NCBI RefSeq assembly: GCF_001565895.1
Contig: NZ_LSNE01000006.1
Coordinates: forward strand, 325,744 to 389,192
Length of the DNA: 63,449 bases
Direction: 5' to 3'
Source of the DNA: Paraglaciecola hydrolytica
GTDB lineage: Bacteria > Pseudomonadota > Gammaproteobacteria > Enterobacterales > Alteromonadaceae
Under the pieces are notes generated by a model. That model saw nothing but the letters and a program-made list of their open reading frames with translations, did not search any database and was not told the DNA's origin. This document shows, one piece after another, positions 1 to 63,449 of this stretch (the first letter of the stretch is position 1; each line of letters starts with the position of its first letter). Both the position numbers and the translations under genes were made by a program.

Positions 1-62
1 GCAGCAAAGCTCGATAACATGCTGTTGGTATTCTCTATTGCCACTTATTTTTGACTACCTGA

Positions 63-1454
63 GTGAGAATTGTATTGAGTCAAACATCTCTAGTACGTCC
101 TGACCTACTAAACAGGGATATTGCTACAACCTTAAAATCCATGACCTTACCGATGATCGTCGGCATGATCATGTTGATGACCTTTGGTTTGGTTGATACC
201 TTTTTTATCAGCATGTTGGGTACGGCAGAACTTGCCGCTATTAGTTTTACTTTTCCGGTGACCTTTACTGTCATCAGCTTGAACATTGGTTTAGGTATTG
301 GCACATCCGCGGTTATAGCTAGGCTATTGGGCGCCAACCTACATGAGCAAGCTAAAGAGACCGCCACTGGTGCTTTGATGTTGGCCTTTGTATTGGCTGT
401 GGTCATGGCACTTATTGGTATTGTCAGCGTAGAGCCCATTTTTAGTTTGATGGGAGCTTCTGAGGATTTAATCGTGCATATTAAAGACTATATGCATGTT
501 TGGTATGCCGCTGGGGTGTTTTTGGCTATGCCTATGGTGGGCAATAGCGTATTACGTGCCGCTGGGGATACTAAAACGCCAAGTTATGTTATGGCTTTTG
601 GTGGACTAGTAAACGTGATACTTGATCCCATATTAATTTTTGGCTGGGGGCCGTTTCCCGCTTTAGGTATTCAAGGGGCCGCCATTGCAACCTTAATATC
701 CTGGGCTATTGGCTTGTTTTATATCATTTATTTGTTGGCGGTAAAACGTCAGTTAATGCAGGCTAGATTATTAAACTGGCCAGAACTTAAACGTAGTTGC
801 GGCGGTATTTTAAAAATTGGTTTGCCGGCGGCAGGTGCCAATATGCTTACGCCTATCGCGACTGGTGTGGTGACGTCCATTGTGGCAGGTTATGGTTCTA
901 TTGCCGTGGCAGCGTGGGGCGTGGGTGGTCGTTTAGAGTCCATTGCCAGCATAGTGGTGTTGTCGTTATCCATGTCTTTACCTCCATTTATCAGTCAAAA
1001 CCTCGGTGCCAACAAGTTAGATAGGGTGTTACAAGCTTTTAATTTGTGTATTAAATTTGTTTTGCTGTGGCAGTTGTTTATTTTTGTGCTGGTGGCATTG
1101 GGTGCGCATTTTATAGCGGATATTTTTACTGATGATCCTCAAGTAGCCAGTATTATTCAATTATTTTTAGTCATAGTGCCTTTAGGTTATGGTTTACAGG
1201 GTGTGATTATTTTAACCAACTCATCGTTTAATGCCATGCACTTGCCGATGGCAGCCTTGGGTTTGAGTATCGTACGTTTGTTTGTGGTGTTTGTGCCTTT
1301 TGCTTATATTGGCAGCCAACTTTATGACTTGTCCGGTTTATTTGTCTCCGCGGTGGTGGCTAATTTACTGGTGGCCATATTGGCTTTTAGTTGGTTTAAA
1401 AAGGTCTTACATACTCAAGTTGCCGAATTGAATTTATCAGAAAAAGTTAGTTAA
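63..1454 (+). CDS. MATE family multidrug/Na+ efflux transporter
   Basis: Polytopic inner-membrane exporter of the MATE family (463 aa), expected to extrude cationic drugs or metabolites using a Na+ or H+ gradient. About twelve hydrophobic segments are visible, arranged as two six-helix halves, with the family-typical N-terminal LPMIVGMI helix and a mid-protein [10 protein letters not shown] segment. The GTG start directly follows an in-frame stop; a TTG at 75 is an equally possible start because a GTGAG stretch precedes it. It ends 2 bp before uvrB, so the two are probably co-transcribed. The 62 bp to its left contain a frame open from the window edge to position 54, possibly the tail of an upstream gene. 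The substrate cannot be read from sequence. Confidence 0.9.
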
Positions 1455-1456
1455 AC

Positions 1457-3466
1457 ATGAGCAGAGCATTTGAACTTAGCGCAAAATACAGCCCCGCGGG
1501 TGATCAACCCAAAGCCATTAAAGCCTTAGTCGAAGGGCTTGAAGATGGTCTTGCTCGGCAGATATTACTGGGTGTAACCGGCTCAGGTAAAACCTTTACT
1601 ATGGCTAATGTCATTGAAAAAATGCAAAGGCCTACCCTCATTTTGGCTCACAATAAAACCTTAGCCGCCCAGCTTTATGGTGAAATGAAGGAGTTTTTCC
1701 CCAATAACGCCGTGGAATATTTTGTCTCCTACTACGACTATTACCAGCCAGAAGCCTATGTGCCTTCTAGTGATACCTTTATTGAAAAAGATGCCTCGAT
1801 AAATGAGCACATCGAACAGATGCGTTTGTCAGCCACCAAGTCCCTGATGGAAAGACGTGACGTTATTATTGTTTCTAGTGTGTCGGCTATTTATGGTTTG
1901 GGCGACCCTGAGTCCTATATGAAAATGCTGGTGCATTTTCGGGTAGGTGATGTAATGGATCAGCGCGATATACTGCGCCGTTTAGCTGAAATTCAATACA
2001 AACGCAATGATGTGGCTTTTGAACGTGGCACGTTTCGAGTCAGGGGCGATGTGATAGATGTGTTTCCGGCAGACTCTGAACGCCACGGTATTCGAGTGGA
2101 GTTATTTGATCAAGAAATCGAGCGCATTAGTATTTTTGACCCTTTAACGGGAGCGGTGGAAAAAACCGTGACCCGTACTACGGTTTTTCCCAAAACTCAC
2201 TATGTGACTCCCCGTGAAAAAATCCTCGATGCCATTACCCACATTAAAGACGAGTTAAGAGAGCGTAAGGCTCAGTTGATTTCAGTAAACAAATTGGTAG
2301 AAGAGCAGCGTATCAGCCAGCGCTGCCAATTTGATATTGAGATGATGCAAGAATTAGGTTATTGCTCAGGTATCGAAAACTACTCACGTTATTTATCTGG
2401 CCGTGCACCGGGCGATCCACCACCCACCTTGATTGATTATTTTCCCGCTGACGGTTTATTGTTTATTGACGAATCTCACGTTACAGTCTCGCAAATTGGC
2501 GCCATGTATAAAGGTGACAGATCACGTAAAGAAACCTTGGTGGAATATGGTTTTCGTTTGCCCTCGGCCTTAGATAATCGGCCCCTTAAGTTTGATGAAT
2601 TTGAACGTATTTCTCCACAAACCATATATGTCTCGGCAACACCAGGCAAGTTTGAGCTGGAAAATGTACCAGACGACATCGTCGAGCAAGTAGTGAGGCC
2701 GACGGGTTTAGTGGATCCAACCATTGAGATCCGCCCAGTGGGTACTCAGGTGGATGATTTGCTATCTGAAATTCATAAGTGTGTGGCGCTTAATGAGCGT
2801 GTTTTAGTCACCACCTTAACCAAACGTATGTCCGAAGACTTAAGTGATTATTTGGACGAACATGGGATTAAAGTGCGTTATCTGCACTCTGATATTGATA
2901 CGGTGGAACGTATCGAGATTATTCGTGATTTACGTATTGGCAAGTTTGATGTCTTGGTCGGCATTAACTTATTGCGTGAAGGTTTGGATATGCCAGAGGT
3001 GTCACTAGTGGCTATCTTAGATGCTGACAAAGAAGGTTTTTTACGCTCTGACCGTTCGCTTATTCAAACTATAGGTCGTGCTGCACGCCATCTTAAAGGC
3101 CGCGCTATACTTTATGCCGACCGTATTACTGGCTCGATGCAACGCGCCATGGATGAAACCGACAGGCGTCGCGAAAAACAAACGGCTTATAACCTTGAAC
3201 ATGGCATTACCCCTACACAAATGTATAAAGCGGTTACCGATATTATGGACGTGGGAGATGGTAGTAGTGATGGTAAGGTTAAACTGCGTAAGGTGGCTGA
3301 ATCAGGCAAAAACTATCAAAGCATGAGCTTGAATCAGGTACTGCAAAAAATCAGCGAGCTGGAAAAACAAATGTTTAAGTTTGCCAAAGAGCTTGAGTTT
3401 GAAAAAGCGGCTAGTTTACGCGATGACATTGAGATGTATCGCCAGCAAGTGGTGAAACTTTCATAA
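1457..3466 (+). CDS. uvrB: UvrABC excision repair subunit B
   Basis: DNA-damage recognition helicase-like subunit of nucleotide excision repair; it is loaded by UvrA, verifies the lesion and recruits UvrC. The 669 aa length fits the family. Visible motifs are Walker A GVTGSGKT near residue 40, the beta-hairpin region with [12 protein letters not shown] near residue 95, the DEAD-like box FIDESHVT, the helicase motif [18 protein letters not shown], and a C-terminal UVR domain ([18 protein letters not shown]) that contacts UvrC. It sits 2 bp after a MATE gene, so any SOS control would have to act upstream of that gene. I found no CTGT-N8-ACAG box in the short left flank. Confidence 0.98.
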
Positions 3467-3507
3467 CAGGCTTGGGGTGATTGATATCCTTTCAAGGAGC
3501 AATGCCC

Positions 3508-3570
3508 TTGAGTAAAACGGTAAGTCGATTAGTACTGATTTTATGTATATTTGTTAAATTTCCGTTGTAA
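3508..3570 (+). CDS. Possible 20-residue hydrophobic micro-ORF
   Basis: A short reading frame begins with TTG at 3508, eight bases after a perfect AAGGAG at 3494-3499. An in-frame ATG at 3502 lies only two bases from that site and is badly spaced. The peptide has a basic start (KTVSR), a hydrophobic core (LVLILCIFV) and a KFPL end, like a tiny membrane peptide. It lies alone between uvrB and the LysR gene. It could be a real small protein, a decayed remnant or chance. I do not recognise a family. Confidence 0.25.
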   Translation: MSKTVSRLVLILCIFVKFPL

Positions 3571-3635
3571 TCTGGCTATCACTTTTCTAAGATGTAGTTT
3601 AGTATCAATAATTATACCTATATACGGTGCTGTCC

Positions 3636-4559
3636 ATGTTAAATCGTCTCCAAGAATCCGATATAAAATTACTCAGGGTGTTTTATGCTGTGGCATCCTG
3701 TAATGGTTTTACTGCCGCTGAGCCAGTGTTACGTATGCAGCGCCCCAATATAAGCGCGGCCATTAAAAAACTAGAAGAACGTCTGGACTTGGTATTGTGC
3801 CATCGCGGTCGTGGTGGTTTTCAAATGACCAAAGAAGGCGAAGTGGTTTTTCAAGAAACTAAACGTATATTTAATGCCTTCGATAACTTTGTATTTAACC
3901 TTAAAAGTTTACATGACGATTATTCTGGCCATATTACTTTGGTGATGATGGCGGGGTTACCCCTGTCCTATCATTTGGCGGTGAGTAAGGCTGTGAAAAG
4001 TACCATGAAAAAGTTTGTGGATATTCACGTCAACATTCAAACTCGTTTATACAATGAAGTTGAGCATGTGGCTTTATCGGGCGAATGTCATTTGGTGTTA
4101 TCCACTTACGATATGTTAAAGCCGGAATCTGTGACTTTTCATGCCACCGAAGTCACCTGTAAAGGACGTTTATACTGTGCGCCATCTCATGCTTTAGCTA
4201 AGTATAAAGAAGCCTTACCTCATAATATTCGTATTGAAGATTATCCAGCGATTGGTATTTCCGGTCTGTCTTCGGCCAACTACATCTCTGATGACAGACG
4301 TATGTCGATTCAGACCTTTTCAGATTCATTTGATGCCTGTTTATCGGCAATTATGACCGGTGAATATGTAGGTTTATTACCGGATTATGTGTTGTTAAAT
4401 CAAGGCAGTGGTTTAGGCCTAGTGCCCGTGGGTGGCAGCATGTTTGAATTTAGTCATGAGCTGTTTATGATGAACGGTAAAAATACCCGTTTGAACCCTG
4501 TGTTACGCCATTTGATCAAAGAGGTGAGTTATTTTATTCAAATGGTTGAGAAAAAATAA
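3636..4559 (+). CDS. LysR family transcriptional regulator
   Basis: LysR-type regulator of 307 aa. The N-terminal winged helix-turn-helix covers roughly residues 8-65 (LLRVFYAVASCNGFTAAEP, then RPNISAAIKKLEERL), followed by an effector-binding substrate-binding-protein fold (about 90-300). The ATG at 3636 is preferred over an upstream GTG at 3627 because the shorter form has the usual LysR N-terminus. It is a lone gene with about 170 bp of non-coding DNA before it and 250 bp after. No divergently transcribed partner is present, so the regulon and effector cannot be inferred. Confidence 0.88.
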   Translation: MLNRLQESDIKLLRVFYAVASCNGFTAAEPVLRMQRPNISAAIKKLEERLDLVLCHRGRGGFQMTKEGEVVFQETKRIFNAFDNFVFNLKSLHDDYSGHITLVMMAGLPLSYHLAVSKAVKSTMKKFVDIHVNIQTRLYNEVEHVALSGECHLVLSTYDMLKPESVTFHATEVTCKGRLYCAPSHALAKYKEALPHNIRIEDYPAIGISGLSSANYISDDRRMSIQTFSDSFDACLSAIMTGEYVGLLPDYVLLNQGSGLGLVPVGGSMFEFSHELFMMNGKNTRLNPVLRHLIKEVSYFIQMVEKK

Positions 4560-4647
4560 AGTTAAGTCAATGACTTGGCTGTAGTGGTAGGTTTGCTACC
4601 TCAACAGCAAAACAATTTTTAAAACGAGATAAATTAAGGAGTGTTTG

Positions 4648-4692
4648 ATGTTTGTATCCATGGCTTTTGCTACGAGTTTTAAACTTGGGTAA
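4648..4692 (+). CDS. Possible 14-residue leader-like micro-ORF
   Basis: An ATG at 4648 stands six bases after a perfect AAGGAG (4636-4641) and opens a 14-codon frame (MFVSMAFATSFKLG). It lies in the 260-bp gap between the LysR gene and the RsgA-like gene, upstream of a nested inverted repeat. The strong ribosome-binding site is its only support. It may be a leader peptide, a decayed gene start or coincidence. Confidence 0.2.
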   Translation: MFVSMAFATSFKLG

Positions 4693-4764
4693 TTGAGCTC
4701 CACTAAACGAATTTTCTGTTTTTTCTGCTCTTTACCCAAACTCACTAAGGGCCAACTGTATATG

Positions 4765-4804
4765 CAGGTGGCTACTAAATATTAGTGGTGTCTCTGCGCA
4801 CCTG
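4765..4804 (+). repeat. Nested inverted repeat before the RsgA-like gene
   Basis: CAGGTG at 4765-4770 pairs with CACCTG at 4799-4804. Inside them CTACTAA (4772-4778) pairs with TTAGTGG (4782-4788) with one wobble and a three-base loop. The element ends 18 bases before the ATG at 4823, so a folded transcript could occlude initiation. There is no T-tract, so it is not an obvious terminator. Confidence 0.35.
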
Positions 4805-4822
4805 TAGAATTTGGGTACCAAC

Positions 4823-5866
4823 ATGAATACAAATTACTCGTTGCCACAATTGGGTTGGCAAACCACGTTTCAACAACAACTCACTCTTGACGACATCGGC
4901 ACTACTATTATTGCCAGAGTCAGTGAGCATCATCGCAATCGCTATCAGCTATTAACTGAACAAGGAGAAATCACCTTGTTAATAACGGCTAATTTGCCTG
5001 TGATGACAGTGGGGGATTGGTTATTACTCTCGCCACAACTGCAATTTATTCGATTATTAGAACGTCGTTCGTTATTTCAGCGTAAAGCGGCGGGCAGTAA
5101 AATAAACACGCAATTGATTGCCGCTAACATTGATACCGTCATGATTGTTTGTTCTTTGAACGATGATTTTAATCTGAGCCGTATTGAGCGTTATCTGGCG
5201 CTTTGTCATGAGGCGCAGGCAGAAGTGCTTGTCATACTAACAAAAGCCGACTTATGTGCTGATGCTGAAGTTTTAAAACAAGAGGTTCAACAATTGTCGA
5301 GCCTGTTAATCATTGAAACGATTAATGCTTTAGATCTCACCAGTGTTGCAGTACTTACGCCTTGGTGTAAAACGGGTAAAACTCTGGCTTTTATGGGCTC
5401 GTCAGGGGTAGGTAAATCGACCTTGGTTAATACTTTGCTTGGTCAGCCCATACAACTGACTGGCGAAATTCGTCATGACGACAGCAAGGGAAAACATACC
5501 ACCACAGGCCGTTCTTTACATATGATGGACAATGGTTGTTTGCTGCTTGATACGCCGGGAATGCGCGAAATTCAACTGGCAGACTGTGCGAGTGGAGTGG
5601 CTGAAACGTTTGCTGAAATCAGTTCCTTAGCCAGCCACTGTCGTTTTAATGATTGCAGTCATAACAATGAGCCTGGCTGTCAGATACAGAGCGCACTGAA
5701 TCGTGGTGATATTGATGAGCGGCGTTTGCGCAATTACCAAAAGTTGTTACGTGAACAACAACGTAATAATGCTAGTCTTGCGGAACGACGTGCCAAAGAT
5801 AAAACCATGGGCAAACTGCATCACAGTATTCAAAATGCAGCGCGTAAATATAAAAATCAAGAATAA
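4823..5866 (+). CDS. rsgA: RsgA-type circularly permuted GTPase (30S assembly)
   Basis: Ribosome small-subunit-dependent GTPase of the RsgA/YjeQ family (347 aa). An N-terminal OB-fold region is followed by a circularly permuted G domain, with the G4-like LTKAD first, then G1 [12 protein letters not shown], a HTTTGR switch and G3 DTPGM. A C-terminal zinc motif follows (CRFNDCSH...EPGC). RsgA acts late in 30S maturation. The ATG at 4823 is preferred to the TTG at 4811. The N-terminus lacks the basic tail of the E. coli protein, and the gene is not next to orn or psd. It may therefore be a second RsgA-like paralogue rather than the canonical copy, which would lie outside the window. Confidence 0.85.
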
Positions 5867-5874
5867 TCCTTTTG

Positions 5875-5900
5875 AATAACGGCTAGGACTAGCCGTTATT
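5875..5900. terminator. Bidirectional terminator between rsgA and queC
   Basis: A perfect 12-bp inverted repeat, AATAACGGCTAG and CTAGCCGTTATT, has T-rich flanks on both sides and lies between the convergent rsgA-like gene and queC. It can end transcripts from both directions. Confidence 0.85.
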
Positions 5901-5910
5901 TTCTCATCTG

Positions 5911-6570
5911 TTATTCATATTCCAGTGGATCATTCACGCCATTTTCAGCAAAAGCTTCGAGTCTTTCTTGGCAAGCTCCGCATTTTCCACAAGCTTTGGC
6001 GCGGCCGTTATAGCAGGTCCAAGTTTGGCCATAATCTAAACCTATATTGAGTCCGGTTTTAAGGATGGCAATTTTACTGTCATACAAAAAAGGTGTGACT
6101 ATTTCCACCGCTTCATAGTTGGCTATGGCGCACACATCATTCATTTTAATGACAAATTCTGGACGACAATCCGGGTAAATGGCATGGTCGCCTGAATGAG
6201 CGCCATAAAAAACCTTGCTTGCCTTTAGTGAAACCGCGTAACCTACCGCCATCGACAGTAAGATCATATTGCGGTTGGGCACCACTGTGGTAAGCATGCT
6301 TTCTTGTTCGTAATGGCCTTCTGCAACGTCAATATCAGACGTTAACGACGAGCCGCCGATAAGCTCATTAATGGCTGAAATATCAATAATTTTATGTTGC
6401 ACCTGTAAATTGGCACAGGCACGAGCGGCATAATCGAGTTCTTTTTTGTGGCGCTGACCATAATTAAAAGACAAGGCATAAACCTCATATCCTTGATTAA
6501 CGGCCATATTAAGTACGGTAAAAGAATCCATCCCGCCTGAAAATATTACTACCGCTTTAGCTGCTGTCAT
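5911..6570 (-). CDS. queC: 7-cyano-7-deazaguanine synthase
   Basis: Converts 7-carboxy-7-deazaguanine to preQ0 using ATP and ammonia, on the path to queuosine in tRNA. The 219 aa protein has the ATP pyrophosphatase P-loop SGGMDS near residue 11 and the C-terminal zinc-binding cysteines [15 protein letters not shown]. It is transcribed divergently from queE, which makes its substrate, so the two enzymes share a 141-bp regulatory region. QueD and FolE are not in the window. Confidence 0.97.
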
Positions 6571-6599
6571 GTTTCACTTCTTTATCTAACTACAATTGG

Positions 6600-6632
6600 T
6601 TAAGATCTTAAGTGATCCTGTGGGGAATTCCC
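6600..6632. promoter_or_regulatory. Paired palindromes in the queC/queE divergent promoter region
   Basis: Two perfect palindromes lie between the divergent genes: TTAAGATCTTAA (6600-6611) and GGGAATTCCC (6623-6632). They sit 30-62 bases upstream of the queC start and 80-112 bases upstream of queE, a good location for an operator. Neither matches a regulator motif that I recognise. Confidence 0.3.
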
Positions 6633-6711
6633 AGAAACTTGCTTATAAAAACTGCGTCAAAAACGGGCGCACAAAACAAGTGCCGAAAATATAAAACTAA
6701 AAGGAGCGGTC

Positions 6712-7386
6712 TTGAGTCAGTACAAAATAAATGAGGTGTTTGAATCGATCCAAGGGGAGGGCAGTTTTACTGGCGTTCCATCGATTTTTATACGCCTGCA
6801 AGGTTGTCCTGTGGGGTGTCCTTGGTGTGATACCAAACATACTTGGACTATTGATCCTATGCTAGAGCGCAGTAGGGACGTGGTGATGGCGGAACAAGCT
6901 GAGTCAGAGCATTGGTTTACACACTCGGTAGAGCAGTTATTGGCCCTATTTGCTGCACAAGGTTATCAGGCCAAGCATGTGGTGATAAGTGGCGGCGAGC
7001 CTTGTATGTATGACTTAGTGCCTTTAACAAGCCATTTAATTACACTAGGTTATAGCGTGCAAATTGAAACCAGCGGTACTTATGAGATCCTAACTCATGT
7101 TGATACTTGGGTAACAGTTTCACCTAAAGTAAATATGCCCGGTGGCAAACCCGTGCTTGCCAGTGCGATGCAACGAGCGAACGAGATAAAACACCCCGTC
7201 GCCATGGAAAAACATATTGAAGAATTGGATCAGGTGCTTAAGCTTTTGCCTGCGACAAACAAACCACTGATTTACTTACAACCTATTAGTCAGCAAAAGC
7301 GCGCAACAGAGCTGGCTATTAAAGTCTGCATACAACGTAACTGGCGTTTATCGCTACAAACTCACAAATTTATCGGGATAGAATAA
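6712..7386 (+). CDS. queE: 7-carboxy-7-deazaguanine synthase (radical SAM)
   Basis: Radical SAM enzyme converting 6-carboxytetrahydropterin to 7-carboxy-7-deazaguanine, the step before QueC. The 224 aa protein carries the [4Fe-4S] cluster motif in GCPVGCPWCDT (the compact E. coli-type C-x3-C-x2-C) near residue 31 and the SAM-contacting VISGGEP near residue 93. The start is TTG at 6712, five bases after a perfect AAGGAG at 6701-6706. Its stop codon overlaps the ATG of the next gene (TAATG), so at least three genes are translationally chained. Confidence 0.96.
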   Translation: MSQYKINEVFESIQGEGSFTGVPSIFIRLQGCPVGCPWCDTKHTWTIDPMLERSRDVVMAEQAESEHWFTHSVEQLLALFAAQGYQAKHVVISGGEPCMYDLVPLTSHLITLGYSVQIETSGTYEILTHVDTWVTVSPKVNMPGGKPVLASAMQRANEIKHPVAMEKHIEELDQVLKLLPATNKPLIYLQPISQQKRATELAIKVCIQRNWRLSLQTHKFIGIE

Positions 7387-7829
7387 TGGACGGTTCGAGT
7401 ACTCTAGAGTCTGTTGACGTGCAGCAATTTTTAACAAATTTTGCCGAGACATTTAATAATAATAAACCAGAGTTAGCCGCTACATTTTGTTTGTTGCCCA
7501 GTATTATTATTGGCGATCACAACAAAACCGTTTTAAATAGTCAAAAGGCACTGCAAGCGATATTTAGTCGTTTTATCAGACGTTTACATGCCAAGGGTAT
7601 TGTTAACTTTGTACCAGAGGTTAATCAAACCATGCGTTTGTCGGATAGTTTGTTGTTTACTAATATACGTTGGCAGTTATTCGATAAAGAGGGGCAACTA
7701 CAAGTGAATGGTTCTTCTTCTTATACTATGCAACTTATGCCCGATCAGCAGTTAAAGATTATTATTACCGTGATCGATGATGAAGAAAAACAACTTGAAA
7801 AAATGTTTCCCCTAAGCAAGAGACTGTAA
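7386..7829 (+). CDS. Small NTF2/SnoaL-like hypothetical protein
   Basis: 147 aa, cytosolic by appearance, with no signal or membrane segment. The pattern of an N-terminal helix (VQQFLTNFAETFNNN), a 'pocket' segment (IIIGDHNKTVLNSQKAL) and alternating beta strands ending in a Y-x-M-Q-L strand is typical of the NTF2-like/SnoaL fold, but no catalytic signature is evident. It starts inside the queE stop (TAATG) and ends in the same way into the next gene. Its role is unknown. The chaining suggests a link with the following periplasmic protein more than with queuosine synthesis. Confidence 0.7.
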   Translation: MDGSSTLESVDVQQFLTNFAETFNNNKPELAATFCLLPSIIIGDHNKTVLNSQKALQAIFSRFIRRLHAKGIVNFVPEVNQTMRLSDSLLFTNIRWQLFDKEGQLQVNGSSSYTMQLMPDQQLKIIITVIDDEEKQLEKMFPLSKRL

Positions 7830-8716
7830 TGATTAACATGCGTTATGTGCTGTGTTTGACCTTGTTATTGAGTTTTAGCAGCTCGGCGGCATCGTGGCGG
7901 ATCAATTATCCCCGTCCTATGTCTGAAAACGACAAAGGTAGTGAATATCCTTTAAAATTGCTGGCGTTGGCGCTGGATCAGACCGGTGTGAATTATCGAC
8001 TTATCGCTTCTGATCGCATAATGCCACAAAGTAAAGCCCTCAAACGTTTGATGGATAACCGCGAAGTCAACGTCGTCTGGAGCATGACTGACGAGCAGCG
8101 TGAAGAAGTGTTGTTGCCAGTGCGTATTCCCATTTATAAAGGTTTGATCGGCTGGCGGATTTTTTTAATTCGTAAAGACATGGACTCACGTTTTAAATAT
8201 ATTCAAAGCTTAGAACATTTGCTAAAACTGAATCCTATTCAAGGCAGTGACTGGCCTGATACCCGTATAATGCAGGCCAATGGATTTGATGTATTAACCG
8301 CTTCAGATCACGATGCCTTGTTTGGCATGTTAGTTAGTGCACAGGGAGATTTTTTCCCACGTTCAATTGTGGAAATATGGGATGAGCTCGAAAACAACAA
8401 TTCACGCAATAATCTAGAAATTGAAAATAAGCTAGGCGTACGCTATCCCGCTGCCATGTATTATTTTGTGAATAAAAAGAGTGTACCGCTGGCCAATCTG
8501 ATCCAAACAGGTTTAGAGATGGCGATTAAAAATGGCAAGTTTGATGAGCTGTTTTTACAAGTACACCAGCCTTATATTGACGCCTCAGATCTTAAAAACC
8601 GCACTTTTTATCAATTACAAAACAGCTATTTGCCTATCAAAACCCCCTTACATCGTAAAGAACTGTGGTTTGAAAACAAACAGCCTATAGTGAACACTGA
8701 AGAGCCTGAAAGCTAA
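7829..8716 (+). CDS. Periplasmic solute-binding-like protein
   Basis: 295 aa with a cleavable signal peptide (hydrophobic run in residues 4-18, cleavage likely after SSAA). The mature part resembles family 3 extracellular solute-binding proteins: an early DQTGVNYRLIASDRIMPQSKAL segment, then a region like the hinge and second lobe. No ABC permease or ATPase neighbours it. In marine gammaproteobacteria such orphan domains often act as sensors or are of unknown use. It is translationally coupled by TAATG to the preceding NTF2-like gene. The ligand is not predictable. Confidence 0.72.
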   Translation: MINMRYVLCLTLLLSFSSSAASWRINYPRPMSENDKGSEYPLKLLALALDQTGVNYRLIASDRIMPQSKALKRLMDNREVNVVWSMTDEQREEVLLPVRIPIYKGLIGWRIFLIRKDMDSRFKYIQSLEHLLKLNPIQGSDWPDTRIMQANGFDVLTASDHDALFGMLVSAQGDFFPRSIVEIWDELENNNSRNNLEIENKLGVRYPAAMYYFVNKKSVPLANLIQTGLEMAIKNGKFDELFLQVHQPYIDASDLKNRTFYQLQNSYLPIKTPLHRKELWFENKQPIVNTEEPES

Positions 8717-8851
8717 GCTCAAGCTCTTTCGCGACGCGATAAACGCAGAGTTTGCAGCACATAATATTTTAGGTTTTATAAAAAGACTAATGCCCATCTT
8801 TTTGGCATAATCCCTCGCGTTTTCAATCATTAACTTATTCTGCAAGGTGCC

Positions 8852-10783
8852 ATGTCTCGTACTTCCTACTTATTTGCTGCCGATGGCACCTTGTCTGGTG
8901 CTATTGATGGTTTTGTACCACGACAAGCACAAACCGATATGGCGGCGGCCATTGAACAGACTATCATCGACAAGGTGCCATTGATCGTTGAAGCGGGTAC
9001 GGGCACAGGTAAAACCTTTGCTTATTTGGTACCGGCCATCGAGTCGAAAAAGAAAACCATCATTTCTACCGGTACCAAAAACCTGCAAGAGCAGTTGTTT
9101 CATCGTGATTTACCTTTGATTAAAAAAGCCCTGGGCAGCAACAGTAAAACCGCTTTGTTAAAGGGGCGGGCGAATTATTTGTGCTTACATCGTTTGCGTC
9201 AGCATGGTGGCAACAGTAATTTACTGGATGTTACGGTATTAGGTGAATTGAGTGAAGTAAGGCGTTGGTCATCCAGTACTAAAAGCGGTGATATGGGTGA
9301 GCTCAAAAGCTTGGCCGAAGATGCCAAGGTATTGCCTTTTGTGACCTCGACCACCGACAATTGTTTGGGCAAAGATTGCGCCGATTACGAAGATTGTTAT
9401 TTAGTCAAAGCACGGCGTAAGGCGTTGGATGCTGACTTGATTGTGGTTAATCATCATTTATTTTTTGCTGATATGGCCCTTAAAGATACCGGTTTTGGTG
9501 AGCTTATCCCCGAAGCCGATTTGGTGGTGTTTGATGAGGCTCATCAAATTCCCGATATCGCTAGCGAGTATTTTGGTGAAACCCTGTCAAGCCGCCAATT
9601 ACATGATATCTGTCGGGATATTGATGTGGTGTTTCGCACGGTATTAAAAGATGCCAAACAGATCAGTACGGCAGCGGATAAATGTAAGATGATCGTGGCA
9701 GATTTTCGATTGTATTTTCCAGAAAATCCACAAAAAGGTAACTGGCGTCAGTTGTTACAAAACGAAGAAATTCAGCAGCATCTTAGTAAATTGGACGACA
9801 GCTTAAAAATCCTCGCTGAAGTGCTTAAATTACATGTTGGTCGTGATAAAGATTTAGATAATTTGTATGAGCGAGTGGTCGAAAATCAAGGCAAACTTGA
9901 ACGTTTAACCGACGCTCAAAAACTCGGTGTGAGCTTGTGGTACGAGACCACTTTGCGCCATATCGTTTTGCATTTAACCCCTTTAAGCATAGCAACTAAA
10001 TTTGCCAGTTTTATTGCCGAGCCAAAACGTTCTTGGGTATTTACTTCAGCTACCTTAATGGTCGATAACGCATTTACCCATTTTCAGCGGCAGATGGGCT
10101 TGATGGATGCTCGTACTCTGTCTCTCGATAGCCCCTTTGATTATCCTAAACAGGCGATGTTATGTGTACCGCGTTTTTTACCAGAGCCTAATGCCCGAGA
10201 GATGCGCGATACCTTGCTGGATATTTCCATTAAGTTAATTAAAGCCAGTCGTGGCCGTTGTTTTTTGCTGTTTACTAGCCATGCTACCCTCAAAGCCATT
10301 GCTCAGTTATTAGAAGGCAAAATTGATAATCCTTTGTTAGTGCAAGGCACTACCACCAAACGGGCTTTGTTAGACGAATATATCAGCAATAAACATGCAG
10401 TATTGTTGGGTACTGGTGCTTTTTGGGAAGGAGTCGACGTACGGGGGGATGACTTAACTTGTGTATTAATTGATAAATTACCTTTTGCCTCGCCGGATGA
10501 TCCTTTATTGCAGGCACGTATTGAAGATTGCCGTAAAGGGGGAGGGAATCCATTTGCGCAGTTGCAAATTCCCCAAGCGGCCATAGCCCTTAAACAAGGT
10601 GCAGGGCGCTTGATCCGCGATGAAAACGACAGGGGAGTATTGGTCATTTGTGATAACCGTTTAGTGACCAAAGACTACGGTAAAATCTTTGTTGGCAGCT
10701 TGCCCAATATGCAACGTACCCGCGACTTAAACAAAGCGCTGGCATTTTTAGATGAATTAAATAGTAGTGAGGAAACGCCATGA
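8852..10783 (+). CDS. yoaA: ATP-dependent helicase YoaA (DinG/XPD family)
   Basis: Superfamily 2 DNA helicase with an iron-sulfur cluster, involved in tolerance of replication damage; the E. coli protein works with the clamp-loader chi subunit. At 643 aa it matches YoaA rather than the longer DinG. Motifs are Walker A EAGTGTGKT near residue 46, four clustered cysteines (YLCLHR, then CLGKDCADYEDC), the VFDEAHQ box, and a C-terminal QGAGRLIR. It overlaps tsaB by four bases (ATGA), the same pair as in E. coli. I see no LexA box in the 135 bp upstream. Confidence 0.95.
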   Translation: MSRTSYLFAADGTLSGAIDGFVPRQAQTDMAAAIEQTIIDKVPLIVEAGTGTGKTFAYLVPAIESKKKTIISTGTKNLQEQLFHRDLPLIKKALGSNSKTALLKGRANYLCLHRLRQHGGNSNLLDVTVLGELSEVRRWSSSTKSGDMGELKSLAEDAKVLPFVTSTTDNCLGKDCADYEDCYLVKARRKALDADLIVVNHHLFFADMALKDTGFGELIPEADLVVFDEAHQIPDIASEYFGETLSSRQLHDICRDIDVVFRTVLKDAKQISTAADKCKMIVADFRLYFPENPQKGNWRQLLQNEEIQQHLSKLDDSLKILAEVLKLHVGRDKDLDNLYERVVENQGKLERLTDAQKLGVSLWYETTLRHIVLHLTPLSIATKFASFIAEPKRSWVFTSATLMVDNAFTHFQRQMGLMDARTLSLDSPFDYPKQAMLCVPRFLPEPNAREMRDTLLDISIKLIKASRGRCFLLFTSHATLKAIAQLLEGKIDNPLLVQGTTTKRALLDEYISNKHAVLLGTGAFWEGVDVRGDDLTCVLIDKLPFASPDDPLLQARIEDCRKGGGNPFAQLQIPQAAIALKQGAGRLIRDENDRGVLVICDNRLVTKDYGKIFVGSLPNMQRTRDLNKALAFLDELNSSEETP

Positions 10784-11466
10784 ATTGTTTGGTGCTTGAT
10801 ACCGCAACCGAAGCTTGCTCAGTGGCTTTGCAATGGCAAGGTCAGCAGGTAAATCGCTTTGAGGTTTGCCCTCAGCAACACAGCCAACGTTTATTACCCA
10901 TGGTTGATGAGGTATTAGCTGAGGCTAAGGCCGAATTAACGCAACTGGATTTTATTGGTTTTGGGCGTGGCCCAGGTAGTTTTACTGGTGTGCGGATCGC
11001 GACAGGCATGTTGCAAGGCTTAGCTTTAGGGGCAAATTTACCTGCTATTGGGGTATCTACTCTGGCGGCGATGGCGCAACAAGCAATAGAAACCTATCAA
11101 GCTCGTGATGTATTTTGTGCCATTGATGCCCGTATGGGCGAAGTGTATTTTGCCCATTATCAGGTCCTTGATGGTTTGGCTAGTTTGCAGGGAGAAGAGC
11201 AAGTTTTGCCACCCAGTGAGGCCGCTAAATTACTAGTAGCAAGCTCGGGGGCTTATGGCGTGGGCACAGGTTGGGCTGCATATGCTGAGCTTGATGCAAA
11301 TCAGCAGATTAAGGTGCTTGCCGATATTTTGTATCCCGATGCTAAATTTATGCAGTCCTTGGCAATAGCACTGTTCAATCAAGGCCAAGTACAAACTGCC
11401 GAAGAAGTGCAGCCGGTTTATGTGCGCGATACCGTGACTTGGAAAAAGCTGCCGGGCAGAGAATAG
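10780..11466 (+). CDS. tsaB: tRNA threonylcarbamoyladenosine synthesis protein TsaB
   Basis: Subunit of the TsaBDE complex that transfers threonylcarbamoyl to A37 of ANN-decoding tRNAs. The 228 aa protein has the ASKHA-type N-terminus LVLDTATEACSVAL and the conserved GPGSFTGVRIA near residue 68. TsaB is the inactive structural paralogue of TsaD, so the missing metal-binding histidines are normal. The start overlaps the end of yoaA by four bases, implying translational coupling. Confidence 0.97.
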   Translation: MNCLVLDTATEACSVALQWQGQQVNRFEVCPQQHSQRLLPMVDEVLAEAKAELTQLDFIGFGRGPGSFTGVRIATGMLQGLALGANLPAIGVSTLAAMAQQAIETYQARDVFCAIDARMGEVYFAHYQVLDGLASLQGEEQVLPPSEAAKLLVASSGAYGVGTGWAAYAELDANQQIKVLADILYPDAKFMQSLAIALFNQGQVQTAEEVQPVYVRDTVTWKKLPGRE

Positions 11467-11616
11467 GCCTTAAATAGTCAAAACTGGAACAGAATTTGCC
11501 TTGTTTTGATAGATCCGCGGCCAATGAGTGCCCCCGTTCTAGATGTTCAGGGCAGTTCCTTGCCAACTTCTTATGGTTATTACAGAGTATTGCTTTTGAG
11601 TTTAAGAGGATAAAGG

Positions 11617-11925
11617 TTGGATATCGATCCTTCAGGTCTATCATCGCTGCGTGCTATTGGCGTTCCGCTTACTCGGAAGGATAAGTCACGCCCCGTAGGT
11701 CCTGAAAATGTTAAACAAGAAACCAAAAACAGCACTGAAATAACCATAGTAAAATCGGGGAGCGAGCCAGTATTCAAACAAGCTGAGGCTTTTCGGGGGA
11801 GCGGAACTTCGGGGGCAGTAAACGGTCTTAAACAGCAGGTAGCCATTGAGGCTTACCAGTCAATTGCCAAAGAACAACAACGGCAAGATATTCAGATGTT
11901 ATTAGGTGTTGATACTTTTGTGTAA
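11617..11925 (+). CDS. Small hypothetical protein between tsaB and slp
   Basis: 102 aa, hydrophilic, with no membrane segment. The TTG start at 11617 follows an AGAGGA ribosome-binding site (11605-11610) at suitable distance. The first two thirds look disordered (rich in S, T, K, G). The last 35 residues (QQVAIEAYQSIAKEQQRQD, then LLGVDTFV) form a probable amphipathic helix with a hydrophobic end, the part most likely to be conserved. I do not recognise a family. Overlapping frames on both strands here look less plausible. Confidence 0.55.
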   Translation: MDIDPSGLSSLRAIGVPLTRKDKSRPVGPENVKQETKNSTEITIVKSGSEPVFKQAEAFRGSGTSGAVNGLKQQVAIEAYQSIAKEQQRQDIQMLLGVDTFV

Positions 11926-12047
11926 GGTTTTTATTAAATAGCGTGTTACACCAAGCCTTAAAAAATCCTTTAAATTCAGCATGAGTTCAGTTAATAATTT
12001 AATAATTGTGGTAGCGTAGTCGCTGAAAATTCAAGTGAGGTAGAGAT

Positions 12048-12650
12048 ATGTATAAACAAATAAGCATGATGTTGTTGGCCCTACTTGTTAGTAGTTGCGC
12101 CACGGTACCGGATAAAATTCAATTACCAGAAGGCACGCCTTTAGTCAGTTATGAAGATGCTGCATCTCAAGCCGACAGCAAAATTGGTCAAAAAGCACGC
12201 TGGGGTGGAGTGATTGCTAAAATCGAAAACAAAGCAGAACAAACGGTATTAGAAGTGGTGTTTTATGCTCTGAGGAGCAATGGCCGTCCCACTTCTGGGG
12301 ATGAGAGTATCGGACGTTTCCGCGTTTATGTCGGTGGTTTTATGGATCCTATGGTGTATAAAGTAGGCCGCTCCATGACCTTTACCGGTGACTTTAGTGG
12401 TGTAGAAGAAGGCCTAGTGGGTGAGCATAAGTATGTATTTCCAACTCTGCAAGCCTCTGCCTACTACTTATGGAAAGACATTCAACAAGTTGATGTGACT
12501 TCGGTACATGTATGGCCTTATGATTACTGGAGTGGTTGGTATCCTAGACCTTATCATCGCAACATTTATATTCGCTCATCAGGCAACAGTTTACCGGCTG
12601 GAGCCGCTACTAAACCTCAACCTGTTAAGCTTGAGCGTTCTAAAAATTAG
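12048..12650 (+). CDS. Slp/YeaY family outer membrane lipoprotein
   Basis: 200 aa lipoprotein with lipobox LVSSC at residues 13-17 and a non-Asp residue after the cysteine, so outer-membrane sorting is expected. The mature domain matches the Slp family: VSYEDAASQADSKIGQKARWGG, VVFYAL and a GRFRVYVGGFMDP segment. Slp proteins are starvation or stationary-phase lipoproteins of unclear function. The position between tsaB and fadD equals that of yeaY in E. coli. A strong terminator follows. Confidence 0.93.
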   Translation: MYKQISMMLLALLVSSCATVPDKIQLPEGTPLVSYEDAASQADSKIGQKARWGGVIAKIENKAEQTVLEVVFYALRSNGRPTSGDESIGRFRVYVGGFMDPMVYKVGRSMTFTGDFSGVEEGLVGEHKYVFPTLQASAYYLWKDIQQVDVTSVHVWPYDYWSGWYPRPYHRNIYIRSSGNSLPAGAATKPQPVKLERSKN

Positions 12651-12688
12651 TGGCAGATGATTGCCAGTGCGGCAATCTGTATCTAAAT

Positions 12689-12715
12689 AAGCGGCAATTA
12701 AGTGCCGCTTTTTTT
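12689..12715 (+). terminator. Rho-independent terminator after the Slp gene
   Basis: The stem AAGCGGCA/TGCCGCTT with a six-base loop is followed by a T-tract to 12715. Confidence 0.9.
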
Positions 12716-12771
12716 ATGGTTGTTTTATCGATTATGGATCGGTATTACTCACTTTCAAAACAGGATGGTCA

Positions 12772-13614
12772 ATGCAAGAACTACGTTTTGAATTAGCTCA
12801 TTTAACCTTAAGTGGTTTAGGTTTGGGCGACCCCAACAAACCGATGATCTTGGCATTACACGGTTGGTTAGATAATGCCGCGAGTTTTATTCCTTTATCT
12901 GAACATTTAAGTGATTTTTATATCGTGGCGCTGGATATTACCGGTCATGGTAACTCGGCTCACCGTGCATTAGGCAATCATTATCATTTGCTTGATTTTG
13001 TGCAGGATATTCATGAGTTGGTTGAGTCTCAGGGCTGGCCGCCATTTATCTTACTCGGGCATTCAATGGGCGGTATTATTGCTTCCTTATACGCCAGTTG
13101 TTTTAATGACAAGGTCTCTAAACTTATCTCCATTGAGTCTTTTGGGCCCATTACCAAAGATGCCCGTAGTAGTCCTCAGCAGTTAAGAGAATCCATCGAA
13201 AGCCGTATCAAGGCTAATCAAAGTCAAGCTAGGCACCCAAGCAGTTTAGAGCAGACCATAGCCGCCCGCGCGCGAGCAGGAGACATGAGTTTGTTGGCAG
13301 CAGGTTTATTGGTAGAACGTAATGTAGGACAAAAAGACGGGCAGTATTTTTTTAAGACCGACCGCAAATTACGTACCTTTTCATCAGTACGTATTACCGA
13401 AGAACAAGCAGAAGCCTTTATGCGCAATATTACTTGCCCCATGTTGGTGGTGCATGGAGATCGGGGTTTTGAATTTATGCGTGCAGCGTTTAAACACAGG
13501 CAAAACTGGGTGACACAACTCACTGCGGCAGAATGCAGCGGTCATCATCATGTACACATGGATAATCCTGAAGCGGTTGCCCAACCTATCCGCGAGTTTT
13601 TAACTACGGATTGA
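12772..13614 (+). CDS. Alpha/beta-fold hydrolase
   Basis: 280 aa soluble serine hydrolase. The oxyanion region LHGWLDNAASF (near residue 30), the nucleophile elbow GHSMGG (near residue 98), a likely acid in VVHGDRGF and the catalytic histidine region GHHHVHMDNP (near residue 260) form a complete triad. The lid domain lies between about residues 130 and 200. It lies between the Slp lipoprotein and fadD. Esterase or thioesterase activity is plausible but the substrate is unknown. It is not part of the E. coli version of this cluster. Confidence 0.88.
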   Translation: MQELRFELAHLTLSGLGLGDPNKPMILALHGWLDNAASFIPLSEHLSDFYIVALDITGHGNSAHRALGNHYHLLDFVQDIHELVESQGWPPFILLGHSMGGIIASLYASCFNDKVSKLISIESFGPITKDARSSPQQLRESIESRIKANQSQARHPSSLEQTIAARARAGDMSLLAAGLLVERNVGQKDGQYFFKTDRKLRTFSSVRITEEQAEAFMRNITCPMLVVHGDRGFEFMRAAFKHRQNWVTQLTAAECSGHHHVHMDNPEAVAQPIREFLTTD

Positions 13615-13714
13615 ACAGCTATAGCGATAGATCAGGATTAATCAGCTAAATTGCGCAATTGTTAATCGCTTGTTGATAAGTTGATTTATCTTTACTGCAG
13701 CATTCGTTAGAATC

Positions 13715-13731
13715 AACTGGTCGTACCCCTT
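13715..13731 (+). promoter_or_regulatory. Probable FadR operator upstream of fadD
   Basis: The 17-bp site AACTGGTCGTACCCCTT has a perfect left half (AACTGGTC) of the gammaproteobacterial FadR palindrome AACTGGTC-N-GACCAGTT and five of eight matches in the right half. It lies about 100 bases upstream of the fadD start. A fadR gene is present at 21961. Known biology (FadR represses fadD until long-chain acyl-CoA binds) makes it a credible operator. Confidence 0.6.
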
Positions 13732-13830
13732 GGGTCAAAATTAAAAATAAACACAGCCTAATTAATCAATTTGATTTTTATCCTAGAATTGATGAATTAA
13801 AAACAAGTGTTTGCAGTGCCTGGAGGCAGA

Positions 13831-15486
13831 GTGGAAAAAATCTGGTTAAAAAATTATGAACCCAGCATACCCGCAGAAATAGATCCGGATCGCTACTCCT
13901 CGCTAGTGGATATTTTTGAACAGTCAGTCAACAAGTTTGCAGCGACTACCAGTTATATCAACATGGGATGCAGCATCACTTTTAATGAGTTGGATAAACT
14001 ATCCCGTGATTTTGCTGCCTACCTGCAACAATCAGGTCTGCAAAAAGGTGATGCAGTCGCGATCATGATGCCTAACTTACTGCAGTATCCGGTCGCTTTA
14101 TTTGGTATTTTGCGCGCCGGTATGGTGGTTGTTAACGTTAATCCTTTGTACACCGCGCGGGAATTACAGCATCAGCTCAAAGATTCTGATGCTAAAGCCA
14201 TAGTCATTGTTGAAAACTTTGCCCATACCCTATGCGAAGTGTTGGCGAATACCAATGTGCAAACGGTGTTATTAACATCATTAGGCGACATGCTGTCACC
14301 TCTGAAAAAAGTAATAACAAATTTTGTGGTGAAACACGTCAAAAAACTGGTGCCAGCTTTTAGTCTTCCCCAAGCAGTCTCGTTTATTCAAGCCTTAGAA
14401 ATAGGTCAAAAGCATGACTATCAACGCCCAGAATTGACTGGCGATGATCTGGCATTTTTGCAATACACAGGTGGTACTACTGGTGTATCTAAAGGTGCAA
14501 TGTTAACTCACCGTAATATCGTCGCCAATCTTGAGCAGATTTCTGGCATCTTGGAAGTGGTTATTAAGCCAGGCGAAGAATTTGTAGTAACCGCATTGCC
14601 GCTCTACCATATCTTTGCTTTGCAGGCTAACTGCCTGACCTTTGTTAAATTTGGTTGTCCCAACTTATTAATTACCAATCCGCGCGATATGCCAGGTTTT
14701 GTGAAAGAGCTCGCAAAATATCCTTTTACTGTGCTGACCGGAGTGAATACCTTATTTAATGGTTTACTCAATACGCCGGGTTTTGCCGATTTGGACTTTA
14801 GTCGTCTGAATTTTGCTTTAGGTGGTGGTATGGCAGTACAACGACCGGTCGCCGAGCGTTGGCAAAAAGTCACCGGACACGTGTTATTAGAAGGTTATGG
14901 CTTAACCGAATGTTGTCCGGTTGTGACGGTAAATTCTCCAAAAATTACAGAATACAAAGGCTCCATTGGTCTGCCTGTGCCATCTACTGAGATAAAACTG
15001 GTAGATGAAGAGGGGCAAGAGGTTGCACACGGCGAAGCAGGTGAGATGCTGGTTAAAGGTCCACAAGTTATGCTGGGTTATTTGAATCGCCCCGAAGCTA
15101 CCAATGAAATGATTGTGGACGGTTGGTTATCAACAGGGGATATTGCCCGTTGCGACGACGACGGTTATTTTTATCTGGTGGATCGCAAAAAGGATATGAT
15201 CCTAGTGTCTGGCTTTAATGTTTTTCCCAATGAGATCGAAGAAGTTGCTGCCATGCACCCTGATGTGGTTGAAGCTGCCGCAGTGGGTGTACCAAATGAG
15301 GCAACGGGCGAGCTGGTTAAGTTGTTTGTGGTTAGGCGCAATAGCGCTTTGACCGAACAAATGATCATAGAACACTGTCGTAAAAACTTAACGGGTTACA
15401 AAGTACCGAAAAAAGTTGAGTTTAGAGACGAGCTTCCTAAAACTAATGTTGGTAAGATACTGCGCAGAGAACTTCGCGATAAATAA
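13831..15486 (+). CDS. fadD: Long-chain fatty-acid-CoA ligase FadD
   Basis: Activates imported long-chain fatty acids to acyl-CoA using ATP; peripheral to the inner membrane. 551 aa from GTG at 13831, chosen because TGGAGG (13821-13826) lies at ideal distance and the product then begins [11 protein letters not shown], matching E. coli FadD MKKVWLNRYPA. Motifs: [16 protein letters not shown] (AMP-binding P-loop) near residue 210, [11 protein letters not shown], the STGDIA segment and a C-terminal GKILRR lysine. A probable FadR operator lies upstream and rnd follows, as in E. coli. Confidence 0.97.
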
Positions 15487-15513
15487 TCAGCTGTTTATCT
15501 TTATTGATAAAGT

Positions 15514-15539
15514 AAAAAGCCGGCCCACGCCGGCTTTTT
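15514..15539 (+). terminator. Rho-independent terminator between fadD and rnd
   Basis: AAAAAGCCGGC pairs with GCCGGCTTTTT around a CCAC loop, and the 3' arm ends in five T. It separates fadD from the rnd operon. Confidence 0.92.
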
Positions 15540-15555
15540 ATTATTTTGGAATGTT

Positions 15556-16734
15556 ATGCAATATACTTTTATCACTGACACTGTAGCCCTAGAAAGCTTT
15601 TGCACTAAAGCCAGCCTTTGCCGGGCTATCGCTGTGGATACTGAATTTGTCAGAACCCGCACCTTATATCCACAACTGGGTCTGATTCAGCTATTTGATG
15701 GCGAGCAACTGGTATTGGTCGATCCGCAAAAAATTGATGATTTTTCTAGCCTGACCACTTTGCTAACTAATCCCGATGTAGTCAAAGTATTACATTCTTG
15801 TTCTGAAGATTTAGAAACTTTTTGGCAGGCTTTTAAAATAATGCCAGCGCCGGTGTTTGACAGCCAGTTTGCCGCCAGCGTCGTGGGCATGGGGACCTCG
15901 TTAGGTTATGCCAAGCTAGTTGAGCTGATGTTAAACGTCACTGTCGATAAAGGTGAGTCACGCACTGATTGGTTAGCTCGACCGCTGAGTGAAGAGCAAT
16001 GTGCTTATGCGGCAAATGATGTGTTGTATCTGTTGCAGCTCTACCCTGAATTAAAAGCCAAAGTGGAAGAGCAAGGTAAACTTGCTTGGATCTATGCTGA
16101 AATCGCTGCACTGGCGAATAAAAAACAAAGTTTAATTCCGCTAGATAGTGTTTATTTAGGTATCACCCACAATTGGCAGTTAAGTGGAAAGTCATTGTTG
16201 GTATTGCAACGTTTAGCGGCGTGGCGTATGGAAACCGCACGGCAGCGTGATATGGCACTCAATTTTGTTGTGAAAGAACAAAATTTGTTAGAAATTGCCA
16301 AGCGACAACCTAAATCGAAACCCAATTTATTGAGTATTCCTGGCATCAATCATCATGAAGTGCGCATCCATGGTGATGCGATATTGGCGATAGTTGAGTC
16401 TTGTCAGCATGCGCCGGTTGATACTTATCCACCTAGGGTTGAGCGTTTAACAGAATATCCTCAATTCAAACAGGTGAGTGCGGCGGTACGTGATATATGT
16501 GTGCAGGTAGCCGAAGAGCTGGCGGTGCCAATTGAAATGGTTGGCTCCAAAAAGCAGGTTAATCAGTTGATTTCTTGGTGTTGGTTTAAGCGTGATGAAA
16601 CCCAAGCTTTAGGCCTGATACCTGACTTGATCAGCAACTGGAGAGCTGAATACTTTATTCCCAAACTGACGTTGTTAGAAGGCTTAGGCTTGACTGACAA
16701 ACTCAAGCGTAATCAATCTAAGGTAGCTAGTTAA
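15556..16734 (+). CDS. rnd: Ribonuclease D
   Basis: 3'-5' exoribonuclease that trims tRNA and other small stable RNA precursors. The 392 aa length is near the E. coli value. DEDD-type exonuclease motifs are visible: AVDTEF (near residue 27), HSCSEDLE (near 80) and YAANDVLYLLQLY (near 155), followed by HRDC domains (LLVLQRLAAWRMETARQRD near residue 215). It is the first gene of a six-gene run with overlapping starts and stops, so it probably drives ycgL, a lytic transglycosylase and ycgM/ycgN. Confidence 0.97.
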   Translation: MQYTFITDTVALESFCTKASLCRAIAVDTEFVRTRTLYPQLGLIQLFDGEQLVLVDPQKIDDFSSLTTLLTNPDVVKVLHSCSEDLETFWQAFKIMPAPVFDSQFAASVVGMGTSLGYAKLVELMLNVTVDKGESRTDWLARPLSEEQCAYAANDVLYLLQLYPELKAKVEEQGKLAWIYAEIAALANKKQSLIPLDSVYLGITHNWQLSGKSLLVLQRLAAWRMETARQRDMALNFVVKEQNLLEIAKRQPKSKPNLLSIPGINHHEVRIHGDAILAIVESCQHAPVDTYPPRVERLTEYPQFKQVSAAVRDICVQVAEELAVPIEMVGSKKQVNQLISWCWFKRDETQALGLIPDLISNWRAEYFIPKLTLLEGLGLTDKLKRNQSKVAS

Positions 16735-17015
16735 TGCTGTGCGCTGTGTATAAAAGTAGTAAAAAAGCGGAAACCTATTTATATGTGCCAGGCCGTGATG
16801 ATTTTTCAAAGGTACCCAAAACTTTGTTAACAACTTTCGGCGCGCCGATTTTTTTAATGATTATGCCACTTAAAGCAGAACGCCAACTTGCGCGGCTGGA
16901 TGTGGCAAAGTTACGTACTGAATTAAATACCAAGGGATTTTACCTACAGCTTCCACCTCCAGAGGAAAATATGTTAAAAATTCATTTGGCACAGCAACAA
17001 GGGCAAGTTAAATGA
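16734..17015 (+). CDS. ycgL: YcgL domain protein
   Basis: 93 aa cytosolic protein of the YcgL family (single domain of unknown biochemical function). It has the family N-terminus with CAVYKSSKKAETYLYV, the FSKVPKTLLTTFGAP segment and the closing QLPPPEENMLKIHL. The start overlaps the rnd stop by one base (TAATG) and its own stop overlaps the next ATG (ATGA). Adjacency to rnd and ycgM/ycgN is widely conserved in gammaproteobacteria. Confidence 0.95.
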   Translation: MLCAVYKSSKKAETYLYVPGRDDFSKVPKTLLTTFGAPIFLMIMPLKAERQLARLDVAKLRTELNTKGFYLQLPPPEENMLKIHLAQQQGQVK

Positions 17016-17992
17016 AAAAGATGTTTGCTTGGTTTTTAAGTATGGCGTGGCTGGTTAATACAGTAGTTTTTGCTCAAGATAAACCTGAGTTTAGTGAATA
17101 TGTCGTCATGCTTAAACAAGAAGCTGTGGCTCAGGGCTTTAGTGCCTCGTTTGTGGAGCAACAGTTTAGTGATGTGCAGTTTCACCAAAAAGCGGTGGTG
17201 GCGGATAAAAATCAACCTGAAAGCAAACTGACTCTAGATAAATATCTTGGTACTCGTGTGCCAGATTGGAAGGTACAAAAAGCGCTGAAACTAATGGCTG
17301 AACATCAGGTTGAGCTTGATAAAGTCGAGCAACAATACGGTGTGCAAAAGCGTTTTATTGTGGCTTTGTGGGCCAACGAAAGTAATTTTGGCACTTATAT
17401 GGGTAAGTACCCTGTGATCTCGTCATTGGCGACGATGGCTTACGAGGGTCGCCGAGAAGACTTTTTCAAAAAACAATTATTTGCCGCCCTGACTATCTTA
17501 CAAGAAGGGCATATTAGCAAAGAACAGTTTTTAGGCTCGTGGGCAGGCGCCATGGGTCAGAGCCAGTTTATCCCGACGACTTTTTTAGCCTATGCTGTGG
17601 ATTTTGATCTGGATGGTAAAAAAGACATCTGGGGCAATAGCAGTGATGTGTTTGCTTCGATTGCCAATTTTTTAAAATCAGAAGGTTGGAACAATGATTT
17701 AACTTGGGGCCGTCAGGTAGTATTACTCGAGGGCTTTGATATGGCGCTAGCTGGCTTAGGTAAAACCAATAAGCGTAGTTTAGCTCAGTGGCAATCCTTG
17801 GGGGTACGTCGTTATGGTGGCGAAGATTTACCCGCAATTGAGCTACAAGCAAGCCTTGTTGCTCCAGATGGTGTTTCAGGGCGAATTTATTTGGTGTATG
17901 ACAACTTTGATACCTTAATGAAGTGGAATCGCTCCAGCTATTTTGGAGTGTCTATTGGTTATTTGTCGGATCGGATTAAGAAAGGAAGTTAA
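17012..17992 (+). CDS. Periplasmic lytic murein transglycosylase (MltB/SltB family)
   Basis: 326 aa GH103-type lytic transglycosylase that cleaves peptidoglycan glycan strands to 1,6-anhydro products. A signal peptide (residues 1-21, ending VVFAQ) has no lipobox cysteine, so a soluble periplasmic enzyme is expected rather than a lipoprotein. The catalytic glutamate is in ALWANESNFGTY near residue 128. The conserved GSWAGAMGQSQFIPTTF follows near residue 175, then DLDGKKDIW. It is inserted between ycgL and ycgM and coupled to ycgL by ATGA. No C-terminal peptidoglycan-binding domain is apparent. Confidence 0.94.
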   Translation: MKKMFAWFLSMAWLVNTVVFAQDKPEFSEYVVMLKQEAVAQGFSASFVEQQFSDVQFHQKAVVADKNQPESKLTLDKYLGTRVPDWKVQKALKLMAEHQVELDKVEQQYGVQKRFIVALWANESNFGTYMGKYPVISSLATMAYEGRREDFFKKQLFAALTILQEGHISKEQFLGSWAGAMGQSQFIPTTFLAYAVDFDLDGKKDIWGNSSDVFASIANFLKSEGWNNDLTWGRQVVLLEGFDMALAGLGKTNKRSLAQWQSLGVRRYGGEDLPAIELQASLVAPDGVSGRIYLVYDNFDTLMKWNRSSYFGVSIGYLSDRIKKGS

Positions 17993-17995
17993 GTT

Positions 17996-18676
17996 TTGTT
18001 AAACACCAACCATAGTCAATATATACATCAAGCTTTTAATGGGCAGGCAATCGACCTACCGCTTGGAAAAGTCGTTTGTGTCGGGCGTAATTATCTTATG
18101 CATATTCATGAGTTAAATAATGCAGTACCCGATAAGCCGCTGTTATTTATCAAACCTTCAACCAGCTTGGTGGCACTTGCCGAGCCAATTGAAATCCCGC
18201 AGGACTTAGGCGAATGTCATAACGAAATTGAGTTAGCCATTTTGATTAGTCAAACACTTATAAAAGCCAGTGAGCAACAAGTGGAGCAGGCAATCTGGGG
18301 TTATGGTTTAGCCCTCGATTTAACCTTGCGAGATGTGCAGGATTCTTTAAAACGCCAAGGGCATCCATGGGAGAGAGCCAAGGCTTTTGACGGCAGCTGC
18401 CCACTTTCGCCCTTTGTGTTAAAAGCGCAAATTAAGGATCATCAAAACGTCAATTTTGCACTTAAGGTTAACGGCCAAGTTCGCCAACAGGGCAATACTC
18501 AGGACATGCTGGTGGGGATTAACGCCTTACTCAGTGAAATTTCTCAGACCTTCACTTTGTTGCCCGGTGATATAGTGCTCACAGGAACCCCAAAAGGAGT
18601 TGGGCCTTTATATACTAAAGATCAGCTTGAAATAGAATTACATGGCCAGTTTTCTATCACTACCGAGGTAAAATAA
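17996..18676 (+). CDS. ycgM: Fumarylacetoacetate hydrolase family protein (YcgM-like)
   Basis: 226 aa FAH-domain enzyme. The core GKVVCVGRNYLMHIHELN is followed by metal-ligand glutamates in ECHNEIELAI, the DLTLRDVQ segment, a WERAKAFDGSCPLSP stretch and a C-terminal GTPKGVGP. The family includes acylpyruvate hydrolases and oxaloacetate decarboxylases/tautomerases, and the exact reaction is not decided by sequence. TTG at 17996, three bases after the previous stop, with AAAGGAAG just upstream. Gene order matches ycgL-ycgM-ycgN of Enterobacteria with additions. Confidence 0.93.
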   Translation: MLNTNHSQYIHQAFNGQAIDLPLGKVVCVGRNYLMHIHELNNAVPDKPLLFIKPSTSLVALAEPIEIPQDLGECHNEIELAILISQTLIKASEQQVEQAIWGYGLALDLTLRDVQDSLKRQGHPWERAKAFDGSCPLSPFVLKAQIKDHQNVNFALKVNGQVRQQGNTQDMLVGINALLSEISQTFTLLPGDIVLTGTPKGVGPLYTKDQLEIELHGQFSITTEVK

Positions 18677-18679
18677 GCA

Positions 18680-19057
18680 GTGTGTATTACATTTACCCAT
18701 GAAGTAGATAAGGCAAATAAACTCTTGATATGTGAGGTCAAAGGCTTAGTAGAAACCTCTCTTGATGCTGAGCATTTGCTAAAAAATGTAGTAAAACTGG
18801 CGGGTAAAGGTCAGGTAAAAAATGTGGTAGTGGATGTCACTGAGCTGAGCATTGGTTATTCTTCGATGCACATGGCTAATTTGATGCTTACTATGCAAAA
18901 TGAGGGCTGGTTGGTTGACATCAAAATCGCCCGTATCGTTGAACCCAAAGATAATGCACAAAATTTGGTGGGAGAAATGGCTGAAAAGTATAACTTACCG
19001 ATCAAAAACTTCGATAATCGCAGTGATGCCTTAATATGGCTGTTATTCAACAAATGA
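18680..19057 (+). CDS. STAS/SpoIIAA-like hypothetical protein
   Basis: 125 aa single-domain protein. Its pattern of beta strand, short helix and beta strand (LLICEVKGLVE, VKNVVVDVTELSIGYSSMHMANLM, IARIVEPKDNAQNLVGEMAEKY) resembles SpoIIAA-like/STAS domains. It starts with GTG three bases after ycgM and its stop overlaps the next ATG by four bases if ycgN begins at 19054. It is not part of the E. coli cluster. Function unknown; there is no kinase partner next to it. Confidence 0.7.
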   Translation: MCITFTHEVDKANKLLICEVKGLVETSLDAEHLLKNVVKLAGKGQVKNVVVDVTELSIGYSSMHMANLMLTMQNEGWLVDIKIARIVEPKDNAQNLVGEMAEKYNLPIKNFDNRSDALIWLLFNK

Positions 19058-19548
19058 CTTTACCTTACTGGCAAACCAAAACCTTAGAGCAAATGACCAA
19101 TGCAGAGTGGGAAGGGATCTGTGATGGCTGTGCAAAGTGTTGTTTGCACAAATTTATCGATGATGAAACTGTCGATGAAGCTACACCAACGGCTCAAATA
19201 AATGCCAATGAGCAGGTACATTACACCAACATCGCCTGTGGTTTATTAAACACTAAAACCTGCTCTTGTACTCAATATGCTAAGCGTACTCAACTAGTAC
19301 CTGAATGTGTAAAGCTGACCAAAGAAAACCTACAAGACATATTTTTTATGCCGCCTAGCTGCAGTTACCGACGTTTACATGAAGGGCGAGGTTTGCCTTC
19401 GTGGCATCCTTTATTACATAAAGGTAAAAAGACTGCCATGCATTTAGCTGGCATGTCGGTTAGAGGAAAAACCGTCGCTGATCATGACGTGGATTTAGAG
19501 CAGTTCGAAGACTATATCGCTTTATGGCCTGTGAAGGATTTGGATTAG
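19054..19548 (+). CDS. ycgN: YcgN family cysteine-cluster protein
   Basis: 164 aa member of the UPF0153/YkgJ-type cysteine-cluster family, with CDGCAKCCLHKF near residue 27, CGLLNTKTCSC and PPSCSYRR. These suggest bound metal or an iron-sulfur cluster; biochemical function is unproven. The ATG at 19054 overlaps the previous stop as ATGA and gives the family-like start MTLPYWQTKTLEQM. An ATG at 19036 is the alternative and would extend the overlap to 22 bases. It is the last gene of the rnd operon and is followed by a terminator. Confidence 0.94.
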   Translation: MTLPYWQTKTLEQMTNAEWEGICDGCAKCCLHKFIDDETVDEATPTAQINANEQVHYTNIACGLLNTKTCSCTQYAKRTQLVPECVKLTKENLQDIFFMPPSCSYRRLHEGRGLPSWHPLLHKGKKTAMHLAGMSVRGKTVADHDVDLEQFEDYIALWPVKDLD

Positions 19549-19579
19549 TACTGACGGTTTAATCGTCAAAAAAAACATT

Positions 19580-19604
19580 AAAAAAGCGCTTAACGCGCTT
19601 TTTT
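19580..19604. terminator. Bidirectional terminator between ycgN and dsbB
   Basis: AAAAAAGCGC pairs with GCGCTTTTTT around TTAAC, with A and T runs on the two sides. It serves the convergent ycgN and dsbB transcripts and includes the dsbB stop codon. Confidence 0.9.
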
Positions 19605-20108
19605 ATTAATTAATTTACACAGGATGACTACAGCTAATACGACGGAATAAATCGCAAAAATTATCGCCATCCATTGGGGCATACTAAGACCTAACAATGA
19701 CCAATCGATGTCGCCACAATCCCCAGTGGCGGCAAAAATATTAGGTAGCCATTCATGTAACGGTGCCCAACTCGGAAAGTTTGGTACGATCTCACAGGTA
19801 GCAAAAAAGGAATTTTTTGCACCTTGTATCTCAACATGTTCTAGCGCAATAACTAAACCCCATACCGCCGAGACGCCCCACAACACATAAGCTAGTAAAC
19901 GGCTGATGATATTATTGTTTAGCAGTGGTAGCAGCGCCGCAAACAGGATGCCAAACACCGCTGTGCGTTGATAGATGCACATGATGCAGGGGCGCAGCTC
20001 CATACCGTATTGAAAATACAGCGCCGCGACTTCGAGGGAGAAAGCCGACAACAGTAACCAGATCCATGCTGAACTGTGGCGGCCTAAGTTGGCCAGAAAA
20101 TTAATCAC
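19590..20108 (-). CDS. dsbB: Disulfide bond formation protein B
   Basis: Inner-membrane quinone reductase that re-oxidises DsbA. The 172 aa protein shows four transmembrane helices, the first periplasmic redox pair in RPCIMCIYQR (near residue 40) and a second pair in FFATCEIV and ATGDCGDI (near residues 105-130). It lies 21 bp after nhaB on the same strand, so the two are likely one transcript, as in Enterobacteria and Vibrio. Confidence 0.97.
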   Translation of the reverse strand: MINFLANLGRHSSAWIWLLLSAFSLEVAALYFQYGMELRPCIMCIYQRTAVFGILFAALLPLLNNNIISRLLAYVLWGVSAVWGLVIALEHVEIQGAKNSFFATCEIVPNFPSWAPLHEWLPNIFAATGDCGDIDWSLLGLSMPQWMAIIFAIYSVVLAVVILCKLINKKAR

Positions 20109-20129
20109 AATTGTGTTTCCCTATTTAGC

Positions 20130-21710
20130 TTAGTGGGCTGAGGACACGGCAGATGATACTGCCGAGTGATGCTCAATCCAACCTACGCTATATAACCAGG
20201 AAGTGAGATCCTCTAAACCAAAATAAACGCCGGCCAAACCAACAATGGTTAACACTATGGTATAGGGTAGAGCCATGTAGACCATGGTTCCGTATGACAA
20301 ACGTAATAATGGTGCTATAGCTGAGGTTAATAAAAACAGAAAGGCTGCTTGACCATTAGGTGTCGCTACACTGGGTAAATTAGTACCGGTATTGATAGCG
20401 ACTGCCAATAAGTCAAATTGATCACGGGTGATGGTGCCATTTTTTAGGGCTGCACTGACCTCGGTGATATAAACCGAGCCAACAAACACATTATCGCTGA
20501 CCATAGACAGTACGCCATTGGCTAAATAAAACAGCACTAATTGGGTTTTTCCTTCATAACTCAATACCCAATTAATTACCGGTGTAAATAAACCTTGATC
20601 GATAATGACCGCAACCACACCAAAAAACACACATAACAAGGCAGTGAAAGGTAGTGATTCTTCAAAAGACTTACCAATAGAGTGCTCGTCTATAATACCG
20701 CTCATTGAGGTGGCTAGTACAATGATGGATAAACCAATCAAACCAACAGCAGCAAAATGCCCAGCTAAACCAATAACCAACCATACTGCGATTAAACCTT
20801 GCACACCTAATCTTGCTTTATCTTGTGTGGTCATGTTGTCATCGACGCTTTTGCTGTAACTAGTCAGAATTTCTCTAACCACTGGAGACAATTGTGCACC
20901 ATAGGTAAACAGTTTAAATCTTTCAACGACATAGGTGGTTAACAAACCTGCGAAGAATACCGGTATAGTAACGGGGGCCATTCGAATAAAAAATTCAATA
21001 AAGTTCCAACTGGCTTTATCGGCGATAATCAAATTTTGTGGTTCACCAACCATAGTCATTACGCCACCAAGAGCGGTACCAATGGCGGCGTGCATCATCA
21101 GGTTACGTAGAAACGCTCTAAAATCTTCTAAATCTTGACGGCTAGGGTGGGGGAGTTCTTCGTCTTGAGAATGATCGTGGTCAGATAGAAAATCTTTGCC
21201 TGATGCCACTTTGTGATAAATAGAATAAAAGCCCATTGCCACTGTCATGATAACGGCGACCACTGTTAGCGCATCAAGGAATGCGGACAAAAACGCTGCA
21301 GCTGCAGCAAAAGCGATGGATAAGGTGATTTTATTTTTTAACTTTAGCAATAACTTAGTAAAGAGATAGAGCAGCATACCTTTCATGAAATAGATGCCTG
21401 CCACCATAAATATGAGTAGTAGGAGCACTTCGATATTTACCACCATCTCGTGTTTCATGTGTTCGGGCGTGGTCATGCCAATGAATAAGGCTTCCATTAA
21501 CAATATACCACCGGGTTGCAGGGGGTAGCACTTTAAAGCCATCGCTAAGGTGAATATAAATTCTGCAACTAAGGCCCAGCCAGCCAAAAAAGGACTGTAC
21601 ATAAACAATAAAGGGTTAATTATCAGAAAGGCAATAATGGCTTGTTTGTACCAAGTTGGCGCTTTGCCGAGAAAATTAGCAGCAACAGCCTGTGGTATCG
21701 ACATTTGCAT
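20130..21710 (-). CDS. nhaB: Na+/H+ antiporter NhaB
   Basis: Inner-membrane sodium/proton antiporter (526 aa, about twelve helices), expected to export Na+ at neutral pH, a plausible need in a marine organism. Conserved segments include the [16 protein letters not shown] stretch, [18 protein letters not shown] and the [10 protein letters not shown] helix. The ATG follows an AAGGA ribosome-binding site. It lies divergent from fadR and upstream of dsbB, the ancestral gammaproteobacterial arrangement. Confidence 0.97.
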
Positions 21711-21960
21711 AAGTAGAGATCCTTGGAGAATATTGATGTTATTATATGGTTGTTTTAAATAGTGTAGCGTAAAAATGCAAGGGAAATCTAAAGCTTACGT
21801 ACTAATATGGCAATTTAATTAACGGTATTTTAACTTTTAAATGTTATTGTCAATTAAGTCAGTCAATGTTGTATATAAAGATTAATTGTTCCGAACAAAT
21901 ATCATCTGGTACAATCAGTTAACAAAAAAATAATAGCAAATTTAACCAAGCGAGTCGTGA

Positions 21961-22671
21961 ATGATTTATAAGGCACAAAGTCCAGCTGGGTTTGCTGAAG
22001 AGTATATAGTTGAGTCTATCTGGAGTGGTCGTTTTCCTCCCGGTACTATTCTACCAGCAGAGCGAGAGTTGTCGGAGCTTATTGGTGTCACACGGACAAC
22101 ATTGCGTGAAGTATTACAACGTTTAGCTCGTGATGGCTGGTTGACCATTCAACATGGCAAACCTACTAAAGTGAATAATTTTTGGGAAACTTCTGGACTT
22201 AATATTTTAGAAACCTTGGCGCGCTTGGATGAAGAAGGCATTCCTGAATTAGTTGATCATTTGCTTGCTGCTAGAACCAATTTAAGTGCGGTATTTATCC
22301 GTGGTGCCATTCGTAATAATCAAGCTAAAGCGATTGAAATATTAGAAAAGTATTGTGATGCACCTGACAATGGTGCGGATTTTTCTGGCAATGATTATGC
22401 TTTGTCACATGATCTCGCATTTGCTTCGGGAAATCCAGTTTATGTATTAATGATGAATGGCTTCAAAGGTTTGTACTCTAGGATCGGCGGATATTTCTTT
22501 TCCAATCCCAAATCTCGTGATTTAACTCGTAGTTATTACCAACAACTACTAGAGTTAGCGCAGAAGGGGGACTATAAACAAGTGCCGTTAGTGATTAGAA
22601 CTTATGGCATTAAAAGTGGCAAAATCTGGCAAGAAATGCGTAACGATATGCCTAAAGGGCTGGTTGATTAA
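21961..22671 (+). CDS. fadR: Fatty-acid regulator FadR (GntR family)
   Basis: Acyl-CoA-responsive regulator that represses beta-oxidation and activates unsaturated fatty-acid synthesis. 236 aa, close to E. coli FadR. The N-terminal winged helix includes [52 protein letters not shown] (DNA contacts) and [20 protein letters not shown]. The all-helical acyl-CoA-binding domain follows. It is divergent from nhaB as in E. coli. A candidate target is the operator before fadD at 13715. Confidence 0.97.
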
Positions 22672-22904
22672 TTTCTAATATAATTGAGGCTGAATCAAAT
22701 ATTTAGCTTCAAATGCCTTATCTAATACAACAGATATTGCCTAAAACCACTTACCGTACTTGCTCTAGACTGACTCTGATTACCAACCACTAGCATAAGT
22801 GAATATGCGTATTTACTCGCAATAGACTTGCAATATGTAGGTAAATTGCAACATTATGACGTATTGTAAAAAATATTAGTTATTTTATTAAATAGGTGTG
22901 GAAT

Positions 22905-24071
22905 ATGTTTAGTTTAAGGGAAGGCAAACTTGTCATCGCGCTGCTAACTGCTTTGGGGTTAAGTGCGTGTCAGTCGACGTCAACCACAAACCCACCTGTT
23001 GAAACAGTTAAACAAGAAGTTAAACCGATAGTTTATGTTGCGCAAGAAGGATTGACAGCAAAACTGCGATTTAGCAAGGCACTTGAATATCTTGAGAATG
23101 GTCAAGAGGGCCAGGCAAAAGTTGAATTACAGAGTTATTTAGCCAGCATTCCGGATAGCAAAAGTGCCAAGGATTTGTTAACTCAGATTGAGATGGATCC
23201 TAAAACATTTTTTCCACAGGAATCTTTTGCTGTTGTACTTAAATCTGGTGAAAGTTTATCAACACTCTCAAAAAATTATCTCGGTTCTGCCCTTAAATTT
23301 TATGCTTTAGCAAAATATAACCAAATCAGTAACCCTAGTCGGGTGAATATTGGGCAGACGATTAATATTCCTCTAACAGCAAGTGCTAGCAAAAAACGTC
23401 AGTTAGAGTCGCAAGGCGATGTTGCCAGCAAGGCTGATGTTAGCCCTATTGGCGACACAGATCCCAAGCCAGACAAGGCAAGTACGGTAAAGACTAGTGA
23501 TAGTAGCAATAAAGACCAAGTCGCTAGTAACAACAAAAAGGCCGCAGTACTAACTAGTGCCGCACCCGTCGAAACGGCAGAAACAGTGCTGGCTAGTTTG
23601 TTAAAGGCTTTAGAAGCAAAGGATTTTGTTGTGGCCCAGCAACAGGTTGAAAAACTACAAGGTTTTGGCGAAATTAGTAAACAAGCTAGGCCTTTGGTTA
23701 TTAAAACTTTAACAGGGGATGCTGCTCGTTTAAGCGCATTAAATAAACCCTTAGCGGCAAACCGTTACGCGCAAATTGCACAATTAAATTTGCAGGATAA
23801 CGATAATTTAGCTGCCTTTGATCATCTTAAAAAAGCCAGTCTTTTAGATCCGGCCAATGTTCAAGTATCAGAAGATATGCTGGTATTGCAAAAAGACCTC
23901 AGTGATAAATATCACCGTGAAGCCTCGTCCGCTTATCGCCGTCAGGAGTTAGACTTGGCTATTGAAAAGTGGAACAAGGTGTTAGAAATTGACCCTCAAC
24001 ACAGCAGTGCCAAACTGTATCGTGCACAAGCCATTGAATTAAAAGAGCGATTGAAAAAGTTAAATAACTGA
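22905..24071 (+). CDS. LysM and TPR-containing lipoprotein
   Basis: 388 aa predicted lipoprotein: signal peptide with lipobox LSAC near residue 21, then a TPR-like segment (LEYLENGQEGQAKVELQSYL). A LysM domain follows (FAVVLKSGESLSTLSKNYLG ... NIGQTINIP, about residues 105-155), presumably binding peptidoglycan. A low-complexity S/K/T/D linker of about 50 residues leads to C-terminal TPR repeats with EKWNKVLEIDPQHSSAKLYRAQAI. ATG 22905 is preferred over an upstream GTG at 22896. It faces the kinase operon, whose proteins show the same LysM/TPR themes, so it is probably functionally linked. Confidence 0.85.
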   Translation: MFSLREGKLVIALLTALGLSACQSTSTTNPPVETVKQEVKPIVYVAQEGLTAKLRFSKALEYLENGQEGQAKVELQSYLASIPDSKSAKDLLTQIEMDPKTFFPQESFAVVLKSGESLSTLSKNYLGSALKFYALAKYNQISNPSRVNIGQTINIPLTASASKKRQLESQGDVASKADVSPIGDTDPKPDKASTVKTSDSSNKDQVASNNKKAAVLTSAAPVETAETVLASLLKALEAKDFVVAQQQVEKLQGFGEISKQARPLVIKTLTGDAARLSALNKPLAANRYAQIAQLNLQDNDNLAAFDHLKKASLLDPANVQVSEDMLVLQKDLSDKYHREASSAYRRQELDLAIEKWNKVLEIDPQHSSAKLYRAQAIELKERLKKLNN

Positions 24072-24105
24072 TCCACTTAAATTGGTATAAAAAAGCCACA
24101 TAACA

Positions 24106-25017
24106 TCAGTTTGTTGCTTTTATTTGCCGCAGATTTTGTTGGATACGCTTAGCTTGAAACAGCAATTTAGTTGCGCTTTGATTATTGTGATCAAAGGCGA
24201 CACTGCTCTGTAAATACTCTACCGCCTTATCAATATCGCTTTTTAATACTTTATTAGCTTGCACAAAATAATGGTTTGATACCTGTTGTTTTAGCTGCGA
24301 TAGCTGGTCAGATACGCCCGACGTGGGTTGTAGTTTATATGCCTGTTCAAGATAGCCTATGGCTTGTTCATTCTCCCCACGTAGTTGATGTACTTCAGCT
24401 AATTTAAGCAAAGCATGCAATTGATGTTGTTGCGCCTCAGTATTTTTTGGTGTTGTTAGCAAATAATCTTGGCTTAGTTGTAGCAGTGCGCTGAAGTTTT
24501 TCTGCTTAAGTAGGTTTTGTGATTGTTGATTATAGTCAGCCTGAGCTTTTTGCAACTGTTGCTGGGTTTGACTCAGTTTGATGTTCTCATTCATCTTGGC
24601 CGTTTTTTTTTCGGCGGCAGACAGCCCTGTTTTAAATTCAATATTTCTAAGTTGCTGCATGGCAAATTGATTATCTGGTTCAAGTGCCAAAATTTTCAAA
24701 CATATGGTTTTTAGCGAGTTGGAGTTAGCTGCTGGTGTTAATTTTTTTGCCTGAGCGGTAAGCAGAGCGGTTTTCTGAGATATTAACTGGCTTAAGCGCC
24801 TTACTTCAGCATCCACTAGTGCTTGCTGTGGAGAGATGGTTTTTGCAATTTTCCATTGGATAAGCGCATCTGCGTATTGTTCTTCTGCTTCTAGTTGCAT
24901 TGCTAATAATTGGCGTTGTAAATAAATATCGGCTTGCTCATGAGTGACAGTTGCACAAGCACTTAATATGCAGACAATCAGCGCGCTTAGGTAGTACTTT
25001 TTATTAGCTGCGCTCAT
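24106..25017 (-). CDS. TPR-containing lipoprotein
   Basis: 303 aa predicted lipoprotein with lipobox LSAC near residue 21. The rest is helical, with TPR-like units (LAMQLEAEEQYADALIQWKIAKTISPQQ; NEQAIGYLEQAYKLQPTSG; IDKAVEYLQSSVAFDHNNQSA) and a central coiled-coil-like Q/K-rich stretch. Third gene of the operon kinase, deacetylase, TPR lipoprotein, with its ATG overlapping the previous stop by four bases. It probably scaffolds envelope partners; no enzyme motif. Confidence 0.8.
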   Translation of the reverse strand: MSAANKKYYLSALIVCILSACATVTHEQADIYLQRQLLAMQLEAEEQYADALIQWKIAKTISPQQALVDAEVRRLSQLISQKTALLTAQAKKLTPAANSNSLKTICLKILALEPDNQFAMQQLRNIEFKTGLSAAEKKTAKMNENIKLSQTQQQLQKAQADYNQQSQNLLKQKNFSALLQLSQDYLLTTPKNTEAQQHQLHALLKLAEVHQLRGENEQAIGYLEQAYKLQPTSGVSDQLSQLKQQVSNHYFVQANKVLKSDIDKAVEYLQSSVAFDHNNQSATKLLFQAKRIQQNLRQIKATN

Positions 25018-25991
25018 TTTAAGTTTACTTGTTTAAAGCCATCAAGCTGCTTGACGAAAGTAGTCAGATTATCGTCGGCGTAGATCATGGTGCGATTCAG
25101 TAGATAAGGAGAGGCAAATGTGGGGTTACTGCCTTTTTTTACGGTCAGTCCAAGTTGGTAGTGTTGCTTCGCCAGTAAGTCGATGAGTTGTTGGCTGGTA
25201 TTACCATATGGGTAAGCAAAATATTGGGCTGTACGTTGGATCTTTTGTTGCAGTATTTTATCGGTATCTAACACTTCTGTTGCCAAACGTTGCAGATAAG
25301 CACTTGAATTTTCGCCTCCCGCTTTGGGAGATAAGTTGTCATGTGACTTAGAATGAGACTGAATATCGACTAAGGGATCATTATTCAAGAAGCCGACATC
25401 ACGCCAATTTAACGCGGACCCTACGCCTATAAAATCAGGATAAATAAACAAGGTGGAAGCAAAACCATATTTTTTTAAGATCGGATAGGCAATTTCCAGA
25501 TAGCTTTTATAACCATCGTCTATGGTGATGACCACAGATTTTTCCGGTAATGCCTGTTGGCCCTGAGTAAAATGATGAAATTCTTGCAGCGAGATCACTC
25601 GATAATCATGTTGCTGCAAATAGGCCATTTGTTGTTCAAAATTGTTTGCTGACACCACCATGCTGTTATTAGCTGGCCCAGCGGAAAATTGGTGGTAACA
25701 AAGGATCGGGATACTCTGATAGCCATTAACGTAAACGGCTGCGGGGTTGAAATTGCGTTTGGGGATGGCAACTACATCACCTTTACTCAAATTAAGTTGC
25801 GGATTGTATCGCGCTATAATGCTGGCGTCTTGTGGATGACCAAGATAAGCGATGGCCAAGCTCGTTAGGTCGTCCTGTGGTAAGGGTTTGATGATGATAA
25901 AGTTTGCATCTTGTGCGACAGTTTGCCGACCACTGCTGGCGCAGCCTGACAAGCCTGCTAAGCAGCAAAAGATAAAAACCAGTCCCTTCAT
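25014..25991 (-). CDS. LysM-like and NodB polysaccharide deacetylase lipoprotein
   Basis: 325 aa lipoprotein (lipobox LSGC near residue 16). A LysM-like module (LTSLAIAYLG ... NPQLNLSKGDVVAIP, about residues 40-78) precedes a NodB homology domain. The NodB metal and catalytic motifs are present: TIDDGYKSY (normally TFDDG) near residue 158, HSKSH near residue 213 and FAYPYGN near residue 264. It probably deacetylates an N-acetylated glycan such as peptidoglycan or exopolysaccharide in the periplasm. Coupled to the kinase gene by a four-base overlap, which suggests that the deacetylase is part of the kinase's output or sensing circuit. Confidence 0.85.
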   Translation of the reverse strand: MKGLVFIFCCLAGLSGCASSGRQTVAQDANFIIIKPLPQDDLTSLAIAYLGHPQDASIIARYNPQLNLSKGDVVAIPKRNFNPAAVYVNGYQSIPILCYHQFSAGPANNSMVVSANNFEQQMAYLQQHDYRVISLQEFHHFTQGQQALPEKSVVITIDDGYKSYLEIAYPILKKYGFASTLFIYPDFIGVGSALNWRDVGFLNNDPLVDIQSHSKSHDNLSPKAGGENSSAYLQRLATEVLDTDKILQQKIQRTAQYFAYPYGNTSQQLIDLLAKQHYQLGLTVKKGSNPTFASPYLLNRTMIYADDNLTTFVKQLDGFKQVNLK

Positions 25992-27868
25992 TTGGTTTTT
26001 TTCCCAGTTGATTTAGTGGTACTTGTTGGTCCCTCAGATTTGGCTGGTTTAGATTTTGTCAGTGCACTATCTAGTTCGATTAAGCTGCTTGCCAAAATGG
26101 TTTCATCATTCTCAAACATTGTGTTTACCGGTGCTTCTTCACTAGCATCAGTGGCTGTATTGTCAGACTTTTTCGGTTTTACCTTACGCAATAAGGTTTT
26201 AACTGATTTGTTGATGGTTTCGACGGTATTTTTAATTTCAAACGGTTGGCTCGATTCTATCTCTTCATATTCGTCTGTGGCGAGGGTATGGTGGGCGGCC
26301 GCGGCCATCTTATTAAAGCTAGTAAATAGCTCACCTATTTCATCGTTGCGACTTAAAGATATACGCGTGTCGTGATGACCTTCGGCATAACTTTGTAAGG
26401 CACGATTAAGTATTTTGAGTGGCTTAGCCAATAAAGCACCAAAAATAAACAGCACAACAAATACCGAAGAAATAGTGACTAATGCCAGTCCCAACATTAA
26501 CCAACCGGTGATACTTTTCACTTGCTCCAGGCTGGCTTGTGATAAACCCAATATGATGTGACCGACTTCAGTATTTTGGAACAATATCGGCGCATTAATA
26601 TTAAAAACCTTGTTGCCGTTGGCGAGCTCTATACTGGTGGTCGTTAGATCATCTTTTTCTAATACGTGCTCAGCACTTTCGCTTAACTTATACTGTTGTC
26701 CTACCAAAGAAAGATCACTGGCTCCCCTGATAGTACCAGAGCGGTCTGTGACAATGAGATAGCTGAACGTATCGCGACTACTGGCTTCGCTAATAAAACT
26801 TTCTAGGGTGATCCAATCTTCGCTTAGCAGAGGGATCGCTGTTTCAATCGCAATAAATTTGGCAAAGGAAGCGCCTGAATCAACCGCTTGGCTAGTCATT
26901 GCTCGAGATTGAATAGTAAATACCACAGTCATACTGACCAACATGATCACTGCCACAATCACACTCATATAGAGTGACCAGCGGATTTTTAAGGGCACAT
27001 ATTTATGTTTACGTTGTTCTTCTTCTTGCTCTCTGACACTGGCCAATTCTTTGGCTAATGCGGCAGCTAAAGCCCCACCTGTTTGAAAACGCTTATCGGG
27101 TTTTTTTTGCAATAATTTAGAAATGATTTGACGCAAACCCGCAGGTAAGCCGGGACAGAGTTTCTGCAGTGGCTCGGGTTGGAGTTGGGTGATTTGTGTC
27201 ATTAAAGTGCCAATGTTGCCTGCATCAAAGGCTTTGGCTCCACTGAGCATTTCATACAAAATTACCCCAACTGAGAACAGATCAGAACGGCCGTCGATTT
27301 CTTCTCCTAGTGCTTGTTCAGGGGACATATAACGTGGTGTGCCAAGCACCGAACCAACATGAGTTTTTTGTACTTCCTCGCTTTCATTCATGCGGGCGAT
27401 ACCAAAGTCGGCAACTTTGATCGACTCACCATCAGGCAATACAATAATGTTGTCAGGTTTAATATCGCGATGGACTATGCCGGACTGATGAGCATAATTA
27501 AGGGCTTTAGCCAGTTGTAAACCGATGACTAGGGTTTCTGCCACCGACATTTTTTTCTTTTCTTTTAATACATCGCCCAGGTCTTTGCCTTCGAGTAACT
27601 CCATCATCATGTAGGGCGTTTTGTTAATTTTACCTACATCGTAGACCGTCACAATGTTGGAGTGGGATAAGGCCCCTGCGGCTTTGGCTTCGCGCAAAAA
27701 ACGTGATAAGTACTCTTCGTCTACACAAAGATCTTCTTTTAGTACCTTAAATGCCACGGCGCGATTAATTTGTGGATCATAGGCCTTATACACCTTGGCC
27801 ATGGCGCCTTCGCCTATAAGTTCCTGAATTTCAAACCGTCCAATTGTTGTGTTCAAAATATCCGTCAC
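25988..27868 (-). CDS. Transmembrane Ser/Thr protein kinase with periplasmic sensor and HAMP
   Basis: 626 aa. The N-terminal eukaryotic-like kinase domain (about 12-275) is complete: Gly-rich loop GEGAMAKV, Lys41, catalytic HRDIKPDN (Asp135), DFG (Asp154) and activation loop GTPRYMSPEQ. A transmembrane helix (about 297-319), a periplasmic region of about 130 residues with a CACHE/PAS-like appearance, a second helix (about 455-479) and a HAMP domain (about 480-532) follow. The acidic/Lys-rich tail contains NDETILASS. The order kinase, sensor, HAMP is unusual because HAMP normally sits between sensor and effector. First gene of a three-gene operon and divergent from its likely phosphatase. Confidence 0.93.
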   Translation of the reverse strand: MTDILNTTIGRFEIQELIGEGAMAKVYKAYDPQINRAVAFKVLKEDLCVDEEYLSRFLREAKAAGALSHSNIVTVYDVGKINKTPYMMMELLEGKDLGDVLKEKKKMSVAETLVIGLQLAKALNYAHQSGIVHRDIKPDNIIVLPDGESIKVADFGIARMNESEEVQKTHVGSVLGTPRYMSPEQALGEEIDGRSDLFSVGVILYEMLSGAKAFDAGNIGTLMTQITQLQPEPLQKLCPGLPAGLRQIISKLLQKKPDKRFQTGGALAAALAKELASVREQEEEQRKHKYVPLKIRWSLYMSVIVAVIMLVSMTVVFTIQSRAMTSQAVDSGASFAKFIAIETAIPLLSEDWITLESFISEASSRDTFSYLIVTDRSGTIRGASDLSLVGQQYKLSESAEHVLEKDDLTTTSIELANGNKVFNINAPILFQNTEVGHIILGLSQASLEQVKSITGWLMLGLALVTISSVFVVLFIFGALLAKPLKILNRALQSYAEGHHDTRISLSRNDEIGELFTSFNKMAAAAHHTLATDEYEEIESSQPFEIKNTVETINKSVKTLLRKVKPKKSDNTATDASEEAPVNTMFENDETILASSLIELDSALTKSKPAKSEGPTSTTKSTGKKTK

Positions 27869-28108
27869 AGTTTGACTCCCGCATACTGTTAAATTGCCAA
27901 AGCTTTGTTATTGAAGTTTGCTGCTAAGTAGGTAATTATCGGTCGAAAATGAGTCTACATAGAAAAATAGCTTCAGGCAAAATACTATTATACTCAGTGG
28001 CATAAGTCTCGATTGATATTCAGCAAGTCGATATTTTTACGTAGGTTTTTTGCGCTTTTTTACATAATATTGATGCAAAAGCTTTGATGTATAGGAAATT
28101 AACAATTC

Positions 28109-28915
28109 ATGTTGAAAAATGATTGGCTGTCAGTTGCTGATACCGATATCGGGGCGATCCGTAAGATTAATGAAGATGATTTTCTCAACGCGCCGCAAAT
28201 AGGTTTATGGTGTGTGGCCGATGGCATGGGGGGGCATCAAAAAGGAGATCTTGCCAGCAGCATGATAGTCGATCGTCTTGCGGAGTTTAATCTACCTGGA
28301 AACTTTCCGCTTACGCCTAATTTAGTCAAAGAAGGCTTGATCGAAGTGAACAGCAGTTTGCTGAGCATTGCCGCTCAATCTGCACCTAAGACAGTAATTG
28401 GCAGCACCGTAGCAGTCTTATTATTTGATCACAGTCACGCCCATTGTGTATGGGCCGGTGATAGCCGAATTTACCGTTTTCGGCAGAATAAATTAACTCG
28501 CTTAACTAAAGATCATAGTCAGATAGAAGAAATGCTCGAAGCTGGTTTATTGAGCGCGGAAGACGCTGAGCACCATCCTGCATCAAATGTGATAACTCGT
28601 GCGGTAGGCGCTAATAGTAGACTTGATTTGGATGTCAGTTCGATAGCTCGTCGGCAGGGAGATATCTATTTGTTATGCAGTGATGGTTTAAACAAAATCA
28701 TGCCTGATGATGAAATTGCCAACATCTTAAGAACCTCTCCCTTGTCAGAAGCCGTTGAGGTATTTATTGGCACTGCCTTGCAACGTAAAGTGCGGGATAA
28801 TGTAACAGTAGTGCTGGTTGCGGATTATGCCGCTCAGTCTGAAGAGTCTATTGATAAAGCCAGTCTTGATGCAACTTTAGCGCTGGATGAAACCTTGCCC
28901 TTAAAATCTAACTAG
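28109..28915 (+). CDS. PP2C family protein serine/threonine phosphatase
   Basis: 268 aa cytosolic metal-dependent phosphatase, likely reversing the divergently encoded kinase. All PP2C motifs are present: RKINEDDF (near residue 20), VADGMGGH (near 46), GSTVAVLLF, WAGDSRIYR (near 115), LTKDHSQ, HPASNVITRAVG, CSDGLN and DNVTVVLV. The C-terminal tail beyond the domain carries two threonines in an acidic, hydrophobic context (LDATLALDETLPL), possible phosphorylation sites. It reads away from the kinase across a 240-bp shared region. Confidence 0.94.
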   Translation: MLKNDWLSVADTDIGAIRKINEDDFLNAPQIGLWCVADGMGGHQKGDLASSMIVDRLAEFNLPGNFPLTPNLVKEGLIEVNSSLLSIAAQSAPKTVIGSTVAVLLFDHSHAHCVWAGDSRIYRFRQNKLTRLTKDHSQIEEMLEAGLLSAEDAEHHPASNVITRAVGANSRLDLDVSSIARRQGDIYLLCSDGLNKIMPDDEIANILRTSPLSEAVEVFIGTALQRKVRDNVTVVLVADYAAQSEESIDKASLDATLALDETLPLKSN

Positions 28916-28992
28916 CCATTGCCAACAGTCTAGGCATGTTTAGCTTGAACAACATTCATATATTAAAGTTAAATACGGCTAATTCAGTCAAG

Positions 28993-29685
28993 CTAATCTT
29001 TGTGTAGGATAGTGGTTTTTTCTAACATGGCTTCGTTGCGGATCTTGGGGCGGTACTCTCGAATGGTGAACAGAATATCTTTAAATAGAATTTCATCACC
29101 GTGTAACAGTACTTGTTTATTTGTTACTTTTTTACCATTAATTTCAGTGCCATTAGCTGAACCTAAATCTTCAGCAAACAAAACCTCATTGTCCAAAAAA
29201 ATCCGCAGGTGGTAACGTGAAATGTATGAGCGCAGTAACGTGATGTCACATTCAATGGCTCTACCTATGGTTATAGGCTCAATAATTTTATATTCCAAAC
29301 CTTCCAATGGACCATTTTCGGCATAGAAATACCAACCATCATGTACTGCGGCCGGTTTTAAACCTTTGGTTAATGACAATCTACGATCAATAATTGGCGC
29401 TATGTTATTGAGTACTCTGCGTTCGGTAAACGGTGCAATGCGGATAAACCCTCGAATAGTGACATCATAAAACCATGAAATGGTCAGGGCTACGGGGAAT
29501 AAAATAATCAGTAATACCAATAATCCCTGAAAATAACTGTTACTCAGGCCCACAGCGGGAAAAGTAAGTGAGGCGACTTGCACAATAATCCATGAACTGA
29601 CCACATACAGTAGCAAGGTATTGAGAACTTTTCGTCGGCGTAATTCGCCAAACAGATTGCTCAATTTATGCATTGTTTTATCCAT
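28993..29685 (-). CDS. Membrane-anchored FHA domain protein
   Basis: 230 aa. The N-terminus FGELRRRKVLNTLLLYVVSSW, followed by a second hydrophobic region to about residue 75, is the short transmembrane module often found fused to adenylate cyclases and TPR proteins. The C-terminal half is an FHA phosphothreonine-binding domain: IGRAIECDI (near 137), SRYHLRIF and EDLGSANGTEINGKKV. The last residues LEKTTILHKD resemble the threonine pair of GarA/OdhI FHA regulators, though placed at the C-terminus. It is the likely phospho-reader for the adjacent kinase/PP2C pair. Confidence 0.9.
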   Translation of the reverse strand: MDKTMHKLSNLFGELRRRKVLNTLLLYVVSSWIIVQVASLTFPAVGLSNSYFQGLLVLLIILFPVALTISWFYDVTIRGFIRIAPFTERRVLNNIAPIIDRRLSLTKGLKPAAVHDGWYFYAENGPLEGLEYKIIEPITIGRAIECDITLLRSYISRYHLRIFLDNEVLFAEDLGSANGTEINGKKVTNKQVLLHGDEILFKDILFTIREYRPKIRNEAMLEKTTILHKD

Positions 29686-29836
29686 TAAGTAGGTAAGGCT
29701 CTCGTGGCCGTTAAACTCAGTTGATATTACCTGTAACTTCTTGTATTGACTAGGGTATGTTAATTGATTATGGAAGGGAGGTGTGTTTTACCGATTTTAA
29801 ATGGGCCAGTTGTTATAACGGGCCGCAAATATAGCC

Positions 29837-29867
29837 AATGACACAAAGCAGACCACTTTGTGTCATT
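29837..29867 (-). terminator. Perfect stem-loop just after the SlyD-like gene
   Basis: AATGACACAAAG pairs perfectly with CTTTGTGTCATT around a seven-base loop, 11 bases beyond the stop codon. There is no strong T-tract on the minus strand, so it may be a processing or stability element rather than a classic terminator. Confidence 0.6.
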
Positions 29868-29878
29868 ATCAATATTTC

Positions 29879-30364
29879 TTAATGATTGTGACCACAACCC
29901 TGAGCAGAGTGAGGATGGCCATGGGCAATTTCTTCATCTGTGGCGGCTCTAACACTTAATACTTCTACGTCAAAATTAAGGGTAAGTCCTGACAAAGGAT
30001 GATTCCCGTCAATAACAACTTCATCATCAGTAACATCGATAACCATTACCGATTGTTCGCCGTCATCTGTCGTGGCGCGAAAGGTCATACCGGGATTCAC
30101 TTCCATACCAGCAAACATGGACATGGGAACGACTTGCACAAGCTCTTCATAGCGTTCTCCATAAGCTAATTCAGGGCTGACATCGATAACAAATTTATCG
30201 CCGCCTTGTTTACCTTCCAATTCATTTTCTAGGCCTTGGATCAAATAATGACTACCTTGCAGATAGTCCATTGGAGCACCCTGCCGGGAAGAGTCGATTT
30301 GTGTACCGTCTTGGGTACAAACAGTGAAGTGAATAGAGGCTACGGTGTTTTCAGTAATTTTCAT
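29879..30364 (-). CDS. SlyD-like FKBP peptidyl-prolyl isomerase
   Basis: 161 aa FKBP-type isomerase/chaperone of the SlyD subgroup: FKBP core with the inserted 'IF' flap (GVEVNPG-like MEVNPGMTF) and the VDGNHPLSGLTLNFDVEVL signature. It then has a short metal-binding tail (HGHPHSAQGCGHNH), much shorter than in E. coli SlyD. The ATG at 30364 is chosen because the family begins MK(I/V) and GTGGA lies upstream; the longer frame from 30409 adds 15 unlikely residues. Nickel handling or general folding are the expected roles. Confidence 0.93.
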   Translation of the reverse strand: MKITENTVASIHFTVCTQDGTQIDSSRQGAPMDYLQGSHYLIQGLENELEGKQGGDKFVIDVSPELAYGERYEELVQVVPMSMFAGMEVNPGMTFRATTDDGEQSVMVIDVTDDEVVIDGNHPLSGLTLNFDVEVLSVRAATDEEIAHGHPHSAQGCGHNH

Positions 30365-30448
30365 GATTGTCCACATACTAAGGTTATAATTGCGCTGATC
30401 CTTGCTCAAGTCGCAATATTAATTAAAAAATAAGCTTGAACTATGCTG

Positions 30449-31375
30449 TTAGGCTAGTTCATAGGGTTGAGGTAAGACGGTAAAAATCGTCTCTGGTGAT
30501 TCTTTAAGGCGCATTACCGAGCCTATTTCGGTATCGTGGGCTAAGACGGCAAGTAACCAGCTTTGGCCTTTGTGTGTCGCACTACGTAATATTTTTCCTG
30601 CCGGACGCCAATTTTCACCCAATTGAAGTTCGAGACTGTCGCCTGCTTGAGTTTGATGAGAGCCTTCGCCATGCAAACGAAAAGCAGCACGTTTGTTTTT
30701 ACCCAAATATTTAGTGCGCGCCACTACTTCTTGTCCCATGTAACAACCTTTGCTAAAACTGATAGCGTCGAGTTGTTGTAGGTTCATCATTTGCGGGACA
30801 AATTCGTTAGCGGTTGCTAGACGGACGTCGGCAATACCGGCCTTAATATCTTCTATTTCCCACAAGATCTCACCAGCAGGTGTTGAGTCGATGGAGACTT
30901 TATTGGCAGCGGTTTGCGGTTGTAGAATGACATAGCGGGTACTATTACCATGTAAGGCCATGACTAAACCATGGTCGTTGTGTACGATTTCTTGGTTTAG
31001 TTCAGGCAAGAGGCCAAATACTCTGATGATCTCTGCTTCAACAGCTTTACCAAGTCCGGCTGAGATTAGCCAATTTTCACTACCGTTAGTGATAGTAACT
31101 TTGGCAAATACTCCGTATTTTTTAAGTTCACTTAAGGACTTTTCCAATACCGAACTATGGCTTAATAACAACAAATCTTGCTGCCATGAAAAGAGGTAAC
31201 TGACACTCCAGGTTTTCCCTTTAAAATCACAATGGCAGGCTAATAAGGCCTTATTGGCCGTCAGTGCGTTAACGTCTGCGGTAATCTGCCCTTGTAAGTA
31301 CTTTTCTTTTTCAGGACCAGACAATTGAATCAGTCCCTTGTCCGTTAAAACCGTATAAAAATCACTCGCTACCAT
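30449..31375 (-). CDS. ygfZ: tRNA-modifying/Fe-S protein YgfZ (GcvT-like)
   Basis: 308 aa folate-binding GcvT-fold protein that supports iron-sulfur enzymes such as MiaB. The hallmark K-G-C-Y-x-G-Q-E (FSKGCYMGQEVVAR near residue 215) with its conserved cysteine is present, as is EKYLQGQITADVN near the start. The ATG at 31375, preceded by an AGAGA site, gives a family-like N-terminus; the frame is open up to 31411. It is divergent from sdhE, as in E. coli and Vibrio. Confidence 0.94.
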   Translation of the reverse strand: MVASDFYTVLTDKGLIQLSGPEKEKYLQGQITADVNALTANKALLACHCDFKGKTWSVSYLFSWQQDLLLLSHSSVLEKSLSELKKYGVFAKVTITNGSENWLISAGLGKAVEAEIIRVFGLLPELNQEIVHNDHGLVMALHGNSTRYVILQPQTAANKVSIDSTPAGEILWEIEDIKAGIADVRLATANEFVPQMMNLQQLDAISFSKGCYMGQEVVARTKYLGKNKRAAFRLHGEGSHQTQAGDSLELQLGENWRPAGKILRSATHKGQSWLLAVLAHDTEIGSVMRLKESPETIFTVLPQPYELA

Positions 31376-31535
31376 ATCGTTCTCTTTTGTCCTTGCTGCC
31401 ACTTTGAGCATTTGTTTAGGATTAAACTGTCTTAGTCAGTTTATCGCTTAATGCGTTGTACTTTAATAATGGTATCATGTTGCTAATTTGCCAATGAAAT
31501 AAAATAGATGGCTATGCATAAAATGAGGAATAAGC

Positions 31536-31787
31536 ATGTTTGATAACAAACGATTAGGCCGTTTGAAGTGGGCTTGTCGCCGTGGAATGTTAGAGCTCGA
31601 TGTATTGTTTATGCCTTTTGTAGAGCATGGTTTTGCAGAGTTAGATGATGAAAAAAAACTGGTTTTTGAACGATTGTTAACCTTTGATGATCCTGATTTA
31701 TATGCGTGGTTTATGGGCCATTTAGCCTGTCATGATGATGAGATCAAAGCTATGATTGGACACATACTTAGTCGTGTCAAAGTATAG
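31536..31787 (+). CDS. sdhE: FAD assembly factor SdhE (YgfY/CptB)
   Basis: 83 aa helical protein that promotes covalent flavinylation of succinate dehydrogenase and fumarate reductase. The diagnostic CRRGMLELD sits near residue 14 and the fold continues with DDPDLYAWFMGH. It has also been described as CptB, antidote of the membrane toxin CptA (YgfX), which overlaps it downstream. Confidence 0.96.
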   Translation: MFDNKRLGRLKWACRRGMLELDVLFMPFVEHGFAELDDEKKLVFERLLTFDDPDLYAWFMGHLACHDDEIKAMIGHILSRVKV

Positions 31788-32214
31788 GGTCGAAGTGTTG
31801 CCCTCTCGGCTGAAAGTTATGCTGTTGGTGACCTTGTGGGCTTTAATCTTGTTTTCGTTATTTCATTGGCAAAGAGATATCTTTCCTTATCAACCGTTGT
31901 TGCAATTTTTTCTGGCGGCACTGGCGGTGGTATTAGCTTTTAGAACGCTGCAAAGGGCGGCCAAAACTCAGCCGTTTGTGGTCGCGTTTAACCAACAAGG
32001 CCAGTGGAGCTATTTGGATAAAAACAACCAAGTCCAATGGCAAATGACCGATAAATCTCGTTTGACTGACTGGTTATTGTGGGTTCAACTGGTTTCTCCC
32101 CTTGATCCACGTCAACGCCATTGGTTGCTGGTATTTAAAGATCAACTTAATCAAGAGGATTATCGCAGTTTGTGTCGGGCGATCCTTTATCAACAACAGA
32201 GCAGAGAACTGTAG
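31774..32214 (+). CDS. ygfX: YgfX/CptA-like membrane protein
   Basis: 146 aa with two adjacent transmembrane helices near the N-terminus (about residues 12-52) and a cytosolic C-terminal domain. This is the layout of YgfX, reported in E. coli as the toxin CptA acting on MreB/FtsZ. GTG at 31774 overlaps sdhE by 14 bases and leaves a family-like N-terminus (MSKYRVEVLPS). A TTG at 31756 is the longer alternative. Sequence identity in this family is low, so the call rests on topology and on position after sdhE. Confidence 0.8.
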   Translation: MSKYRVEVLPSRLKVMLLVTLWALILFSLFHWQRDIFPYQPLLQFFLAALAVVLAFRTLQRAAKTQPFVVAFNQQGQWSYLDKNNQVQWQMTDKSRLTDWLLWVQLVSPLDPRQRHWLLVFKDQLNQEDYRSLCRAILYQQQSREL

Positions 32215-32218
32215 TTTT

Positions 32219-33118
32219 ATGTCCCAGCAACGTGATCACTATCTGCCTACTGTACCTCAATTTGCATACTTAATTCCCGCCATTTTATGTAAAGCCAACA
32301 AGGTGTTTATCAAAGAATCGATTTTGCCCAGTGAACGTTATTGGGTAGAAGCTATCACTTTAGATTTACACAAAATTAAGGCATTTAATCAGCTTACGGC
32401 GTGGCACCATAGTGACATAGTACACCCAGGTTTTTTACATACCGTGGCGTTTCCATTGCAACTTAAACTCATGTTACATAAGGACTTTCCTTTCTCAATG
32501 ATGGGGATAGTGCATATCGCCAATATGATTGAGCAATATCAAACTATAGCGCCGACTAGTCAGATTGAGGTGTGCTGTCAATTAGCTGAAATCAGACAAC
32601 TTAAGATTGGTTGTTTGTTTTCGATTGAAACAGAATTTTTTATTAAGCAGCAGCGAGTGTTGCGAGCTAAACATCAATATTTACGAAGGGCAGATAAAGT
32701 AACTAAACCCAGAACAAAGCTTGCTCCAGAAACCGATTGGCAAGGAGCAAACGCAGCCCAGCATTGGCCTTTACCCAGCAGCTTAGGTTGGCAGTATGCC
32801 AAGTGTTCACAAGATTACAACCCCATTCATTTGCATCCTCTGAGTGCCAAATTGCTGGGTTTTAAACAACATATAGCTCATGGCATGTGGATGAAATCTA
32901 GAGCATTTTCAGCATTATGTGATGCACACCCCGCCAAACTGCAAGGTGCATTAAGTTGTGATGTAGAGTTTAAGAAACCACTTTTTTTACCTAATTCCAT
33001 TACTTTTCAACAGCGGGCTATATCAACTGAATCTGTTACAGAGTTTTGTATTAGTAGTGAACTTAATCAGCAAACGGTTGAACATATGAGCGGCAGGTTG
33101 GAGTTTTTAGACCATTAG
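32219..33118 (+). CDS. MaoC-like acyl dehydratase
   Basis: 299 aa double hot-dog-like protein with the (R)-hydratase signature DYNPIHLHPLSAKLLGF and IAHGMW near residue 205. It is expected to hydrate or dehydrate an enoyl-CoA or enoyl-ACP. The ATG at 32219 lies four bases after ygfX; the frame extends back to 32102, but that part overlaps ygfX and reads poorly. Unlike shorter MaoC proteins it has an N-terminal degenerate half. Substrate unknown. Confidence 0.87.
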   Translation: MSQQRDHYLPTVPQFAYLIPAILCKANKVFIKESILPSERYWVEAITLDLHKIKAFNQLTAWHHSDIVHPGFLHTVAFPLQLKLMLHKDFPFSMMGIVHIANMIEQYQTIAPTSQIEVCCQLAEIRQLKIGCLFSIETEFFIKQQRVLRAKHQYLRRADKVTKPRTKLAPETDWQGANAAQHWPLPSSLGWQYAKCSQDYNPIHLHPLSAKLLGFKQHIAHGMWMKSRAFSALCDAHPAKLQGALSCDVEFKKPLFLPNSITFQQRAISTESVTEFCISSELNQQTVEHMSGRLEFLDH

Positions 33119-33150
33119 CCAAAGGTGAATGGAGGTTGCACCTTTGGCTA
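33116..33150. terminator. Inverted repeat between maoC-like gene and nadB
   Basis: TAGCCAAAGGTG, which includes the stop codon of the maoC-like gene, pairs perfectly with CACCTTTGGCTA across an 11-base loop. It lies in the 46-bp convergent gap. Without a T-tract it is a probable transcript-end structure rather than a textbook terminator. Confidence 0.5.
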
Positions 33151-33164
33151 CATAGTGACTGGTT

Positions 33165-34799
33165 TTATGCGGATAACCCCGTATTGCCAGTGGTTTTGCC
33201 TGACAAAATAGTAGGCACTGGGTTAGCTAATAGCTCAGGATAGTCGAGATTATAATGTAAACCTCTGCTCTCTTTGCGTTGTTGTGCACAACGTACAATC
33301 AAATCAGCGACTGTCAGCAAATTACGTAATTCCAACAAGTTATTACTGACTTTGAAGTGGGAATAGTATTCATCAACTTCTTGTTTTAACAAGGCGATAC
33401 GATGTTGTGCCCGTTCAAGTCGTTTATTGGTGCGCACTATGCCGACATAATCCCACATAAACAGTCTTAGCTCATGCCAATTATGTTGGATGATAACTTC
33501 TTCGTCAGAGTTGCTGACTTGACTTTCATCCCATGCATTAATGGGCTCAATAACGTGTTTTTCGTCTAAACGTTGAATAATATGATCAGCGGCTGCATGA
33601 GCAAAAACAATACATTCAAGTAAGGAATTGCTTGCCATGCGGTTGGCGCCATGTAAGCCGGTATAGGCAACTTCACCTATGGCATATAAGTTATCTAAAT
33701 CAGTTTTTGCATCAAAATCGGTCACCACGCCACCACAACTATAATGGGCAGCGGGTACCACGGGTATAGCTTGGCGAGTCATATCTATGCCCAAAGAGCG
33801 GCATTTACGATAGATATTCGGGAAGTGTTTAACGATAAAATCACTGGGTTTGTGGCTGATATCTAAATACATGCAATCCGCGCCTAAGCGTTTCATCTCA
33901 AAGTCGATGGCGCGGGCCACAATATCACGGGGGGCTAAATCGCCTCTTTCATCAAAACGTTGCATAAAGGCAGTACCATCGGCATGGCACAACTTTGCAC
34001 CTTCGCCACGCAGCGCTTCAGTGATTAAAAAGTTACGAGCCTCAGGATGATATAAGCAAGTAGGGTGGAATTGGTTAAATTCCATGTTTGCCACCCGACA
34101 ACCTACGCGCCAAGCCATGGCAATACCGTCGCCACTAGAGACATCAGGATTCGAGGTGTATTGATATACCTTACTCGCACCGCCCGTGGCTAATGCCACA
34201 AAACGACTACGAATTACCTCAACACTTTCTCGTTTTCTATTCCAAACATAGGCACCAATAATGGCGTTTTTATCGGTGCTGCTTTTAATTAAATCAACTG
34301 CATTATAACGTTGAAATAAATGAATATTGGGATGGTGTTTGACAGCCTCAACTAAAGTTAACTGTACCGCAGCGCCGGTGGCATCAGCAGAGTGCAGTAT
34401 ACGTCTGTGGCTATGACCACCTTCACGAGTTAAATGAAATCGCGCTTCAGTCGTTGTTGATTCATTTTCCTGAGCTGAAATTTGATCGAAAGGCATGCCA
34501 AATTTAATCAACCACTGCATGCAAGCCTTGGCACGGGATGCAGTAAAATGCACAGCGCCGCGGTCACATAATCCTGCGCCGGCGTCCAAGGTATCTTCTA
34601 CATGACTTTCTATAGAGTCATCTTCATCAAAAACGGCGGCTATGCCACCTTGTGCATATTTTGTTGAACCTTCTGAAATATCACTTTTACTCAGCACAAT
34701 GACCTGACAATGCTCAGCAAGTTTTAATGCCAGACTTAAGCCTGCGGCACCACTACCAATAATAAGCACATCACATTGATGTTCGACGCTAGCCTGCAT
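33165..34799 (-). CDS. nadB: L-aspartate oxidase
   Basis: FAD enzyme oxidising L-aspartate to iminoaspartate, the first step of de novo NAD synthesis. The 544 aa protein has the dinucleotide-binding [13 protein letters not shown] near residue 14, [28 protein letters not shown], a [12 protein letters not shown] segment and [15 protein letters not shown] near residue 375. It is divergent from rpoE, as in E. coli and many relatives. NadA is not nearby. Confidence 0.97.
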
Positions 34800-34961
34800 A
34801 CACTACTCAATTAAACCAACAGAAGTCCGTCATACTAAATAACAGTCGAAAAATTACAATAATTGACTGGTAATTTCATACATAAAGCCCCATTGAATGC
34901 TTGTGTAGTAGTCAAATTTGGCTTTGTTGCAATTTTTTTGTCAAATAAAACATGTAAAAGC

Positions 34962-34989
34962 GAACTTTACTGAGATCCTATAGTCAATA
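34962..34989 (+). promoter_or_regulatory. Sigma-E-type autoregulatory promoter of rpoE
   Basis: GAACTT (34962-34967), a 15-base spacer and GTCAATA (34983-34989) match the sigma-E consensus (g)GAACTT-N15/16-GTCtaA except for one -10 base. It lies 51 bases upstream of the rpoE ATG. Sigma-E is known to transcribe its own operon. Confidence 0.65.
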
Positions 34990-35040
34990 GTAGTGCTTGC
35001 ATGAGTCGTAGTATTAATTCGTAAGGGAGTAAGGGCTCGA

Positions 35041-35622
35041 ATGAGCGAGCAATTAACAGATCAACAGATAGTTGAAAAGGTACAGCTTGGAGATAAAAAC
35101 GCGTTTGGTTTGTTGGTGATAAAATATCAACACAAAGTGGCGTATTTAGTTTCAAGGTATGTAAAAAATTCTGGCGATGTATCTGATGTAGCGCAGGAAG
35201 CGTTTATTAAAGCCTATCGGGCTTTACCGAGTTTCAGGGGAGAAAGCGCATTTTATACATGGCTATACAGGATTGCCGTTAACAGCGCTAAAAACTATTT
35301 AGTTGCGCAAAGCAGGAAGCCTCCTGCAAATGATGTTGACGCAGAAGATGCGGATTTTTATGATGGCAGTGATGCGTTAAAAGAGAACAATTCTCCTGAA
35401 AAGAGTTTGATGTCTGATCAAATGGAGAAATTGTTGTTTGATACACTTGAACAGTTACCAGAGGATTTGCGTATGGCTATTAGCCTACGTGAGTTAGATG
35501 GGATGAGCTATGAAGATATAGCCAATGTTATGGATTGCCCAGTTGGCACGGTAAGGTCACGTATCTTCCGAGCCCGAGAAGCTTTAGATAAAGTCATTCA
35601 GCCCATGCTGATGAACGACTAA
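35041..35622 (+). CDS. rpoE: Envelope-stress sigma factor RpoE
   Basis: ECF sigma factor of 193 aa directing transcription of outer-membrane and periplasmic quality-control genes. Region 2 (DVSDVAQEAFIKAYRALPSFRGESAFYTWLYRIAVNSAKNYL) and region 4 (LPEDLRMAISLRELDGMSYEDIANVMDCPVGTVRSRIFRAREAL) are complete. Strong ribosome-binding site AAGGGAG upstream. First gene of rpoE-rseA-rseB-rseC. Confidence 0.98.
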   Translation: MSEQLTDQQIVEKVQLGDKNAFGLLVIKYQHKVAYLVSRYVKNSGDVSDVAQEAFIKAYRALPSFRGESAFYTWLYRIAVNSAKNYLVAQSRKPPANDVDAEDADFYDGSDALKENNSPEKSLMSDQMEKLLFDTLEQLPEDLRMAISLRELDGMSYEDIANVMDCPVGTVRSRIFRAREALDKVIQPMLMND

Positions 35623-35680
35623 GCTTCAGTTAAAATTAATTTTTAGATATTTAATATCAATTTAGCGGGAACCAGTATGT

Positions 35681-36301
35681 ATGTCGCAGAAGTTTGAAAA
35701 TTTGTCAGCGTTAGTTGATGGTGAAAACTCTCAATTTGACTTGCAAGGTAATGAGTTAATTACCGCGATTAAAAATGATAAAGACTTAGAGCAGAAATGG
35801 CACTCTTATCATGTTATTCGTTATGGCTTGCGCAAAGAGTTACCTCAGCAAATGCAATTTGATATCGCTGCTAAAGTGATGTTGGCTTTAGAATCTGAGC
35901 CAGCCATTTTGGCTCCTAAGAGAAATTGGCGCGATTTACCTGTGTTAGGCTCTGTCATTCCCTTCGTTAAACAAGGTGGACAAATGGCCATTGCCGCTTC
36001 TGTTGCTGTTGCGATGATCATTGGGGTACAGCAGTTTAATCAAAATGAAGCTGATCAACCTTTTAATTCAGCGGCACCTATATTGGGTATTCCTGGTGGC
36101 TTGTCGCCGGTGAGCTTTGAACAAACCAATACCATGCCACAAAATGATATGATGGAACAAAGACGTAGAATTAATGCATTTATTGCTGATCATCAACAAC
36201 AAATGCGTTTAAAATCAGTAGAATTAAACATCACACCTAGTTCTGTAGAGCAACCTGCAAAAAATGATTTCCAGCCTGAAATTCTTAACGATACACCTTA
36301 A
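35681..36301 (+). CDS. rseA: Anti-sigma-E factor RseA
   Basis: 206 aa single-pass inner-membrane anti-sigma factor. The N-terminal sigma-binding domain begins LSALVDGENSQFD and contains WHSYHVIRYGLRKE. A transmembrane helix covers about 100-117 (MAIAASVAVAMIIGV), followed by a periplasmic tail for RseB binding and DegS/RseP proteolysis. It overlaps rseB by 38 bases. Confidence 0.95.
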   Translation: MSQKFENLSALVDGENSQFDLQGNELITAIKNDKDLEQKWHSYHVIRYGLRKELPQQMQFDIAAKVMLALESEPAILAPKRNWRDLPVLGSVIPFVKQGGQMAIAASVAVAMIIGVQQFNQNEADQPFNSAAPILGIPGGLSPVSFEQTNTMPQNDMMEQRRRINAFIADHQQQMRLKSVELNITPSSVEQPAKNDFQPEILNDTP

Positions 36302-37313
36302 ATTTATAACGGTACCCCGCATAGGGGTACTGCTGGCCTTATTATGTATATCAACTGAGAGTTTAGCTCAGGAGAATCAAGACACAGAGCTTCAAGCTGA
36401 TTTCGCAATTAGCCAGTACCCTTCAGATACAGCAGAAGCTTGGTTAAGTAAAATGGCTAAGGCGTTCAAGTCACTCAATTACAGTATTTCTTTTGTGGTA
36501 CTTAAGCCCGGAGTTGATTCACAGCCTTATCTGTGGCGCCATGCTATCGACGAAAATGGCATTGAAATGGAGCAATTAAATTTGCTTAATGGGCCAGGCA
36601 GGGAAGTGGTAAGAATTGGTAACAAAGTCAGTTATTTTGAACCTAACGTGCCGCCCTATAGCTTGCAATCCAGTACGATAAACGGGCCATTTCCCTCAGA
36701 GCTTTTTTATCAACCAGAAAAACTGTTTGATAGTTATGAGTTTGTCTTGGTCGGCAGGAGCCGAGTTTCTGGCCGTTCGGCCCAGCAAATAAGAGTAATC
36801 AGTAATGATAAAAGTCGTTTTGGTCTCAACCTCTGGCTTGATCAGGAAAGTGGTTTATTACTCAAAATGAATATGGTGAATCTTGAAGGTCAACCACTTG
36901 AACAAATTCAGGTGGCAGCTATTCAAGTGACTGAACAGCCAGATCCCTTTTTCGCCCGTATCGACCTGCCAATGTTGCCGGATATATTGGTCATGCGTGG
37001 CCAGCAAGCTACAACACCGCGCTGGAAGCTTAATTATTTACCATTAGGTATGCACGTTGCTAAACAAGACATTCATCGTCTGCCTATGACGGGGGAACTG
37101 GTTGACTACATTTTGCTTACTGATGGCTTAGTTGATGTTTCAATTTATTTGCAACCCATGGCCAGTGCTAAAGCTTCACAGGATTTAATTGGCCGTCATG
37201 AATCTAATACTATTTTGACTCGACAAATGGGCGAGGTAAGTGTCACTTTGGTGGGTAAAATACCGGCAGTTACCGCCGATGCCATTTTAAAATCTATCCA
37301 ATTAGTGCAATAA
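36264..37313 (+). CDS. rseB: Sigma-E regulatory protein RseB/MucB
   Basis: 349 aa periplasmic sensor that binds the RseA periplasmic domain and releases it on detecting lipopolysaccharide intermediates. Signal peptide within residues 15-35 (cleavage near ESLAQ), then the MucB/RseB fold with AWLSKMAKAFKSLNYSISFV and SGRSAQQIRVI. The ATG lies inside rseA. The unusually long pre-signal segment may mean that a non-standard internal start is used. Confidence 0.95.
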   Translation: MISSLKFLTIHLKFITVPRIGVLLALLCISTESLAQENQDTELQADFAISQYPSDTAEAWLSKMAKAFKSLNYSISFVVLKPGVDSQPYLWRHAIDENGIEMEQLNLLNGPGREVVRIGNKVSYFEPNVPPYSLQSSTINGPFPSELFYQPEKLFDSYEFVLVGRSRVSGRSAQQIRVISNDKSRFGLNLWLDQESGLLLKMNMVNLEGQPLEQIQVAAIQVTEQPDPFFARIDLPMLPDILVMRGQQATTPRWKLNYLPLGMHVAKQDIHRLPMTGELVDYILLTDGLVDVSIYLQPMASAKASQDLIGRHESNTILTRQMGEVSVTLVGKIPAVTADAILKSIQLVQ

Positions 37314-37315
37314 CC

Positions 37316-37804
37316 ATGGTTGAAGAAATCGGTATTGTGGTGCGGATAGATATCGAACAAGGCATACAATACCTTTGGATTGAGACAGAAGTTAAAACAA
37401 CGTGTAGTAGCTGTCAGGCTCAAAAAAATTGTGGTACCAGTGTTGTGGCTAAGGCCTTTACCAATAAAAAACAACAACTGAAACTGGCCTATGCACAAAC
37501 AGTTGAACTTGGCCAAAAAATCAAAATAGGCATTCCAGAAGAAAGGCTACTTAGCGCTTCATTATTAGTGTATTTACTACCCATCTTCGCGCTAATGAGT
37601 GGTTCCGTATTAGCTAGCTTAGTACTACCGATGTTTGCACTTGATTCGGAGTTATGGCAAGTACTTGCTGGTTTTACCTTAGCCTTCATAGCGTTTCTGG
37701 GGGTAAAAAACTATCTTAATGGTGCAAATCAGCAGCATTTTTGTCCACAATTGTTAGGCCTTATTGAACCCCAACCTCAGCTTATAGACGTTAAGCAGAT
37801 CTGA
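37316..37804 (+). CDS. rseC: SoxR-reducing/sigma-E system protein RseC
   Basis: 162 aa inner-membrane protein of the RseC/MucC family. An N-terminal cysteine motif (CSSCQAQKNCG near residue 28) is followed by two transmembrane helices (about 82-130) and a short tail. Homologues take part in SoxR reduction and sit at the end of the rpoE operon, as here, two bases after rseB. Confidence 0.94.
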   Translation: MVEEIGIVVRIDIEQGIQYLWIETEVKTTCSSCQAQKNCGTSVVAKAFTNKKQQLKLAYAQTVELGQKIKIGIPEERLLSASLLVYLLPIFALMSGSVLASLVLPMFALDSELWQVLAGFTLAFIAFLGVKNYLNGANQQHFCPQLLGLIEPQPQLIDVKQI

Positions 37805-38066
37805 AAATGCGTTGTTAAGCAGGCGATACAAGTAACAACTTGGTTTACTAAATTGAGTCAGTCCAAATATAGAGCTAAGCGTTGACTTAGTGTGATGGAG
37901 TGGGATTAATCAAATTGCGATGAGATCCTTGTCGCAAAGTTAGCTATAAAAATGTAAAATCCAGCCCTATTTAATCAATTGTTCCCATCTTTCGCCTGAG
38001 CATGTACTTTTTGTTCGAACAAGCGCTTGGGGAAAGCAACAGCACTAGGTATATTTCTAAAACGCT

Positions 38067-39863
38067 ATGCAACAGAAGCACATACGAAACTTTTCAATTA
38101 TTGCCCATATCGATCACGGTAAATCAACCCTTTCAGACAGGCTTATCCAACACTGCGGTGGATTACAAGCCCGTGAAATGGCCGAACAAGTTCTTGACTC
38201 GATGGATATCGAAAGAGAGCGTGGTATTACCATCAAGGCGCAAAGTGTTACCTTAAATTATAAAGCCAAAGACGGTGAAACCTACCAGTTAAACTTTATC
38301 GACACCCCTGGGCATGTGGATTTTACTTATGAGGTTTCTCGTTCGTTAGCGGCTTGTGAAGGTGCATTGTTAGTGGTGGATGCCGGGCAGGGTGTAGAAG
38401 CTCAGACTCTGGCAAACTGTTACACCGCCATTGAATTAGAAATGGAAGTGGTGCCGATCATTAACAAGATTGACTTACCACAAGCCGAGCCAGATCGTGT
38501 GGCGGCAGAGATAGAAGATATCGTTGGTATTCCAGCGATGGACGCGGTGCGTTGTTCTGCAAAAACAGGCGTTGGCATAGAAGATGTACTTGAAGTGATT
38601 GTTAATCAAGTACCTTGTCCTGAAGGCGATCCAAACAAACCGTTAAAGGCGCTGATTGTTGACTCGTGGTTTGATAATTACCAAGGTGTTGTTTCATTGG
38701 TACGTATTATTGACGGTCAACTTCGTAAAAATGACAAAATGAAAATCATGTCAAATGGCGTAATACATCAGGTAGATAAGGTAGGTATCTTTACACCTAA
38801 AGCCACTGATACTGGAGTGTTAAGCGCTGGCGAAGTAGGTTTTGTTATTGCCGGCATTAAAGAAATCCATGGCGCACCGGTAGGTGATACCATCACACTG
38901 GCTAAAGATCCCGCGGCGCAAGCGTTGCCCGGATTTAAAAAGGTTAAACCACAAGTTTATGCCGGTATGTTTCCTATCAGTTCTGATGATTTTGAAGACT
39001 TCCGTGATGCCCTCAACAAACTCAGTTTAAATGATGCTTCTTTATTTTTTGAACCAGAAAGCTCATCAGCTCTCGGTTTTGGTTTCCGTATTGGTTTCCT
39101 TGGTATGTTGCACATGGAGATCATACAGGAGCGTCTAGAGCGAGAGTATGACCTTGATCTAATCACCACAGCGCCTACAGTGGTGTATGAAGTAGTGAAT
39201 ACCTCGGGTGAAATTATCTACGTAGATAACCCTTCTAAATTACCACCAGTGAACAACATTCAGGAAATTCGTGAGCCTATTTGTGAAGCGAATATCTTAG
39301 TACCACAAGAATACCTAGGTAACGTAATTACCTTGTGTATCGAAAAGCGTGGTACGCAAAACAATATGACTTATCACGGTAAACAGGTTGCCTTAAGTTA
39401 TGATTTACCTATGGCCGAAGTCGTCGTGGATTTCTTTGACCGTTTAAAATCAACTAGCCGTGGTTTTGCATCGTTAGATTACAATTTCAAACGTTTCCAA
39501 ATCGCTAATATGGTGCGTTTGGATCTGTTAATTAACTCCGAAAAAGTCGATGCCTTGGCAATGATTACTCACCGAGATAACGCTCAAGGCCGTGGTCGCG
39601 ATATTGTTGAAAAACTGCGTGAAATCATTCCTCGGCAGATGTTTGATATTGCCATTCAAGCAGCAATAGGAAATCAAATCATTGCTAGAAGTTCGATTAA
39701 ACAGTTGCGTAAAAACGTTATTGCAAAATGTTATGGTGGTGATATTAGCCGTAAGAAAAAATTGCTACAGAAACAAAAAGATGGGAAAAAACGGATGAAA
39801 CAAGTGGGTAACGTAGAACTCCCTCAGGACGCGTTTATGGCCATACTGAAGGTGGGTAAATAA
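38067..39863 (+). CDS. lepA: Elongation factor 4 (LepA)
   Basis: Ribosome-associated translational GTPase (598 aa) implicated in back-translocation or initiation-phase biogenesis. The G domain shows G1 AHIDHGKST, the RGITIKA switch, [14 protein letters not shown] and SAK. Then come EF-G-like domains III and V and the LepA-specific C-terminus ([23 protein letters not shown]). It begins a run lepA-lepB-rnc-era with no gaps between the first three. An 84-codon frame starting at 38002 overlaps it and looks spurious. Confidence 0.98.
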
Positions 39864-40772
39864 ATGGCAAATTATTTTTCTATTTTTTTAGTGGTATTAA
39901 CCTTGTCATCAGGTTTTATCTGGTTAGTGGATAGTTTGCTGTTTGCCCCTAAAAGGCGTGAGCGTATGGCCTTAGCTGGCAATATGCAAAGCGGTGATTC
40001 TGAACTGCAACCGGATCAACAATTACCGTGGTTGGTGGATACAGCCCAACAGATATTCCCCGTTATTGCGTTTGTATTGATTTTGCGTTCGTTTTTATAT
40101 GAACCCTTTCAAATCCCTTCTGGTTCAATGATGCCTACATTATTGGTAGGTGATTTTATTCTGGTTGAGAAATTCTCTTACGGTTTAAAAGATCCTGTCA
40201 TGCGCAAAAAGTTTTTTGCGACGGGTGAACCAGAGCGTGGTGATGTCGTGGTATTCAAATATCCGGTTGATCCCAGACTCGATTACATCAAACGAGTAGT
40301 AGGTTTGCCTGGCGATACGGTGATTTATCGTAACAAACAACTGCAAATTAAACCCGCTTGTAATACTGCGGATAATTGTCTTCCTATGGCCCCTGTGGCA
40401 CTTAAGTTAGAAAGTGTTGGTGAAGCATTTCAGAATTTCTCACCCTTAGAAAGGTACACTGAACAACTCGGTGAAGTAAGCCATGAAATCTATCGCACTA
40501 CGGATCACACTAACCGTTCAGGAGATTATTATCGTCAACCCGGTACTCAGGTCGATGAGTGGTTAGTGCCTGAAGGTCATTATTTTGTGATGGGTGATAA
40601 CCGCGATAACAGTTTAGATGGCCGTTTTTGGGGCTTTGTACCTGAAGAAAATTTAGTGGGTAAGGCCGTCGCCATTTGGATCAGTTTTGAATTTGATCGG
40701 GTACCGAGTAGTTGGATACCTTCGTGGATCCCAACCGGTGTCAGATTTGAACGTGTTGGTGGCATACATTAG
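39864..40772 (+). CDS. lepB: Signal peptidase I
   Basis: Inner-membrane serine protease (302 aa) removing signal peptides. Two N-terminal transmembrane helices are followed by the catalytic serine in IPSGSMMPTLLVGD, the general-base lysine in DYIKRVVGLPGD and box E GDNRDNSLDGRFWGFV. It starts one base after the lepA stop and abuts rnc, the classic order. Confidence 0.98.
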   Translation: MANYFSIFLVVLTLSSGFIWLVDSLLFAPKRRERMALAGNMQSGDSELQPDQQLPWLVDTAQQIFPVIAFVLILRSFLYEPFQIPSGSMMPTLLVGDFILVEKFSYGLKDPVMRKKFFATGEPERGDVVVFKYPVDPRLDYIKRVVGLPGDTVIYRNKQLQIKPACNTADNCLPMAPVALKLESVGEAFQNFSPLERYTEQLGEVSHEIYRTTDHTNRSGDYYRQPGTQVDEWLVPEGHYFVMGDNRDNSLDGRFWGFVPEENLVGKAVAIWISFEFDRVPSSWIPSWIPTGVRFERVGGIH

Positions 40773-41459
40773 ATGCATTTAGTTGATCCTTATATAAGTT
40801 TATATAAGAAAATAGCTTATACCTTCGCAGAACCGGCCAATTTGACCAAGGCACTGACTCATCGTAGTGCCAATAAAAAACATAATGAACGCTTGGAGTT
40901 TCTTGGTGATGCCATACTCGGCATGATCATCGCAAAAGCGCTTTATCAGCGCTTTCCATTGCAGCCAGAGGGTAAATTAACCCGTATGCGCTCCAATCTA
41001 GTTAAGGGCGATACACTCGCCGCTTTAGCTCGTGAGTTTGCTTTGGGAGATTTATTACTGTTAGGGCCAGGTGAACTTAAAAGCGGTGGGTTCAGACGAG
41101 ATTCTATTCTGGCCGATGCTCTGGAAGCCATTATTGGTGCGATCTATTTAGAAGCAGGTTTAGATGTATGTGAGCCCATCGTACTGCAATGGTTTAGCGA
41201 TAGACTTAACGAGCTTGACCCTCAAGCTGTGTCTAAAGATGATAAAACCCGTTTGCAGGAATTTTTGCAAGCTAAAAAGTTACCTTTGCCCTTGTATGAA
41301 GTGACCGAGATTACCGGCCAATCCCATGAACAAATTTTTTACGTTGAATGCTCTGTTGCAGGCTTAAAACAAGCCACAGTTGGCAAGGGCAATAGCCGTC
41401 GAAAAGCGGAACAAAAGGCCGCTAGAATAGCCTTTGAGAAATTATCCAATGCAGAATAA
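40773..41459 (+). CDS. rnc: Ribonuclease III
   Basis: Double-strand-specific endoribonuclease (228 aa) for rRNA and mRNA processing. The signature [14 protein letters not shown] sits near residue 37, the acidic [15 protein letters not shown] near residue 112, and a C-terminal dsRBD (KTRLQEFLQ ... [15 protein letters not shown]). It overlaps era by 11 bases. Confidence 0.98.
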
Positions 41460-42351
41460 TACTCGTTGTGGAATGATTGCTATTGTTGGTCGCCCCAACG
41501 TAGGTAAATCAACGCTGTTGAATAAATTACTGGGTCAAAAAATCAGTATAACTTCACGTAAACCACAAACCACTCGTCACCGCATTATGGGCATTGATAC
41601 AGAAGAAGAGTATCAGGCGATTTATGTCGATACCCCAGGTTTACATATCGAGGAAAAACGGACGATTAACCGTTACATGAATCGTGCGGCGTCGAGCTCC
41701 ATTGCTGATGTAGGTTTGGTACTGTTTTTAGTTGAAGGTACCAAGTGGACTGAAGATGACCAGATGGTTTTAACTAAAGTTCAGCAGAACAATGTACCTT
41801 GCTGGCTGATAGTTAATAAATCCGATAACGTTAAAGATAAAGAAACCATGTTGCCTCATTTGCGTTGGTTAGGTGAGCAACATCAGTTTGATAAAATTAT
41901 GCCGGTGTCGGCGAAAACCGGCAAAAATGTTGAAGAGCTGCGCGCACTGGTACAACAAAGTTTGCCTGAGAGTGAGTTTTATTTTCCCGAAGATTATATT
42001 ACTGACCGTTCCAGCCGTTTTATGGCCTCGGAAATTATTCGTGAAAAACTCATGCGTTTTACCGGTGATGAATTACCTTATTCGGTTACCGTAGAGATTG
42101 AACAGTTTTTACTCAGTGATAACGGTATGTATCGTATTAACGGTTTGATTTTAGTGGAACGCGACAGCCAAAAAGCCATGGTTATTGGTAAATCTGGCGC
42201 CAAGCTTAAAACCATAGGTGCCGAAGCGCGTAAAGACATGGAAGCTTTGTTTGAAGCTAAAGTGTTTTTGGAATTATGGGTTAAAGTTAAATCCGGTTGG
42301 GCAGATGATGAAAGAGCCTTACGGAGCTTAGGTTACGGCCTAGATAACTAA
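41449..42351 (+). CDS. era: GTPase Era
   Basis: Essential GTPase (300 aa) for 16S rRNA 3'-end maturation. G motifs are [22 protein letters not shown] and SAKTG. The C-terminal KH domain includes [21 protein letters not shown]. The ATG at 41449 is preferred to the TTG at 41434 because it yields the usual short N-terminus; it lies within the end of rnc, giving translational coupling. Confidence 0.98.
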
Positions 42352-42394
42352 ACGTTGTAGTAAGTGCGGCTTAACGAGTCAAAGGGAGCAGGCA

Positions 42395-43036
42395 ATGCAA
42401 TCCATTAGTGATATCAGACGAGAATATAACAAGGCTGGTTTGGACACGGACAGTTTGACTGCTAATCCTTTAGATTTGTTTGATATCTGGTTGCAAAATG
42501 CAGTAGATGCCAAACTAGATGATCCTACAGCCATGACTGTGGCTACCGTTGATTCTAGTGGCCAGCCTTCTCAACGTATTGTTTTGCTCAAAGATGTTAA
42601 TCAAGGGGGCTTTATTTTTTATACCAATTTAGGTAGTAAAAAGGCATCCGATCTCAAACAAAACAACAAAATATCCCTGCATTTTCCTTGGCACATGTTA
42701 GAGCGCCAAGTGAAAGTATGTGGCACAGCGCAACCATTGAGTGTGGCGGAAGTGACTAAGTACTTTTTTTCTCGCCCTAAACCGAGTCAAGTTGCTGCTT
42801 GGGTATCTCAACAAAGTCATCCAATTGCCACTAAACAACTGTTGATGTCGCAATTTCATGCGGCTAAACAGAAATTTTTGCAAGGTGAAGTCCCCTTTCC
42901 CAGTCTGTGGGGAGGTTACCGAGTTATACCCCATGAAATAGAATTTTGGCAAGGTGGCGAACATCGCATGCACGATAGATTTTTGTATAAGCTTGACCAC
43001 AATCAGCAGTGGCAACATCAAAGATTAATGCCCTGA
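42395..43036 (+). CDS. pdxH: Pyridoxamine 5'-phosphate oxidase
   Basis: FMN enzyme (213 aa) oxidising PNP/PMP to pyridoxal 5'-phosphate. It shows [10 protein letters not shown] at the start, [20 protein letters not shown], the [14 protein letters not shown] strand and the C-terminal [14 protein letters not shown]. Preceded by AAAGGGAGC. The usual C-terminal Arg-Leu-x-Pro is present as RLMP. Confidence 0.97.
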
Positions 43037-43071
43037 TTGTTATCTAAGCTTGCATGTGAGAGTAACTGAAC

Positions 43072-43842
43072 ATGTTAATCGATAGCCATTGCCATTTGGA
43101 TTTTGCTGACTTTGATGAGGATCGCCAGCAAGTTATCGAAAACTGTGCGCAATTGGGTATAGGTAAACTGGTGATACCGGGTACCCAAGCCAGTACTTGG
43201 TCAGGAATATTGCAGCTCAGCCAAGAGTATCAAGCTATTAAACCTGCCTTAGGTTTACATCCTTATTTTTTAGAGCATTTCAAGCCAGCCGATTTAGCCT
43301 TATTGATACAATTACTCAGTCAGTTTAGTGACAACATTGTTGCTGTAGGAGAAATTGGTTTAGATCACGTTATTGACATCGCGCCTGAGCTTCAAATGAC
43401 TGTTCTTATACAACAACTGCAGATTGCTAACGATTTTAATTTACCTGTTATCTTGCATCACCGGCGCTCCCATAATGATTTAATCAAAACCCTCAAGCAG
43501 CAGCGTTTTAAGTGGGGCGGTATAGTGCATGCTTTTTCTGGCAGTTTACAGGAAGCGAATACCTATATAGAACTAGGTTTTAAATTGGGGGTAGGCGGTG
43601 TTATCACTTATCCTAGAGCGCACAAAACTCGTGAGGTGGTGAGGCTGCTGCCTTTAGATGCTTTAGTCTTGGAAACCGATTCGCCGGATATGCCGCCTAT
43701 GGGTAAACAAGGTTTACGCAACAGTCCACAAAACCTCATTTTGATCCTCAATGAGTTAAGTCACTTGCGGCAAGAAAGTCCTGAGCAGATAATGGCTCAG
43801 TGTCGCTACAATGTCCTTAACACTCTTAGAAATATGCACTAG
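43072..43842 (+). CDS. TatD family metal-dependent hydrolase (YjjV-like)
   Basis: 256 aa TIM-barrel hydrolase. Metal-binding motifs are DSHCHLDF (start), the glutamate in VGEIGLD, ILHHRRS, the VHAFSG histidine and ETDSPDMPP. The family has 3'-5' DNA exonuclease or aminoacyl-DNA deacylase activity; this member is nearest to YjjV/YcfH types by the VIPGTQASTW segment. Its stop TAG shares the palindrome CTAG with the convergent YtjB gene. Confidence 0.92.
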   Translation: MLIDSHCHLDFADFDEDRQQVIENCAQLGIGKLVIPGTQASTWSGILQLSQEYQAIKPALGLHPYFLEHFKPADLALLIQLLSQFSDNIVAVGEIGLDHVIDIAPELQMTVLIQQLQIANDFNLPVILHHRRSHNDLIKTLKQQRFKWGGIVHAFSGSLQEANTYIELGFKLGVGGVITYPRAHKTREVVRLLPLDALVLETDSPDMPPMGKQGLRNSPQNLILILNELSHLRQESPEQIMAQCRYNVLNTLRNMH

Positions 43843-44462
43843 TCTTGCTCAAGATTGGGTGGGTTGCGGTATTGGCGGTAACGGAAGGTATAAAACGCAC
43901 GGCAAATGATAAAACCAATAATCCCTGCTAAGACTAATAGTACTTCCAGTTGTTGTAGCAATTGTTGTTGATAATCAAAATGATATTGCATCACTTTGGT
44001 TTCATCTAACACTAAACGTAAATAGCCTACTATATCGTTTTCTTGGTTACGGATGTTTTGAATAAATACCAGCGGGATGCTCGGATCAACCTTATAACGC
44101 GCGATAATAGTGATGTTGGAATCCAGCTCATCAATCAATTGCCCCTTTTGATTATATAAAGCAACTGCGCTTACATAGGGATCACTGACCAAATAATGTA
44201 ATTGCTGGGTAATGTTTTGTTTGTCTTGTGTGAGCATTGGCGAGACTAATGTTTGCGCCGCCAATTTACCTAAACTTCTGCCAAGTTGATTGGCTTGTTG
44301 CTTATACCAAGTTTCTGCCTGCTCAGTATGAACCAACCACAAATGCACACAAATAGTCACACCCAAAATCACTAAAACTAAGTTTAACAAACGCTTAATG
44401 ATCGAAAAGTTACTCGGACGATCCAAGGGCTGAAGTGTTAAGGAGGTGTTTAATAGACTCAT
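43839..44462 (-). CDS. YtjB/AhpA family membrane protein
   Basis: 207 aa inner-membrane protein with two transmembrane helices flanking a periplasmic domain: helix 1 near residues 25-43, and a periplasmic part with VSAVALYNQKGQLIDELD, GYLRLVLDETKV and helix 2 near 175-195. The layout matches E. coli YtjB (Smp), of unknown function, usually found beside serB, which is not here. The ATG at 44462 is preferred over the frame start at 44513. Sensor-like shape without an output domain. Confidence 0.85.
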   Translation of the reverse strand: MSLLNTSLTLQPLDRPSNFSIIKRLLNLVLVILGVTICVHLWLVHTEQAETWYKQQANQLGRSLGKLAAQTLVSPMLTQDKQNITQQLHYLVSDPYVSAVALYNQKGQLIDELDSNITIIARYKVDPSIPLVFIQNIRNQENDIVGYLRLVLDETKVMQYHFDYQQQLLQQLEVLLVLAGIIGFIICRAFYTFRYRQYRNPPNLEQD

Positions 44463-44782
44463 GCTCTGGACAATAATGTAATTCTGCAAAATTTCCAAGG
44501 CAAAAATCGGCAATTGTCAGTCTTGAGTATTTGTAACAAAGCATTTATTCCGGTGTTATTGCCTGAACCTTAATGGTTAATTTAGGTCGATATTCCGCTG
44601 CTTATTTCATTCACGCTAAGATGATGACAAAATCATCGTTGCTGATGAAGTAGGGATGGATCTTCATCTGTTTATCGTTCTAGATGAACTGTTAATTTTT
44701 GATATAAACCCATTAAAACATTGAAAACAGTCTGGCTAGCACTATATCTAGAGCCGTTGTTTTCGATCATTTTAGGATTGTT
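44463..44782. other. 320-bp intergenic region upstream of the Gld-like ABC operon
   Basis: No convincing gene. It holds the promoter described at 44721-44748 and two short inverted repeats, GATGAT-(6)-ATCATC and GATGAA-(13)-TTCATC, near 44623-44670. It serves the divergent YtjB and ABC genes. Confidence 0.5.
44721..44748 (+). promoter_or_regulatory. Sigma-70 promoter for the Gld-like ABC operon
   Basis: TTGAAA (44721-44726), a 16-base spacer and TATATC (44743-44748), ending 34 bases before the ATG. Confidence 0.55.
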
Positions 44783-45763
44783 ATGATCTCGGTAAAAAAC
44801 TTATTTAAGTCATTTGGCAGTTTTAAGGCTGTAGATGACCTCAGCTTTGATATTAAACCTGGTGATGTGGTGGGGTTTTTAGGCCCAAACGGTGCTGGAA
44901 AATCTACTACCATGAAAATGCTCACCGGCTTTTTAGCGCCGACTCGTGGCGACATCCGCATTTTTGATTTGGACTTTAATTCTCAACCAAAAGCCATAAA
45001 AAAAATGATTGGTTATCTGCCAGAAGGGGCTCCGGCCTACGGGGATATGACGCCACTGCAATTTTTAAATTTTATTGCGCAAATTCGTGGTTATTCTGGC
45101 AGTGAAAAACAAACACGCATTCAGAGTGTGATCCAGCAAGTTGAACTACAAGAAGTACTGGATAAGCCTATTGATAATCTGTCTAAAGGTTTTAAACGTC
45201 GTGTAGGATTAGCACAGGCCTTAATTCACGATCCGCAAATTTTAATCTTAGATGAGCCAACTGATGGTCTGGATCCAAACCAAAAACATCAAGTACGTGC
45301 CTTAATTAAAAACCTAGCGAAAGATAAAATTGTCATTATCTCTACTCATATTCTCGAAGAGGTCAGCGCGGTGTGTAATCGTGTGATGATCATTGCCAAA
45401 GGTAAGTTATTGTTTAGTGGCACACCCGACGAGTTAAATCGTCAGTCCCGTTTTTATGGCGCAGTTACGTTGAGTTTTAGTTATAAAGCCGATATTTCTG
45501 AGCTGGCCGAACTTGAAGGAGTGGCTGAAATGGTTGTTGATCCGGATAACGGCAACGTCACCTTAATCCCTGAGCCAAACAAACATATTCTGCATTTAGT
45601 TACCGCCCACGTGCAACGTTGCAAATTACCGGTGGACAGCTTGTTTGTTGAACAAGGCAGATTAGATGATGTATTTAGAGAGATTACTCAAGCGGAAGCT
45701 CAGAAGGAGCAGGTTGATATTCACGAGGAGCAAATTGATACTCAGAAGGAAATAGCGCAATGA
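44783..45763 (+). CDS. ABC transporter ATP-binding protein (GldA/CcmA-like)
   Basis: 326 aa ATPase of an ABC-2-type exporter: Walker A GPNGAGKST near residue 36, Q-loop YLPEGAP, signature LSKGFKRRVGLAQAL near residue 134, Walker B ILDEPTDGLDP, H-loop STH. A C-terminal extension beyond about residue 215 and an acidic/Q-rich tail resemble the gliding-motility GldA subgroup. It overlaps its permease gene by four bases. The cargo is unknown; these systems in non-gliding proteobacteria are poorly characterised. Confidence 0.93.
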   Translation: MISVKNLFKSFGSFKAVDDLSFDIKPGDVVGFLGPNGAGKSTTMKMLTGFLAPTRGDIRIFDLDFNSQPKAIKKMIGYLPEGAPAYGDMTPLQFLNFIAQIRGYSGSEKQTRIQSVIQQVELQEVLDKPIDNLSKGFKRRVGLAQALIHDPQILILDEPTDGLDPNQKHQVRALIKNLAKDKIVIISTHILEEVSAVCNRVMIIAKGKLLFSGTPDELNRQSRFYGAVTLSFSYKADISELAELEGVAEMVVDPDNGNVTLIPEPNKHILHLVTAHVQRCKLPVDSLFVEQGRLDDVFREITQAEAQKEQVDIHEEQIDTQKEIAQ

Positions 45764-46494
45764 GTAATGTGATGATCTTATTAAAACGTGAATTTGCCAG
45801 TTTTTTTGCCACGCCAGTGGCCTATGTATTTATTGGTATATTCTTAATTTTATCCGCAGTATTTGCCTTTTTTATTGGTAGTTTGTATGAACGTGGACAA
45901 GCTGACTTGTTGCCATTTTTTAATTTTCACCCTTGGTTATATCTATTTTTAGTACCCGCCATGGCCATGCGCACTTGGTCAGAAGAGCGCAAAAGCGGCA
46001 GTATTGAATTACTCATGACCTTGCCCATCAGCACTTGGCAAGCCATGTTAGCTAAACATCTTGCCGCTTGGTTGGTATTGGGGTTGGCCTTGGTATTGAC
46101 TTTTCCGCTGTGGATTACGGTCAACTATTTAGGTAATCCAGATAACGGCATCATTCTGGCGGCCTATCTTGGCAGTTGGTTTATGGCCGGAGCATTTTTA
46201 GCCATTGGTATTTGTATGTCAGCTATGACTAAAAATCAGGTAATTGCCTTTATTTTGTCGGTGGTAGTGTGCTTTTTGTTTGTGGTCAGTGGCAGCAATA
46301 TTGTATTAGATGCCTTTAAAAACTGGGCACCAAGTTTAGTGATAGACACTATCGCATCTTTTAGTTTTCTCACTCATTTTGAAGCGATGGCTAAAGGTGT
46401 GATTGCCTTAAACGACCTAGGGTATTTTTTATTGGTTACCTTGAGTTGGCTGTTTGCAGGTTTACTTATTATTGAACAAAAGAAGGCAGATTAA
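45760..46494 (+). CDS. ABC-2 permease (GldF-like)
   Basis: 244 aa integral membrane protein with six predicted helices and the CPBP/ABC-2 features TWSEERKSGSIELLMTLPIS after helix 2. It pairs with the preceding ATPase. Ends in the overlap TAATG with the next gene, so stoichiometric synthesis is likely. Confidence 0.92.
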   Translation: MSNVMILLKREFASFFATPVAYVFIGIFLILSAVFAFFIGSLYERGQADLLPFFNFHPWLYLFLVPAMAMRTWSEERKSGSIELLMTLPISTWQAMLAKHLAAWLVLGLALVLTFPLWITVNYLGNPDNGIILAAYLGSWFMAGAFLAIGICMSAMTKNQVIAFILSVVVCFLFVVSGSNIVLDAFKNWAPSLVIDTIASFSFLTHFEAMAKGVIALNDLGYFLLVTLSWLFAGLLIIEQKKAD

Positions 46495-48365
46495 TGATGC
46501 AACACAAATTAACCACTTCTATTAGCCTAATATTAACCGCCGTGGTGTTTTTTGCCTTGGTATTACTTAACAACCAATTGTTATCACCACTGCGCTTGGA
46601 TCTGACTGAAAATCAGGTGTATTCCTTATCTAAAGGTAGTAAACAGGTATTAGCCGACATTGATGAGCCGCTTAATCTGTACTTTTTCTTTTCAGACAAA
46701 GCCACAAAAAATATGACGGGTTTGCGTAATTACGCTAATCGTGTCGAGAGTTTGTTGACCGAATATCAAACTATCGCCAAGGGTAAACTCAATCTGCAGA
46801 TCATTGATCCCCAGCCATTCTCTGAGCAAGAAGATCAAGCAAATCAATATGGTTTAACCGGCGCCACGATAGGAGCTGCAGGTGAAGCCGTATACATGGG
46901 GCTCGCAGCCACCAATGCTATTGGCGAGCAAAAGGTGATAGCGTTTTTTGATCCTAAACAAGAAAGCTTTTTGGAATACGAGATCAGTAAGTTAATCCAT
47001 CAGCTGAGTAATACCAAGCCGGTTAAAGTTACTTTATTAAGCGACCTAAGTATTGCTGGTGGGCAAAATCCTATGACAGGTCAAGCTGATCCGGCTTGGA
47101 CTTTTTACACCCAGTTACAGCAGCTTTATCAAGTTGAACTGCTGGGTAGTGATATCTCAGCCTTACCAGAGGATACGGATTTATTGGTCTTAGTACACCC
47201 TAAAGAATTAAACGAAACACTGCTATACGCTATTGATCAATATGCCATGCAGGGCGGGAAGCTCTTAGTTTTTGTTGATCCTCACAATGAATCAGATCCT
47301 TTGGCGATGATGGCGGGTGCAATGGGCGCTAATGGCTCATCTTTAGAGCGTTTATTTAGTGCATGGGGCCTGAGCTTCGACAGCGAACATGTCTTGCTCG
47401 ATGCCATGGCGGGATTAGATATTCGCACCCAGGCGGGTGGTGTAACACGTCATTTTGGCTTTATTGGTCTAGGAGCAGAGCAACTTGATCGAGACGATAT
47501 TACCACGACTAATTTAGAAGTAATCAATGGGGCATCCTTTGGTACCTTTAGCAAACTAGCTGGTGCCAGCACGCAGTGGATGCCTTTGATGCACTCCACC
47601 GTTAACGCTGATCTTATGCCAGTCGAAAGTTATGCCATGACTCGCGACCCTGATGAATTGGCGCGCAAATATCAAAGTAAAAATCGTCAGTATGCCTTGG
47701 CAGGACGTTTAATGGGTAAAGCTAAATCTGCTTTTGAAAGCGCCGCCGAAGGTGAAAATGAGGCTGATTTCAAATCCTCAACATCAGCATTAAATGTGCT
47801 GGTGGTAGGCGATACGGACTTATTAGCCGATCGTTTTTGGGTACAACAAGCCAACTTCTTTGGTCAGACGATTTTTACACCTTTTGCCAATAATGGGGAT
47901 TTTGTCACTAACTCGGTAGAAAATCTCAGTGGCAGTGATGCCCTGATCAGTATTCGCAGCCGCGGTACTTTTGCTCGCCCGTTTATCAAAGTGGATGAAT
48001 TGACGGTTATCGCTGAACAGAAATTCCGTGAACAAGAGCAAATATTGCAACAGCAACTTGATGAGACTGAACAACAACTTATTCAACTGCAAAACCAGCA
48101 AGGTGAGGGCGCTGCTTTAGCGGTGTCACCGGAGCAACAGCAAGCTATTGATGCTTTTGTACAGAAAAAAATTCAGATCCGTAAAGCCTTACGAGAAGTA
48201 CGTCATCAATTAGATAAAGACATCGAGACGTTGGGTAGTTGGCTCAAATTTATTAACATTGCACTGGCACCGCTGGCTTTGGTTTTATTCTTGATGTTGT
48301 GCGGTGTATTGTTAAGAACCAAATCTAATCCTGCGCAGCGCGGTCTGACTAAGGAGGCCAAATGA
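46494..48365 (+). CDS. GldG-like ABC-associated extracytoplasmic protein
   Basis: 623 aa. An N-terminal transmembrane helix (about 9-27) is followed by the GldG/ABC-2 auxiliary domain (LDLTENQVYSLSKGSKQVLADIDEPLNLYFFFSD). A large soluble region has KPVKVTLLSDL and LVLVHPKELNETLLYAIDQYAMQGGKLLVFVDPH, then a coiled coil (about 505-590) and a C-terminal helix near 600. In gliding bacteria GldF and GldG form the membrane part with GldA. Here it is coupled to a DUF4340 gene by ATGA. Confidence 0.9.
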   Translation: MMQHKLTTSISLILTAVVFFALVLLNNQLLSPLRLDLTENQVYSLSKGSKQVLADIDEPLNLYFFFSDKATKNMTGLRNYANRVESLLTEYQTIAKGKLNLQIIDPQPFSEQEDQANQYGLTGATIGAAGEAVYMGLAATNAIGEQKVIAFFDPKQESFLEYEISKLIHQLSNTKPVKVTLLSDLSIAGGQNPMTGQADPAWTFYTQLQQLYQVELLGSDISALPEDTDLLVLVHPKELNETLLYAIDQYAMQGGKLLVFVDPHNESDPLAMMAGAMGANGSSLERLFSAWGLSFDSEHVLLDAMAGLDIRTQAGGVTRHFGFIGLGAEQLDRDDITTTNLEVINGASFGTFSKLAGASTQWMPLMHSTVNADLMPVESYAMTRDPDELARKYQSKNRQYALAGRLMGKAKSAFESAAEGENEADFKSSTSALNVLVVGDTDLLADRFWVQQANFFGQTIFTPFANNGDFVTNSVENLSGSDALISIRSRGTFARPFIKVDELTVIAEQKFREQEQILQQQLDETEQQLIQLQNQQGEGAALAVSPEQQQAIDAFVQKKIQIRKALREVRHQLDKDIETLGSWLKFINIALAPLALVLFLMLCGVLLRTKSNPAQRGLTKEAK

Positions 48366-49390
48366 ATAAACAGTTAGGCCTGTTAGTACTGATTGCGTTG
48401 CTGGCGGTAGGCGGAGGAGTGTGGTTAAGTCATCAGTCCGAGTCGAAAAGCAGTGAAGTGCAACTTATGTTTGTTGATGGCAGTAAAAAAGCCAGTAAGA
48501 TCACTGCAGTTAGTTTGCAAAACAGTCAAGGTAGTTTATTGCAAGCTGAGTTAATCGACGGTCAATGGATGGCTAAATTGGCTGAGTCTGGGGCGAGTTA
48601 TCCGTTGGATAAAACCGCCTTGGCCGATTTTATTCAGAGCCTAGTGCAAGCTAAACTGCAAGAAGCTAAGACTGCAAAAAAAGAGAATTATCATCACTTA
48701 GGCGTTGAAGCCATTGACGATGTAGATAGCCTTGCGACGTTGGTGTCAATCACGAGCAGTGATGCCGCTAAACCATGGCAAATATTGATTGGTAATAAGG
48801 TTAATACTGGGCAGGGAAGTTATGTACGTATGCCACAAGTTTCCCAAAGCTGGAAAGTGGATCAAACGATCAACTTGCCGAGTAGCAAGTTTGATTGGTT
48901 GAAAAGACCGATATTATCCATCAGTAAAGACGACATCGAGTCTATCAGTCGCAGTGATAACAAAGGTTGGAGCATAGTTACAGATGACGAAGCCGAATTT
49001 AAACTTAAGGCTATGCCTAAAGGGCGAGAGTTACGTTATCCAGGCGTTGTCACTGCACTTGTCAGTAGCATACTTGAACTCGATTTTGAGCAACTATTAG
49101 CTTTGGATGATGCACAATGGCAAAAGGCTAAAGTCATCAGCAAGTTAACGCTAAAAACCAAGGCAGATGAGGTTATTCAGTTGAAGGTTGCAAGCTTGGA
49201 TAACAGCTATTTTATCCAGTTTAGTTCAGAGCAACTTAATAACTATTGGTTAGATTGGACCTATCAAGTGAGCAGTTTTAACGCACAGCAGTTAACTAAA
49301 TCCCTTGAAGACTTTTTAGCTGAACTGCCTAAAGCAAGTGATGCAAAAGCTAGAGCAGATGAAATTGAGGAAGGGGATTCGCCCTTGTAG
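48362..49390 (+). CDS. DUF4340 domain protein of the ABC operon
   Basis: 342 aa with an N-terminal signal anchor (residues 4-22, LGLLVLIALLAVGGGVWL) and a soluble periplasmic domain of the DUF4340 type (repeated beta-rich units, e.g. KITAVSLQNSQGSLLQAELIDGQW and KWLKRPILSISKDDIESISRSD-like segments). It is the last gene of the four-gene operon, followed by a bidirectional terminator. DUF4340 proteins commonly accompany Gld-like transporters; biochemical role unknown. Confidence 0.87.
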   Translation: MNKQLGLLVLIALLAVGGGVWLSHQSESKSSEVQLMFVDGSKKASKITAVSLQNSQGSLLQAELIDGQWMAKLAESGASYPLDKTALADFIQSLVQAKLQEAKTAKKENYHHLGVEAIDDVDSLATLVSITSSDAAKPWQILIGNKVNTGQGSYVRMPQVSQSWKVDQTINLPSSKFDWLKRPILSISKDDIESISRSDNKGWSIVTDDEAEFKLKAMPKGRELRYPGVVTALVSSILELDFEQLLALDDAQWQKAKVISKLTLKTKADEVIQLKVASLDNSYFIQFSSEQLNNYWLDWTYQVSSFNAQQLTKSLEDFLAELPKASDAKARADEIEEGDSPL

Positions 49391-49425
49391 TTGCAACTTC
49401 TACTTGGTAATAAGTATGAAAATTT

Positions 49426-49451
49426 AAAACGTTGCCAAGGCAACGTTTTTT
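49426..49451. terminator. Bidirectional terminator after the DUF4340 gene
   Basis: AAAACGTTGCC pairs with GGCAACGTTTT around AA, with further T. It serves the convergent DUF4340 and DUF1415 genes and touches the stop codon of the latter. Confidence 0.9.
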
Positions 49452-49998
49452 ATGCCATCAACTTTCTCAAAGCGACGACACCTAATTGCCTCGCTTTAGC
49501 CATATTACGCTCTGGGATGGATTCAGGATCCGGATAATGGTTTAACACTCTGCTCAAGCTAGCTTCACGCAAAATATGAATAATCGGGTAGGGTGAGCGG
49601 TTGGTATAGTTAGCGGGATCGTTTACATCTTCGCCGTCAAAACAATAATCGGGGTGAAAACTAGCCAATTGATAGATACCACGATAACCACCACTTTCAA
49701 CTAAACTTGAGGCCAGTGATAGCCAATCTAAGTAGTCATCAAATTGCTGATAGTTCTGGGGATAAATGATTAAGGTAGTTTCAATATTAGGATCACCGTC
49801 AAGCAAGGCCAACTCGTCAATCAAATAGCTTAAAGAGTCAGCTTGTTGTTTATTAGAATCAAGGCAATAACGTATGGTTTGACGTTCAAATTCTTTTTTG
49901 GCAAAAGGGCAAAAGTTCAGACCAATTACGACCTTTTCGAGCCAGCTTTTTACTCGGCTTATCACTAGTTGCTCTGACTCATTTTGCACTTGCTGCAC
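49450..49998 (-). CDS. DUF1415 family protein
   Basis: 182 aa cytosolic protein with the family signature VKSWLEKVVIGLNFCPFAKKEF near residue 15, then LIIYPQNYQQFDDYLDWL, the FHPDYCFDGEDVNDPANYTNRSPYP core and MAKARQLG. The conserved cysteine and histidine may bind metal, but no activity is established. It lies 25 bases downstream of folD on the same strand, so probably co-transcribed. Confidence 0.93.
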   Translation of the reverse strand: MQQVQNESEQLVISRVKSWLEKVVIGLNFCPFAKKEFERQTIRYCLDSNKQQADSLSYLIDELALLDGDPNIETTLIIYPQNYQQFDDYLDWLSLASSLVESGGYRGIYQLASFHPDYCFDGEDVNDPANYTNRSPYPIIHILREASLSRVLNHYPDPESIPERNMAKARQLGVVALRKLMA

Positions 49999-50023
49999 AG
50001 CTTAGCTATCTCTTATGACGCTG

Positions 50024-50878
50024 TTATGAATGATACTTAACGTAGGCTTCCAGCGTATTTTCAATCAAGCTGGCAACGGTCATCGGACCAACACCACCAG
50101 GTACAGGTGTTATCCATCCGGCAATTTGCTCGGCTTCTCTGAATTCTACATCACCACCTAAGCTACCGTCACTCTGGCGATTAATACCTACATCAATAAC
50201 GATGGCGCCGGGTTTGATCCAGTTACCAGGAATAAAGGCGGCTTTACCCACAGCAACAACCAACAAGTCAGCGCGTTCAACATGAGCTTGCAGATCACGG
50301 GTAAATTTATGACAGCAGGTAACGGTACAACCGGCCAGTAACAACTCCATAAACATCGGACGACCAACGATATTTGAAGCGCCGACTACTACCGCATCTA
50401 AACCCTTAATCGGTCTTTTAGTTGACTCAATCAAGGTCATGATCCCTTTGGGCGTACAGGGCCTAAGCGCTGGGATACGCTGGGCTAGACGGCCAATATT
50501 ATAAGGGTGGAAACCGTCCACATCTTTGTGGGGATGAATACGTTCGAGTATTTGTTCTTTATCTAAACCTGCAGGCAAAGGTAATTGCACTAGGATGCCA
50601 TCAATTTCCGGATCATTATTGAGTTGGTCGATAATCGCGATTAATGCCTCTTGCGTCGTATTGCTTGGCAGATCAAAGGACTTTGATAAAAATCCAACCT
50701 CCTCACAGGCCTTACGTTTGTTGCTTACATATACATGGGAGGCTGCATCACTACCTACCAGCACTACGGCGAGTCCTGGCGGACGCTTACCTGCAGAAAC
50801 GATAGCATTAACCTGAGATGCAACATTTTGGCGAAGGTGTTTGGCGATAAGAACGCCGTCAATTTTTTGGGCAGGCAT
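50024..50878 (-). CDS. folD: Bifunctional methylenetetrahydrofolate dehydrogenase/cyclohydrolase
   Basis: 284 aa folate enzyme making 10-formyl-THF from methylene-THF. Motifs: [14 protein letters not shown] with its active lysine (near residue 56), [10 protein letters not shown] (near 98), [10 protein letters not shown] (NADP-binding, near 165) and the closing [18 protein letters not shown]. The ATG at 50878 is chosen because it begins MPAQKIDG like homologues; the frame to 50941 is an extension. Confidence 0.97.
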
Positions 50879-51279
50879 AATAGATAACAGAATTGGCTTA
50901 ATTATGCGGCTATTGTCACATAGGCTAATGTAATCAAGCAATTAACTTGCGTTAAAAAAGCCAAATGGCAGTGATTTTGAGTAGAATGTAAAAGCATAAG
51001 TAAAAACACATGATTTAACTAAAATTGGTTTTAGTCCCCAAAAAATGACCGATGGACTTATAACTACATCAAGCAATAACCTTGGTGTTTTTGTGTTCAG
51101 ACCCTTGGGTTTTAACGCTATTTAGTCATGCTAACGTCCTGTTTTGAGTTAAATTTCAGCAATGTGAACTAAAATTGAACACTTGGTTTTTTTTTATAAA
51201 AAAATATTTGACGAGGTTAGGGCAACTGGGTAACATGCGCCCCCTCGAAACGAGAGAGAATAATAGTTTCGATTTAAGT
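50879..51279. other. 400-bp intergenic region between folD and the tRNA operon
   Basis: AT-rich, no credible gene. It carries the divergent folD upstream region and the tRNA promoter at 51208-51236. Frames read on the minus strand from here into the tRNA genes are antisense artefacts. Confidence 0.6.
51208..51236 (+). promoter_or_regulatory. tRNA operon promoter with GC-rich discriminator
   Basis: TTGACG (51208-51213), a 17-base spacer and TAACAT (51231-51236), followed at once by GCGCCCCC. A GC-rich discriminator is typical of stable-RNA promoters under ppGpp (stringent) control. An AT-rich A/T-tract upstream (51187-51207) resembles an UP element. Confidence 0.8.
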
Positions 51280-51356
51280 CGGTGAGTAGCGCAGTTTGGT
51301 AGCGCACTTGGTTTGGGTCCAAGGGGTCGTAGGTTCAAATCCTATCTCACCGACCA
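51280..51356 (+). tRNA. tRNA-Pro (anticodon TGG)
   Basis: Cloverleaf with acceptor CGGTGAG/CTCACCG, anticodon arm CTTGG-loop-CCAAG giving TGG at 51314-51316, TpsiC arm with GGTTCAAAT, and encoded CCA. First gene of the four-tRNA operon. Confidence 0.97.
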
Positions 51357-51384
51357 CTTCTCTCAATGTTGCTAGATTCGTCAA

Positions 51385-51461
<77 letters not shown>

Positions 51462-51511
51462 AGCGATTCGGAAGGATTGATAAAGTTTTAGATATACTGC
51501 AGTAATATTGT

Positions 51512-51588
51512 GGTGGGCGTAGCTCAGTTGGTAGAGCCCCGGATTGTGATTCCGGTTGTCGTGGGTTCGAGCCCCATCGTCCACCCCA
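51512..51588 (+). tRNA. tRNA-His (anticodon GTG)
   Basis: The extra 5' G (-1) at 51512 faces the discriminator C, the tRNA-His identity element. Acceptor GTGGGCG/CGTCCAC, anticodon loop TTGTGAT, encoded CCA. Very close to E. coli hisR. Confidence 0.97.
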
Positions 51589-51591
51589 CTC

Positions 51592-51676
51592 GCGGAAGTG
51601 GTGAAATTGGTAGACACGCTGGATTTAGGTTCCAGTGCTTCGCAGCGTGAGAGTTCGAGTCTCTCCTTCCGCACCA
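51592..51676 (+). tRNA. tRNA-Leu (anticodon TAG)
   Basis: Class II tRNA with a long variable arm (TGCTTCGCAGCG). Acceptor GCGGAAG/CTTCCGC, anticodon stem CTGGA/TCCAG with TAG in the loop, encoded CCA. Only three bases separate it from tRNA-His. Last of the operon; no convincing terminator hairpin follows. Confidence 0.97.
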
Positions 51677-51734
51677 TCTGTAAAAATACTTCGTTTTTGT
51701 TTTAGCATCCCCAAGCATTAATTTTGTAAATTCA

Positions 51735-51764
51735 TTAGAACGAAATATAACATATCCCCATTTA
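51735..51764 (+). promoter_or_regulatory. Possible sigma-32 promoter of tig
   Basis: TTAGAA (51735-51740), a 15-base spacer and CCCCATTTA (51756-51764). The -10 matches the heat-shock consensus CCCCATNTA exactly; the -35 is weak (CTTGAA expected). Confidence 0.4.
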
Positions 51765-51788
51765 GCGCGGATTTTTTAAACTTTCGGC

Positions 51789-51817
51789 TCGACTTGCAAT
51801 AAACCTATCGCTATACT
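51789..51817 (+). promoter_or_regulatory. Sigma-70 promoter of tig
   Basis: TCGACT (51789-51794), a 17-base spacer and TATACT (51812-51817). Confidence 0.5.
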
Positions 51818-51981
51818 ACTGCGTCTTTTTTATCTGGCAATTTTTTGTAAAACAGTTAGGTCCGCATTTGTTTTAGTGAGAGCGGCAATTTGATCTTATT
51901 GTTGCTGCTAATGTCCGCCGATAAAAACCCACATTGTTAATAACACATGAGCGCGAATAAGCGCCAAATTGAGGTAGAAGA

Positions 51982-53292
51982 ATGCAAGTTTCCGTTGAGA
52001 CGACTACAGGTTTAGAGCGCCGTCTTACTATCACCGTACCTGCTGTGTCTATTGATACTGCAGTAAAATCACGCCTGCAGCAGTTAGCTAAAACCCAACG
52101 TATTAATGGTTTCCGTCCAGGTAAAGTGCCTGTCAACGTGATTCAAAAACGTTATGGCCAGGCAGTACGCCAAGAAATCGCCGGTGAAGCAATGCAACGT
52201 GGTTTTTATCAAGCCATCACTCAAGAAAAAATCACCCCAGCGGGTGCACCAAATTTTGAGTTAAAAACCGATGTAATGGGTAAAGACCTTGAGTTTGTGG
52301 CTTCTTTTGAGGTTTATCCTGAAGTTGAAGTCAAAGATCTTAACAAGATTAAAGTCGATAAAGCAGTAGTTGAAATCACTGACAAAGATCTTGATAACAT
52401 GATGGAAACTTTACGCAAGCAGCATGCTGGCTGGAAAGAAGTTAAACGTAAGTCTAAGAAAGATGACAAGTTAACCATGAACTTTGTTGGTACTATTGAC
52501 GGTGTCGAATTTGACGGCGGTAAAGCTGAAGATTTCGTATTGGAAATGGGTAAAGATCGCATGATCCCTGGTTTTGAAAAACCTCTAGTTGGTGCAAAAG
52601 CTGGCGACGAAGTGATTGTTGATGTTACTTTCCCAGAAGATTACCACGCTGAAAAACTTAAAGGCAAAGCTGCACAATTCACGGTTAATGTGACTAAAGT
52701 TGAAGCTTTAGATTTACCTAAAGTTGACGCTGATTTTGCTAAATTATTTGGTATTGAAGATGGCAGTATTGAATCTTTGAATAATGAAGTACGTAAAAAC
52801 ATGCAACGCGAACTTGACCAAACACTTAAAGCGGCGGTTAAAGAGCAAGTCATTAATGGTTTGTTAGCTAACAATACTATCGACTTGCCAAAAGCCTTAG
52901 TTGATCAAGAAGTGAATGCTTTGCGTGAACAAGCGAAACAACGTTTTGCTCAGCAGCAAGGTGGCAAAGTTGAAAACTTGCCTGAACTACCAGCTGATTT
53001 GTTTACTGAAAATGCACGTAAGCGTGTAACTATTGGTTTGTTGTTAGGTGAAGTTATCAAAACTAATGAGTTGAAAGTTGATAACGCAAAAGTAGAAGCT
53101 TTGATTGAAACGGCTGCTTCTGCCTATGAAGATCCACAAGAAGTTGTGGAATACTACAAATCTAATAAAGAGTTAATGCAACAAATGCAAAATGTTGCCA
53201 TGGAAGAACAAGCTGTTGAGCTCTTGTTAGCTCAGGCTAAAGTAAAAGAAGTGAAGAAAGCATTTGATGAGATCATGAACAAACAGGCTTAA
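51982..53292 (+). CDS. tig: Trigger factor
   Basis: Ribosome-bound chaperone and peptidyl-prolyl isomerase (436 aa). The ribosome-docking signature is [17 protein letters not shown] near residue 44, followed by an FKBP-type domain (about 155-245, with [23 protein letters not shown]) and the C-terminal substrate-cradling arms. GAGGTAGAAG precedes the ATG. Heads the tig-clpP-clpX-lon group. Confidence 0.98.
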
Positions 53293-53334
53293 TTTGCCCA
53301 TTGTTAATTGACTTGTCTAGTCTGCAACTGCTTA

Positions 53335-53360
53335 AATGCTCGGTATCCCCGAGCATTTTT
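53335..53360 (+). terminator. Rho-independent terminator between tig and clpP
   Basis: AATGCTCGG pairs with CCGAGCATT around TATCC, followed by T. It partly uncouples tig from clpPX. Confidence 0.85.
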
Positions 53361-53381
53361 ATTTGTGAAGAATTCTAAAAT

Positions 53382-54026
53382 ATGATGATAACACCCGCTA
53401 GTCCCAGTAATGCCCTTGTCCCTATGGTAGTTGAGCAAACTGCTAAAGGTGAACGTTCGTACGATATCTATTCACGTTTATTAAAAGAAAACGTTATTTT
53501 TCTAGTTGGTCAAGTTGAAGATCACATGGCTAACCTGATTGTGGCGCAGTTATTGTTTCTAGAAGCTGAAAACCCTGAGAAAGATATCTTTTTATATATT
53601 AATTCTCCTGGTGGTTCTGTTACTGCTGGTATGGCGATTTACGACACCATGAATTTTATCAAGCCTGATGTGAGTACCGTATGTATTGGTCAAGCGGCAA
53701 GTATGGGGGCGTTTTTATTGTCTGCAGGCGCGAAAGGCAAACGTTATTGTTTACCTAACTCTCGTGTGATGATCCATCAACCATTAGGTGGTTTCCAAGG
53801 TCAAGCATCGGATTTTGAAATTCATGCTAAAGAAATCCTGTCTATCAAAGAGAAGATGAATCGCTTGATGGCTAAACATACTGGTCAGGATTACGAGAAA
53901 GTAGCCAAAGACACTGACCGTGACAATTTCTTGTCGGCTCAAGATGCCGTGGAATATGGTTTGGTCGATCAAGTATTATCAAGCCGTCCTGACAGCCAGC
54001 AGGCTGGTAAAAAGTCAGATAAGTAA
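53382..54026 (+). CDS. clpP: ATP-dependent Clp protease proteolytic subunit
   Basis: 214 aa serine protease forming a tetradecameric chamber. Catalytic serine in [11 protein letters not shown], histidine in [10 protein letters not shown], aspartate in the VEYGLVD-preceding DTDRDNF region. A short N-terminal propeptide precedes [21 protein letters not shown]. Works with ClpX, encoded next. Confidence 0.98.
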
Positions 54027-54124
54027 ATAGTATTCTTGATATCAATCTACAATTGAATCAGTCAATCATGCTGGAGTGTGATTAGTCAGTTGATAGTTTG
54101 TCTCAAAATAGGAAAAGACAACAA

Positions 54125-55402
54125 ATGAGTGACAAAAAAAGCGGAACTGGTGATAGCAAACTTTTGTATTGTTCGTTTTGTGGTAAAAGCCAACATGAAG
54201 TCAGAAAGCTGATCGCAGGTCCTTCGGTATTTATTTGCGATGAATGTGTTGATCTATGCAACGACATTATCCGTGAAGAAATCAAAGAAATAGCGCCGAA
54301 GAAAAAGAAAGACCATTTACCGACACCAAAAGAAATTCATAAACACTTAGATGATTATGTTATCGGTCAAGAACACGCTAAAAAAGTGTTGGCCGTGGCG
54401 GTATACAACCATTACAAACGTTTGCGTAATGGTGATGTACATGAAGGTGTTGAGTTAGGTAAAAGTAACATATTGTTAATTGGCCCTACTGGTAGTGGTA
54501 AAACATTATTGGCCGAGACCTTAGCTCGTTTGCTTGATGTACCTTTCACTATGGCCGATGCCACCACCTTAACCGAAGCCGGTTATGTGGGTGAAGACGT
54601 TGAAAACATTATTCAGAAGCTATTACAAAAATGCGACTATGACGTTGAAAAAGCGCAGCGTGGCATAGTCTATATTGATGAAATCGACAAAATCTCTCGT
54701 AAGTCTGACAATCCGTCGATTACCCGCGATGTATCTGGTGAAGGTGTGCAACAAGCCCTGTTGAAGTTGATAGAAGGTACTATTGCGTCTGTCCCCCCTC
54801 AAGGTGGCCGTAAGCACCCCCAACAGGAGTTTTTACAGGTTGATACCTCTAAGATCTTATTTATCTGTGGTGGTGCGTTTGCGGGCTTAGATAAAGTGAT
54901 TGCACAACGTGCCCACACAGGTACGGGTATTGGGTTTGGTTCTGAAATCAAAGATAGCAAAAACAAAGCACAAGAAGGCGAACTGTTCAAAAAGGTTGAG
55001 CCAGAAGACTTGGTTAAATATGGTTTGATCCCTGAATTTATCGGGCGTTTACCTGTATTGACCAGCTTAGAAGAACTGAGCGAAGACGCTTTAATTCAGA
55101 TCTTAAAAGAGCCTAAAAACGCGCTAACTAAACAATACTCAGCTTTATTTGGTATGGAAAATACTGAATTGGAATTCAGAGACGATGCACTGCAAGCGAT
55201 AGCTAAAAAGGCGATGAAACGCAAAACGGGTGCTCGTGGTCTGCGCTCTATTGTTGAAGCAGTATTGTTAGATACTATGTACGACTTACCTTCAATGACT
55301 AATGTCAGTAAAGTGGTCGTAGATGAAGCAGTTATTCGCGGTGAATCAAAACCTATTTTGATTTACGACAATAGTGCAGACAAAAAAGTCGCTTCAGAAT
55401 AA
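54125..55402 (+). CDS. clpX: ClpXP ATPase specificity subunit
   Basis: AAA+ unfoldase (425 aa). N-terminal zinc domain with [10 protein letters not shown] and CDECVDLC, Walker A GPTGSGKT (near residue 118), Walker B YIDEIDKI, pore loop GYVGEDVE, and a ClpP-binding IGF loop (GIGFGSE). The ATG at 54125 gives MSDKKSG, like E. coli MTDKRKD. The longer frame from 54098 adds nine residues. Confidence 0.98.
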
Positions 55403-55422
55403 GTAAATTAAAACGAATGTTC

Positions 55423-55447
55423 AAAGGTCCCATCTGGGACCTTTTTT
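55423..55447 (+). terminator. Rho-independent terminator after clpX
   Basis: AAAGGTCCC pairs with GGGACCTTT around ATCT, followed by T. It separates clpX from lon. Confidence 0.9.
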
Positions 55448-55486
55448 ATTATTTTACAATTAGTCTTGAATGTTTTAGGTTTTTTG

Positions 55487-55515
55487 TTTGAACTTTATCT
55501 GCCTATCCCCATATA
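55487..55515 (+). promoter_or_regulatory. Sigma-32 heat-shock promoter of lon
   Basis: TTTGAA (55487-55492), a 14-base spacer and CCCCATATA (55507-55515). The -10 is an exact heat-shock consensus match and lon is a classic sigma-32 gene. Confidence 0.75.
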
Positions 55516-55557
55516 GTCTGAATATTCCTGTAATTATTAATTAGGACGAGATCCAAT

Positions 55558-57924
55558 ATGACAAAAGCGCGAGAAGATCGCATAGAAATGCCGGTGCTAG
55601 CGTTACGCGATGTAGTAGTTTATCCCCATATGGTTATCCCCTTATTTGTCGGCCGGGAAAAGTCCATTCGTTGCCTTGAAGCGGCGATGGACAAAGATAA
55701 ACAAATATTTTTAGTTGCACAAAAAGATGCGGGAGTAGATGAACCGAGCACCAAGGATATCTATACTTTTGGTACTATCGCCACCATTTTACAGTTACTT
55801 AAGTTACCTGACGGCACGGTTAAGGTACTGGTCGAAGGTAATCAACGTGGTGAAATAGATACCTTTACCTCGACCGAAGATTTTTTTGTGGCAGAGATCC
55901 TGAGTAAAGTAGACGAAGAGTTGGCAGAAAACGAACAAGAAGTATTAATTCGTTCAGCCATTGCTCAGTTTGAAGGTTATGTAAAACTCAATAAAAAAAT
56001 TCCGCCAGAAGTACTGACTTCCTTAAATGGTATCGAACACGCCGCACGTTTGGCCGATACTATGGCGGCACACATGCCGCTGAAGCTGCTGGAAAAACAA
56101 AAAGTACTCGAAATGCTCGGCGTGTCTGAAAGGCTAGAATATTTGATGGCCTTGATGGAAAGCGAGATTGACTTGTTACAAGTCGAACGAAAAATCCGTA
56201 CCCGCGTTAAAAAGCAAATGGAAAAGAGCCAACGTGAGTATTATCTCAATGAGCAGATGAAGGCGATTCAAAAAGAATTGGGTGAGCTAGATGATGCACC
56301 AGACGAATTTGAAACGTTAAGCCAAAAAATTAACGATGCAAAAATGCCAGAAGAAGCCAAGAAAAAGGCCACTACTGAGCTCAATAAGTTAAAAATGATG
56401 TCGCCAATGTCGGCTGAAGCAACGGTAGTCAGAAGTTATATCGACTGGTTAACTAACGTTCCTTGGTCCAAGCGCAGTGTGGTTAAAAAAGACTTAGCGC
56501 TAGCTGACGAAATACTTAATGCTGATCACTATGGTCTAGATAAGGTCAAAGAACGCATTATTGAATATTTGGCAGTACAACAACGAGTTAAAAAACTTAA
56601 AGGCCCTATTTTGTGTTTAGTTGGTCCTCCGGGGGTAGGTAAAACCTCACTGGGGCAGTCTATCGCTAAAGCGACAGGGCGTAAGTATGTGCGTATGGCA
56701 TTGGGCGGCGTGCGTGATGAAGCTGAAATACGTGGCCACCGTCGTACTTATATCGGCTCAATGCCGGGTAAGATGATCCAAAATATGGCTAAGGTTGGGG
56801 TAAAAAACCCTTTATTTTTGCTCGATGAAATCGACAAAATGTCCTCCGATATGCGTGGTGACCCTGCATCTGCTTTGTTAGAGGTCTTAGACCCTGAGCA
56901 AAATAGTAGTTTTAGCGACCACTACCTCGAAGTGGATTACGACTTATCTGATGTGATGTTTGTGGCGACCTCAAACAGTATGGATATTCCAGGCCCTTTG
57001 CTTGATAGGATGGAAGTCATTCGTTTAGCCGGTTATACCGAAGATGAAAAACTCAACATTGCTAAAGGACATTTAATCGATAAACAAATTTCTCGCAATG
57101 GTTTGAAAGATTCTGAATTGATCATCGAAGAAAGTGCCATAGTCGGCATTATTCGCTATTACACGCGCGAGGCTGGAGTACGTAGCCTTGAACGTGAAAT
57201 CTCCAAAATCTGTCGTAAGGCGGTGAAAAAGATTCTGTTGGATAAAACCATCAAACAAGTGGTGGTTAATCAAAATAATCTCAATCAATACTTGGGTGTT
57301 CAACGTTTTGACTATGGTAAGGCCGATAAAACCAACCAAGTGGGGCAAGTAACTGGCCTTGCATGGACTCAGGTTGGTGGTGATTTATTGACTATTGAGA
57401 CTCAGTCAGTAGTAGGTAAGGGGAAAACCACCTTTACAGGCTCCTTGGGTGAGGTCATGCAGGAGTCGATTCAAACTGCTATGACAGTGGTGCGCAGTCG
57501 TGCCGACAAACTGCGGATTAACAGTGATTTTCATGAGAAACGTGATATTCACGTGCACGTACCAGAAGGCGCTACACCCAAAGATGGCCCTAGTGCTGGT
57601 ATTGCCATGTGTACGGCCTTAGTGTCGACTCTGACAGGCAATCCGGTGCGTTGTGATGTAGCCATGACGGGTGAGATTACCCTGCGTGGTGAAGTCCTGG
57701 CTATCGGTGGCTTAAAAGAGAAATTATTAGCCGCTCATCGTGGGGGAATTAAGACGGTTATTATCCCCTATGAGAATGAACGTGATTTGGAAGAGATCCC
57801 AGACAACGTTAAAAAAGATATTTCGATCCATCCTGTGAGATGGATAGACGAGGTATTGTTGTTGGCTTTAGCGGAAAATCCGGAGAGATTTTCACCAGTT
57901 AGTAGCGAAGAGCTCAAAAAATAG
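55558..57924 (+). CDS. lon: ATP-dependent protease Lon
   Basis: 788 aa cytosolic protease for damaged and regulatory proteins. An N-terminal substrate-binding domain ([22 protein letters not shown]) precedes the AAA+ module (Walker [12 protein letters not shown] near residue 358, LDEIDK) and the Ser-Lys protease domain with DGPSAGIAM near residue 678 and the catalytic lysine in [14 protein letters not shown]. Length and order are normal. Confidence 0.98.
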
Positions 57925-58072
57925 CCATAAAACACGAATTTTTTTAACTTTTTTGAATTTAAGGGCTTCACTATGCAAAAAGTTATGGTAGCCTTTCTAA
58001 CAGATTCGCTTTAGGCCTTGTCACAAAAGGGATGGAGACGATTCATAAAAAGTTAACGATTTGTAAATATAT

Positions 58073-58103
58073 GCTTGAAGTTAGAATTCAAGCTTGCTAT
58101 AAC
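58073..58103 (+). promoter_or_regulatory. hupB promoter overlapping an inverted repeat
   Basis: TTGAAG (58075-58080), a 17-base spacer and TATAAC (58098-58103) form a good sigma-70 promoter 57 bases before the gene. The -35 lies in a perfect repeat: GCTTGAA (58073-58079) against TTCAAGC (58087-58093). Confidence 0.65.
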
Positions 58104-58159
58104 ACTTCGGCATCGCATATCGCGAGCCAATAGTATAATAACAATTGAAGGGGTTCATT

Positions 58160-58432
58160 GTGAATAAGTCTCAACTTATCGATTCTATCGCTGCAAGTGC
58201 AGATATTTCTAAAGCCGCAGCAGGACGTGCACTAGATGCATTAACTGATGCAATTACATCAGCACTTAAAGACGGTGACCAAGTTGCATTAGTTGGTTTC
58301 GGAACTTTCGCTGTACGTGAGCGTGCTGCACGTAGTGGCCGTAACCCGCAAACTGGTGAGACTATCCAGATTTCTGCAGCTAAAGTGCCTTCGTTTAAAG
58401 CTGGTAAAGCACTTAAAGATGCTTGCAACTAA
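58160..58432 (+). CDS. hupB: DNA-binding protein HU-beta
   Basis: 90 aa histone-like nucleoid protein. GTG at 58160 is chosen over the frame start 58145 because the family begins (M)NKSQLID and an AAGGGG site lies upstream. The HU fold is complete: helices with [22 protein letters not shown] and the DNA-binding arm [21 protein letters not shown]. Position between lon and ppiD is the usual one. Confidence 0.97.
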
Positions 58433-58449
58433 GCAACATTAATACTCTG

Positions 58450-58480
58450 AAAAGGCGATGATTTATCATCGCCTTTTGTT
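58450..58480 (+). terminator. Rho-independent terminator after hupB
   Basis: The 13-bp stem AAAAGGCGATGAT/ATCATCGCCTTTT with a two-base loop (effectively four) is followed by GTT. Confidence 0.9.
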
Positions 58481-58537
58481 TATCTGCGGTTTGTTAGCAT
58501 TTACTCCTTATTTTTACCTTTAGCGGGTAATCCCGTG

Positions 58538-58566
58538 TTAATAAATCTGCTTGGTTGATATATAAT
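58538..58566 (+). promoter_or_regulatory. Sigma-70 promoter of ppiD
   Basis: TTAATA (58538-58543), a 17-base spacer and a perfect TATAAT (58561-58566), with CCCGCGCG directly after. Confidence 0.65.
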
Positions 58567-58636
58567 CCCGCGCGTTTACCACTGAGGTGGCTACTCAGCC
58601 TATCAATAACAACTCATTTGGAGTTTGGAATCTATT

Positions 58637-60523
58637 ATGTTGGAAAGAATCAGAGAAGGATCGCAGGGCACTTGGGCCAGTGTGATCTTAGGACTAGTAA
58701 TCTTAAGTTTTGTCTTTGCCGGGGTTGGCAGCTATATCAATTCGTCAATTAATGCTGCTGCCGCCACCGTTAATGGTCAAGACATCAGTAGAGATGCACT
58801 GGAAAAGGCCTACCAAAACGAACGTGCTCGTATGGAATCACAGTATGGTGAAGCCTTTTCAGCCTTAGCGGGTGATGCTGCGTATTTGCAAGAATTTAGA
58901 AAAGGCGTACTTGATCGTCTAATTAGCGAGAAACTCATTGATCAGGCAGCCTTAGAGCTTGGTTTACGTGTAAGCGATGCGCAAATTAAACAAGCCATAG
59001 TGCAAATGCAAGAATTTCAGATTGATGGCAAGTTCGATAATGATCGCTATTTGGTGGTATTACGTTCTGCTGGATTTCAGCCTAATGGTTTCAGAGATTA
59101 CATGCGCACTGATATGACCCGTAGACAATTGTCTAAGGCCTTAATCGCCACTGAATTTGCATTAGACAGCGAAGTTCAAACTGCGTATCAATTACAAGCT
59201 CAAACGCGAGACGCTCGTTATTTGACTATTAATGCCTCAGCATTCAGTGAACAGGTCACTGTCTCTGAAGAACAAATTCAAGCCTATTACAGTGCTAATA
59301 TCAGTCGTTTTGATACTGAGCAAAAGGTCAGTGTGGCTTATGTTGAATTAGGGTTGGAAGACCTATTGCCCGCTATCGAAGTTTCTGAGCAAGAATTACG
59401 TGATGCTTACGAAAGCGCTATCGGTGATTATAAAACCGAAGAACAACGCCGGGTTTCTCATATCCTTATTGAGTTTGGTACGGATGAAGCAAGTGCCAAG
59501 CAACAAGCCGACGAAGTATTAGCTAAATTAGATAACGGAAGTGACTTTGCTGCATTAGCTAAAGAGTTTTCGGCGGATACCTTTAGTGCGGAAAAAGGCG
59601 GTGACATCGATTGGTTTAGTAAAGGTATGATGGATCCTGCGTTTGAAGAATCGGCATATGCTTTAGCGGCCATTGGTGATACCAGCCAGGTAGTTAAGAG
59701 CGATTTTGGTTTCCACATTATTAAACTGACTGATATCAAACCAGAACAGATTATCTCATTTGAAGAAGTACAAACTGAGATTGCTACGCAGGTCAAAACT
59801 CATAAAGCGGAAGAAAATTTGTATGCTTTGCAACAACGTATGGCGGAAGTCGCATTTGAGATCCCTGATCATTTAGAAGAAGTCGCGGCTATTGCTAACA
59901 AACCTATCATGACTTCAGAATTATTCAGCAGAACTTCTGCTCCCCAAGCTTTGTCTGCTGCCAAAGTACTTAATGCTGCCTTCGATGCTGAATTGATTGA
60001 ACAAGGTGTTAATAGTCAAGTTCTTGAGTTGGGTGACAACCACCTAATGGTATTAAGAGTTATCAATAATGAGCCAGAACGAACCAAAGAGCTGACTGAA
60101 GTTAGTGCTGAAATTAAACAACAATTATTAACAGAAGCATCGCAAAATGCCGCTAGAGATTGGGCGCAAGGTATATTGACAAGTGTTAAAGCAAATGAAG
60201 ACATCACTCCAGCTTTACAAGCCCAAGGGGTAGAGTGGCAAGAAAAGCAAGCGGTAACCCGTATTGATGGTTCAATGGGGCAGAACATTGTGACTGAATT
60301 ATTCAAATTAGCGGAAAACCCAGAGCACAATACTAGTGTGATTGATATGTTGACTGGCGATATCGCTTTGGTGCAATTAGTTAAAGTTAACCCTGCTGTA
60401 CCAGCAGAATCTGCTCAATTAGATACGATCCAAAGTCGTCTTGCTTCAAGCAAAGCGCAGTTACTTTATAGTGAATTACTTGATTCTTTGAAAGCTAACG
60501 CAGATATAGAAATATTTAAATAG
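58637..60523 (+). CDS. ppiD: Periplasmic folding chaperone PpiD
   Basis: 628 aa inner-membrane-anchored chaperone helping proteins leave the Sec translocon. The N-terminus MLERIREGSQGTWASVILG leads into a transmembrane helix (about 15-35), then a SurA-like chaperone region and a parvulin domain (RVSHILIEFG ... GGDIDWFSKGMMDPAFEE ... SDFGFHIIKLTD, about 275-370). ATG 58637 gives the standard N-terminus; 58625 is an extension. Parvulin activity is often weak in this family. Confidence 0.96.
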   Translation: MLERIREGSQGTWASVILGLVILSFVFAGVGSYINSSINAAAATVNGQDISRDALEKAYQNERARMESQYGEAFSALAGDAAYLQEFRKGVLDRLISEKLIDQAALELGLRVSDAQIKQAIVQMQEFQIDGKFDNDRYLVVLRSAGFQPNGFRDYMRTDMTRRQLSKALIATEFALDSEVQTAYQLQAQTRDARYLTINASAFSEQVTVSEEQIQAYYSANISRFDTEQKVSVAYVELGLEDLLPAIEVSEQELRDAYESAIGDYKTEEQRRVSHILIEFGTDEASAKQQADEVLAKLDNGSDFAALAKEFSADTFSAEKGGDIDWFSKGMMDPAFEESAYALAAIGDTSQVVKSDFGFHIIKLTDIKPEQIISFEEVQTEIATQVKTHKAEENLYALQQRMAEVAFEIPDHLEEVAAIANKPIMTSELFSRTSAPQALSAAKVLNAAFDAELIEQGVNSQVLELGDNHLMVLRVINNEPERTKELTEVSAEIKQQLLTEASQNAARDWAQGILTSVKANEDITPALQAQGVEWQEKQAVTRIDGSMGQNIVTELFKLAENPEHNTSVIDMLTGDIALVQLVKVNPAVPAESAQLDTIQSRLASSKAQLLYSELLDSLKANADIEIFK

Positions 60524-60554
60524 CGCTATTCAGTTATAAAGAAGGCTTAAAGAT

Positions 60555-60589
60555 AAATGCCAGTCAGTTAAACTGACTGGCATTTTTTT
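60555..60589 (+). terminator. Rho-independent terminator after ppiD
   Basis: AAATGCCAGTCAGT pairs with ACTGACTGGCATTT around TAA, followed by T. Confidence 0.93.
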
Positions 60590-60750
60590 ATCTGGCTGTT
60601 TTGTTGTGTAGTGAATAATAGGGTTTTGCTACTTATCCTCAGGCCTAGCCATAGATTTTTGTCAATGCGTCCCGTTCTAAAATGCGTTGACGGTTTTAAT
60701 TCTGTATTATTATTGTTATCAAATAACACACTAGCTTTATTATTCAAATG

Positions 60751-63449
60751 TTAAATGCTGGACAATAGCTGCTCGGCATCTTTTCGTTCGCTGAATTCAG
60801 CTTGAGACGCTAACGTTTTCTTCAATTCTTCTTTTGCTTCGGTCGTTCGACCTAATTTTTGTAGCGTAAAGGCAATATGATAACGAATGGATAAATCATT
60901 TGAGCTGATAGCATGTGCTTGACGTAATGAAACTAACCCATCTTCAAAACGCCCAAGTTTAACTAGGATCCAACCATGGGTATCAAGTACTGCGGGCACG
61001 GTATTTGCGCTTTCTAGAGCTCTTTTGGCATAACCAAGAGCTGTTGGAAGATCATCTTGCACATAAATATTAGCGAGATTATTTAATATAGAATAATCTT
61101 TACTAATTTTATCTTGTTCAATAAGTTTAAGATAATGGGGTTTAGCTTCCTGCCATCTATTTTGATTCATCAAATGATCAGCAAATAATTTACGACGCCA
61201 GTTATTTTCCGGCTGTTCATCAAGCAAACTCTTCAGTAGAACCGAAAACTCCTGCTCTTTTATGCCACGTCTGGCTAATTCGTATAATCGAATAAGGGGT
61301 AACTGATAGTCATTTTGTAGATTGATAGCAATGACGTAGTGCTCATAAGCCTTTATATAACTTTCTCTAGCCAACTCAATATCACCTTTTAGCAAGGAGA
61401 TATTTGGGTTTTTGCCATATTGCTTCTCCATACTATCAGCCACATTTTGGGCAATTTGTGTTTCATTTAATTGCAGATTCAATCTTGCATATTCAAGATT
61501 TAGCAGCAAATGTTTAGGCAGGTAGCTAAGCGCTTTTAAGAGTGTATTATTGGCACCTTCAAAATCATCTACACTCTGTTGCATTGAACTTAGGCGAAAC
61601 AGTTTTTCAGGGCTGTCTAGCCATAGATTGTATAACTTTGTGAGTTGTAACTTAGCTTCATCCACATCTCTATTAGCGATGAGTACTTCAGCTCGTTTTA
61701 TTGAAAACTCTGGTTCAAATGGGAATTCTTTACTTAATTTATTCACGAGTCGCAATGCGACGTCTGTTTGTTGGTTTTTTAAATACAGATTTAATAACAA
61801 TAATTGAGCTTTGCTATTACGTGGTTCAAGTGTTGTGAGGCGTTCGAGTCGGCTAATGGCTGGTAATAAATTATTGTCTTCTGATTCAACTAGGGCCAGT
61901 TGGAACTGCGCTGCGTTATGGCTGGGCTGTTCTTCTACAAGTTGGTTTAGTAAAGTTCGTGCTTGAGTAAACTGACCGGTATTTTTTAAGATCATTGCCT
62001 GATTAAAACGCCCAGCAAAGTGGCTAGGGGATATTGCGAGTACATTATCAATTGCTATTTGTGCCTCTTCACTTCGACCTAATCTTAGTAAAGCAGCAGC
62101 ATTGAGGTTCCAATAATCTACATTACGATCATCAGCCTTTATGAGTAGCGCTGAGGCTTTAAGTGCTTGTTCAAATTGACCGTTTTGGATATAGAGAAAA
62201 CCTCTAGCCAATAGTAGTGATGGGTTTTGCGAATTTTTTGTACTGCTGTGTTCGATTAGTTTTATGGCTTCTGGCATTTTACCTCTGGCAATTAGTGCTT
62301 TAGAAGACATTAAAATAACTTTAATTTCATCCGGATAGTGTTCTCTCAATTTAGATAACCAATAATCGGCTTTAAAATCTTTACCATTTTTCAAATATAA
62401 ATCGGCTAGTTTTAAGGCAACTTGTAATTTATCAATGAGCTTGTCTTCTACACGCTCCAAGATGTGCATTGCTGCGTCATTTTGTCCCATCGAGATATAG
62501 ATTTCTGCCAACATGGCAGTGGCATTGATATCATGACGGTTTTTATTGACGTATTTAGCTAATGTTAATCGTGCTTGTTCAAAATTACCTTGCACATATT
62601 CCGTCATCCCTTTAACAAACAATAAAGAGTCCTGTTGTTCATAAGTAGCATCAGTAACTAAGGTTAACTTACTACTTAGATCATCTAATATATTGTTGGC
62701 CAATTCACCTTGTTCGTTTTTAGATAATATCCAGCTACTTAATAACATGGCAAAGGGGTCATCAGGGGTTTGTTTAATAATGCTGTCAGCGACTATTTTA
62801 GCTTCTGTTAACTGTTCAGTAGAAATGAGTGCGTATGCCAACGAACGCCTAGCCACTGGATCGTCAGCCTCTATTTTTAAGGCAGTGCGATAGAAGTCGA
62901 TAGCTTGTTGAAGGTTGCCATTGGCTTCAGCAATCTTTCCTTTTAAGTGCCAAGTTCTATGGTCGCCAGGAGCTATTTTGAGGGATTTATCGGCTTGTTT
63001 TTCAGCGTTGTCTAATTTGTTTTCACTTAAATCGAGAAATGCCAGACTGTTGATGGCTCTTGTATTTTCAGGATACAGTTTAATTGCGGTATTATATTCA
63101 GAACGGGCTAATTCTGGTTTTCCAAGGTTACTGTAGGCACTGGCTGACAGCATTTTCCACTCAAAATTAGTTTCATTGGTGAGTTTATAACCTTTCCCTA
63201 AATCGAGCACATCTTGATATTGTGAATTAAAAGTCAATACATTACCCAATGGTAACAACACTAGATTAATGTCAATTTTGAATTCAATGGCTTCGCGAAA
63301 CTCTTTAATAGCTTCTTCATAATAACCATTGCGTGTTAATAACTGACCTTTTAATAGTTTGGCGGGAAGATTTTTAGGGTTAGCCTGTAAGGCATTTTTC
63401 AGGTAGATATAAGCTGCGTCGAACTCTTGTTGTTGATAAGACTGTAATG
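60751..63449 (-). CDS. Large TPR protein of PrsT type, 5'-truncated by the window edge
   Basis: The frame runs open past the right edge, so at least 898 codons are present and the true start lies outside the window; the GTG at 63261 is not the start because the upstream codons continue TPR sequence (YLKNALQANPKNLPAKLL, then GYYEEAIKEFREAIE). Some twenty TPR-like units are visible across the protein (e.g. ARSEYNTAIKLYPENTRAI; AIDFYRTALKIEADDPVAR). The YLKNAL...L and LVLLPLGNVL spacing and overall length match PEP-CTERM-system TPR proteins (PrsT), lipoproteins linked to exosortase and exopolysaccharide loci. Confidence 0.75.
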   Translation of the reverse strand, partial: LQSYQQQEFDAAYIYLKNALQANPKNLPAKLLKGQLLTRNGYYEEAIKEFREAIEFKIDINLVLLPLGNVLTFNSQYQDVLDLGKGYKLTNETNFEWKMLSASAYSNLGKPELARSEYNTAIKLYPENTRAINSLAFLDLSENKLDNAEKQADKSLKIAPGDHRTWHLKGKIAEANGNLQQAIDFYRTALKIEADDPVARRSLAYALISTEQLTEAKIVADSIIKQTPDDPFAMLLSSWILSKNEQGELANNILDDLSSKLTLVTDATYEQQDSLLFVKGMTEYVQGNFEQARLTLAKYVNKNRHDINATAMLAEIYISMGQNDAAMHILERVEDKLIDKLQVALKLADLYLKNGKDFKADYWLSKLREHYPDEIKVILMSSKALIARGKMPEAIKLIEHSSTKNSQNPSLLLARGFLYIQNGQFEQALKASALLIKADDRNVDYWNLNAAALLRLGRSEEAQIAIDNVLAISPSHFAGRFNQAMILKNTGQFTQARTLLNQLVEEQPSHNAAQFQLALVESEDNNLLPAISRLERLTTLEPRNSKAQLLLLNLYLKNQQTDVALRLVNKLSKEFPFEPEFSIKRAEVLIANRDVDEAKLQLTKLYNLWLDSPEKLFRLSSMQQSVDDFEGANNTLLKALSYLPKHLLLNLEYARLNLQLNETQIAQNVADSMEKQYGKNPNISLLKGDIELARESYIKAYEHYVIAINLQNDYQLPLIRLYELARRGIKEQEFSVLLKSLLDEQPENNWRRKLFADHLMNQNRWQEAKPHYLKLIEQDKISKDYSILNNLANIYVQDDLPTALGYAKRALESANTVPAVLDTHGWILVKLGRFEDGLVSLRQAHAISSNDLSIRYHIAFTLQKLGRTTEAKEELKKTLASQAEFSERKDAEQLLSSI

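Follow-up and report, generated by a model that had tools for sequence, protein, structure and literature searches.

The window, a 63,449-nucleotide stretch of Paraglaciecola hydrolytica DNA, contains six adjacent genes that combine a transmembrane Ser/Thr kinase, a PP2C phosphatase, and a membrane FHA protein with three lipoproteins (Table 1). An earlier note on this DNA had reported six adjacent open reading frames, and all six are present. It began the LysM/TPR gene at ATG 22905; this start and GTG 22896 are both possible by the ORF scan. The 4-base overlaps that it described were found between the TPR lipoprotein and deacetylase genes and between the deacetylase and kinase genes. The PP2C gene is divergent to the kinase gene. 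All six are genuine genes that form a set, and the proposal that writer, eraser, reader, and envelope lipoproteins form one functional unit is supported. A limited literature search found no published description of the six-gene unit, in agreement with the earlier view that no named system has this content.

Table 1. Genes of the module, with positions counted from the first base of the window
Product	Position	Strand	Basis
LysM/TPR lipoprotein (391 aa)	22896..24071	+	ORF scan, Pfam, lipobox
TPR lipoprotein (303 aa)	24106..25017	-	ORF scan, Pfam, lipobox
NodB/PgaB-like polysaccharide deacetylase lipoprotein (325 aa)	25014..25991	-	ORF scan, Pfam, NCBIfam, lipobox
Transmembrane Ser/Thr kinase (626 aa)	25988..27868	-	Pfam, hydrophobicity
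PP2C phosphatase (268 aa)	28109..28915	+	ORF scan, Pfam
Membrane-anchored FHA protein (230 aa)	28993..29685	-	Pfam, hydrophobicity

The kinase and the FHA protein each have two strongly hydrophobic segments. In the kinase, the catalytic domain (residues 12 to 263; Pfam, 180 bits) is followed by a hydrophobic segment from residue 301, an sCache-like region, a second hydrophobic segment from residue 457, a HAMP domain (residues 479 to 524; 43 bits), and a C-terminal tail with the sequence DETIL. The sCache_3_2 match scored 25.3 bits, under the Pfam cut-off of 28.4. Catalytic residues K41, D135, and D154 were kept in 42 of 42 aligned kinases, and D38, D118, D192, and D230 of the phosphatase, which ends in LDETLPLKSN, were kept in 30 of 30. 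This transmembrane kinase and PP2C pair has intact active sites, as in the type VI secretion system (T6SS) threonine phosphorylation pathway. The two catalytic domains also resemble PASTA kinase/Stp1 pairs (PknB/Stk), with scores of 311 and 204 bits. However, these are under the cut-offs of 450 and 230, and the window kinase has no PASTA repeats; no PASTA domain was among its Pfam hits. Assignment as a PASTA kinase (NF033483) was rejected; the match scored 311.4 versus 450 and covered only kinase residues 10 to 285.

The FHA protein has hydrophobic segments from residues 24 and 54, an FHA domain at residues 138 to 201 (Pfam, 63 bits), and the C-terminal tail EKTTILHKD. None of its Pfam or NCBIfam hits at E values up to 0.01 was to a T6SS-named family. 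We rejected it as a T6SS reader of the Fha/TagH type because of its TM-TM-FHA layout and because its homologues form their own family. The actinobacterial GarA/OdhI FHA switch proteins are likewise small and carry, immediately outside the FHA domain, a conserved motif with a pair of threonines (ETTS in GarA, according to an excerpt of PMC12321487). However, the window protein is membrane anchored, its motif is C-terminal, its phosphorylation is only predicted, and its NCBIfam OdhI score was 25.5 versus a curated 200.

The LysM/TPR lipoprotein has the lipobox LSAC, TPR-like hairpins (residues 55 to 105), a LysM domain (residues 110 to 160; 29.7 bits, above the Pfam cut-off), a linker, and a second TPR-like region (residues 228 to 390). 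Its AlphaFold2 model has a mean pLDDT of 87.4. The TPR lipoprotein, which also has the lipobox LSAC, is the least conserved module member, at 28 to 33% to four relatives. The deacetylase has the lipobox LSGC, a Polysacc_deac_1 domain (Pfam, 66 bits), and intact TxDD and HSxxH motifs; T156, D158, D159, H213, and H217 were invariant in 18 of 18 aligned sequences. The earlier note had given LysM-like modules to two lipoproteins. That holds for the LysM/TPR lipoprotein, whereas the N-terminal stretch of the deacetylase is LysM-like only below threshold. The best-scoring solved structures for the deacetylase were PgaB deacetylases (3vus, 4f9d, and 4u10), followed by 4wcj and 6dq3, both annotated merely as polysaccharide deacetylase. 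It shares TxDD, HSxxH, and YPYG motifs with the PgaB/IcaB poly-beta-1,6-GlcNAc deacetylases. However, it differs from them in its LysM-like N-terminal stretch, its kinase operon context, and its NCBIfam scores, which were under the curated cut-offs for PgaB (109.6 versus 321.9) and IcaB (89.3 versus 248.35). The enzyme resembles the PgaB type, and therefore peptidoglycan, the substrate suggested earlier, remains putative.

We found the LysM/TPR lipoprotein in 15 of 395 Alteromonadaceae genomes. The kinase gene adjoined it in 13 of these and the whole five-gene set was present in 12, a co-occurrence that exceeds chance. The TPR lipoprotein was in place in 12 of the 13 kinase-bearing loci; the remaining locus gave only a weak match (42 bits). 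Only 6 of the 395 genomes have the FHA protein, and every one of them also has the LysM/TPR gene; the chance of this is 1e-9 if the genomes were independent. The FHA protein was missing from 7 of the 13 kinase-bearing genomes, and in 5 of the 6 genomes that have it, gene and module are on different contigs. At three distant loci (L210, L211, and L212), the FHA gene adjoins that of the LysM/TPR lipoprotein. The earlier note had counted loci with kinase and PP2C but without the lipoproteins as evidence against its unit, and here the outcome was mixed. All five genes are kept in 12 of 13 family modules. We also read 20 loci from a second family (f7), and 14 had a smaller core of kinase with LysM/TPR lipoprotein. 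FHA and PP2C were there too in 13 of the 14, whereas the deacetylase and TPR lipoprotein were missing from the stretch read in 13 of the 14.

The absence of T6SS genes described earlier was true of the whole P. hydrolytica assembly (20 contigs, 100% complete) for the four core families searched, TssK, TssC, Hcp, and TssM, each with 0 matches. The implied independence from T6SS was not supported. Among the 13 family genomes that have the kinase, 10 carry the module 19 to 28 kb from the T6SS sheath gene TssC, and T6SS genes share a stretch with it in loci L130, L131, L207, and L208. In the kinase tree, the window kinase falls within a 12-member clade (support, 100/100), 10 members of which are T6SS linked and inside which lie two T6SS-free genomes. 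TssK, TssC, TssM, and Hcp were also not found in G021, a module-carrying Paraglaciecola MAG (94% complete, 9% contaminated). Its module has the same flanking genes as that of T6SS-bearing G019. The window's placement differs among the five gene trees.

Like the T6SS threonine phosphorylation pathway (PpkA, PppA, and Fha), the module has a transmembrane kinase, a PP2C phosphatase, an FHA reader, and envelope partners, and in relatives it is likewise sited at T6SS clusters. Excerpts of the literature describe few envelope-sensing arms for T6SS kinases, namely, TagQRST of P. aeruginosa and outer membrane TssW of Acidovorax citrulli (PMC12607579). Here, LysM/TPR/NodB lipoproteins would take the place of the named arms, and Pfam found no ABC transporter or other TagQRST/TssW-like domain in the module or in three genes flanking it. 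The module also differs in the sCache-like/HAMP sensor and cytoplasmic tail of its kinase, in the membrane anchor and C-terminal TT motif of its FHA protein, and in its presence in a genome where no T6SS was found.

Conserved threonine motifs occur in three protein tails, as three related patterns, each chosen after inspection. The kinase-tail pattern, [DE]-x-T-[IVLM]-[IVLM], was in all 13 family tails (25 copies versus 1.1 expected), 7 of 14 tails from the second family, and 1 of 15 other tails, and in 0 of 10 non-module kinases. A pattern of the T-T-[FILV]-[IVL] type was in 101 of 117 FHA protein homologues (versus 1.9 expected), and D-x-TLP lies close to the PP2C C terminus in 12 of 12 family copies. 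Each protein has its own pattern; that of the kinase fits only 1 of 30 PP2C tails and 1 of 8 FHA tails. The kinase-tail motif also lies close to one end of 4 of 8 sequences of TssB, for which no role is known here. Together, the motifs in the tails of kinase, PP2C, and FHA protein suggest an FHA-read phosphothreonine network. Phosphothreonine docking is known in the T6SS pathway, according to parts of PMC3953482 and PMC12607579. In Agrobacterium tumefaciens, PpkA-dependent phosphorylation of TssL Thr14 is followed by Fha binding, and conservation of the Thr14 region is described as not extending to distant TssL relatives (excerpts of PMC3953482).

We favor, at a probability of about 52%, a trans-envelope threonine phosphorylation module of the T6SS-controlling kind, with a LysM/TPR/deacetylase arm, that is still used after T6SS loss in this lineage. 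The best reading of the lipoprotein arm is that it is new and stands in place of the known T6SS sensor arms. The envelope lipoproteins would bind peptidoglycan or another GlcNAc glycan, which the NodB enzyme would edit. The periplasmic sCache-like/HAMP region of the kinase may read the state of the glycan layer or the lipoproteins themselves. The N-terminal kinase domain would then phosphorylate threonine tags in its own tail and also the C-terminal tail of the FHA protein, and FHA domains would dock on the phosphorylated tags. PP2C would reset the system, perhaps recruited via its own D-x-TLP end. The T6SS was probably lost here rather than gained elsewhere, and the module would still have an output in the T6SS-free P. 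hydrolytica cell. Instead of such a loss, T6SS may have come to lie beside the module on several occasions.

It is also possible, but rather unlikely, that this is, as the earlier note proposed, a stand-alone envelope pathway, which would sense the state of peptidoglycan or glycan and control deacetylation or morphogenesis. The T6SS clusters of relatives would then simply have co-opted it. By T6SS profiles, there were no T6SS genes in the 12 to 20 kb read around the 14 f7 core loci, 8 of which belong to genomes without a TssC match. There were also none in 20 kb at L211 (a Haliea MAG), where the order is LysM/TPR-FHA-TPR-NodB-kinase, and the T6SS clusters adjoining the module are of two clearly different score classes. 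However, in the family the full deacetylase-bearing form is linked to T6SS in 10 of 13 genomes, and the window copy falls among the linked copies in the kinase tree.

We consider it improbable that the module is a decaying relic, with the T6SS deleted and control genes persisting without function. The T6SS-free genomes within the linked clade would fit decay, as would L212, where LysM/TPR and FHA are still present but neither NodB nor the kinase domain was found. So would the longer PP2C branch of the window (0.65 versus 0.23 to 0.33 in its three nearest relatives) and the PP2C, TPR, and LysM/TPR branches of G021, which likewise exceed those of the three relatives nearest to it. In contrast, the six open reading frames are intact, catalytic residues are conserved, and tail motifs are retained. 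For the kinase (0.21 versus 0.09 to 0.26), NodB, TPR, and LysM/TPR, the window branch length falls in the range spanned by the three nearest T6SS-bearing relatives. Exopolysaccharide control, in which the enzyme deacetylates secreted poly-GlcNAc and the kinase module regulates export or biofilm formation, is very improbable, because despite the PgaB-like structures and score the deacetylase is below both family cut-offs, a scan of the module and three neighboring genes showed no synthase or exporter, and the LysM lipoprotein suggests peptidoglycan.

The module offers a defined, putative new sensor arm with cell wall-binding and glycan-editing parts. From its conserved tails, phosphosites and FHA docking can be predicted in directly testable form, and the natural T6SS-free examples allow a search for a pathway output other than T6SS. 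Tentatively, it may be an undescribed, self-standing gammaproteobacterial envelope signaling system, in which LysM/TPR lipoproteins and the deacetylase report on the cell wall to the sCache-HAMP kinase, a membrane FHA protein with a C-terminal phospho-TT switch carries the output, and at least two kinds of T6SS cluster are coupled to it. If so, T6SS control would be one use among others.

The window sequence contains the six open reading frames and both 4-base overlaps that the earlier note had described, and Pfam and NCBIfam searches bore out the domain content that it had assigned. The kinase runs from an N-terminal catalytic domain through a hydrophobic segment from residue 301, an sCache-like region scoring below the Pfam cut-off, a segment from residue 457 and a HAMP domain to a tail. 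The two hydrophobic segments of the FHA protein are both N-terminal. Kinase K41, D135, and D154 were conserved in all 42 aligned sequences, PP2C D38, D118, D192, and D230 in 30/30, and deacetylase T156, D158, D159, H213, and H217 in 18/18. We take these residues to be catalytic. Three of the six proteins have lipoboxes, with Q, A, and A at position +2; under the Lol rule, these residues would presumably direct sorting to the outer membrane. An AlphaFold2 model of the LysM/TPR lipoprotein (mean pLDDT 87.4, pTM 0.70) has helical hairpins and then a beta-alpha-alpha-beta unit resembling LysM, joined by a low-confidence linker to a TPR-like domain; its PDB matches were common TPR and helical folds only.

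Close orthologues (at least 50% identity for the kinase and deacetylase, at least 40% for the LysM/TPR lipoprotein) occurred in an identical set of five genomes among 60 relatives: the window's own assembly (G000), two of Paraglaciecola arctica (G014 and G019), a Paraglaciecola MAG (G021), and G035. A profile search with a threshold of at least 140 bits, which left out 51 weaker genomes, found the lipoprotein in 15/395 Alteromonadaceae genomes, 12 of which have all five module genes, arranged and oriented alike. In G193, the kinase and deacetylase are accompanied by a weak TPR match (42 bits), and PP2C was not seen in the locus. In G097 and G261, the lipoprotein was found without other module genes in the stretch read, which in G097 stops at the contig end. 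The FHA protein was present in 6/395 genomes of an equal-sized draw (the genomes listed were the same ones), and all six were among the 15. The chance of this is 1e-9 assuming independent genomes, which these are not. The FHA gene and the module were on different contigs in five of the six, and the FHA gene had four neighbourhoods, one common to both P. arctica genomes. The co-occurrence is therefore not accounted for by linkage. In three more distant loci, L210 and the Haliea loci L211 and L212, the FHA gene comes immediately after the LysM/TPR gene. At L212 (Haliea sp. E1-2-M8), these adjacent genes occupy 10001-12423; the matches beside them are limited to residues 325-598 of the kinase and a short TPR fragment, and neither the kinase domain nor NodB was found in the stretch.

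The island is a real unit, as the earlier note held, but that note missed its nearest context, which is linkage to type VI secretion (T6SS) genes in ten family genomes. The module directly adjoins tssM-tagF in G014, G019, and G181, and lies approximately 3.7 kb past tagF in G035. In G067, G105, G110, G138, G166, and G184, it shares a contig with the T6SS cluster and lies past the VgrG end. In these ten genomes, TssC and the LysM/TPR gene are 18.6 to 28.0 kb apart; in G193 the distance is 87.9 kb. With G019 profiles, T6SS genes from G067, G110, and G184 scored far below those of the other seven; the module is therefore associated with two kinds of T6SS. Genome profile searches for TssK, TssC, Hcp, and TssM gave no matches in G000 or G021; G014 and G019 matched all four. 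The G021 module is flanked by the same genes (hemC/hemD-like by eye) as in G019, where the T6SS adjoins it.

Surveys of the order and class (E up to 1e-6) gave matches in 38/394 and 27/369 genomes, and neighbourhoods were read in 39. In a second family (f7), the kinase and LysM/TPR lipoprotein were together in 14 of 20 loci read, 13 of them also with FHA and PP2C. The deacetylase and TPR lipoprotein were absent from the stretches read at all 14, profile searches found no T6SS gene at any, and 8 of the 14 genomes had no TssC match (13/32 f7 genomes searched have TssC). This smaller core and the Haliea loci help the view that the module is a stand-alone envelope pathway, which we consider rather unlikely. 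On the other side, the kinase, deacetylase, lipoproteins, and T6SS genes share one stretch in L130 (G774), L131 (G1100), Neptunomonas L207, and Vibrio albus L208. The LysM/TPR gene occurs without the kinase in L132 and several f7 loci, and L135 has all three lipoproteins with no kinase match within the 12.5 kb read. L130 has TssM, TagF, and TagH matches next to the module and no TssC match in a genome rated 100% complete. At L129 (G1052), the LysM/TPR gene lies between two kinases matching the module profile (717 and 424 bits).

The kinase tree pairs the window with G184 (94/93), then with G067 and G110 (87/95), and separates it from P. arctica. This group falls within a clade of 12 members (100/100), 10 of them T6SS-linked. 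G021 clusters with G181, G014, and G019 (100/99). The simplest reading is that the full module and its T6SS parted twice, through loss of the T6SS or departure of the module; alternatively, T6SS and module may have joined repeatedly. Window placement varies between single-gene trees (12 rows each). That the module is a decaying relic of a lost T6SS seems improbable. Against it, the window end branches of the kinase, NodB, TPR, and LysM/TPR are within the range of G184, G067, and G110; for it, the window PP2C branch is longer (0.65 versus 0.23 to 0.33), and the G021 PP2C, TPR, and LysM/TPR branches exceed those of G181, G014, and G019.

The pattern [DE]-x-T-[IVLM]-[IVLM], picked after viewing the kinase tails and therefore a post hoc test, was in all 13 family kinase tails (25 copies versus 1.1 expected from shuffles), 7/14 f7 tails (0.6 expected), and 1/15 others (0.15 expected). 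Among controls, it was in 0/10 non-module kinases, 4/9 TssL, and 2/7 TagH proteins, and within 45 residues of an end in 26/997 unassigned ORFs. It was also near an end in 4/8 TssB proteins (L180 to L189), without explanation. PP2C has D-x-TLP near its C terminus in 12/12 family copies and 0/18 others. Among 117 FHA homologues of at least 220 residues (from 120 matches listed of 195), 101 had [KQNDSEAR]-T-[TVISLM]-[IVLMF]-[IVLM] within the last 20 residues (1.9 expected). Because the kinase pattern fits only 1/30 PP2C and 1/8 FHA tails, these are three related patterns, not one. None was in deacetylases (0/22) or TPR lipoproteins (0/20), and two were each in 1/56 LysM/TPR proteins. The shuffles overstate significance because homologues share ancestry. 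TssL N termini of L021, L022, and L131 bear DRTMI or DRTVI. Excerpts of one article report that Agrobacterium tumefaciens TssL Thr14, phosphorylated PpkA dependently, is bound by Fha, and that this region is not conserved among distantly related TssL proteins (PMC3953482). The f7 FHA proteins (L025 and other f7 loci) have, by eye, a conserved GPQGT[LQ]VF near the N terminus and a hydrophobic C-terminal segment; this motif is a possible threonine switch. In GarA, a regulatory ETTS motif adjoins the FHA domain, according to part of another article (PMC12321487).

Two other features of the window are tabulated. We take the four adjacent genes to resemble gliding-type ABC exporters.

Other genes in the window
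Feature	Position	Content
Four adjacent genes	44783-49390	three scanned: ABC ATPase, ABC_transp_aux protein, DUF4340 protein
ORF of 836 aa	60751-63261	mostly TPR repeats

In open-licence literature on T6SS or PpkA together with polysaccharide deacetylase, LysM, FHA, peptidoglycan, or threonine phosphorylation, the titles and abstract openings of the matches listed held no description of the module. Nothing was found there for kinase-FHA-LysM or kinase-FHA-deacetylase combinations, and titles and abstract openings of the Paraglaciecola T6SS matches listed did not describe it. TagQRST and TssW are sensor arms of T6SS kinases (PMC12607579, in part). Because of the three tail patterns, discordant gene trees, and longer G021 branches, our main reading became a little weaker (from 0.55 to 0.52), and the stand-alone and relic readings slightly stronger. 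With that probability of roughly one-half, the island would be a variant T6SS threonine-phosphorylation pathway whose lipoprotein arm is new and which persists without a T6SS.
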